Shown here piece after piece: positions 1 through 35,055 of a DNA stretch of 35,055 nt. This DNA comes from Phycisphaerales bacterium (GTDB taxonomy: Bacteria > Planctomycetota > Phycisphaerae > UBA1845 > Fen-1342). Both the position numbers and the translations under genes were made by a program. The notes under the pieces are model-generated. The model worked only from the letters and a program-made list of their open reading frames with translations. It was not told the DNA's origin and did not search any database. The stretch covers positions 1 through 35,055 of the forward strand of contig PMMM01000219.1 of the NCBI GenBank assembly GCA_003162245.1, given 5' to 3'. Numbering within the stretch: the stretch's first letter is position 1; every line of letters begins with the position of its first letter.

Positions 1-177
1 AAACTAAGCGGAATGCGTATGAAACTGATAGCCAGCCCATTCCTTGATTTTCTATAATCTTGTGCTATGGTAGGAGAGTGCCCGGCCGCCGCCCGGGAGA
101 CTGCGCCATGCGCCGCGCCCGCAACCCATCCGCCGCGTTCGTCCGCCCCTTCTCGCCTGCGCCCCTTGACCCCGGTC

Positions 178-307
178 CAAGAGTATCTGTTCCGACCCCA
201 AATGTGGCGATACTCTTGATACCCTTGCCTTCTGTCGCTCCCAAGCTTGTTTTTATCGACCCGCACCGATACCCTTGCCCCGCCCATGCCCCCGCGCGAT
301 ACTCTTG
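178..307. repeat. cluster of GATACYCTTG decamers
   Basis: There are four direct copies, GATACTCTTG or GATACCCTTG, at 209-218, 218-227, 268-277 and 298-307. An inverted copy, CAAGAGTATC, lies at 178-187. The first two direct copies overlap by one base. The role is unknown; it could be a binding-site cluster or decayed short tandem repeats. Confidence 0.6.
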
Positions 308-391
308 CCCTGCCCCGTGCCCGCGCACGCCCCCTTATCACCTTATCACCCCGCCAACGTCCCGACGACCAAGGTGCGCAGATAAGAGCGC

Positions 392-486
392 GCCACGCTG
401 CGCACCTTGCGCACCTTCGCCCCAGACGCTCATAATCGCGTTTTCCTGCCTCGATTCCCCGCCACGTTGCGCACCTTGCGCGCCTT
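392..486. repeat. two direct copies of a 26-bp repeat
   Basis: The unit at 392-417 recurs at 461-486 with two mismatches. Its core is TGCGCACCTTGCG. An inverted partial copy, AAGGTGCGCAG, lies at 371-381. No coding function is seen. Confidence 0.6.
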
Positions 487-529
487 GGCCTCCCGCCCCC
501 GCCGGCGACCGCGCGCGAGCTGCCGGTGG

Positions 530-1045
530 TTACGCCCCGGGCCAGCCGGTGGCGCGCCAGGGGAGCGTCTGGAGGTCCTGGAAGGCGGGGCCGAGGCGGC
601 GCAGGTAGGCGCTCAACTGGGCGGCGTGGTGCTGGATGTGCCGGGTGGTGTAAATGTAGAGCTCGCCGCGGGAGAACTTGCGCCGGGCAAATCCGGACTC
701 GCCCTGGAGCGAGGCGGGCGTCTCCGCGGCCAGCGCGGTGCGGAGTTTTTGCAGGCACAGCGCGAGGTACTCCGCGATCTCGCGCTGGTCGAAGCGGCGG
801 CTGGGGTACTCGTCGTCGAGCTCGCGCCAGCCTTGGGGCTGGAATTTCCCCGGCTGGAACACGCCCTCGTTGGGCGAGAGGTACAAATCGGTGAAGCAGA
901 GGGTGTGGTAGGCGACCTGCCAGAACGGGTATTTGCCGATGATGCCGTCCCAGTGCTCGGGCGGGCATTTCTGGACGCAGTCGCTAAGCATCGCGAGCGC
1001 CGCCTCGAACTGGCCGGCGAGAATCTGCTTTGCGTAATCGGTCAT
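530..1045 (-). CDS. DinB-fold superfamily protein
   Basis: This 171-residue protein has the size and layout of DinB-like four-helix proteins, which bind a metal through three histidines. Candidate ligands are His47 in AYHTLCF and His136 and His140 in RHIQHH, the latter a HxxxH pair as in the family. DinB-like proteins include thiol-dependent transferases and damage-inducible proteins of unknown function. The substrate cannot be read from the sequence. A GAGGGA Shine-Dalgarno precedes the ATG, and a TAGAAT box lies about 35 bases upstream (1080-1085). The gene diverges from the oxidoreductase gene, with 103 bases between start codons. The fold assignment is fairly firm; the function is open. 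Confidence 0.75.
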   Translation of the reverse strand: MTDYAKQILAGQFEAALAMLSDCVQKCPPEHWDGIIGKYPFWQVAYHTLCFTDLYLSPNEGVFQPGKFQPQGWRELDDEYPSRRFDQREIAEYLALCLQKLRTALAAETPASLQGESGFARRKFSRGELYIYTTRHIQHHAAQLSAYLRRLGPAFQDLQTLPWRATGWPGA

Positions 1046-1136
1046 GGCGGTCCCTCACAGATTGCGTATCAACGGCGACATTCTACCACGATGCGGGGGC
1101 CGATGGGACGACGTGGCGGCCAGCGCCACGCGTCGG

Positions 1137-1142
1137 TATGCT
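1137..1142 (+). promoter_or_regulatory. -10-like box for a leaderless transcript
   Basis: TATGCT lies 6 bases before the ATG at 1149, and there is no Shine-Dalgarno. This spacing would put the transcript start at or next to the A of the start codon. The same arrangement precedes rarA, rsmH and prmC. Confidence 0.35.
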
Positions 1143-1148
1143 GCGGGC

Positions 1149-2270
1149 ATGATTCGGCTGCTGTTGCTGCTCTTGCTACTGCCTGCTTTTGTGGGGTGTG
1201 CCGCGATGAAAGCGTCGAAAGTGGAGCCCGCGCCGGTCCACCGCTCCGTCGAGCGCGGGCCGCTGCGCATCGGGATCATCGGGCTGGTTCACGGGCACGT
1301 CGAGGGGCTGCTCGTGCAGCCCGGGAAACGCCCGGATTTGAGGATCGTCGGCATCTATGAGCCGGACCGGGCGTTGTTCGACCGGCTGGCGGCGAAATAC
1401 GGACTGGACGGCGCGCTCTACTTCGACAATCTCGGGCGGATGCTGGACCAGACCAAGCCCGAGGCCGTGAGCGTGATGACGTCGGTGCAGGACCACCTGA
1501 TGGCCGTCGAGGCGTGCGCGCCGCGCGGCGTGCACGTCCTGCTCGAAAAGCCGTTGGCCTTTCGCAACGCCGACGCCCGCCGCATGGCCGAGCTCGCGCG
1601 GGAGCACGGCGTGCTGGTGCTGACCAACTATGAGACGAGCTGGTACGACAGCGTGCGGGAGGCCCAGCGGCTCGTGGCCAGCGGGGAGATGGCGCCGATC
1701 CGGCGGATGGTCTTCCGTGACGGGCACCGGGGGCCGAAGGAGATTGGCTGCGCGCCCGAGTTCCTCGCGTGGCTCACCGATCCGGAGAAGAACGGCGGCG
1801 GGGCCATCGTCGATTTCGGGTGCTACGGGGCGATTCTCGCGACGTGGCTGATGAACGGCGAGCGGCCGAGCAGCGTCATCGCGAGCGCCACGACGCTCAA
1901 GCCGGCGATGTATCCGCGGGTGGACGACGACGCGACGATCGTGCTGACGTATCGCGGGGCGACGGCGGTCATCGAGGCGTCATGGTGCTGGACGCACGAC
2001 ACCAAGGAAATGGACATCTACACCGAGCGCGGGTCGATTCACGCGGGGAAGTGGGACGTGCTCGCGATCCGCGCGCCCGACCAGCCGGCCGAGCCGGTCG
2101 AGCCGGAGGCCAAGCCGGAGTGCCTGGAGAACGAGTGGACGTACCTGCGGCGGGTCGTGCGCGGGGAGTGCCCGGTGGATCCGCTGTCGAGCCTGGAAAT
2201 GAACGTCGTGGCGGCGGAGATTCTGGACGCGGCGCGGGCGTCGGCGAAGGCCAACCGCGGGGGGCACTGA
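1149..2270 (+). CDS. Gfo/Idh/MocA-family oxidoreductase, predicted lipoprotein
   Basis: This 373-residue NAD(P)-dependent oxidoreductase-like protein has an N-terminal Rossmann region (residues 40-53, IGIIGLVHGHV). The family's EKP motif is at 133-135 in LLEKPLA. A C-terminal alpha/beta substrate domain follows. A run of leucines ends in FVGC with Cys17, so export and lipidation are likely, as with other membrane-anchored family members in planctomycetes. Substrates of the family are usually sugars, inositols or related polyols; the one here is unknown. I chose the ATG at 1149 because it gives the signal peptide; an upstream ATG at 1044 would bury it. There is no Shine-Dalgarno. A TATGCT box ends 6 bases before the ATG, so the mRNA may be leaderless. 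It is convergent with ileS. Confidence 0.85.
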   Translation: MIRLLLLLLLLPAFVGCAAMKASKVEPAPVHRSVERGPLRIGIIGLVHGHVEGLLVQPGKRPDLRIVGIYEPDRALFDRLAAKYGLDGALYFDNLGRMLDQTKPEAVSVMTSVQDHLMAVEACAPRGVHVLLEKPLAFRNADARRMAELAREHGVLVLTNYETSWYDSVREAQRLVASGEMAPIRRMVFRDGHRGPKEIGCAPEFLAWLTDPEKNGGGAIVDFGCYGAILATWLMNGERPSSVIASATTLKPAMYPRVDDDATIVLTYRGATAVIEASWCWTHDTKEMDIYTERGSIHAGKWDVLAIRAPDQPAEPVEPEAKPECLENEWTYLRRVVRGECPVDPLSSLEMNVVAAEILDAARASAKANRGGH

Positions 2271-2303
2271 AGCGCGCGACGGCCGCGGGGGATCGGTGGG
2301 GCT

Positions 2304-5300
2304 TCATGTCCGCGGCGTCAGGGCGAAGCGGAGCGCGTGCGGGCCAACTTTGCCTTCGTGCGCGTCGCCGGTAAGGGGGCCGAAGGCGATTTCAGCGGCC
2401 AGGCACTCGTGCTTGAGGGTGTCGGCGAAGCGCTCGACCACTTGACGCAGCACGTCGTCGGTTTCGATCCGCAGGGTGACGCGGGCCTCGTACGGCAGGT
2501 TCATCTCTTTGCGGAGGCCCTGCACGTGGTGGATGACCTCGCGGATGAGGCCTTCGTCGAGCAGCTCGGGCGTCAGCTCGGTCTTGACGACGACGACGAC
2601 GACGCGGCCCTGGGCGGCGGACCAGCCGGGCTTGGCTTCAAGGCGGACCTGGACCTCCTGGGCGGTCAGATGGACGGCCTCGTTCTCGACGTAGACCACC
2701 AGCTCGCCGGTGGTTGTCAGGGACTGGCGGGCGGGGGCGGGGTCGAGCTTCTTCAGGGCGGCGGCGATCTTGGGGGCCTGCTGGCCGAACTTGGGGCCGA
2801 GGGCCTTGAAGTCGGGCTTGATCTGGTAGGTGACGTAGTGGTCGGCCTCGGTCGTGAACTCGACCTGCTTGATGTTGAGCTCCTCGGCGATGAGGGCGCG
2901 GTGGGTGTCGAGCCAGGCGGAGTGCTCGGGCTGGACGAGGATGATCTCGACGAGCGCGAGGGGCTGGCGGACCTTGAGCTTGGCGGCGGTGCGAGCGGCG
3001 CGGCCGAGCGAGACGATGTCGCGGACGAGGTCCATCTCGGCGACGAGGGATTCGTCGATGAGGGACTCGTCGGCGGTCGGGTAGTCGCAGAGGTGGACGG
3101 AGAGAGGGTTCAGGGCGCCGGCACGATGATCCCCGGGTCCCTTATTCCCTTGATCCCTCAGAACCTGGCCGCCGGTGAGGTTTTGGTACATGACCTCCGC
3201 GAAGAACGGCGTGAAGGGGGCAAGAAGCTGGCTGAGGGCGAGCAAGGTCTCGTAGAGTGTGTTGTACGCGTCCCATTTGTCCTGGTCGGCAGCGGAGAAC
3301 GCACCGCCCTTGCCCCCTTGATCCCTCGGTCCCTCAATCCCTCTCCAAAAGCGGTCGCGGGAGCGGCGGACGTACCAGTTGGAGAGGGCGTCGACGAAGT
3401 CCTTGAGGCGGCCGGCGGCGGGGTAGTTCTCGAAGCGGTCCATGGAGTCGCGGACGAAGCGGATCGTGCGGTGGAGCTCGCTGGCGATCCAGCGGTCGAG
3501 CTCGGAGCGCTCGGGGACGGGGCGCCAGCCGGTGGGGACCGCGCGGGCTGAAGCCCGCGGCTCAGATTCGGGGCGCGTTGGCGCGACGTCGAAGCCGTCG
3601 ATGTTCGCGTAGATGTTGAAGAAGCTGAAGACGTTGTAGAGGCGGACGAGGAACTCGCGCTGGGCGTCGCGGATGTTGGCTTCCTGGAAGCGGATGGAAG
3701 TCCAGGGCGTCTGGGCGCTGAAGAAGAACCACCGCATGGCGTCGGCGCCGTAGGTGTCGAAGATGAACGCCGGCTCCTTGTAGTTCTTCGTGCGCTTGGA
3801 CATCTTCAGGGCGTCCTCGCCCATGACGTGGCCGAGGACGATGCAGGTCCTGTAAGGCATGGGATAGCTGCCGGTAAGGACCGCGGTCTCGACCGAACAG
3901 CCCTCGCGCGGCGGCGACGCAGGAAAACCCCTCGCGCGCATCTCGTTGAGCTGCTGGGCGACCTCCGCACACATCTCCCGGGCTTGCTCGCCTTCAGGCA
4001 GTTGCAGAGAACCCGGCGAGGCGAATGCGCGGTGGAACGGGCTCGAAGCAACGTGCTTCATGATTGCCGCCACCTTCTCCGCCGTTACCTCGCCCGAGCC
4101 CAGATCTAGCGATGCACGGAGGCGCTTCATCGCCTCGTATTCGTCTTTCATGGCAGCATCGCCGAAAAGCAACGTGCTTATGGCGAGTAACCCGTAGAAC
4201 CAGCCGCGGGTCTGATCGATAGCCTCGCTGATGAAATCACAGGGAAACCGCTCGGCGAACGTCTGCACGCTGCCGCCGACGTGCGGGAAACCCCACTGTG
4301 CGAAGGGCATGCTGCCGGCGTCCCACCAGCAGTCGATGACTTCGGGGACACGACGCATCTTCGCGCCGGTCGCGAACGGGCTCTGGTACGTCCACGCGTC
4401 GATGTACGGCTTGTGAACGCGCAAATGGTCCGGGATCGTTGGGTCTTCGGCCTTCTTCGCCGCCCACATACCCTGCGGGCACTCCGGCGTCACATCCGTC
4501 GCGCCCGGCTTGGCCGTCAGCTCTGCCAGCGACCCGATTGCTTCCATCTGGCCGGTCTTTTCGCAGACCCAGATGGGCAGCGGGGTGCCCCAGTAGCGCT
4601 CGCGCGAAAGGGCCCAGTCGACGTTGTTGCGCAGGAAGTCGCCGAAACGACCTTCCTTAATGTGCTCGGGGAGCCAGTTGATCTTGTCGTTGTTGGCGAG
4701 GAACGCCTCCTTGAACTGGCTGGTGCGGACGAACCAGCTCTTGCGGGCATACTGGATGAGCGGGTCGTCCTCGGCGCGCGGGCAGAAGGGGTACTCGTGC
4801 TCGATCGTCTCCTGATGGAGCAGGACGCCGCGGTCCTTCAGCTCGCGCATGATCTCCTTGTCGCAGTCCTTGACCCAGCGGCCGCGGTAGGCGGGCGGGG
4901 CGTCGGCGGTGAACGTGCCGTCGGGGGCGACGGCGTTGAGGAGCGGGATGGCTTCGAAGCCGACGAAACGCTGTCGCTCGTCCTGGAGGAGCAGGAAGTC
5001 CACTTCGCCATAGGCCGGGGCTTCGTGGACGAGGCCGGTGCCGGTGGCGAGGTCGATGAAGTCGGCGGAGAGGACGCGCCAGCCGATCGCGGCCTGGCCG
5101 CCGGCTTTGAGCGGCGCCGTCTTTTCGGCCAGCGACTTGTAGTAGGTGTCGAAGGGCGGGATGTAGCGCAGGCCGACGAGATCGCGGCCTTTGCAGGGGG
5201 CGACTTCGGCGAACTCGTGCTTGAGCTTCGCGGCGGTGGGGGCGACGAGGGCGGACGCGATGTAGAAGTACTCGCCGGTCGTCGTGTCGTGGACGAGCGA

Positions 5301-6158
5301 GTAATCGACGTCCGGGCCGACGGCGGCGAAGTGGTTGCTGATGAGGGTCCAGGGCGTGGTGGTCCAGACGAGGAGGGAGACCTGGGAAGCAGGCGGGAGT
5401 TTCGCGTGCGGCGGCGGCTCGGCGGGAGCCTCGCCCTCCCCTGGCGCGCCTGCACGCCTGCGCGGGGTCGCGGCGTCGGCTGGTCCCTCAACCGCGCGGG
5501 CTGAAGCCCGCGGCTCAGGAACGAGCGGGAAGCGGATGTAGACGGAGGGGTCCTTGACCGTGCGGTAGCCTTCGCCGACCTCGCCGGCGGAGAGGGCGGT
5601 GCCGCCCTGGGCCCACCACCAGACGACCTTGTGGCCCTGGTAGAGCAGGCCGCGGTCGAAGAGCGTTTTGAGGCTCCACCAGACGCTCTCGACGTAGCTC
5701 TGGTGGAAGGTGACGTAGGCGTCCTCGAGATTGACCCAGAAGCCGAGGCGGCGGGTCATCTGCTCCCACTCGCGCGTGTAGCGGAAGACGCTTTCGATGC
5801 ACTTGCGGACGAATTTCTCGACGCCGTAGGTTTCGATCTCCTCTTTCGTGTGGATGCCGAGCTCTTTGCAAACCTCGACCTCGACGGGGAGGCCGTGGGT
5901 GTCCCAGCCGGCTTTTCGTTCGACGAGCTTGCCGCACATGGTCTGGTAGCGCGGAAAGAGGTCCTTGATGGCGCGGGTGAGGCAGTGGCCGGGGTGCGGC
6001 AGGCCGTTGGCGGTCGGCGGGCCTTCGTAGAAGACGAACCGCGGGGCGTCGCGGCGGATTTCGAGCGATTTTCCGAAGATGTCGTGCTTTTCCCAGAAGG
6101 CGAGGACGCGTTCCTCGGCCTCGGGGAAGCTGAATTGCGGCGGCAAAGGGTCGAACAT
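2304..6158 (-). CDS. ileS: isoleucine--tRNA ligase, type 2, with in-frame repeat insertions
   Basis: Charges tRNA-Ile. The class I signatures are HPGH at residues 55-58 (HIGH motif) and KMSKR at 785-789. GWDTHGLPVEVEV, an editing domain with LVWTTTPWTL and HEAPAYGEVDF, and an anticodon-binding domain are also present. The sequence resembles the eukaryote-like type 2 enzymes, which are known to be less sensitive to mupirocin. Length is 1,284 residues, about 200 more than is usual. The excess lies in low-complexity insertions near residues 213-258, 865-877, 938-953 and 997-1016, and in about 100 residues between LLFGD and YRTCIVLGHV before KMSKR. The ATG at 6158 has GGAG 6 bases upstream; the open frame continues 52 codons further without features. 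The enzyme should be functional because all core motifs are intact. Confidence 0.95.
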   Translation of the reverse strand: MFDPLPPQFSFPEAEERVLAFWEKHDIFGKSLEIRRDAPRFVFYEGPPTANGLPHPGHCLTRAIKDLFPRYQTMCGKLVERKAGWDTHGLPVEVEVCKELGIHTKEEIETYGVEKFVRKCIESVFRYTREWEQMTRRLGFWVNLEDAYVTFHQSYVESVWWSLKTLFDRGLLYQGHKVVWWWAQGGTALSAGEVGEGYRTVKDPSVYIRFPLVPEPRASARAVEGPADAATPRRRAGAPGEGEAPAEPPPHAKLPPASQVSLLVWTTTPWTLISNHFAAVGPDVDYSLVHDTTTGEYFYIASALVAPTAAKLKHEFAEVAPCKGRDLVGLRYIPPFDTYYKSLAEKTAPLKAGGQAAIGWRVLSADFIDLATGTGLVHEAPAYGEVDFLLLQDERQRFVGFEAIPLLNAVAPDGTFTADAPPAYRGRWVKDCDKEIMRELKDRGVLLHQETIEHEYPFCPRAEDDPLIQYARKSWFVRTSQFKEAFLANNDKINWLPEHIKEGRFGDFLRNNVDWALSRERYWGTPLPIWVCEKTGQMEAIGSLAELTAKPGATDVTPECPQGMWAAKKAEDPTIPDHLRVHKPYIDAWTYQSPFATGAKMRRVPEVIDCWWDAGSMPFAQWGFPHVGGSVQTFAERFPCDFISEAIDQTRGWFYGLLAISTLLFGDAAMKDEYEAMKRLRASLDLGSGEVTAEKVAAIMKHVASSPFHRAFASPGSLQLPEGEQAREMCAEVAQQLNEMRARGFPASPPREGCSVETAVLTGSYPMPYRTCIVLGHVMGEDALKMSKRTKNYKEPAFIFDTYGADAMRWFFFSAQTPWTSIRFQEANIRDAQREFLVRLYNVFSFFNIYANIDGFDVAPTRPESEPRASARAVPTGWRPVPERSELDRWIASELHRTIRFVRDSMDRFENYPAAGRLKDFVDALSNWYVRRSRDRFWRGIEGPRDQGGKGGAFSAADQDKWDAYNTLYETLLALSQLLAPFTPFFAEVMYQNLTGGQVLRDQGNKGPGDHRAGALNPLSVHLCDYPTADESLIDESLVAEMDLVRDIVSLGRAARTAAKLKVRQPLALVEIILVQPEHSAWLDTHRALIAEELNIKQVEFTTEADHYVTYQIKPDFKALGPKFGQQAPKIAAALKKLDPAPARQSLTTTGELVVYVENEAVHLTAQEVQVRLEAKPGWSAAQGRVVVVVVKTELTPELLDEGLIREVIHHVQGLRKEMNLPYEARVTLRIETDDVLRQVVERFADTLKHECLAAEIAFGPLTGDAHEGKVGPHALRFALTPRT
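3130..3158. repeat. 8-bp tandem repeat TCCCTNNN inside ileS
   Basis: TCCCT-like units start at 3130 (TCCCC), 3138, 3146 and 3154, a strict 8-bp period. The stretch encodes the charged linker RDQGNKGPGD in ileS. The same octamer recurs at 3314-3342 and at 34845-34865. Confidence 0.8.
3314..3342. repeat. 8-bp tandem repeat TCCCTNNN inside ileS, second array
   Basis: Units start at 3314 (CCCCT), 3322, 3330 and 3338, with an 8-bp period. It encodes IEGPRDQGGKGG in ileS, a linker absent from ordinary family members. Confidence 0.8.
3538..3565. repeat. 28-bp palindromic repeat inside ileS, copy 1
   Basis: This segment is identical to 5491-5518. The core is a palindrome, CGCGGGCT-GA-AGCCCGCG. It is read in the same frame as the other copy and encodes EPRASARAV. 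It lies in a surface-type linker of the synthetase. Confidence 0.9.
5491..5518. repeat. 28-bp palindromic repeat inside ileS, copy 2
   Basis: Exact copy of 3538-3565, same orientation and reading frame (EPRASARAV). It is followed on the coding strand by a second repeat-like segment encoding GEGEAPAEP (about 5412-5450). Confidence 0.9.
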
Positions 6159-6362
6159 CGGTATCTCCGCAAGCAAACCGGCGACGCGTGACAGCAGCAC
6201 GCCGCTGATGTAGCGGCCGGCGCCCCCACCGGCCGTAGGAGGCCAAGGCGTTTTCCACGGCCGCCGCAAGGGTCGGCTGGCGCCGCCCGGACTTCGCCGC
6301 GTGCAACGTGGCAACGGCGCATCGCCGAAACGCCACAGATTACTTGCGGCGGGTCGGGCTGG

Positions 6363-7811
6363 CTACTCCGCCGCGGTTCCGGCCGGGGCGATGGCGGGGA
6401 CTTCGGCGGGGACCGGCGCGGCCGGTCGGCCGTCGAACAGCCGGATCTTCCGCCAGCCGCCGACGCGGTAGCGCCAGAGCAGCAGCAGGCCGAGCACCGA
6501 GAGGTAGACTACGGCCATCGCCCACGGACCGTGGACACCCCATTGGGGCCGATAGTGGGCCAGCGTGTACCCGCCGCCGATGAAGATGCCCCAGCAGCAC
6601 AGCCCGTTCAGCACCGCAGGCGTGCGCGTGTCGCCGGCGCCGCGCAGCGACGAGATGAACGTAATGCTCATCGCGTCGAAGATCTGGTAGATGGCGACCC
6701 AGCCCATGATGCCGACACCGATGGCGGCGACGGCGGCGTCGCTGGTGAACCACCACATGAGCGGAGCGCGGAAGGCGAACAGCAGCAGGCCGATCAGGCC
6801 CATGTAGGCCATCGTCAGCCCCAGGGCCACGTGCGTGCGGCGGACGGCCTCGTCGGGGCGGCCGGCGCCGACGGCGAAGCCGACCTGGCTGCACAGGGCC
6901 ATGCCGACGCCGATCGCCGGCATGAAGGCCAGGTGCGTGTATTGCAGGGCGATGTTGGTCGCGGCCAGCGGCGCGGTGCCGAACCACGGGACGATGACGT
7001 TGAGGAAGACGAGCCACGAGCTGATGTCGATCAGCCAGGCCGTCGCGGTCGGTCCGCCGACGTGCAGGATGTCCAGGCACTTGTGCCAGTCCAGCGCGAA
7101 CGCGCGGCGCGTGTGATACCTGCGGTTGCAGCGCGGCGAGCAGAACACGGCGAACAGCACGAGCACGCGGGCCCACCAGGCGAGCACCGTGGCCAGCGCC
7201 GAGCCGGCGATGCCCATGCGCGGGAAGCCAAAATGGCCCCAGATCAGCAGGTAGTTGCCGATCGTGATGGTCGCGAGCGAGACCACGACCGCGACCAGGG
7301 TGACGCGCGGCCGCTGGAGGCCGTTAAAGAAGCCCTCGAACCCGGCGGCGATGGCGGCCGGCACCATCGACCACACGGCGATATGCGTGTAGGTGATCTC
7401 GAGGTCGCGGACCGCCGCAGGCGAATTCGTGACGGTCCCGAGCCACTCGTACAACACGGGAACCAGGCGCGTGCCGGCGTAGGCCACCGGGACGAAGGCC
7501 AATCCGAGGTAGACCATTTGCCAGGCGTAGGCGGCGCCGCGTTCGGGCTCGCCGCGGCCGTCGGCCTGCGAGGCGAAGGTCTGCACGCTGGTGCCGGTGC
7601 CGGCGCCGATGCAGATGAAGGCCCACATCATGAGCGCGGCGGGCAGGATGGCCGCGAGGGCGTCGGTGCCGAGGCGCGAGACCATCGTCACGTCGATGAA
7701 GCCCATCAGCATGCGCGAGGTGGTCACGGCGATGAGCGGCAGCGCCAGCCGGAGCAGCTCGACGGTCGCCGTGCGGCGCGAAGTATCGAGGGTAGTTACG
7801 TTTTGCAACAC
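6363..7811 (-). CDS. MATE-family multidrug/cation exporter
   Basis: This 482-residue integral membrane protein has about twelve hydrophobic segments. The N-terminal half carries the MATE-like pattern LPLIAVTTSRMLMGFIDVTMVSR and SVQTFASQADGRGE. The family exports drugs, flavins or other small cations in exchange for Na+ or H+. The cargo here is unknown. The frame opens with GTG at 7811 (GTG TTG CAA). There is no ATG in frame nearby and only a weak GGGA upstream, so the start is uncertain by a few codons. An intrinsic terminator lies 40 bases upstream on the same strand, preceded by a structured leader with a good promoter, so expression is probably controlled by attenuation. ileS follows downstream after 204 bases. 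Confidence 0.9.
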   Translation of the reverse strand: MLQNVTTLDTSRRTATVELLRLALPLIAVTTSRMLMGFIDVTMVSRLGTDALAAILPAALMMWAFICIGAGTGTSVQTFASQADGRGEPERGAAYAWQMVYLGLAFVPVAYAGTRLVPVLYEWLGTVTNSPAAVRDLEITYTHIAVWSMVPAAIAAGFEGFFNGLQRPRVTLVAVVVSLATITIGNYLLIWGHFGFPRMGIAGSALATVLAWWARVLVLFAVFCSPRCNRRYHTRRAFALDWHKCLDILHVGGPTATAWLIDISSWLVFLNVIVPWFGTAPLAATNIALQYTHLAFMPAIGVGMALCSQVGFAVGAGRPDEAVRRTHVALGLTMAYMGLIGLLLFAFRAPLMWWFTSDAAVAAIGVGIMGWVAIYQIFDAMSITFISSLRGAGDTRTPAVLNGLCCWGIFIGGGYTLAHYRPQWGVHGPWAMAVVYLSVLGLLLLWRYRVGGWRKIRLFDGRPAAPVPAEVPAIAPAGTAAE

Positions 7812-7850
7812 GAGTATGTTCCCATCGTAGCGTGCCTTCGCAGGGGCACG

Positions 7851-7884
7851 AAAAAACCCTGGTCCCGCCGAGCGGGCCAGGGTT
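7851..7884 (-). terminator. intrinsic terminator in the leader of the MATE gene
   Basis: On the minus strand AACCCTGGCCCGC (7884-7872), loop TCG, then GCGGGACCAGGGTT (7868-7855) form a stem with a single bulged base. A run of six T (7856-7851) follows. It lies between a strong minus-strand promoter and the MATE start codon, so it would stop transcription before the gene. Confidence 0.8.
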
Positions 7885-7913
7885 CGTCGTCGTTTTCAGC
7901 CTTCGCGTGGGCC

Positions 7914-7979
7914 TTATGGCGGCGAGTGCAACCCCGGCACGCTCCTTGATTTAGCGTCAATGTAAATCGCCATAACCAT
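7914..7979 (-). CDS. putative 21-codon leader peptide
   Basis: The ORF starts at ATG 7979, begins MVMAIYIDAK and ends GLHSPP before TAA. AAAGGG at 7991-7986 lies 6 bases before the ATG as a possible Shine-Dalgarno. The start lies just before the 5' arm of the long stem, and the stop is inside its 3' arm. The antiterminator segment encodes the Ser-Val-Pro-Gly-Leu part. Ribosome position would therefore decide which RNA fold forms. It is too short to judge by codon use and could be a chance ORF in a structured RNA. Confidence 0.4.
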   Translation of the reverse strand: MVMAIYIDAKSRSVPGLHSPP

Positions 7980-8039
7980 CAAGCACCCTTTGTCGCCACG
8001 CCGCTGGATCGAACGCGAGCGGCCTGCGCGACTTTGCTT

Positions 8040-8068
8040 ACTATGCCCGCGCCGCGGAGATTTGTCAA
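8040..8068 (-). promoter_or_regulatory. promoter of the MATE leader transcript
   Basis: A consensus -35 TTGACA (8068-8063), a 17-base spacer and a -10 CATAGT (8045-8040) lie on the minus strand. A start near 8034 is expected. It is the best sigma-70-type promoter I see in the window. Confidence 0.65.
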
Positions 8069-8097
8069 GCACCGGGGGCTTGCGGGAGGAGCGTGGG

Positions 8098-8239
8098 CAG
8101 GGCAACCGCATTCTCGCCGGTTCGGCGGTTCGGGCGGGGTGACCGAGCGAAGCCACCCGCGACGGTCGCACAGGAACGGGGTTCGCCGGTGGCGACAACC
8201 CGTCTTTCCAGGTTTCGACCGGAGAATGCGGTTGCCCTG
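8098..8239. repeat. 142-bp inverted-repeat element with two internal hairpins
   Basis: CAGGGCAACCGCATTCTC (8098-8115) is the exact reverse complement of 8222-8239, and the stem continues inward with CGGT and ACCG. Inside lie two more hairpins. One is GCGGG(G)TG with CACCCGC (8134-8160). The other is built on TTCGCC GGT GGCGA with outer ACGGG and CCCGT (8176-8203). The whole folds as a cloverleaf. There are no ORF and no transposase. It lies between the MATE leader promoter and the DegP-type gene. It is probably a non-autonomous repeat; a structured RNA is possible. Confidence 0.7.
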
Positions 8240-8406
8240 GCAAGCCCGTGCCACCGCCCTGCGGTTTCCGGCGAAGAAAAGGATAGAATACGATGCGGAT
8301 GAATGCCGGGCAGCAGCGGACGCGCCGTGCGGCGCTGCCGTCCGGAACGGCGTGTTGGTTGAACGGCGGCTGCCGCTTTTCGGCGGGCGCAGGAGTGGCG
8401 AGGCGT

Positions 8407-9978
8407 ATGGACGTGTTGCGGTCGGGTTTGCGGGCGCGCTGGCCGGTCGTCGCGGTGCTGGTCTGGGTGTGGTCAGGCTTTCTCGGCGGGATCAGTGCCG
8501 AACGGCTGCTCGCAGCGGAGCGCGGGCGGAATCAGCCGGCGTCGGAGGACCTCGCGCAGCTCCAGACACAGTTGCCCGACATCCAGGCGATCTCGCGGGC
8601 GTTCAAGCTGGTCGCCAAGATCGCCCGCCCGGGCGTGGTGCACATTCGCGTCAGCGGCGGCGAGCGCGGCGCGATGTCGGAGGAGGAGATCGACGAGCGG
8701 CTCAAGAACCTCCCGAACGAAGAGCAATCCGACCCGAACGACCCGGAGGCCGCCAAGAAGCAGGAAGAACTGCGCGAGCAGGCGCGCCATATCCTCAAGC
8801 GCATGCAGCCGCCGCCGGGGGCGGGCAGCGGGATCATCCTCGACGCCGAGGGGCACATCCTGACGAACAATCACGTCGTCGCGGGGCGTGACGAAATCAC
8901 CGTGGTTTTGTCGGACGAGCGTGAGTTCCCCGGCAAAGTGGTCGGCACCGATCCGAAGACGGACCTCGCCGTCGTGAAGATCGACGCGCCCGACCTGCAT
9001 CCGCTCAAGCTCGGCAATTCGGACGAGATGGAGGTCGGCGACTGGGTGATCGCCGTCGGGTCGCCCTTCGGCCTGCAACACACCGTCACGCACGGTATCG
9101 TCAGCGCCCTGGGCCGGGCCGAGATCATGGGCGTCGGCATCGATTACCAGGATTTCATCCAGACCGACGCGGCGATCAACCCCGGGAACTCCGGCGGCCC
9201 CCTGCTAAATCTCCGCGGCGAAGTCGTGGGGGTGAACACGGCGATCGCGACACACGGCGACGGCGTCAACGCCGGCATCGCGTTTGCGATTCCCTCGAAC
9301 ATGGCGCTACGGGTCGCCGAGCAACTCAAGACCAACGGGAGTGTGACCCGCGGGTACCTGGGCATTGTGCCGCTGGCGGTGGAGAAGACCGACGTTGAGA
9401 TCTTCGGGTTGCCCTCCGCCGGCGGCATCCTGGTGGGCGACGTCGTGCGGAAGTCCCCGGCCGATCACGCCGGCCTGCAGGTGGACGACGTCGTCGTCAG
9501 CATCAACGAAGTGGAGATCGCCGGTCGGGAACAGTTTCGGCGGCTGGTTGCCGATCTGCGGCCGGATGAGCGCGTGCGCCTCCGCGTGATCCGGGATGGC
9601 CACGAGACGCCCGTCACCGTGCGGATCGGAGTCCAGCCCGAGGATCTGCGCAGGACCGCCGCGGTATCGACGCAGCTTGGGCGCGCGATCGCACGCCTGG
9701 GTCTGCGGGTGCGCACGCTGCGCGTCGGGATGTTGCCCGCGTTTGACGAGAATGCGCGCGGTGTGGTCGTCGTCGAGCGCGATGACGAGTCCAAGAACGC
9801 GCCGGACGTCGCCCCACGCGAGCTGGTGGTGGGCTGCAATGAGTATCCGGTAAAGACCGTGCACGACCTTGAAGAAGCCCTCACGCACATCCCCAAAAGC
9901 CACGAGATCGTGCTGAAGATCCAGGAGCCCACCGGCGACATGAAGCTGGTGCGCATCAAGCCGCGCAGCCGGCGGTAA
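8407..9978 (+). CDS. DegP/HtrA-type periplasmic serine protease
   Basis: Secreted trypsin-like protease of the HtrA family, involved in envelope protein quality control. With the start at 8407 it has 523 residues. A signal anchor (about 10-30, [17 protein letters not shown]) is followed by a charged segment (85-130). The protease domain carries the triad His156 (TNNHVV), Asp186 (KTDLAVV) and Ser262 (PGNSGGPLL). A PDZ domain follows at about 310-410. A second, degenerate PDZ-like domain reaches the C-terminus. Upstream ATGs at 8293 and 8299 are in frame but would put about 37 residues before the signal sequence; a TAGAAT box at 8284-8289 lies just before them. AGGAG at 8391-8395 precedes 8407. 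The start is uncertain, the family firm. Convergent with nadB. Confidence 0.92.
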
Positions 9979-10007
9979 ACCCCGGGCCCCACCCGCGATT
10001 GGCATCG

Positions 10008-11666
10008 TCAGCGGATCGGCGCCGGCGACGGGACGGGGCTGGTCGAGACCTGTACCGCGTCATCCGCGCGGACAAGGTCGATGTGACAGCGCCACGAGTC
10101 GGCCGGGTCGGGGAAGTCCGTGCGGTAGTGTACGCCACGGGATTCGCAGCGCGTGGCCGCGCCGGTCGCGATGGCCAGCGCGACGGTGAGCATGTTCTGC
10201 GTCTCCCACGCCTGCGGGTCGTCGAAGACCTTGTCCATCACGTAGCGCGACCAGAAGTCGATGATCTCCAGCGTCTCGCGCAGCCGGTCGCCGCTCCGCT
10301 CGACCGCGACGTTCCGCGACATCAGGCTCGTCAGGCTGTTGAGCACGTCGGCGAGGTCGAGTTCCGTGCGGGAGGAGTGCGGCAGCAAGTGGCTCACGGG
10401 CAGCGGGCGGTCGATCCGGTTGTTGGAGGCGGTACGCGCAGCGGCGCGCAGGCCCGTCCGACGGCCGTACACCAGGCCCTCCAGCAGCGAGTTGCTGGCC
10501 AGGCGGTTCGCGCCGTGCAGCCCGCTCGACGCGACCTCGCCGCAGGCCAGCAAGCCCGCGAGCCCGGTTTGCCCCTGTTCGTCGACCACCACGCCGCCGA
10601 CGCAATAGTGGGCGCTCGGCCGCACGGGGATCAGGTCGCGCTCGGGCTGGATGTCGAAATCACGGCACAGCCGGTCCAGGTTCGGAAAGCGTGTGGCGAA
10701 GCGGCCGGGCGGGAAGTGCCGGACGTCGAGGTACACGCACGGAGCGTTCTGGCGTTTCATCTCGGCGGCGATCGCGCGGCTCACGACATCGCGGGACGCG
10801 AGCTCGGTTCGCTCATCGTAGGCGGCCATGAAACGACGCCCGGAGCGATCCACCAGATACGCCCCGTCGCCGCGCACCGCCTCGCTGATCAACTCGCGCG
10901 CGGCCCCGGCCACGTAGAGGGTGGTCGGATGGAATTGGATCATCTCCATGTCGCGCAGCGTTGCCCCGGCGCGAAACGCCATCCCGAGCCCGTCGCCGGT
11001 GGCGATCGGCGGGTTGGTCGTTTCGCGGTACACGCGGCCGCAGCCGCCGGTGGCCAGGATGGTCGTCGTGGCCCAGAAAATCTGGTGGCCGTATTTCGGA
11101 TGGTACGTCACGGCCCCGACGACCTGGCCGTCGTGCGTGAGCAAGTCAATTGCGAAGCACTGCTCGAAGATCCGGATGCGCGGCTGGGCGCGGGTCTGCT
11201 CCACGAGCGCACGGAGGATTTCCCTGCCGGTGGTGTCCCGCGCGTGTACGATGCGCGGCAACGAATGGCCGCCCTCGCGGCCGGTTTCCAGGGCCGTCCC
11301 GCGTTGATCGAAGCGGGCCCCGGCTTGTTGCAGCCGCGCGACGATCTCGGGTGCCTCGCCGACGACCTGCCGAATCACGTCCTCGTGCCCCAGTCCGCAC
11401 GCCACCGCCAGCGTGTCCGCCGCGTGTTTGGCCGGTGAGTCCGCCGGATCGGTCGCCGCCGCGATGCCCCCCTGGGCGTACGCAGTGGCCGATTGGTCGA
11501 GGTGGTCCTTGGTCACAACCAGCACGTCGCTCGCCTGGCAGGCGTGCAGCGCCGCCTGGAGGCCGGCCGCGCCCGAGCCCAGCACGAGCACGTCGGTGAA
11601 GAGGTGCGGCAGCCGCTGCTGCTGAAAATTGGTCAGATACCGGCGACGGCCGATGGCAGTGCTCAT
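10008..11666 (-). CDS. nadB: L-aspartate oxidase
   Basis: Oxidises L-aspartate to iminoaspartate with FAD, the first step of de novo NAD synthesis; quinolinate synthase is the usual partner and is not in the window. The protein has 552 residues, normal for the family. The FAD motif LGSGAAG is at residues 29-35. The family signatures SATAYAQGGIA, QFHPTTLY, RRFM and EVASSGLHGANRLASNSLLEG are all present, followed by the helical C-terminal domain. The ATG at 11666 follows the previous stop by 8 bases; no clear Shine-Dalgarno is seen, so translation may be coupled. It is the last gene of the run rarA, cyclo-ligase gene, nadB. Confidence 0.95.
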   Translation of the reverse strand: MSTAIGRRRYLTNFQQQRLPHLFTDVLVLGSGAAGLQAALHACQASDVLVVTKDHLDQSATAYAQGGIAAATDPADSPAKHAADTLAVACGLGHEDVIRQVVGEAPEIVARLQQAGARFDQRGTALETGREGGHSLPRIVHARDTTGREILRALVEQTRAQPRIRIFEQCFAIDLLTHDGQVVGAVTYHPKYGHQIFWATTTILATGGCGRVYRETTNPPIATGDGLGMAFRAGATLRDMEMIQFHPTTLYVAGAARELISEAVRGDGAYLVDRSGRRFMAAYDERTELASRDVVSRAIAAEMKRQNAPCVYLDVRHFPPGRFATRFPNLDRLCRDFDIQPERDLIPVRPSAHYCVGGVVVDEQGQTGLAGLLACGEVASSGLHGANRLASNSLLEGLVYGRRTGLRAAARTASNNRIDRPLPVSHLLPHSSRTELDLADVLNSLTSLMSRNVAVERSGDRLRETLEIIDFWSRYVMDKVFDDPQAWETQNMLTVALAIATGAATRCESRGVHYRTDFPDPADSWRCHIDLVRADDAVQVSTSPVPSPAPIR

Positions 11667-11674
11667 GTTGGAGT

Positions 11675-12244
11675 CTAGCGCCCGAACCGCCGGACCTTCA
11701 CGTCCGTGACCAGCATGTTCATGCGGGCGTCCGTCGGGTCGGTGGGGATGGTTGGGAAAACCTGCTCTTCCAGGGCGACGGCGCACGGCACGCCGCGAAA
11801 CTCCGGGTGGGCAAGAAACCGGTCGTAGAACCCCCGCCCGCGGCCGAGGCGGTTGCCGTGCTCGTCGAACGCCAGTCCGGGCACAACGACCAGGTCGATG
11901 TCGGCCGTCGGCACGGGCGGACCCTCGACCGGCTCGCGGATGCCCATGTAGCCCACCTCGACGTCCGTCGCCAGCGACTGAATCTCGATCGGGAGCATCC
12001 GCCGCTGGTCCCACGTCACGCGCGGCGCCAGCACGCGTTTCAGGTCGGCCCAGGCCTGAATCGCCAACTGCGACGTGTCGATCTCCTGCGGCGTCGACAA
12101 GAACAGCATCAAGACATTGGCCTGCTGATACTCCGGTTGCTGGCAGAGCAACCCGCAGACGAGGGCGCTGCGCCGCCGCAGTTCGTCGGCTGTTACCATC
12201 TCGAGTCGCTGCCGGACTTTCTGGCGCAGAGTTCTCTTCGGCAC
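11675..12244 (-). CDS. ygfA: 5-formyltetrahydrofolate cyclo-ligase
   Basis: Converts 5-formyl-THF to 5,10-methenyl-THF with ATP (MTHFS family). The product has 189 residues, the usual length. Signatures are the N-terminal KRTLRQKVRQRL and the catalytic segment VVPGLAFDEHGNRLGRGRGFYDRFL (residues 120-144). I chose GTG at 12244 because it begins 2 bases after the rarA stop, keeps the family N-terminus and has AAGG 8 bases upstream. The first ATG in frame would remove the conserved first helix. It is translationally coupled to rarA and followed by nadB after 8 bases. Confidence 0.93.
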   Translation of the reverse strand: MPKRTLRQKVRQRLEMVTADELRRRSALVCGLLCQQPEYQQANVLMLFLSTPQEIDTSQLAIQAWADLKRVLAPRVTWDQRRMLPIEIQSLATDVEVGYMGIREPVEGPPVPTADIDLVVVPGLAFDEHGNRLGRGRGFYDRFLAHPEFRGVPCAVALEEQVFPTIPTDPTDARMNMLVTDVKVRRFGR

Positions 12245-12246
12245 GG

Positions 12247-13662
12247 TCAATCCTTGCGCTGGTCGGCCGGCGGCGTCGGCCGGGCCTGGCGGAGGTCGCG
12301 CAGGCGCGCCGCCAGGCGGGCTTCGTCGCCACGATTGGTGGGATTGTAGTACGTCTTGGCCACGCCGAGGTAGTCCTGGTCGACAAAACCGCTGGGGTCG
12401 TCGTGCGGATATTGATAGCCCGCCCCGCGACCGAGTCGCGCGGCGCCCGGATAACTCGCGTCCCGCAGGTGTGTCGGGACCGGCAGCGTTAGGCCTTCGC
12501 GCACGTCCTGACGCGCCGCGGCGATCGCCGTCGTGACCGCGTTTGACTTGGGGGCGCAGGCCACGTAGACCGCCGCCTGCGCCAGCGCAAACTGGCACTC
12601 GGGCAATCCGACCGCGGAGGTGATCTGCACCGCGGCGGCCGCCAGGATCGCGGCTTGCGGGTCCGCGTTCCCCACGTCCTCCGAGGCACAGATCGCAACG
12701 CGGCGGGCGATGAAGCGCGGGTCTTCGCCGCCTTCGAGCATCCGTGCCAGCCAGTACAGAGCGGCGTCCGGATCGCTGCCGCGCATGCTCTTGATAAACG
12801 CCGAGGCCACGTCGTAATGGGTGTCGCCGGCTGCGTCGTAGGGGACGGCCTTGCGCTGGAGCGACTCAGCGGCGATGTCCATCGTCACGTGCGGTCGCGC
12901 GCCCATATCAGAGCCCGGAGCGCAAGCGACGGGTTCCCGGGCCGCCGCTGCGTCTTCCGGAACCCCCTCGCTCGCACTCGGGGCTCCGACAGACAGCACC
13001 GCCACCTCCAGCGCCGCCAGCGCCCGCCGCGCGTCGCCGTCCGCCCGCTCGGCGATAAAACGCAGCGCGTCGTCGTCGCAGATCGCGTTACATTTGCCCA
13101 ATCCACGTTCGCCGTCGTCCAACGCGCGCCGCAGCAACTGCTCGATTTGCGGCGGCGTGAGCGGATGCAGCTCGAAAATCTGGCTGCGCGAGATCAGCGG
13201 GCCGTTGACCGAGAAGAACGGGTTCTCGGTCGTCGCTCCGATCAGGATGAGCGTGCCTTCCTCGACGTCCCGCAGCAGCACGTCCTGCTGGGCGCGGTTG
13301 AAACGATGAATCTCGTCCAGGAACAGCACCGTCCGCTGCCCGCTGCCCGCCAGCCGCTCGTGGGCCGCGTCGATCACCTCCCGGACATCCTTGACCCCCG
13401 CCTCGGCCGCGTGCAGCGTGACAAACGTGGCCTTGGTGTACGCCGCCACCAACTGTGCCAACGTGGTCTTGCCCGTGCCCGGCGGGCCGTAGAGGATCGC
13501 GCTCGTCACGCGATCCGCTTCCAGCAGTCGCCGCAGCAGCTTGCCGGGGCCGACAAAGTGCTCCTGCCCGACGAATTCGTCAAGCGAGCGCGGCCGCATG
13601 CGCACCGCCAGCGGCTGCACGCGCCGAAAGGCGGCGTCGCGCTGTTCGGCGAAGAGATCCAT
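12247..13662 (-). CDS. rarA: replication-associated recombination protein A (AAA+ ATPase)
   Basis: RarA/MgsA-type AAA+ ATPase that acts at stalled replication forks. It has 471 residues. Walker A GPPGTGKT is at 59-66 and Walker B LFLDEIH at 113-119. TTENPFF, the sensor region and the MgsA C-terminal domain (FIKSMRGSDPDAALYWLARM, ASEDVGNADP) are all conserved. An insertion of about 35 residues at 224-258 (SVGAPSASEG to GARPHV) interrupts the region before the C-terminal domain; its DNA (about 12889-12993) looks like genome-repeat sequence. The ATG at 13662 has no Shine-Dalgarno, but TATACT ends 8 bases before it, which suggests a leaderless mRNA. First gene of a three-gene operon. Confidence 0.93.
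   Translation of the reverse strand: MDLFAEQRDAAFRRVQPLAVRMRPRSLDEFVGQEHFVGPGKLLRRLLEADRVTSAILYGPPGTGKTTLAQLVAAYTKATFVTLHAAEAGVKDVREVIDAAHERLAGSGQRTVLFLDEIHRFNRAQQDVLLRDVEEGTLILIGATTENPFFSVNGPLISRSQIFELHPLTPPQIEQLLRRALDDGERGLGKCNAICDDDALRFIAERADGDARRALAALEVAVLSVGAPSASEGVPEDAAAAREPVACAPGSDMGARPHVTMDIAAESLQRKAVPYDAAGDTHYDVASAFIKSMRGSDPDAALYWLARMLEGGEDPRFIARRVAICASEDVGNADPQAAILAAAAVQITSAVGLPECQFALAQAAVYVACAPKSNAVTTAIAAARQDVREGLTLPVPTHLRDASYPGAARLGRGAGYQYPHDDPSGFVDQDYLGVAKTYYNPTNRGDEARLAARLRDLRQARPTPPADQRKD
12889..12993. repeat. repeat-like insertion within rarA
   Basis: This segment encodes about 35 low-complexity residues absent from ordinary RarA. It contains GGAGCGCAAGCGACGGGTTC near 12922-12941. 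A related GAAGCGCAAGCAAACCCCC lies between genes near 14933. This suggests a dispersed repeat that entered the gene in frame. Confidence 0.45.
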
Positions 13663-13670
13663 GCACCAAG

Positions 13671-13676
13671 AGTATA
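13671..13676 (-). promoter_or_regulatory. -10-like box for a leaderless rarA transcript
   Basis: TATACT on the minus strand ends 8 bases before the rarA ATG at 13662, and no Shine-Dalgarno is present. Confidence 0.35.
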
Positions 13677-13747
13677 CACCGCGGCCTGGTTTGGCGGGCC
13701 GCGCTGTTCGTCGGCCACGAGAGCGGATGGCGCGCGGGATGCGGACG

Positions 13748-14761
13748 CTACAACGGCTCGTCGATGGCCGCCGTGCGTGTGATGTGCAGGGCACGGCGAC
13801 CGTGGAGCTGGCCGGGGAGGCCGGCGTACTTGTTGCGGCCCTCAATCTGGAGGACGAGTTCGCCGCCGACGGTTTTGTCGAGCTGGATGATGTCGCCGGG
13901 GCGCAGCGCGCGCAGCTCGCCCACCCGGACGTGGGCGCGACCAAGGTAGGCGGCCAGGTTGACCTTGGACTTGGTCAGGTTGCGGTGGATGCGTTTGCGT
14001 TCCACCTCGGTGGCCCCTTTGCTGCGGTAGCCGAACCACGACTGCGTGGTGAGCTTGCTCAGCACCGACTCGATGGTGTTGAACGGGATGCAGATGCTCA
14101 TCGTGCCCGCACACTGGTTCATCTTGATCTCGAAGGTGATGAACACGACCACCTCCGAAGGGGCGACGATGTGCACCAGTTGCGGGTTGCTCTCGGTGTC
14201 GACGATCTCGAACTTCGCGCTGACCAGGTTGCGCCACACCTCGGACAGGTGGTCGAGCGCCCGGCTGATGAGCCGCGACATGAGCCGCCACTCGATCGCC
14301 GTCAGCGGACGTTGCGGGATGAACATGTCGGACTTGTTGCCGCCCAGCAGCCGGTCGATGATCGGGTAGACGATCAGCGGGCTGACCTCGATGCACATTT
14401 GGCCCTCGAGCGGCGGGGCCTGGACGATGGCGAAGCAAGTGGGGTTGGGCAGCGAGTGAATGAACTCGCTGTAAGTGAGCTGCTCGACCCCGACCACGCG
14501 CACCTCGATGATCGTCCGCAGGAACCCCGAGAGCGTCGCCCCGAAGTTGCGGGCGAAGCCGTCGTGGATCGACCCGAGCGCGCGAATGTGGTCCTTGCTC
14601 ACGCGCTCGGGCCGTTTGAAATCGTACGAGCTGACGTCCGTACGCGACGGGGCGACGGCCGGGCCCGCCGCCACCGCCGCCGGCGGCGCCGCTTCATCGG
14701 CCTCCCCGGCGACGGACGCCAGCAGGGCGTCGATCTCGCTTTGATCTAGAACTTCACCCAT
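13748..14761 (-). CDS. fliM: flagellar motor switch protein FliM
   Basis: FliM forms the middle ring of the flagellar C-ring and binds phosphorylated CheY. The 337-residue protein starts with LDQSEIDALLAS, the CheY-P binding peptide. A CheC-like middle domain follows (RVSKDHIRALGSIHDGFARNF, GQMCIEVSPLIVYPIIDRLLGG). The C-terminal SpoA domain reads VNLAAYLGRAHVRVGELRALRPGDIIQLD. No other flagellar gene lies in the window, so fliM is detached from its usual cluster. No Shine-Dalgarno is seen; a strong hairpin (14778-14813) lies in the leader 16 bases before the start. rarA follows after 85 bases on the same strand. Confidence 0.95.
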   Translation of the reverse strand: MGEVLDQSEIDALLASVAGEADEAAPPAAVAAGPAVAPSRTDVSSYDFKRPERVSKDHIRALGSIHDGFARNFGATLSGFLRTIIEVRVVGVEQLTYSEFIHSLPNPTCFAIVQAPPLEGQMCIEVSPLIVYPIIDRLLGGNKSDMFIPQRPLTAIEWRLMSRLISRALDHLSEVWRNLVSAKFEIVDTESNPQLVHIVAPSEVVVFITFEIKMNQCAGTMSICIPFNTIESVLSKLTTQSWFGYRSKGATEVERKRIHRNLTKSKVNLAAYLGRAHVRVGELRALRPGDIIQLDKTVGGELVLQIEGRNKYAGLPGQLHGRRALHITRTAAIDEPL

Positions 14762-14777
14762 GCCAAGCGCGTCGCGT

Positions 14778-14813
14778 GCTCGTCGACGCGCGGAGCGCGC
14801 GTCGTCTGCGAGC
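14778..14813 (-). promoter_or_regulatory. strong hairpin in the fliM leader
   Basis: CGACGCGCG (14784-14792), loop GAG, CGCGCGTCG (14796-14804) form a perfect 9-bp stem. It is extended by GCTCG and CGAGC after a small internal loop. It lies 16 bases upstream of the fliM ATG and has no T-run, so it is not an intrinsic terminator. A role in fliM translation or mRNA stability is conjecture. Confidence 0.4.
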
Positions 14814-15021
14814 CGCAGTCCTTCCTCTGTGGCTATCGGAACTCCGCGCGGGTCGGTTTGAGAGCCCTCCGGCGGAGTGCGCATGGACCAGACGGTCGCG
14901 CGCCTACGTGCAGCCACCCACATCAGGCTGCGAAGCGCAAGCAAACCCCCTCGCAGCAACTCGTGTTCGCGGTCGTCGCGTGCGTTTATCGGACGCGCAG
15001 CCGGCGGAAGTCGGATCCGGC

Positions 15022-17112
15022 CTACTGGGCCAGCTCGGTATCCTGTGGCTTGGCCGAGAGCTCGGCAACAACGCGCAGGAAATCCCCCAGCCGAAACGGC
15101 TTACGCAGCGCACGCGTGTGCTCGTCCGTGACCGTCTCCAGATCGAATTCGATCTTGGCCGTGATCACGATGGCCGGCATCGTCGGCGCGGTGCGGCGAA
15201 TCTGCCGTAGAGCCTGAATGCCGTCGCCCTTGGGCAGGTCAATGTCGACGACGAGCAACCGGACCTTCTGTTGCCAACGGGCGCATTGCGCGAGAAGCTC
15301 CTGCGCATCCGTAACTTGCCCGACCTCGTACCCCGCGCGTTGCAAACCCGTGGTCAGCACCTGAAGAACCTGCCGGTTGTCCTCGGCCACGACCACCAGC
15401 TCGCCGTGCCCGCGGGCCGATTCCCGGACCTCCTGTTCGCCGGCGGTGAGGCCGACTGGCGCGGCGCGCGGCAGCCGGATGGTGAACGTCGTGCCCTGCC
15501 CGACATCTGACTCCACACTGATGCGGCCGCCGTGCTCCTCGATCACGCTCTTGACGACCGACAGGCCGAGGCCGGTTCCCTGGCCCGCGGCCTTCGTCGT
15601 AAAGAAGGGCTCGAAGATGTGCGGCAGCACACCCGGCGAGATCCCGCAACCCGTGTCGCTGATGACGATGCGGACGCCGGCGGGGCTGTCAGCACCCGGT
15701 GCCGGCTGCGTCGCGCCGGGCGCTGCACCCTCCTCAGAGACGGCGATGCGCAACGTGCCGCCGTTGGGCATGGCATGGCGGGCGTTGATGGCCATATTCA
15801 GGATGATCTGCTGCAACTGCATCCGGCCGCACAGGACCCAGAGGCCGGTTTCGGTGGGGACATCCACCACCACCTCGATGGCCGCGGGCAACATGCGGCG
15901 GAGCAAGCGCGCGGTACCCCCGATCGCGGTGCGCACCTCGACGGGCTGCTGCTCGGCGGGCATCCTGTGGGTGAAGGCCAGCAGCGCCTTGGTGATGGTG
16001 CCGGCGGCCTGCGTCGCCTCCTCAATCTGCCCCAGGTGCAGGCTGCTCTCGCCGTGGGCCGGCAATTCGGTGCGGAGCAGCGCGGCGTAACCGGCGATGG
16101 CCGTCAGCATGTTGTTGACGTCGTGGGCGATGCCCGCGGCGAGCTGGCCGGCAACCTCCATCTTGTGTGCCTGGTTGAGCTCGTTCTGCAACCGCCGTTG
16201 CTCGGTTACGTCGCGGATGATCGCGAGTGCCGTCTCGGCCGTCCCGTCCGGTGTCAGTTCGGGGACAATCTTCGCCTGGAAATACCGATGCTCATAGGCC
16301 CTGGCGAGCCGAAGCTCCGGCTCTTGCATTTGGCCCGTGGTGAATGCCTCCGCGAGCGCGACCTCCAAGTCCAGCGGGAGGCCAATGTCGCCGCAGCGCT
16401 GGCCGGGGGCTTGCTCCAACGGGACCCCCGCAAGGTCGGCCCACCGCCGGTTGGCGTAGACCGGCCGGGACTCGCGATCGAAGCGGACGATGATGTCCGG
16501 CGCGTGGTCCATGAGCGTTTCGAGCTCGCGCGTGCGGCGGGCCAGGGCATCCTCGGCGAGCTTGCGATCTGTGATGTCCACCACAGCGATTCGACAGCCC
16601 TGCCGATTCCCAGCCCGATCTGGCATCGGCGTGGTTTCCAGGCGCGCAAAGAAGTGCTGGCCGTCGGCCTTCCGGAGGCGCAACTCACAGGTCTGTCGCC
16701 CGCTGTCCGCGCCCAGTCGTTGTCGGTGCACGTGGAAGATGTCCTGATCCTCGGGCAGGACAAAATGACTCAGCCGCCGCTTCAGCAACGCGCTGCGCTC
16801 GATGCCGAGCAGGGCGGCGGCCGTCAGGTTGGCCGCGAGAATCACGCCGTCCAGGTCGAGCACCACGTAGCCGACCGGTGCAAAATCGAACAGGTCGCTG
16901 TACCGGGCGCTGGACGCCTCGAGCTCCAACTGCGCAGCCCGCAGCTCTTCGTTCTGCATCTGCAGCTCGATTTGGTGCACCTGGAGTTCGTGCAGCACAG
17001 ACTGGGGGTCGGCGGGCAGACTCCTCGCGCCCGCCGCCGCCCGGCTTAGCTGCTCTTCCGCGCGCTGCCGCATGTCGCTATCCGGTGAGTGCTTCTGGCC
17101 TGTTGCGCTCAT
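15022..17112 (-). CDS. PAS-PAS hybrid histidine kinase with receiver
   Basis: A 696-residue soluble kinase with no membrane segment. In order: an N-terminal helix (40-60, [17 protein letters not shown]), PAS (about 65-185), PAS (195-305), HisKA with His330 in [10 protein letters not shown], and HATPase with N-box [11 protein letters not shown] and [15 protein letters not shown] and GTGLGLS. A C-terminal receiver has acidic Glu577/Asp578, phospho-acceptor Asp623 and Lys671. The helix and first PAS closely resemble those of the kinase at 20220-21992, so the two are probably duplicates. The ATG at 17112 has GGAG 8 bases upstream; a GTG at 17121 overlaps that site. It lies 33 bases after the CheB-CheR gene and is last in its operon. 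Its output partner is unknown. Confidence 0.88.
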
Positions 17113-17145
17113 TGCTCTCACTCCAGTTTCATGGCGTGCCGTGGT

Positions 17146-20100
17146 CTATTGCGTGCGCGCCCTAACGTCCCGTAGTGCGATTTTGGATCTCTGCTGGTCC
17201 GTGACATCCTCCATGGCCAGCAGGATCAGGCCGGGCTGCTCCGGCGCCAGCTCCAGGCGGCGGGCATTCAGCAGCATCACCCGGTGCCCGATCATCGGGA
17301 ACTCCTTCTGGACTTCGAAATCCTCGAACAGGCGTTGCCGCGGCAGCACCTGCTCCAGCATTCGCCGGAGCTCTGGGATATCCCATTGTCCGGCGCCCAG
17401 CTCGAAGATGACCCGTTGCGTGGTGTCCTCGGGTCGCGTTTGAAAGGTCCGGTAGAAGGACTGGTTGGCGGACACGACGTGCATGTCCGCATCGAGGACG
17501 AGCAGGGGTTCCCGGATCGTCTCGACGATGCTCGCCGCCAGGGCGTGGGTCTTCTCCACGGCGTTGTTGCGCTCGGCTTCCTTGATCGCCTTGATGTCGA
17601 CGAACGTGATGACGAGCCCATCGACCACATTGTCCGCCGTGCGATAGGGCAAGATCCGCATCAGGTAGTGGTGCCCGTCGATCGTCTCGACCTCCTGCTC
17701 TTTGGGCGCCAGCGTCGCGAGCACGCTCCGGGCGTCGGTTTCGAGTCCGTCGTACTGCAACTTGCTCACGATGTCGCCGACCGGGCGGCCCAAGTCCGAA
17801 TCGATCAGTTTGATCACGCGCTTGGCGTGGGCGGTGAACCGCCGGATATTCAGGTTGGGGTCCAGGAAGACGGTCGCGATCTCTGTGCTGTTCAGCAAAT
17901 TGCTCAAGTCGTCGTTGGCGCGCGACAGGCTCTCGATCTTGCACTGTAGCTCCGCGTTGACGGTTTGCAGCTCTTCATTGAGCGACTGCATTTCCTCCCG
18001 GGAAGTTTCCAGCTCCTCGTTGCTGCTTTGCAGCTCCTCATTCGTGGACTCGACCTCCTCGTTGGCCGACCGGAGCTCCTCGATCGTGCTCTGGAGGCCT
18101 TCCCGCGTGAGCTGGAGTTGCAGCTCCAGTTCCTCCGTGCTGGGGCTTGCCTGCTTGGCCGTCGCCGCCTTCGCGCCGTGTTTCGACCGACCACCGCGCC
18201 GCCGGGGCTGCTCCAGGACCACCGTCAGCAGTCCCTGGAGAGTTTCTGGTTCCGCGATCTTCCGGACGGTGAGTTTTACCACCTGCCGACTGTCCCCCGT
18301 CCCGATCGCGATCCCATCCTGCACGGCCTCGGTGTCGGTGGAGAGCACTTTGCGAATCGCCGTCGCGAGCGGCATACGCAGGCCCTCGCGCGCCATCGCC
18401 AGGATGTTCAGGTGCGGCTGGCCGGAGGGCATTTCCAGGTAAGCGCCCGTGTGCCCATGAGTGTGAATGATGTCCCCGCGATCGTTAATGACCACCGTGG
18501 GCGGCGCATAGCGACGGAGCAGCATCTTCTCGACCAGCGCGGCGGTCGGCGTGCTCCGGAGCGCTCCGGTTGCCTCCGCGGCGGGCGGAGGGCCGGCGGC
18601 ATCATGACGGCGCGTGCCCCAGAGCGCTGTGACGGTTCCGGGCGGAGGGGCGGTGTCCTTGCGCACGTATACCTTCCACTTGTGATCGAGAGTGTCGAAG
18701 TCGTCGGCGACGCCGCCGATCGTCTCCGAAGATCCGAGGAACAGCACCCCGTGCGGCTTCAGGGCGTACCGAAAGACGGACAACAGCCGCTGCTGGAGGT
18801 CGCTCTTCAGATAGATCAGCAGGTTGCGGCAGGCGATGAGGTTCAGCTTCGTAAAGGGCGGGTCCTTCGTGAGGTTGTGCGGCGCGAAGACCAAGGTCTC
18901 CCGGATGTCGCGGTTGACGCGGTAATAGCCGCCCTCTTCGGAGAAGTACCGCCGCAGGCGTTCCGGGCCCACGTCGACGGCGATGCCGTGCGGATACAAG
19001 CCATTGCGGGCGCTTTCGATCGCCTGGCTGTCCAAGTCGGTTCCGAATACCTGAACGTTGAAACGCACCTTCATTTCATTCATGCACTCGTGCAGCAGAA
19101 TGGCGAGCGAGTAGGCTTCCTCCCCCGTCGAACAGCCCGGCACCCAGACGCGCACCGCCTGGCGCTCCGGGATCAGCCGGAGGAGCGCCGGCAGCGCCGT
19201 GCGGCGGAGCACGTCGAACGCCTCCGGATCGCGGAAGAAGCTGGTCACGCCAATCAGCAACTCGCGGAAAAGAATGTCGATTTCCTGGGCATTCTCGCGC
19301 AGGAAGCGGACGTAGCCCTCCGGCGTCTCGATCCGATGCACGCTCATGCGCCGCTCGACCCGGCGACGGATCGTGCTGAGCTTGTAGGACGAGAAATCGT
19401 GGCCGGTGTGACTACGAATCAGTATGAATGCCTGCTGCAGGGCCGCATCCAGAGTCGGCGTGCTGTCGTCGCTGGCTGTACGACCCGCCAGATACGCGCC
19501 CCGCGCGTACTCGACGATCCGCGCGGCCATCTTGTCGGCCGGTAGAACGAAGTCCACTAAACCGGTGGCGATGGCACTCTCGGGCATGCCCGCGAACGAC
19601 GCGGACGCCGGGTCCTGCGCCATCACCATCCCGGATTCGCCCTTGATCGCCTTTGAGCCCACGGTCCCATCCGATCCGGTGCCGGAGAGGATGACGCCGA
19701 TGGCGCGCTCCCGCTGATCTTCCGCCAGCGAGCGCAGGAAGAAGTCGATCGGCAGCGGTACATGGTGCGGCACCGCGGATTGGAAGAGTCGCAGAGTCCC
19801 GTTCAGAACGGCCAGATCGTGGGAGGGCGTGTTGACGTAGACACAGTTAGGCTCGACCCTCATCCCGTCCTGGGCCTTTTGCACCGGCATGCGCGTGTGC
19901 CGTTGCAGCAGCTCGGGCAAGAGGCTGACCTGGTCGGGAGCCAGGTGCGTGACGATGACGAAGGCGATACCCGGATCGCTCGGCACGTGCGCTAAGAAGC
20001 TCTGGAGTGCCTCGAGCCCGCCGGCCGACGCACCGATCCCCACGATCGGGAAACGCTGCGCCACGTCCGGCCCCGCGGCGGGCGTTACCGGCTGGGCCGA

Positions 20101-20184
20101 AGAACCCGCGCCCTGACTGCCGCGCGGCTTGCGTGTCTTCTTCGCCGGCGGTTTGCGCTTCGGCGTGCTCATTCGGGTCGGCAT
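17146..20184 (-). CDS. CheB-CheR fusion with PAS domains
   Basis: A 1,012-residue cytoplasmic protein. The CheB methylesterase domain (about 45-230) has Ser53 in GASAGG, His80 in THLAPDQ and Asp172 in SGTGSDG. The CheR methyltransferase domain (about 250-510) has SFFRDPEAF, the SAM motif VPGCSTGEEAYSL and NLIACRNLLIYL. A PAS-like region follows, then a long coiled coil of SNEEL/LNEEL repeats and two PAS modules. Many such fusions continue into a histidine kinase; this one stops after the last PAS, and a separate kinase gene starts 33 bases later. The ATG at 20184 has GGGAG 9 bases upstream; a second ATG at 20172 is possible. No receiver precedes CheB. It may modify receptors or a partner kinase; the target is unknown. 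Confidence 0.92.
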   Translation of the reverse strand: MPTRMSTPKRKPPAKKTRKPRGSQGAGSSAQPVTPAAGPDVAQRFPIVGIGASAGGLEALQSFLAHVPSDPGIAFVIVTHLAPDQVSLLPELLQRHTRMPVQKAQDGMRVEPNCVYVNTPSHDLAVLNGTLRLFQSAVPHHVPLPIDFFLRSLAEDQRERAIGVILSGTGSDGTVGSKAIKGESGMVMAQDPASASFAGMPESAIATGLVDFVLPADKMAARIVEYARGAYLAGRTASDDSTPTLDAALQQAFILIRSHTGHDFSSYKLSTIRRRVERRMSVHRIETPEGYVRFLRENAQEIDILFRELLIGVTSFFRDPEAFDVLRRTALPALLRLIPERQAVRVWVPGCSTGEEAYSLAILLHECMNEMKVRFNVQVFGTDLDSQAIESARNGLYPHGIAVDVGPERLRRYFSEEGGYYRVNRDIRETLVFAPHNLTKDPPFTKLNLIACRNLLIYLKSDLQQRLLSVFRYALKPHGVLFLGSSETIGGVADDFDTLDHKWKVYVRKDTAPPPGTVTALWGTRRHDAAGPPPAAEATGALRSTPTAALVEKMLLRRYAPPTVVINDRGDIIHTHGHTGAYLEMPSGQPHLNILAMAREGLRMPLATAIRKVLSTDTEAVQDGIAIGTGDSRQVVKLTVRKIAEPETLQGLLTVVLEQPRRRGGRSKHGAKAATAKQASPSTEELELQLQLTREGLQSTIEELRSANEEVESTNEELQSSNEELETSREEMQSLNEELQTVNAELQCKIESLSRANDDLSNLLNSTEIATVFLDPNLNIRRFTAHAKRVIKLIDSDLGRPVGDIVSKLQYDGLETDARSVLATLAPKEQEVETIDGHHYLMRILPYRTADNVVDGLVITFVDIKAIKEAERNNAVEKTHALAASIVETIREPLLVLDADMHVVSANQSFYRTFQTRPEDTTQRVIFELGAGQWDIPELRRMLEQVLPRQRLFEDFEVQKEFPMIGHRVMLLNARRLELAPEQPGLILLAMEDVTDQQRSKIALRDVRARTQ

Positions 20185-20219
20185 GTCACAAAGCTCCCGT
20201 TGCCGGGCAGCGCTAAGGC

Positions 20220-21992
20220 TCAGGTGCCCGATCCCGCTGGAGTCGCCATGTCCAGGGCCTGCCGGACTTTTACCAGCAGATCGTCGGCGCGGTACGGTTT
20301 CTGGATGAACCCCGCCAGCCCGGCGCCCGGGAAATGAGCGAGGGCGTCCTGCTCGTCGTAACCGCTCGACAGGATCACGGGTACGTCGGCCCGCTCGCGA
20401 CGAATGTCGCGGAGTACCTCCGCACCGCCCAGGCGTGGCATGGTCAGGTCGAGCAATACAGCGTCGATCGCGTCTCGGTGGGCACGGAATACTTCCAGCG
20501 CTTCCCAACCGTCACTGGCGGTCAAGACCGTGAAGCCGGACCGGCGCAGCACCGCCTTGGCGACGGAGCGCACGGGCTCCTCGTCGTCGGCCACCAGCAC
20601 GGTCGCCGTCTCTTGCCGGTGCTCTGCGGACACCGGTATCGACGGAAACTTCTTGGGCACAATGGGCAGACTGGTCTGCTGGACCGCCGGAAACAGCACT
20701 CGGAAGGTCGTTCCGTGCTCGGGCTGGCTCTGTAGCAGAATCGCGCCGTGGTGGGCGCGCACAATGCCGAGGACGGACGCCAAGCCCAGTCCGCGCCCCG
20801 TGAACTTGGTCGTGAAAAACGGCTCGAAGATCTTCAACGCCGTTTCCTCGGCCATCCCACAGCCCGTGTCGGCGACTTCGACGAAAACGTAGATCCCCTC
20901 CGGCGGGTTGTCCTGCAGGTACGTCTTGGCCAGATAGGTCTGGTCGGCCTCGATCACCCCGGTGCGCACGGTAATCGCCCCTACGTGGTCGCCGAGCGCT
21001 TCGGCCGCATTGGTGAGCAGATTCATGAACACCTGGCGGACTTGGGCGGCGTCCGCCTCGATCAAGGGCAGTCCAGTGGGCAGGTCAAGCCTCAGCTCCG
21101 CCTTCTTCGAGAGCGAGGCCTGCAGGAGATCGAGCATCTCGCTGGCGAGCTGGGAAAGATCAATGGGCGCAATAGCACATCCACCCTTCCCAGCGTAAGC
21201 CAACATTTGTCTCACCAACTCCGCTGCGCGCTCCACCGCGCGCACGATATGCTGCAATCCGTCCTGAGCAGGTGAATCAGTCGGCACCTGCGTTTGCGCT
21301 AGACTAGCAAATCCCAGAATTCCGGTCAACAGGTTGTTGAAGTCGTGTGCGATCCCGCCTGCGAGCACGCCGAGGCTTTCCAGCTTTTGCGCCTCCTGAA
21401 TCTTTGCTTCCAGCCGGTGCCGCTCCAGCTCCGCGTGCCTGCGCTCGGTGACGTCGCTGATCGTCATGTGGCAACCCGGCGTTTGGCCGTTCCGGCTGGA
21501 GGCCCGAATGCTGTCTAACCGAGCGCAGAGCGACATGCCGTCCTTTCGCACCAGTTCGAGCTCGCAGGCCTGGCGCGCGTTGCCGGCGAAGACCGCTTTC
21601 ATGTGCGAACGAAACCGGTCGCGATCGCAGGTGGCGACCGTGCGCGCGAGACTCCGGCCGGGCAACAGGCCGCGCTCGATGCCGATCATGGCGGCTGCGG
21701 TAAGATTGGCTTCCTGGACGACCCCTTGTGGATCGAGCGTGAGATACCCCACGGGCGCGAAGTCGTAAAGGTCGGAGTACTGGTCGCGCGACTCCTCGAG
21801 CTTCCGCTGGGTCTGCCGCAATTGCTCGTTCTGCATGTCCAGCTCGATCTGGTACACCTGCAGCTCGTGGACCAGCTTCTGAACATCCTCGACCGGCATT
21901 GTGGCGATGTCGTGACGGGTCAGCCGAACCAGCCTTTCGGCCCGCTGGCGGAGGTTGTCAGCGTGCGCTGCGCTGCCTTTCTTCGCATCCAT
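20220..21992 (-). CDS. PAS hybrid histidine kinase with receiver
   Basis: A 590-residue soluble kinase. In order: a helix with HELQVYQIELDMQNEQL (42-58), PAS (about 70-185), and HisKA with His216 in AGGIAHDFNNLL. HATPase has N-box [24 protein letters not shown] and GRGLGLAS. The receiver has Asp469/Asp470, phospho-acceptor Asp515 in LLDLTMPR and Lys565. The HDFNNLL H-box with a C-terminal receiver is typical of PAS hybrid kinases that relay internally. The ATG at 21992 has GGGAG 8 bases upstream; the longer open frame has no domain before it. It is first in the operon, 35 bases before the CheB-CheR gene, and divergent from the REC-PAS kinase. Confidence 0.88.
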   Translation of the reverse strand: MDAKKGSAAHADNLRQRAERLVRLTRHDIATMPVEDVQKLVHELQVYQIELDMQNEQLRQTQRKLEESRDQYSDLYDFAPVGYLTLDPQGVVQEANLTAAAMIGIERGLLPGRSLARTVATCDRDRFRSHMKAVFAGNARQACELELVRKDGMSLCARLDSIRASSRNGQTPGCHMTISDVTERRHAELERHRLEAKIQEAQKLESLGVLAGGIAHDFNNLLTGILGFASLAQTQVPTDSPAQDGLQHIVRAVERAAELVRQMLAYAGKGGCAIAPIDLSQLASEMLDLLQASLSKKAELRLDLPTGLPLIEADAAQVRQVFMNLLTNAAEALGDHVGAITVRTGVIEADQTYLAKTYLQDNPPEGIYVFVEVADTGCGMAEETALKIFEPFFTTKFTGRGLGLASVLGIVRAHHGAILLQSQPEHGTTFRVLFPAVQQTSLPIVPKKFPSIPVSAEHRQETATVLVADDEEPVRSVAKAVLRRSGFTVLTASDGWEALEVFRAHRDAIDAVLLDLTMPRLGGAEVLRDIRRERADVPVILSSGYDEQDALAHFPGAGLAGFIQKPYRADDLLVKVRQALDMATPAGSGT

Positions 21993-22913
21993 GCGCGCTT
22001 CTCCCAACGTCAATTCCGATCCCGGGACGGTGTTTCCCAGATTCCTGAGCGCGGACCCCGAACCCGGTCTCGGTTTCCGCGCGCCTCCGAAGCTCCGCCG
22101 CCGCTTCAAACCACTGCGGCGATCACGCGTTTGGTCGATCGATGATCCTCTTCCGGCCCTGCGAGTGCCCTGCCACGCGCGGGCCTCGCGCAGACTCCAT
22201 TCTTGACGTGTCACCACGCGGGCGCTGTCCGCTCGTGCGGTGCAACGCCGTTTCATGCTCATCCGCCCGAGAACACCTAGAATAAGTATGGCACGTGTCC
22301 ATCGCCGGTGCGATGATCGGCGAAAATTACGTCGCGCGGATAGGGCAATGCTGCCCATCGTCTGGTGTGCGGGGTCATCCGATGATTCCTCTGTGAGCCG
22401 TGGGCAACCACTGACGAGCACCGGTAAGAGAGCGCCCGAAAGCCCTGCATCTGCCACCTCACGATCCCTCTTTCGGGTTGCCATGCCCGTTCTCCGCTGG
22501 TGTTCGTCGCAACGAATGCAGCCGGGAGCATTGCCCGGCCGCATCGGGTGGCGAGCCCACTGTCGCAGCGGGCGAGGGGCGTTTCCCCCCGGGGAAACGC
22601 CCCCTCGCCGCATTTGACCGACGCCGCGTCCTCCGTGCGGCCCTCTCCTCCGGACGTCACTCCTCACCACCAACGCACGACCTGCCCACCGCCTACGATA
22701 CACGCGCGAGCACCGGGAATCATTTAGGTATTGTTGCCTATTGTGACGAGCCGGGGGGAATTCGATGCTTCCTTCAGGCCACTGCGCAACGGTGCGCTTG
22801 CCGGGACACGTCGTTGTCCGCCACAAGCTAGCGGCTGCCACTCCGCCCAGGCAGTCCGAGCCTGGCGAGCGTGCACAGGCAAGGACCGCGGCTCCTGCTG
22901 CTGAGGTAACCTG
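21993..22913. other. divergent intergenic region of the two signalling operons
   Basis: There are 921 bases between the two divergent operons. The open frames are arginine-rich and match no family I know. The only clear structure is the strong hairpin at 22571-22609. A direct repeat, GGTATTGT...CCTATTGT, lies near 22726-22745. The promoters must lie here, but I cannot place them with confidence. Confidence 0.5.
22571..22609. repeat. long GC-rich hairpin without a T-run
   Basis: GGCGAGGGGCGTTTCCCC (22571-22588) pairs with 22591-22609 with one bulged base. No T-run follows on either strand, so it is not an intrinsic terminator. It looks like a palindromic repeat element. Confidence 0.7.
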
Positions 22914-24779
22914 ATGCCGAATTGCAATCACGACCGCCGGCGGGTGCTGGTCATTGATGACAATCCGGCGGTCCACGAAGACTTCCGCAAGATCCTGGCC
23001 AGGGCCGGCGGACCCGACCGGCTGGCGGAGGTGGAGGCGCGCCTGTTCGACGCCGTCCCGGGCGCGCGGGCGCCCGCGGCGGCCTTTGAGATTGACGCGG
23101 TGTGCCGGGGCGAAGAGGGCGTGCAACAGGTCCGGCAGGCGCGGCTGCTGGGACGGCCGTATGCGGTCGTCTTCGTGGATATTCGCATGCCGGCCGGCTG
23201 GAACGGTATTGAGACGCTCGCCCGCGTCTGGCGTGAGGATCCAGACATCCAGGCGGTCGTCTGTACGGCGCATTCCGACTACTCCTGGAACGAGATGCTG
23301 ACCCGGCTCGGGCAGACCGACCGGCTGCTGGTGCTCAAGAAGCCGTTTGACCACATCGAGGTCCAGCAACTGACGTGGGCGCTGACCGAGAAATGGAGCC
23401 TGGCGCGCCAGGCCAGACTAGTGGCGGAGGAGTCGGCCCGGCTCGTCGCCCAGCGAACCGCGGCCCTGTCGCAAGTCAACGAGGAACTGCGCCGCGAGGT
23501 CGCCCAGCGCCGCGGCGTGGAATCTGCGCTGCGCGACTCAGAGGAGCACGTCCGTCAAGCCCGCGGTGAAACCGAGCAGTTGCTCGCGGCGATCTCCTCG
23601 ATCTTGATCGAGGTGGACCCGCAAGACCACATCACCCGGTGGAATACGGTCGCGGAAGCGACGTTCGGGGTCGCCGCCGCAGAAGTGCTCGGGCGACCGC
23701 TCGGCGCCGGCGTGGCCGGGCTCGACGGGGCCGCGCTGGCGGACCGCCTGGCGCGCAGCCGCGCGCAGGGTGAGCCGCAGCGGTTGGACGATCTGCCGTT
23801 TGCGCACGCGGATGGGCGCCCGGGGTTCCTGGAGCTGACGATCAACCCGGCCAACGACGGCGCGCCACGCATGGGGCACCTGGTCATCGTCGGCCGGGAC
23901 GTCACGGAGCGCAAGGGCCTGGAGCGCCAACTGGCCCAGGCGCGGAAGCTGGCGTCGCTTGGGCAACTGGCGGCGGGTATTGCACACGAGATCAACACGC
24001 CGACGCAGTTCGTGGGCGACAACATACGGTTCCTGCAGGACGCGTTCGTCGATCTGAAGGCCGCGCTGGAGAAGTACGCGGCGCTACTCGAGGCGGGGCG
24101 CGGCGCGCAGATCACGCCGGCGCTGCTGTGTGAGGTCGAGCAAGCACTGGATGCGCTGGAATTGGACTATCTCACCGAGGAGATTCCCAAGGCGATCCAG
24201 CAGTCTCTGGAGGGCCAGGAACGCTTGGCGAAGATCGCGCTCGCGATGCAGGAGTTTTCGCACCCCGGCAACGGAGAGCGCCGGGCGATTGATCTCAACA
24301 AGGCGCTCGACAGCACGCTGACGGTGGCCCACGGCGAGTGGCGGTGCGTCGCGGACGTGGTGATGGATTGCGATCCGAACCTGCCGCTCGTACCGTGCTT
24401 GGCGGACGACATCAACCAGGCGCTCCTGAACGTAGTGGTCAATGCGGCCCACGCGATTGCCGACGTCGTCGGCGACGGATCGCGGGGCAAGGGCGTCATT
24501 ACGATCGGCACGCGGCGCGACGGCGACTGGGCCGAGATCCGGGTGCGCGACACCGGCACCGGCATCCCGGAAAACGCTCAGGCGCGGGTCTTCGAGCCGT
24601 TCTTCACGACGAAGGCGGTCGGCCGGGGCACCGGGCAGGGCCTGGCGATCGCCCACGACGCGATCGTCAAAAAACACGGGGGTACGATTGCCTTCGAAAC
24701 GGCCATGGGGCGCGGGACAACCTTCATCATTCGGCTGCCGCTGGCGGCGCAGGTCGTCACGGAAAGGAGCGCGCAGTGA
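22914..24779 (+). CDS. receiver-PAS histidine kinase
   Basis: A 621-residue kinase that starts with a receiver instead of ending with one. The receiver (10-160) has Asp15/Asp16, phospho-acceptor Asp89 in VVFVDIRMP and Lys143; about 30 extra residues separate its first helix from the next strand. A coiled coil (170-215), PAS (220-335), HisKA with His358 in AAGIAHEINTPTQ and HATPase ([33 protein letters not shown]) follow. Such proteins can be driven by an upstream kinase, possibly the hybrid kinases encoded opposite. The ATG at 22914 has GAGGTA 6 bases upstream. It overlaps the HD-GYP gene by 4 bases. Confidence 0.9.
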   Translation: MPNCNHDRRRVLVIDDNPAVHEDFRKILARAGGPDRLAEVEARLFDAVPGARAPAAAFEIDAVCRGEEGVQQVRQARLLGRPYAVVFVDIRMPAGWNGIETLARVWREDPDIQAVVCTAHSDYSWNEMLTRLGQTDRLLVLKKPFDHIEVQQLTWALTEKWSLARQARLVAEESARLVAQRTAALSQVNEELRREVAQRRGVESALRDSEEHVRQARGETEQLLAAISSILIEVDPQDHITRWNTVAEATFGVAAAEVLGRPLGAGVAGLDGAALADRLARSRAQGEPQRLDDLPFAHADGRPGFLELTINPANDGAPRMGHLVIVGRDVTERKGLERQLAQARKLASLGQLAAGIAHEINTPTQFVGDNIRFLQDAFVDLKAALEKYAALLEAGRGAQITPALLCEVEQALDALELDYLTEEIPKAIQQSLEGQERLAKIALAMQEFSHPGNGERRAIDLNKALDSTLTVAHGEWRCVADVVMDCDPNLPLVPCLADDINQALLNVVVNAAHAIADVVGDGSRGKGVITIGTRRDGDWAEIRVRDTGTGIPENAQARVFEPFFTTKAVGRGTGQGLAIAHDAIVKKHGGTIAFETAMGRGTTFIIRLPLAAQVVTERSAQ

Positions 24780-25918
24780 CTCGACGGCGCATTCTGATTG
24801 TCGATGACGAGCCACAGGTGCTCGACTCCCTCCAACGGATGCTGCGCGCGACGGGAGAGCCGTGGGAGCTGTGCTTCGCGGGCAGCGGTCCGCAGGCGCT
24901 GGCCGAGGTCGCGGCGGGCGGCTTTGACACGGTCGTGGTCGACGTGTGCATGCCGGGCCGCGACGGCTTCGACCTGTTGGCTGAGCTCCGCCACGCAGAG
25001 CAAACACGCGACCTGCCCGTGATCATGCTGACCGGCGTGAACGAGCCGGGGCAGAAGCGACGGGCCCTGGACCTGGGGGCCACGGACCTGCTGACCAAGC
25101 CGGCCGACGCCGAGGAGCTGCTCGCACGCATCCGCAGCGCGCTGCGCCTGAAGTCGTACCAGGACCAGCTCAAAGCGCAGAACGAGATCCTGGAGCGCGT
25201 GGTGCAGGAGCGCACCGCAGACCTGGAAAACTCGCGGCTGGACATCATCTGGCGGCTGGGCAAGGCGGCCGAGTGTCGCGACGAGGACACCGGGAACCAC
25301 GTCGTGCGGGTTGGCTGCTCGTGCCGCGTGCTGGCGGAGGCGTTGGGGTTACCCCGCGAGCAGGTGCAGACGATTTTTCTGGTCAGCCCGCTCCACGACA
25401 TCGGGAAGATCGGGATCCCCGACTACATCCTGCGGAAGCCGGAAGCCCTGACGCCGGCCGAATGGCGGATCATGAAGCGGCACTGCGAGATCGGCGCCCA
25501 GATCCTGCGCCAGGACTCGAAGGTGCTCGATGCCTTCCTGGCGTGGCGTGATGGGCCGCGGCCGCGCGCCGCGGCCGCGCACGATCCGGTCATCGAGCTG
25601 GCCGCGACGATCGCGCTGGCGCACCACGAGCGTTGGGACGGCCTGGGCTATCCCGCGGGGCTGCGCGGCCCGGACATTCCGCTGGCGGCCCGCATCGTGG
25701 CCGTCGCCGATTCGTACGACGCGCTACTGTCGGAACGCCCGTACCGCGCGGCATTTCCCGAGGAGATCGTCCTTAAGACGCTGCGCGAGGGGGCCGGAGC
25801 ACACTTCGATCCGAACGTGCTGGCGGCCTTCCTGGACGTGCTCGATGAGTTGCAGGCCATTCGGGCCGAGCTGACCGACAACCACAAGTGGGCGCCCGTG
25901 GCGTTTTCGTCGGTATGA
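24776..25918 (+). CDS. response regulator with HD-GYP domain
   Basis: Predicted cyclic-di-GMP phosphodiesterase of the RpfG type, 380 residues. The receiver has Asp10/Asp11, phospho-acceptor Asp56 in VVVDVCMP and Lys108. A coiled-coil linker (128-155) precedes HD-GYP. The catalytic set looks complete: DTGNHVVRVG (171-180), HDIGKIGIP (His207, Asp208), HHERWDGLGYP (283-293), DSYDALLSERPYR and HFDPNV. A short alanine/arginine-rich stretch (258-269) lengthens the region before HHE. The start is GTG at 24776, which overlaps the upstream stop (GTGA) and has AGGAG upstream; no ATG is in frame near the receiver start. It is probably the output of the kinase encoded just before it. Confidence 0.93.
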   Translation: MTRRRILIVDDEPQVLDSLQRMLRATGEPWELCFAGSGPQALAEVAAGGFDTVVVDVCMPGRDGFDLLAELRHAEQTRDLPVIMLTGVNEPGQKRRALDLGATDLLTKPADAEELLARIRSALRLKSYQDQLKAQNEILERVVQERTADLENSRLDIIWRLGKAAECRDEDTGNHVVRVGCSCRVLAEALGLPREQVQTIFLVSPLHDIGKIGIPDYILRKPEALTPAEWRIMKRHCEIGAQILRQDSKVLDAFLAWRDGPRPRAAAAHDPVIELAATIALAHHERWDGLGYPAGLRGPDIPLAARIVAVADSYDALLSERPYRAAFPEEIVLKTLREGAGAHFDPNVLAAFLDVLDELQAIRAELTDNHKWAPVAFSSV

Positions 25919-26052
25919 GACTGGCCCTGTTTGTGGACGACGACCCGCACGGTCTGCAAGAGCTGCGGCCCATGCTGTGCCATGCCGGGCGCATCGGAGC
26001 TGTCGCTCGGCGGCCGCGGGGCCGAGGCCAGCCCGCACAGGAGAGTACGTGA
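25915..26052 (+). pseudogene. 45-codon receiver-domain remnant coupled to both neighbours
   Basis: ATG at 25915 overlaps the HD-GYP stop (ATGA), and the TGA ends at 26052, where the next gene's ATG begins (TGATG). The first residues, MRLALFVDDDPHGLQELRPML, are the first strand and helix of a receiver, with the acidic triplet. The remaining 23 residues are arginine- and glycine-rich and do not resemble a receiver. There is no phospho-acceptor strand. This looks like a response regulator gene that lost all but its 5' end, perhaps with a frameshift, while translational coupling survived. A small functional peptide cannot be excluded. Confidence 0.6.
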
Positions 26053-26711
26053 TGGCGCATACCGTCCTGCTGGTAGATGATGATCCGCACATCCTGAGCG
26101 GGCTGCAGCGCGTGCTGCACAAGGAGCCGTACGCCATCTTGATCGCAGCGACCGCAGAGGAGGCCGCCGGCATTCTGGGCGACCAGAACGTCGATCTGAT
26201 CGTCTGCGACGAGGAAATGCCCGGCATGTCGGGGACGGAGTTCCTCTCGCACGTGGCGCACCAGTGCCCGAACACGGTTCGCATCGTGCTCACCGGCCAT
26301 CCTTCGGTGCCCGCCGCGCTCCGCGCCCTCAACGAAGGCAAGGTGTACCACTTCTTCACGAAGCCCTGCAACGAGATTGACCTCGCGATCGTGATCCGGC
26401 ACGCCCTGACACAGAAGGACCTCGAGGCGAAGAGCCGCGAACTGCTGGAGGTCACCCGGCGGCAATCGGTTCTGATGGACGAGGTCCGGCTCACGCGACG
26501 GCTGCGCGGCGCGCCGCGCGAGGGCGGTCCGCCCGTGGTCGAGAAGGAGACCGAGCCGCAGCACCGTCAGGAGCTGCTGGCGCAAATGGACGAGGCCGTG
26601 CGGCGCGGCCGTGAGCTGGTCGCAGCGCTGAAGCACAATACGGGTGTCGAGGCCGGACCGGCGCCCGATAACCAGGAGGTCGGAGCGGTCCCCGACGCAC
26701 CCCCCGGCTGA
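26052..26711 (+). CDS. response regulator with RpfG-like receiver
   Basis: A 219-residue protein with a receiver domain (1-125): Asp10/Asp11, phospho-acceptor Asp53 in LIVCDEEMPGMSG, Thr81 and Lys104 in FFTKPCNEIDL. The CDEEMP form is typical of receivers linked to HD-GYP proteins. After it comes a charged helical tail (125-190) and a proline-rich end, with no recognised output domain. It might act through protein contact, for example on the HD-GYP protein or a kinase. The ATG at 26052 has AGGAGA about 7 bases upstream and overlaps the stop of the remnant ORF. Last gene of the operon. Confidence 0.88.
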   Translation: MAHTVLLVDDDPHILSGLQRVLHKEPYAILIAATAEEAAGILGDQNVDLIVCDEEMPGMSGTEFLSHVAHQCPNTVRIVLTGHPSVPAALRALNEGKVYHFFTKPCNEIDLAIVIRHALTQKDLEAKSRELLEVTRRQSVLMDEVRLTRRLRGAPREGGPPVVEKETEPQHRQELLAQMDEAVRRGRELVAALKHNTGVEAGPAPDNQEVGAVPDAPPG

Positions 26712-26811
26712 TCGCCGGCGCCTTCGGATCGGCTGCACCGGCGGCGAACGGCACAAGCCGGCCTGACCGTGAAGACACGCCGGGGGATGACTCAAGATTG
26801 ACGCATGGGGG

Positions 26812-26834
26812 CTGCGGCTGTGGCCCAGCCGCAG
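26812..26834. other. perfect 9-bp hairpin after the response regulator gene
   Basis: CTGCGGCTG (26812-26820) and CAGCCGCAG (26826-26834) enclose a 5-base loop about 100 bases after the operon. No T-run follows, so an intrinsic terminator is unlikely. Confidence 0.4.
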
Positions 26835-26888
26835 GGCGCCCGTTGTCCGGCCGTCGCTGCAAAGGGCCCGCTCAACCCGGGGCCCCGC

Positions 26889-26917
26889 TTGCCCACCGTA
26901 TGAAGTAAGATTACGAT
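26889..26917 (+). promoter_or_regulatory. possible promoter of tRNA-Cys
   Basis: TTGCCC (26889-26894), a 17-base spacer and TACGAT (26912-26917) lie about 48 bases before the mature tRNA 5' end. Spacing is ideal, hexamers partial. Confidence 0.4.
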
Positions 26918-26964
26918 GCTGCGAGTTGGAGTTGCGGTACGCGGTGCCGGGTTTGATGTCGCAC

Positions 26965-27038
26965 GGTGGCGTGCCCGAGTGGACTAAGGGAGCGGATTGC
27001 AAATCCGTTTTTCATGGGTTCGAATCCCATCGCCACCT
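26965..27038 (+). tRNA. tRNA-Cys(GCA)
   Basis: A full cloverleaf of 74 bases. The acceptor stem is GGTGGCG with CGCCACC. The D-stem is CCC/GGG. The anticodon stem GCGGA/TCCGT has loop TTGCAAA (anticodon GCA at 26999-27001). The variable loop has 5 bases. The T-stem is ATGGG/CCCAT with loop TTCGAAT. The discriminator base is T (U73), the known identity base of tRNA-Cys. CCA is not encoded. A long ORF on the opposite strand across this gene is spurious. Confidence 0.95.
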
Positions 27039-27252
27039 ATCCGACCTCTTGACGCGCTGTGCCGCGCGTGTTCGCATGGTCCCGAGATTCGCAAGGGGTT
27101 ACGACGCGTTGGCCGATGCGCTCGCTGCGATCGCCATGTCGCGCGCTGTAGCGCCGGGTCGTCCGGTCTCGCGCCCCAACTGGTGGGGAAACAGGTGGAG
27201 GTCGGACCGGGGGCTGACGCGCGTAGCTTCGCGGCTTGGCGTGTGCCGGCTG

Positions 27253-27417
27253 CTACTGACACGTCGTCCCGATCGCCGCCACGAACGGGTCGATGTCGGC
27301 GAAGGTGACCCGACCGTCGCAGGTCGCGTCGCCGGGGCAGAGGCATGGGTTTGGCGCGCACATGGTGGCGTCGCCTTTGTACGAGCCGCGGGCCGCAGTG
27401 CGACTTCGCCCTACCGC
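27253..27417 (-). pseudogene. dockerin-like C-terminal fragment of a lost secreted protein
   Basis: The open frame runs from just after a TAA (27420-27418) to TAG (27255-27253), 54 codons. Its central part reads YKGDATMCAPNPC, then CPGDATCDGRVTFADIDPF, then VAAIG. The GDATCDGRVTFADIDPF part fits the calcium-binding dockerin/EF-hand-like repeat that often ends planctomycete secreted proteins. No start codon, signal peptide or upstream domain is present, so this is the end of a deleted gene. It lies on the same strand as rsmH, 51 bases after its stop. Confidence 0.65.
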
Positions 27418-27468
27418 TTAACTTCGCCCCACCGTTCAATCGGTCGCTCCAAGGCGAAACGCCGGCCG

Positions 27469-28563
27469 CTACGTCGCTGCGGCCCGCACCGCCCAGCGGA
27501 ACTTCGCGGGCGTGCTGCGCGGGTTGGCGTGCCGCTCGGCCGGGCTGGGGCGCAGCGGCTGGTCCGCAATCTGCGCGTACACGCCGTCCCGCAGGCCGTC
27601 ACGCAGGGAGTGTTTCACCCGCCGATCCTCGCCGCTGTGAAACGTCAGAATTCCCAGGCGGCCGCCGGCGTGCAGGCAATACGGTGCCACGCGGAGCAGT
27701 TGCTCCAGGCCGTGCAGTTCGTCATTCACCAGGATTCGCAGCGCCTGGAACGTGCGGGCCGCGGGATGCAACTCAGACTCGCCCGCGGCGACGGCCGCGC
27801 GCCACGTCCGGCGCGTCAGGCCCTGCGCACTCAGCACCACGTCCGCCAGTTCCTGCGTCCGCGTGATGGGCCGCTCGGACCGCCGCCGGATGATCGCCTG
27901 CGCGATCTGCTCGTGCTCCGGCTCGTCCGCGAGCTCGCGCAACGCCGTGGCAAGCTCCTCGCAGGTGATCGTGCGCAGGACATCGGCGGCGGTGCGCGGC
28001 CGACGCAGGTCCATCCGCATGTCGAGCGGGCCGTCGTGCTTGTACGAGAAGCCGCGGGCCGGATTGTCGATCTGCATGCTGGCCAGACCGAGGTCGGCGA
28101 ACATGATATCCACGCTCGCGAGCCCGTCCGCTGCCAGCAGCTTCGGCAGGCCGGCAAAGTGGCTGTGGTGCAGATGCACGCGCGCCGGGTCGACGAGCTG
28201 TGCGAGCCGCCGGCCGGTCGCTTCCAATTGCGGGCCATCGAGGTCGAGCCCGATCAGCCGGCCGTCGGGCGCGGTGCGCTCGAGCAACGCGAGCGCGTGG
28301 CCGCCGTAGCCCACCGTGAGATCGGCCACGCTCTCCCCGGGGGCCGGGCGTAGCGCGGCGAGGACCTCGGCGACCATGATCGGGACATGCGTGCCGGCGG
28401 GCGTGCGGCCCTGCGCGCGCACGTGCGCCTCGAGGTCGGGGTACTTGTCGGGGTCACGCTCCTTGTAGCGCTCGTCGAAACGGCGCGGGTGCGTGCCGGC
28501 ATAGCGCGGACGCCGGCGGCGCGGCGGTGGGCCGGAACCAGGCTCCGGGGGATCGGCGGTCAT
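27469..28563 (-). CDS. rsmH: 16S rRNA (cytosine1402-N4)-methyltransferase
   Basis: Methylates N4 of C1402 in the ribosomal decoding centre using SAM. The 364-residue protein carries HVPIMVAEVL (59-68), the SAM loop DLTVGYGGHA (81-90), GLDLDGPQL, FADLGLASMQIDNPARGFSY and C-terminal ILTFHSGEDRRVK. The N-terminus is about 50 residues longer than in standard RsmH, with GTHPRRFDERYKERDPDKYP and QGRTPAGTH. I recall a similar extension in a divergent subgroup of the family, but cannot verify that here. It is not next to mraZ, ftsL or pbp genes as in a classical dcw cluster. There is no Shine-Dalgarno; TAAGAT ends 6 bases before the ATG. Divergent from prmC. Confidence 0.9.
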   Translation of the reverse strand: MTADPPEPGSGPPPRRRRPRYAGTHPRRFDERYKERDPDKYPDLEAHVRAQGRTPAGTHVPIMVAEVLAALRPAPGESVADLTVGYGGHALALLERTAPDGRLIGLDLDGPQLEATGRRLAQLVDPARVHLHHSHFAGLPKLLAADGLASVDIMFADLGLASMQIDNPARGFSYKHDGPLDMRMDLRRPRTAADVLRTITCEELATALRELADEPEHEQIAQAIIRRRSERPITRTQELADVVLSAQGLTRRTWRAAVAAGESELHPAARTFQALRILVNDELHGLEQLLRVAPYCLHAGGRLGILTFHSGEDRRVKHSLRDGLRDGVYAQIADQPLRPSPAERHANPRSTPAKFRWAVRAAAT

Positions 28564-28569
28564 GCACGA

Positions 28570-28575
28570 ATCTTA
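28570..28575 (-). promoter_or_regulatory. -10-like box for a leaderless rsmH transcript
   Basis: TAAGAT on the minus strand ends 6 bases before the rsmH ATG at 28563. No Shine-Dalgarno and no good -35 are seen. Confidence 0.35.
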
Positions 28576-28689
28576 GTCGAATGCCGCGCGCGCGGGCGAT
28601 TCGAGCGCAGCTCCGCGCACCGCGCAGGACGCCGGGGACGCAGCGGGAGTCTCGCTTTCCCCGCGCGCCTCGTCGGGCTGCGCACTGTG

Positions 28690-28698
28690 TGCTATAGT
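28690..28698 (+). promoter_or_regulatory. extended -10 for a leaderless prmC transcript
   Basis: TGCTATAGT is an extended -10 (TGn plus TATAGT). It ends 7 bases before the ATG at 28706, so transcription should start at or next to that A. No Shine-Dalgarno is present. Confidence 0.45.
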
Positions 28699-28705
28699 GC
28701 CGCGC

Positions 28706-29608
28706 ATGAGCGCGGCGGAGCAGGACACGCCCTGGACGGTCGCCCGGCTGCTCGGCTGGACACAGCAATTCCTGCAGCGCAGCGGGATCGAGTCGCCGCG
28801 GCTGTGCGCCGAGATTCTCTTGGCCCACGCCATGCAGTGCGAGCGGCTGCGGCTGTACACGCGCTTCGAGGAGGTCCCCGGCGGCGACGTTCGCGAGCGG
28901 TTCCGGGAACTCGTGCAGAAAGCCGCCGGCGGACACCCAATTGCGTACCTGACCGGCACAAAGGAGTTCTTCTCCCTCGCGTTCGAGGTCTCGCCGGATG
29001 TGCTGATCCCGCGGCCGGAGACGGAGATCCTGGTCGAGCGCGCGATCAGCTTGCTGCGCAAGACGCCGGAGCCGGCGCCGACGATTCTCGACCTGGGCAC
29101 GGGCAGCGGGTGCATCGCGATCAGCCTGGCGAAACATCTGCCGCACGCGCGGCTCGCGGCCAGCGACAATTCCGAGGCCGCGCTCGCGGTCGCCCGCCGG
29201 AATGCGGAGCGTCACGGCGTCGCCGAGCGGATCGAGTTTCGCTGCGGCGATCTGTTTGCGCCGTGGGATGACGGCCCGCTGTTCGACGTGGTCGTGTGCA
29301 ATCCGCCGTACGTCGCGACGGCTGGGGCGCCGGTGGATGCGAGCGTGCGGGACTTCGAGCCGCATGCGGCGTTGTTCGCGGGGCCAGACGGGCTGGACGT
29401 GATTCGCCGGGTGGTGCGGGAGGGGCCGCGGCGGCTGCGGGCGGGCGGGCATCTGCTGGTGGAGATGGCGTACGACCAGGCGGCAGCGGTCCGCAAGCTG
29501 ATGGAGCAAGCGACGTGGCAGGAAGTGGTCGCGTATCGTGACGCGGCGGGGCACGAGCGGGTCTTGCACGCGCGGCGGCGCGTCGCGGAGCAGGCGCAGG
29601 TGGCATGA
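28706..29608 (+). CDS. prmC: peptide chain release factor N5-glutamine methyltransferase
   Basis: Methylates the GGQ glutamine of release factors RF1 and RF2. The 300-residue protein has the helical N-terminal domain (10-70) with GHPIAYLTGTKEFF (76-89). The SAM motif LDLGTGSGCIA is at 128-138 and the catalytic NPPY at 199-202. In many bacteria prmC follows prfA; here prfA is not adjacent. The ATG at 28706 fits the extended -10 just before it; a GTG at 28697 lies inside that box and is less likely. murA follows after 53 bases, probably as one operon. Confidence 0.95.
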   Translation: MSAAEQDTPWTVARLLGWTQQFLQRSGIESPRLCAEILLAHAMQCERLRLYTRFEEVPGGDVRERFRELVQKAAGGHPIAYLTGTKEFFSLAFEVSPDVLIPRPETEILVERAISLLRKTPEPAPTILDLGTGSGCIAISLAKHLPHARLAASDNSEAALAVARRNAERHGVAERIEFRCGDLFAPWDDGPLFDVVVCNPPYVATAGAPVDASVRDFEPHAALFAGPDGLDVIRRVVREGPRRLRAGGHLLVEMAYDQAAAVRKLMEQATWQEVVAYRDAAGHERVLHARRRVAEQAQVA

Positions 29609-29661
29609 CGGGCGGGGATGACGCGTCGGGCCGCGAGGTCTGACGGCACGAGGAGAATGCT

Positions 29662-30948
29662 GTGAGTCTGCCGTATTTCGAGATCAACGGTGGTCCGCGG
29701 CTGCGCGGCAAGGTGCGCGTGGGTGGGGCCAAGAACGCGGCGCTGCCGATCATGGCGGCGACGATCCTGTGCGAGGGCGAAGTCCTCCTGCACGACGTGC
29801 CGGACGTGGCCGACGTCGCCTCGCTGGGCGAGTTGCTCATGAAGCTGGGCGTGAACGTGGACCGCCGGGGCGACGGGACGCTGCGCCTGGTCGCCCGCGA
29901 CGAGATGAACTGCCGCGCCGAATACGACATCGTGCGCAAGATGCGGGCGTCGATCTGTGTGCTGGGGCCGCTGGTCGCCAAGCGGCACATGGCCCAGGTC
30001 TCCATGCCGGGCGGCTGCGCGATCGGCGACCGGCCGGTTGACATTCACATTCGGGCCCTGAAAAACCTCGGCGCCGAAATCGAGTTGATTGGCGGCGACA
30101 TCATCGCGAAGGCCAAGCGGCTGCGCGGACGCGAGATGTTCCTGGGCGGCCCATTCGGCTCCACCGTGCTTGGCACCGGGAACGCGATGATGGCGGCGTC
30201 CCTGGCCGAAGGCACGACCGTGATCGAGATGGCGGCGTGCGAGCCGGAGGTCGTCGATCTGGCGAACTTCCTCAACCGGTGCGGGGCGTCGATCACTGGG
30301 CAGGGCACGCCGCGGGTCGTCGTCGAGGGCGTCAAGGAGCTGCACGGCTGCGAATACACGATCATCCCGGACCGCATCGAGGCAGGGACGTTCATGGTTG
30401 CCAGCGCGATCACCAACGGCGAGGTGACCATCGAGAACTGCCGGCTCGATCACCTGATGGCGTTCGTGGACCGACTGGCGGCGATCGGCGTGAACGTGGA
30501 GAAGGCCCCGGAGGGCGGGGCGGTGGTGTCGTCGGCCCGGCGGCTGGAGCCGGTGGACGTGACGACGCAGCCGTTCCCGGGTTTCCCGACCGACCTTCAG
30601 GCGCAGATGATGGCCCTGCTGTGCCTGGCGGAGGGCAACAGCATCATCACGGAGAAGATCTTCCCCGACCGGTACCTGCACGTCGCCGAGCTAAACCGGA
30701 TGGGCGCGCGGCTGCGGAAAGAGGGGCCGACGGTGATCGTGGAGGGGGTCAAGCGGCTGGTGGGCGCGCCGGTGATGGCGTCGGACCTGCGGGCGTCGGC
30801 GGCCCTCGTGCTGGCGGGGCTGGCGGCGCGGGGCACGACGCGGATCCACCGCGTCTATCACCTCGACCGCGGCTACGCGCGGTTCGACGAGAAGCTCCGC
30901 GCACTCGGAGCCGACATTCAGCGCAAAGAGGGCGACGAGGTGCTGTAA
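29662..30948 (+). CDS. murA: UDP-N-acetylglucosamine 1-carboxyvinyltransferase
   Basis: First committed step of peptidoglycan precursor synthesis: transfers enolpyruvyl from PEP to UDP-GlcNAc. The protein has 428 residues, full length for the family. GGAKNAALP is at 21-29 with Lys24. The catalytic loop PGGCAIGDRPVDIH has Cys119, so the fosfomycin target cysteine is kept. FPDRYLHVAELNRMGA and the C-terminal SDLRASAALVLAG are present. The start is GTG at 29662, with AGGAG 6 bases upstream. An intact murA is consistent with a peptidoglycan wall. Convergent with lepA, 72 bases apart. Confidence 0.96.
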   Translation: MSLPYFEINGGPRLRGKVRVGGAKNAALPIMAATILCEGEVLLHDVPDVADVASLGELLMKLGVNVDRRGDGTLRLVARDEMNCRAEYDIVRKMRASICVLGPLVAKRHMAQVSMPGGCAIGDRPVDIHIRALKNLGAEIELIGGDIIAKAKRLRGREMFLGGPFGSTVLGTGNAMMAASLAEGTTVIEMAACEPEVVDLANFLNRCGASITGQGTPRVVVEGVKELHGCEYTIIPDRIEAGTFMVASAITNGEVTIENCRLDHLMAFVDRLAAIGVNVEKAPEGGAVVSSARRLEPVDVTTQPFPGFPTDLQAQMMALLCLAEGNSIITEKIFPDRYLHVAELNRMGARLRKEGPTVIVEGVKRLVGAPVMASDLRASAALVLAGLAARGTTRIHRVYHLDRGYARFDEKLRALGADIQRKEGDEVL

Positions 30949-31020
30949 CGGGGCCGGGCGCCTACATGTGGGCCGAGTCAACGCGCAGGCCGGGCTGAGT
31001 CTTCGAAGCCCAGCGCCGAT

Positions 31021-32817
31021 CTAATCCTCCGGCTCCAGCACGGTCATGAACGCCTTTTGGGGGATCTCGACCCGCCCGATCGTCTTCATCCGCTTCTTGC
31101 CCTCTTTCTGCTTCTCCAGCAGCTTGCGCTTGCGGGTCACGTCGCCGCCGTAGCATTTGGCCGTGACGTTCTTGCGGAAGGGCTTGATCGTCTCGCGGGC
31201 GATGACCTTGCTGCCGATCGCGGCCTGGAGGGCGATCTCGAACTGGTGGCGTTCGATCTGGCGGCGGAGCTTGATAAGGAAGCGCCGGCCGCGGGCCTCG
31301 GCCTTGCTGCGGTGGCAGATCAGGCTGAGGGCGTCGACCGGGACGGCGTTGACGAGAATGTCGAGCTTGACGAGGTCGCCGGCGCGATAGCCGGTGACGT
31401 GGTAGTCCATCGTGCCGTAGCCGCGGGTAACGCTCTTCAGCTTGTCGTAAAAGTCGTAGAGGATCTCGTTAAACGGGAACGAGTATGTCAGCATGACGCG
31501 CGTCGGCGAGAGGTACTCCTGCTTCTTGAACTCGCCGCGGCGCTGCTCGGCGAGTTGCATGATGCTGCCGATCGAGTCGGCGGGCGTGATGATCGCCACC
31601 TCGACGATCGGCTCGCGCAGCTCGGCGATGGTGCCCATATCGGGCAGGTCGCCGGCGGATTCGACGCGCTTCGTCGTGTCGTCGTGGAGGACGACCTCGT
31701 AGGTGACGCTCGGGGCGGTCTGGACGACGCTGACGCCGCACTCGCGTTCGAGCCGCTCCTGGACGATGTCCATGTGGAGGAGGCCGAGGAAGCCGCAGCG
31801 GAAGCCGGGGCCGAGGGCGTCGCTGTGTTGGGCGACGAAGCTGAAGGAAGCATCGTTGAGGCTGAGGCGTTCGAGGGCCTCGCGGAGGGCGTCGTACGTC
31901 TCGCCGCTGGAGGGGTAGAAGTCGCAGAAGACCATGTGCTGCGGCGGCTGGTAGCCGGGCAGCGGCTCGGTGGCGGGGTGACCGGCGTCGGTGACGGTGT
32001 CGCCGACGGTGACGTCGTGCAGGCTCTTGATGCTGGCGACGAGGTAGCCGGTTTCGCCGGCGGCGAGCTGCGGGCAGGGGGCCATTTGGGGGCGGAACTT
32101 GCCGAGGTCGGTGACGAGGTAGGTGCGCTGGCGGCCCATGAGCAGGATTTTCTGGCCCTTGCGAATGGTGCCGTTCATGATGCGCAGGTAGCAGATGACG
32201 CCGCGGTAATCGTTGTACTCGGAGTCGAAAATGAGGGCCTGGAGCGGGGCGTCGGGATCGCCCTTGGGGGGCGGGAGGACCCTGGCGATGGCGGCGATGA
32301 GGTCCACGACGCCGAGACCGGTCTTGGCGGAGACGAACTGCACGTTGTCGGCGGGGATGCCGAGGACGTGCTCGACCTCGATGGCCGCGTCTTCGGGCGC
32401 CGCGCCGGGCAGGTCGATCTTGTTGATGACCGGGATGATCTCCAGGTTGTTGTTCGCGGCGGCATAGGCGTTGGCGACGGTCTGGGCCTGGACGCCCTGC
32501 GTGGCGTCGACCACCAGCAGCGCCCCGTCGCAGGCCGCCAGGGCCCGATCGACCTCGTAGTGGAAATCGACGTGCCCGGGCGTGTCGATCAGGTTGAACA
32601 TGTAGGTCTGGCCGTCCACGACCACGTCGAGCGTGACGGCGGAGGCCTTGATCGTGATGCCGCGCTCACGTTCGAGGTCCATGTCGTCGAGGATCTGCTC
32701 CTTGAGGTCGCGCTCGGCGACAGCCCCGGAGATCTGCAGCAGCCGGTCGGCCAGGGTGCTTTTGCCGTGGTCGATGTGGGCGATGATCGAGAAATTGCGG
32801 ATGAGGTTCTGGTCCAT
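31021..32817 (-). CDS. lepA: elongation factor 4 (LepA GTPase)
   Basis: Ribosome-bound translational GTPase. The protein has 598 residues, the usual length. G1 AHIDHGKST is at 13-21; G2 ERGITIKA, G3 DTPGH and G4 NKID are present. The LepA-specific C-terminal domain carries GFRCGFLGLLHMDIVQERLERE and the end AKCYGGDVTRKRKLLEKQKEGKKRMK. No clear Shine-Dalgarno is seen. A perfect TATAAT lies 46 bases before the start. It is a single gene with convergent murA downstream. Confidence 0.96.
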   Translation of the reverse strand: MDQNLIRNFSIIAHIDHGKSTLADRLLQISGAVAERDLKEQILDDMDLERERGITIKASAVTLDVVVDGQTYMFNLIDTPGHVDFHYEVDRALAACDGALLVVDATQGVQAQTVANAYAAANNNLEIIPVINKIDLPGAAPEDAAIEVEHVLGIPADNVQFVSAKTGLGVVDLIAAIARVLPPPKGDPDAPLQALIFDSEYNDYRGVICYLRIMNGTIRKGQKILLMGRQRTYLVTDLGKFRPQMAPCPQLAAGETGYLVASIKSLHDVTVGDTVTDAGHPATEPLPGYQPPQHMVFCDFYPSSGETYDALREALERLSLNDASFSFVAQHSDALGPGFRCGFLGLLHMDIVQERLERECGVSVVQTAPSVTYEVVLHDDTTKRVESAGDLPDMGTIAELREPIVEVAIITPADSIGSIMQLAEQRRGEFKKQEYLSPTRVMLTYSFPFNEILYDFYDKLKSVTRGYGTMDYHVTGYRAGDLVKLDILVNAVPVDALSLICHRSKAEARGRRFLIKLRRQIERHQFEIALQAAIGSKVIARETIKPFRKNVTAKCYGGDVTRKRKLLEKQKEGKKRMKTIGRVEIPQKAFMTVLEPED

Positions 32818-32862
32818 GCGGGGTAGTCACCCGTCCTCTGGGGCCGTCAATCCTGTGCGGGC

Positions 32863-32868
32863 ATTATA
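32863..32868 (-). promoter_or_regulatory. -10 box of lepA
   Basis: A perfect TATAAT on the minus strand lies 45 bases before the lepA ATG. The region 17 bases further upstream has no good -35. Confidence 0.4.
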
Positions 32869-33445
32869 AGCGAGCCGCGGCGGCGAGACGATTGCGTGTC
32901 GGGAGGCCGGCAACCGCTCGTGTCCGAGCCGCGCACGGCAGTAAGCGGTCCGGGGCCGGCCAAACGGCCACGCCGGGTCATTCTGTTGGCAATTTTCGGC
33001 GGTGGCGGGGCGTCGTTGGCACGGCGGAGGCCGCGTAGGACGCTACGGCGTGAAGGTTGCCAACTTCGCCACGGCGCGCCACCCCTGGCAGTCCGCCGCA
33101 GACGTAGCGTCGGCCCCCCGTGGCCGACGTAGAATGCGAGAAAACACGGCCCTCGCGAGCGGTCCCCGGCGCCGAAGGTCCTTTTGCGGCGGACTGCTAT
33201 GCAACCTTCGGCCGGCGAGGCTAGGGAGCGGTTTCGGCCGGGCGCGCGGTTGGCAACGTTCGGCGGACGGGATTCGGGAGCAGCTTTTTGCGTCTCTCGG
33301 TTGATTTTCGGCAAAGGTGATGCACAGTTGGATTAGAGGGTCCGAAAAAGCGGGGTTTGTGCGACCCGCCGGCGCCCGGCATGGGTAAGACGCGGCCTGA
33401 CAGTCCTGTTTCGAGAGTCGGGCCGGGTCGGGAGAGGATACCGTC
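32869..33445. other. intergenic region with GTTGGCAA-type repeats
   Basis: I see no gene in this stretch between lepA and the secreted-protein gene. GTTGGCAATTTTCGGCGG at 32985-33002 recurs at 33249-33266 with two mismatches. An inverted partial copy, GTTGCCAAC, lies near 33056. These could be repeats or binding sites; nothing decides between them. Confidence 0.45.
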
Positions 33446-34408
33446 ATGAACGCAAGACCGGCCGGGTTGCTCTTGGCACTGGTGGTCGGGCTGTTGGTCC
33501 CGGGCAGCCGCGTGCTTGCGGACCCGCCGGCGCGCCAGAGGCCCGCTGTAGGGCCGGCGCGCGACATGGACCCGAACGTCATCGGGACGCGCTACGCCCA
33601 GAGCGAGGCGGAGATCGTGCCGCCGGAGCAGCGCGAGGCGCTGGGACTGGATGACGCGGCCTGGACCAAGCAGTATGGCAAGGTCCACCCGGATGTGTAC
33701 GTGGCCCTGGAGAAGGCCGAGAAAGTCAAGGAACCCTGGCGCAACCTCGCCGGCCTTGCCGGCGCCGTCTACGTGCAGGTCCAGCTCAGGCGTGAGTCGA
33801 CGGGCAACGCGGCCTCAGCGGGCACCACGGGCGCCATCGGGAGGCTCGAGGGCGGGGTGTTGTCGCGACTCACGGCGGCCGAGTTTCACGTGGAGTACGC
33901 GTTCCAAACCACGCCATGCATCCTCGGTTACGCGAGACGTTCGGCGCTGGAGAAGCTGAGGGCCGTTGCGGATGTGGCAGCGATATGCCTCGATGAAAAG
34001 CCGTTTGTGTCGCGTCCGGCGCATGTGGTCAAGGAGGATCTGCCCCCGCCGAAGGCCGGCGACCCGGCGACGCAGCCGGCGCGGGGCCGCTTTTGGGGTA
34101 GTGGCGGCAAGGTCGAGGCCGACGTGTACCGAGCGCTCGCAAAGCATGGACGGGTCTTCGTTGTCGTCAACGTATCTGATCCCGGCAAGGCGCCACCGTT
34201 GAGCCCAGAACGGTTCGCCGAGGTCAGAGGGGTCGAAGACGGCGTCCTTTGCGCGCTCACCGCCAACGATCTTTGGGTGACTGACACCACGTTGTCATTT
34301 CCCAGCATTGCCGGATATGTGAACACTGATGGGCTGAATAAGCTCGTCGCCCAGGACACCGTTACTGGAATAGGACTGGACGGCCGGGGGTTTCCCTCAA
34401 GCCCGTGA
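33446..34408 (+). CDS. secreted protein with two inhibitor I9-like domains
   Basis: A 320-residue protein with a signal peptide (GLLLALVVGLLVPGSRVLA, likely cut after Ala25). The mature part contains an internal duplication. Segment 1 (79-185) has VHPDVYVALEK, VLSRLTAAEFHVEY and GYARRSALEKLRAVADVAAICLDEK. Segment 2 (222-315) has VEADVYRALAK, VLCALTANDLWV and GYVNTDGLNKLVAQDTVTGIGLDGR. Each resembles the inhibitor I9/propeptide domain that precedes subtilisin-like proteases, but no protease domain is present. It may therefore be a free protease inhibitor or chaperone, or a non-inhibitory relative. The family call is mine by pattern only. AGAGGA precedes the ATG by about 9 bases. Confidence 0.7.
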   Translation: MNARPAGLLLALVVGLLVPGSRVLADPPARQRPAVGPARDMDPNVIGTRYAQSEAEIVPPEQREALGLDDAAWTKQYGKVHPDVYVALEKAEKVKEPWRNLAGLAGAVYVQVQLRRESTGNAASAGTTGAIGRLEGGVLSRLTAAEFHVEYAFQTTPCILGYARRSALEKLRAVADVAAICLDEKPFVSRPAHVVKEDLPPPKAGDPATQPARGRFWGSGGKVEADVYRALAKHGRVFVVVNVSDPGKAPPLSPERFAEVRGVEDGVLCALTANDLWVTDTTLSFPSIAGYVNTDGLNKLVAQDTVTGIGLDGRGFPSSP

Positions 34409-34454
34409 GGGGCGATTTCGCGCACTCGATTCGATCAACCATGGAGAACCTGAC

Positions 34455-34520
34455 ATGAAGCGGGGATTTGGCGCGCTGGCATTCGCGCTGGTCGCGGTAA
34501 ACCGGGTAAACCGCGAGTAA
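34455..34520 (+). pseudogene. truncated signal-peptide ORF
   Basis: The ATG at 34455 has GGAG 8 bases upstream and begins MKRGFGALAFALVA, a typical signal-peptide start. It then runs straight into the GTAAACC array and stops at TAA 34518-34520 after 21 codons. It starts 46 bases after the I9-like gene and was probably the second gene of that operon before repeats or a deletion removed the rest. Confidence 0.5.
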
Positions 34521-34544
34521 ACCGGGGTAAACCCGCCGTAAACC
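34497..34544. repeat. five GTAAACC copies at helical spacing
   Basis: GTAAACC starts at 34497, 34506, 34517, 34527 and 34538, spaced 9, 11, 10 and 11 bases. All copies have the same orientation and lie on about the same face of the helix. The first copies are inside the truncated ORF. Confidence 0.8.
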
Positions 34545-34553
34545 GGGGGACAG

Positions 34554-34660
34554 GGGGCTGTTGAAGAAGGGGCGTCGATCCGGGCATCACCCGCTCCGGG
34601 GAGTCTGAAGGGCACTTTGCCGCGTCCCCGGCTCATTTCTTCCTGTTTTTCAACAGCCCC
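34554..34660. mobile_element. MITE-like element with 12-bp terminal inverted repeats
   Basis: GGGGCTGTTGAA (34554-34565) is the exact reverse complement of TTCAACAGCCCC (34649-34660). ACAGG at 34550-34554 and again at 34661-34665 could be a 5-bp target duplication (with a one-base boundary ambiguity). The element is about 107 bp and has no ORF. The TTTTTCAACAGCCCC end looks like insertion-sequence termini, but I cannot assign a family. Confidence 0.65.
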
Positions 34661-34844
34661 ACAGGCACCTATTTCTTGCTTGCCGCACGCGGACGAGACG
34701 CGGTGGCCGTTGGCGTCGTGCCGGTACGTGCACGTCATGTTCGTATCCAGCCTGCGCTGCGGCCCCGCCAACCCGTGCCCCGGGGACACCGGCTGAACGC
34801 GCGCCGCCCAGATAACTTCTCCCCGCCGTCCCCGCCCACCCGCG

Positions 34845-34952
34845 TCCCTTCGTCCCTCCGTCCCTTCTGCCTCAAGTCATCACTCTTCACTCTTCACTCA
34901 TCACTCATCATTCTCCGCCAATCTCCGCTCACCGCCGCCAAACTCCGCCAAC
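34845..34952. repeat. stacked short tandem repeats of 8, 7 and 10 bp
   Basis: Three arrays follow each other. TCCCTNNN has starts at 34845, 34853 and 34861 (8 bp). CACTCTT/CACTCAT runs in five 7-bp units at 34881-34915. CTCCGCCAAT-type 10-bp units lie at 34913-34952. The octamer is the same as that inside ileS. No gene is seen from 34521 to the end of the window. Confidence 0.75.
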
Positions 34953-35055
34953 CCTTCCTCTCCACTTTGCTTTCCCTCTCTTCCTGGGGAATACTTGAGA
35001 CGCTCACGCAGTGCCAGAGCCTGCCTTGACGGCCCGCTCGGCGGTGTGGCACCGG

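Follow-up and report, generated by a model that had tools for sequence, protein, structure and literature searches.

A classical attenuator is known for pheM-pheST of E. coli, and classical attenuation by tRNA charging has been documented mainly in Proteobacteria and Actinobacteria; the control of ileS, the gene of isoleucyl-tRNA synthetase (IleRS), has been documented mainly through T-boxes. In Streptomyces, candidate classical attenuators have been described in the leaders of leuS and trpS (PMC1262725). ileS is a T-box gene in Firmicutes and has a translational T-box in Actinobacteria (PMC1262725, PMC2494555), and a 2008 survey found the T-box absent from its one planctomycete (PMC2494555). 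In the open-access literature, to which the search was confined, no leader-peptide attenuator has been reported for ileS, nor any in Planctomycetota. The element described here lies upstream of a MATE exporter gene and ileS, and at the sequence level it has the features of a classical attenuator. Like the classical attenuators of aminoacyl-tRNA synthetase genes, it combines cognate codons in a leader peptide, an antiterminator and a terminator that exclude each other, and a synthetase gene downstream; it differs from them in the cognate amino acid, isoleucine, in the synthetase gene, ileS, in the exporter that stands in between, in a weaker codon run (1-6 Ile), in an antiterminator that extends over the last part of the leader ORF, in the Pro-Pro-stop that closes leaders of one family (f1), and in the phylum, Planctomycetota. 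Attenuation of synthetase operons is thus a known kind of control, while a version for Ile and ileS, joined to an exporter and occurring in Planctomycetota, can provisionally be regarded as undescribed in the open-access literature.

The window, a stretch of 35,055 nucleotides, is contig G000:C82 of a 4.76-Mb draft genome. On its minus strand the leader is followed by the MATE gene (6363-7811) and then by ileS (2304-6158). The former encodes a NorM-like MATE family efflux transporter of 482 aa (PF01554, E 2.8e-38; TIGR00797, 205 bits, above the cut-off), whose named relatives belong to MAGs of Phycisphaerae and Planctomycetota. The latter, recognized by TIGR00392, likely starts at ATG 6158, 204 nt after MATE, and is the sole IleRS match in the source genome. 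A scan of the 170 nt upstream of ileS in each of 15 operons found no promoter-like site (at least 9/12), and ileS is presumably co-transcribed with MATE. On the plus strand, the divergent neighbour is a gene for an HtrA/DegP-type protease (8293-9978). The divergent intergenic region contains an 18-nt perfect inverted repeat, CAGGGCAACCGCATTCTC, with arms at 8098-8115 and 8222-8239, 106 nt apart, just upstream of the leader promoter; a tRNA gene is found elsewhere in the window (26965-27038, plus strand).

The preliminary description of this DNA had proposed a promoter, a structured leader with a 21-codon ORF and a terminator with six T ahead of MATE, all on the minus strand, and each of these parts was recovered. 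The -35 hexamer TTGACA (8063-8068) and the -10 hexamer CATAGT (8040-8045), separated by a 17-nt spacer, form the sole promoter-like site between 5000 and 11000, where a scan for sigma70-like sites expects 0.3. The leader of 185 nt folds better than 200 out of 200 dinucleotide shuffles (z -3.45). Its ORF, MVMAIYIDAKSRSVPGLHSPP followed by a stop, extends from ATG 7979 to TAA 7914; an SD-like AAGGG read from the sequence (7986-7990) precedes the start by 6 nt, and an additional in-frame ATG occurs at 7973. Codons 5 (7965-7967) and 7 (7959-7961) are both ATT for isoleucine, and the two codons directly before the stop, CCG CCA (7917-7922), encode Pro-Pro. The intrinsic terminator hairpin GAACCCTGGCCCGCTCGGCGGGACCAGGGTTT (7854-7885; -24.6 kcal/mol), with left arm GAACCCTGGCCCGC (7872-7885), ends in a run of six T (7851-7856), and the GTG start of MATE, at 7811, lies 39 nt further on.

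The upstream regions of MATE orthologues, which were present in 25/27 genomes of the family and in 99/114 of the order, mostly MAGs, were read for the same arrangement. It recurs in 40 non-redundant leaders from three families (f1, to which the window belongs, f8 and f7) of one order of Phycisphaerae (Planctomycetota). The choice of leader ORFs rested on their start codon, their length and how far they lie from the terminator, irrespective of Ile content; the one exception is an additional leader with a TTG start in family f4 (L071), which was sought owing to the presence of a MATE–ileS pair. The ORFs have 17-34 codons, and in the 40 leaders the gap from stop to terminator is 24-39 nt (median 29, mean 30, sd 3.7). 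Of 53 other terminators at these loci, two are preceded by an ORF of this kind and none by one ending in Pro-Pro-stop, while promoter-like sites (at least 9/12) stand upstream of 23/40 leaders as against 3% of shuffles. Since the arrangement occurs at 40 non-redundant MATE loci as compared with 2/53 background terminators, it is not due to chance: a short ORF, whose conservation suggests that it is translated, precedes an intrinsic terminator ahead of structural genes. Searching DNA with the leader yields little because the leaders diverge too fast; indeed, BLASTN within its own genome and family gave partial matches only, the clearest being the terminator region of genome G013. Base-pair covariation in a fixed register was at best weak (p 0.013 in f1, 0.22 in f8 and 0.84 in f7). 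At two f8 loci, L039 and L045, the gene before MATE has a NifU-like C-terminus, and in L039 it stops 26 nt before the terminator, replacing the leader.

A metabolite-binding riboswitch had been named as the alternative, and the highly structured naked leader would suit a riboswitch or a stand-alone small RNA (6S-like) that contains the ORF by chance. This explanation is very improbable: Rfam returned no match in the leader, at the gathering score or at E values up to 5, T-box and riboswitch models included, in agreement with the earlier impression that the leader fits no described RNA family; the ORF is retained despite the divergence of its codons, while neither the leader sequence nor the naked fold is conserved, and the element keeps its place relative to MATE. 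A 6S-like rod, suggested by the naked minimum free energy (MFE) fold, was ruled out because position and ORF, and not the fold, are conserved. The ileS T-box is likewise a control by tRNA-Ile charging, as proposed here; however, it binds the tRNA directly, whereas in this leader the translated ORF is the proposed sensor and the Rfam search gave no match to the Stem I specifier loop and T-box sequence.

The alternative pairings on which a translated switch would depend were examined in the window and then in the 40 leaders. The antiterminator segment AGCGTGCCGGGGTTG (7929-7943), in the codons for S-V-P-G-L, pairs with the left arm of the terminator at -21.9 kcal/mol (z -3.0 relative to shuffles), and the pairing of 7942-7930 with 7884-7872 comprises 11 Watson-Crick pairs, one G-U and one mismatch, exactly as first counted. 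The proposed sequestering stem, made by TTATGGCG (7968-7975), which covers leader codons 2-4, and CGCCATAA (7914-7921), which overlaps the Pro-Pro-stop, is a perfect 8-bp helix spanned by the leader ORF in the window; it is kept in some relatives only, and a general stem between the early ORF and the stop region is not conserved in f1 (p 0.81) and weak in f8 (p 0.009). The leader is highly structured, as described previously, although the MFE fold computed for the whole naked leader differs from the three-way junction drawn at first. Across leaders, a segment near the stop is more complementary to the left arm of the terminator than dinucleotide shuffles are (Stouffer z -7.1; Fisher 1.7e-8). 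In f1 the antiterminator often occupies the Pro-Gly codons that precede the end of the stop by 15-28 nt, while the f8 segment often runs across the stop codon, as in GGCTTCCTAGGCC facing GCCCTGGAAGC. Swaps of terminator arms within a family, a test of low power, gave p 0.23 in f1 and p 0.12 in f8.

The effect of the ribosome was calculated as how firmly the upstream RNA occupies the left arm when a ribosome-sized block is placed early in the ORF, at its stop, or is absent; constrained free energies replaced the pairing probability of the left arm, which is too noisy in G+C-rich RNA. In natural leaders the mean antitermination energy was 7.2 kcal/mol with the early block, 5.7 for the naked RNA and 5.1 with the block at the stop (n=40), while leaders with shuffled ORFs gave 5.3, 5.3 and 5.0 kcal/mol, respectively; the window leader gave 9.9, 4.7 and 6.0 kcal/mol. 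The early block thus exceeded the naked state (p 2e-5) and the late block (p 5e-5), and the early-late contrast was larger in natural than in shuffled ORFs (p 2.5e-4), all p-values being only descriptive because the leaders are related. Since the early block gives the highest sequestration of the left arm, the model assigns the antiterminating state to an early-held ribosome and the terminating state to a ribosome at the stop and to the leader without a ribosome. In the window, a ribosome modelled at Ile codon 5 or 7 leaves the antiterminator free. Thermodynamically, antiterminator and terminator are predicted to be mutually exclusive in the 40 leaders, with the position of the ribosome deciding between them; the energies, both in the window and in the mean of the 40, therefore support the original idea of ribosome-mediated attenuation, with the antiterminator freed by a ribosome that stalls early.

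The leader ORFs are rich in isoleucine, which makes up 9.8% of residues in f1 and 11.5% in f8, as compared with 4.6% in the proteins of the window; f7 leaders are not Ile-rich. Linkage to ileS was determined by tblastn: ileS follows MATE on the same strand in 23 leader loci, whereas none was found within at least 5 kb in 13; L015, L018, L028, L053 and L074, with too little sequence past MATE, were left unscored. Isoleucine, the amino acid charged by IleRS, accounts for 72/537 residues (13.4%) in the 23 leaders with ileS downstream and for 5/313 (1.6%) in the 13 without (Fisher 2.5e-10), or for 68/520 and 5/313 when L071 is left out; no other amino acid differs between the two groups at p<0.05. 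At least two Ile are present in 18/23 leaders with ileS and in 0/13 without. The Ile hypothesis arose from the same data, after the leaders had been seen; for f7, L045, L049, L051, L052 and L053, however, the Ile counts preceded the determination of linkage. On the MATE tree, which has five changes of linkage, Ile followed linkage in 4.4 of five independent pairs and opposed it in none, the former figure being a mean over random independent pairings, for which the best attainable p with five pairs is 0.0625. Of two sister loci, L016, with ileS, has four Ile and L037, without it, has none; in one genus the corresponding numbers are four (L051) and one (L052). The f4 leader L071, xPTIDIKLITIGGHTPSS before the stop, is located upstream of a different, bacterial-type ileS. 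Ile occurs in 1/115 of the last five codons as opposed to 71/422 elsewhere, and the last five codons are where the antiterminator would be covered by a ribosome that stalls. With two Ile among its 21 codons the window leader has fewer than classical attenuators do, and leaders with ileS and a single Ile also exist (L017, L021, L022, L038, L040). A bias for ATT over ATC among leader Ile codons (49:30 vs 22:182) was discarded as a signal, as Val, Asn and Ala shift alike. No comparable leader was found before ileS genes unlinked from MATE, and none was seen at the MATE–ileS pairs of families f5 and f6 (L152, L156). Since leader Ile content tracks ileS, uncharged tRNA-Ile is indicated as the cognate signal.

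Several loci carry further genes. Between MATE and ileS there are, by eye, a pair of small ORFs that look like antitoxin and PIN-domain toxin genes in L087 (6499-7182), a GNAT-like acetyltransferase ORF in the f8 loci L099 (6406-6979) and L147 (1725-2511), and a transposase-like ORF in L097. In f7 (L055-L080; downstream regions L138-L145) the MATE attenuator is retained without ileS, and purN is the next gene in 4/8 loci. The f7 leaders are Thr-rich (12.5%); thrS was looked for downstream of MATE, and the genes identified there are purN or gdh. Upstream of L024, in genome G023, a possible decayed attenuator was noticed, with a promoter-like site, the ORF MPGRRSAGALAGARPP before a stop and a hairpin that lacks a good T run; in this genome ileS and MATE lie on different contigs.

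In the preliminary description the element was compared with the attenuators of antibiotic-resistance genes, and the resemblance is real: in the erm, msr and ABC-F leaders, and in toiL of E. coli (PMC12121999), the position of a ribosome on a short ORF likewise decides the RNA fold, and one downstream gene is an exporter. A drug-sensing attenuator of MATE would work by ribosome-targeting compounds that stall ribosomes early and free the antiterminator, with Ile codons and ileS incidental. Such a device would agree with antitermination upon early stalling, which suits any cause of the stall, with the NorM-like multidrug MATE downstream, with the persistence of leaders that lack both ileS and Ile (f7, L023, L027, L032, L037, L045), and with uORFs known to respond to several drugs (PMC12121999). 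It leaves unexplained, however, why Ile alone tracks ileS linkage, and why the attenuator is present in all 22 f1 and f8 loci with ileS while none is recognizable at L024, L030, L033 and L034, MATE loci without it. Unlike in antibiotic-responsive leaders, the Ile content follows the synthetase gene and not the resistance gene; moreover, toiL uses Rho (PMC12121999), whereas the window leader uses an intrinsic terminator. A switch dedicated to MATE and to antibiotics is therefore not the best reading of a leader whose MATE gene is followed by ileS, and we consider it rather unlikely, although drug-stalled ribosomes would probably trigger the attenuator as well. Because leaders persist without ileS and Ile in some loci, something else can be sensed there.

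A C-terminal proline slows peptide release, and slow release at the leader stop lowers basal read-through in the trp attenuator. Pro-Pro-stop ends 13/18 f1 leaders, with Pro codons CCG, CCA, CCC and CCT and varying stop codons; as both vary, it is the dipeptide itself that is kept. By analogy, it may hold the terminating ribosome in f1 leaders. The same ending could instead be read as a programmed, RAPP-like stall, tuned by a small molecule or by the level of EF-P, which would itself be the regulated step. Motifs of the RAPP type cause ribosome arrest (PMC10951233), and a copper operon is regulated by a uORF with RAPP (PMC9426467); a C-terminal (R)APP, as in the arrest peptides ApdA/ApdP (PMC10951233) and CruR (PMC9426467), is found in some leaders, and the varied third bases of the Pro codons fit this reading. 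RAPP itself closes L018 and L019 only, and the window leader ends in H-S-P-P. The peptides are short and end at the stop; Pro-Pro-stop, however, is absent from f8, f7 and some f1 leaders, where the attenuator is nevertheless retained. Furthermore, folding predicts that a ribosome held at the stop is the OFF state, not the ON state as in the arrest peptides, and a stall there would therefore repress rather than induce. An arrest-peptide switch is thus quite improbable.

Most likely, the element controls the MATE–ileS operon by ribosome-mediated attenuation in response to the charging of isoleucyl-tRNA, with Ile codons 5 and 7 as the putative sensor. Transcription would start near 8032. With abundant Ile-tRNA, the leading ribosome would pass the two Ile codons and reach the Pro-Pro-stop, where it would cover or disrupt the antiterminator, allowing the terminator (7885-7851) to form and keeping MATE and ileS low; the Pro-Pro-stop probably slows release, holding the ribosome in this OFF position while the terminator is made. 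When Ile-tRNA is scarce, the ribosome would wait at the Ile codons and cover the 5′ arm of the sequestering structure, the freed segment 7943-7929 would pair with the left arm of the terminator, and RNA polymerase would read into MATE and ileS. If no ribosome is present, the 5′ part of the leader would hold the antiterminator and termination would be favoured. A bolder proposal is that of a protection operon, whose leader would sense the uncharged tRNA-Ile caused by natural IleRS inhibitors and induce an inhibitor exporter together with fresh IleRS; here the Pro-Pro-stop would be a programmed holding device setting basal termination, and leaders that lose ileS would be retuned by loss of Ile codons. 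This extension is speculative and on balance unlikely.

If the tRNA-Ile-responsive attenuator is confirmed, it would extend classical attenuation to Planctomycetota, through leader-peptide control of ileS in Phycisphaerae, and would establish a connection between an exporter and the charging of tRNA-Ile. Judging by the Pro-Pro-stop, the speed of peptide release can be a tuned part of an attenuator, and the family as a whole would provide a natural experiment in which sensor codons come and go with the synthetase gene.
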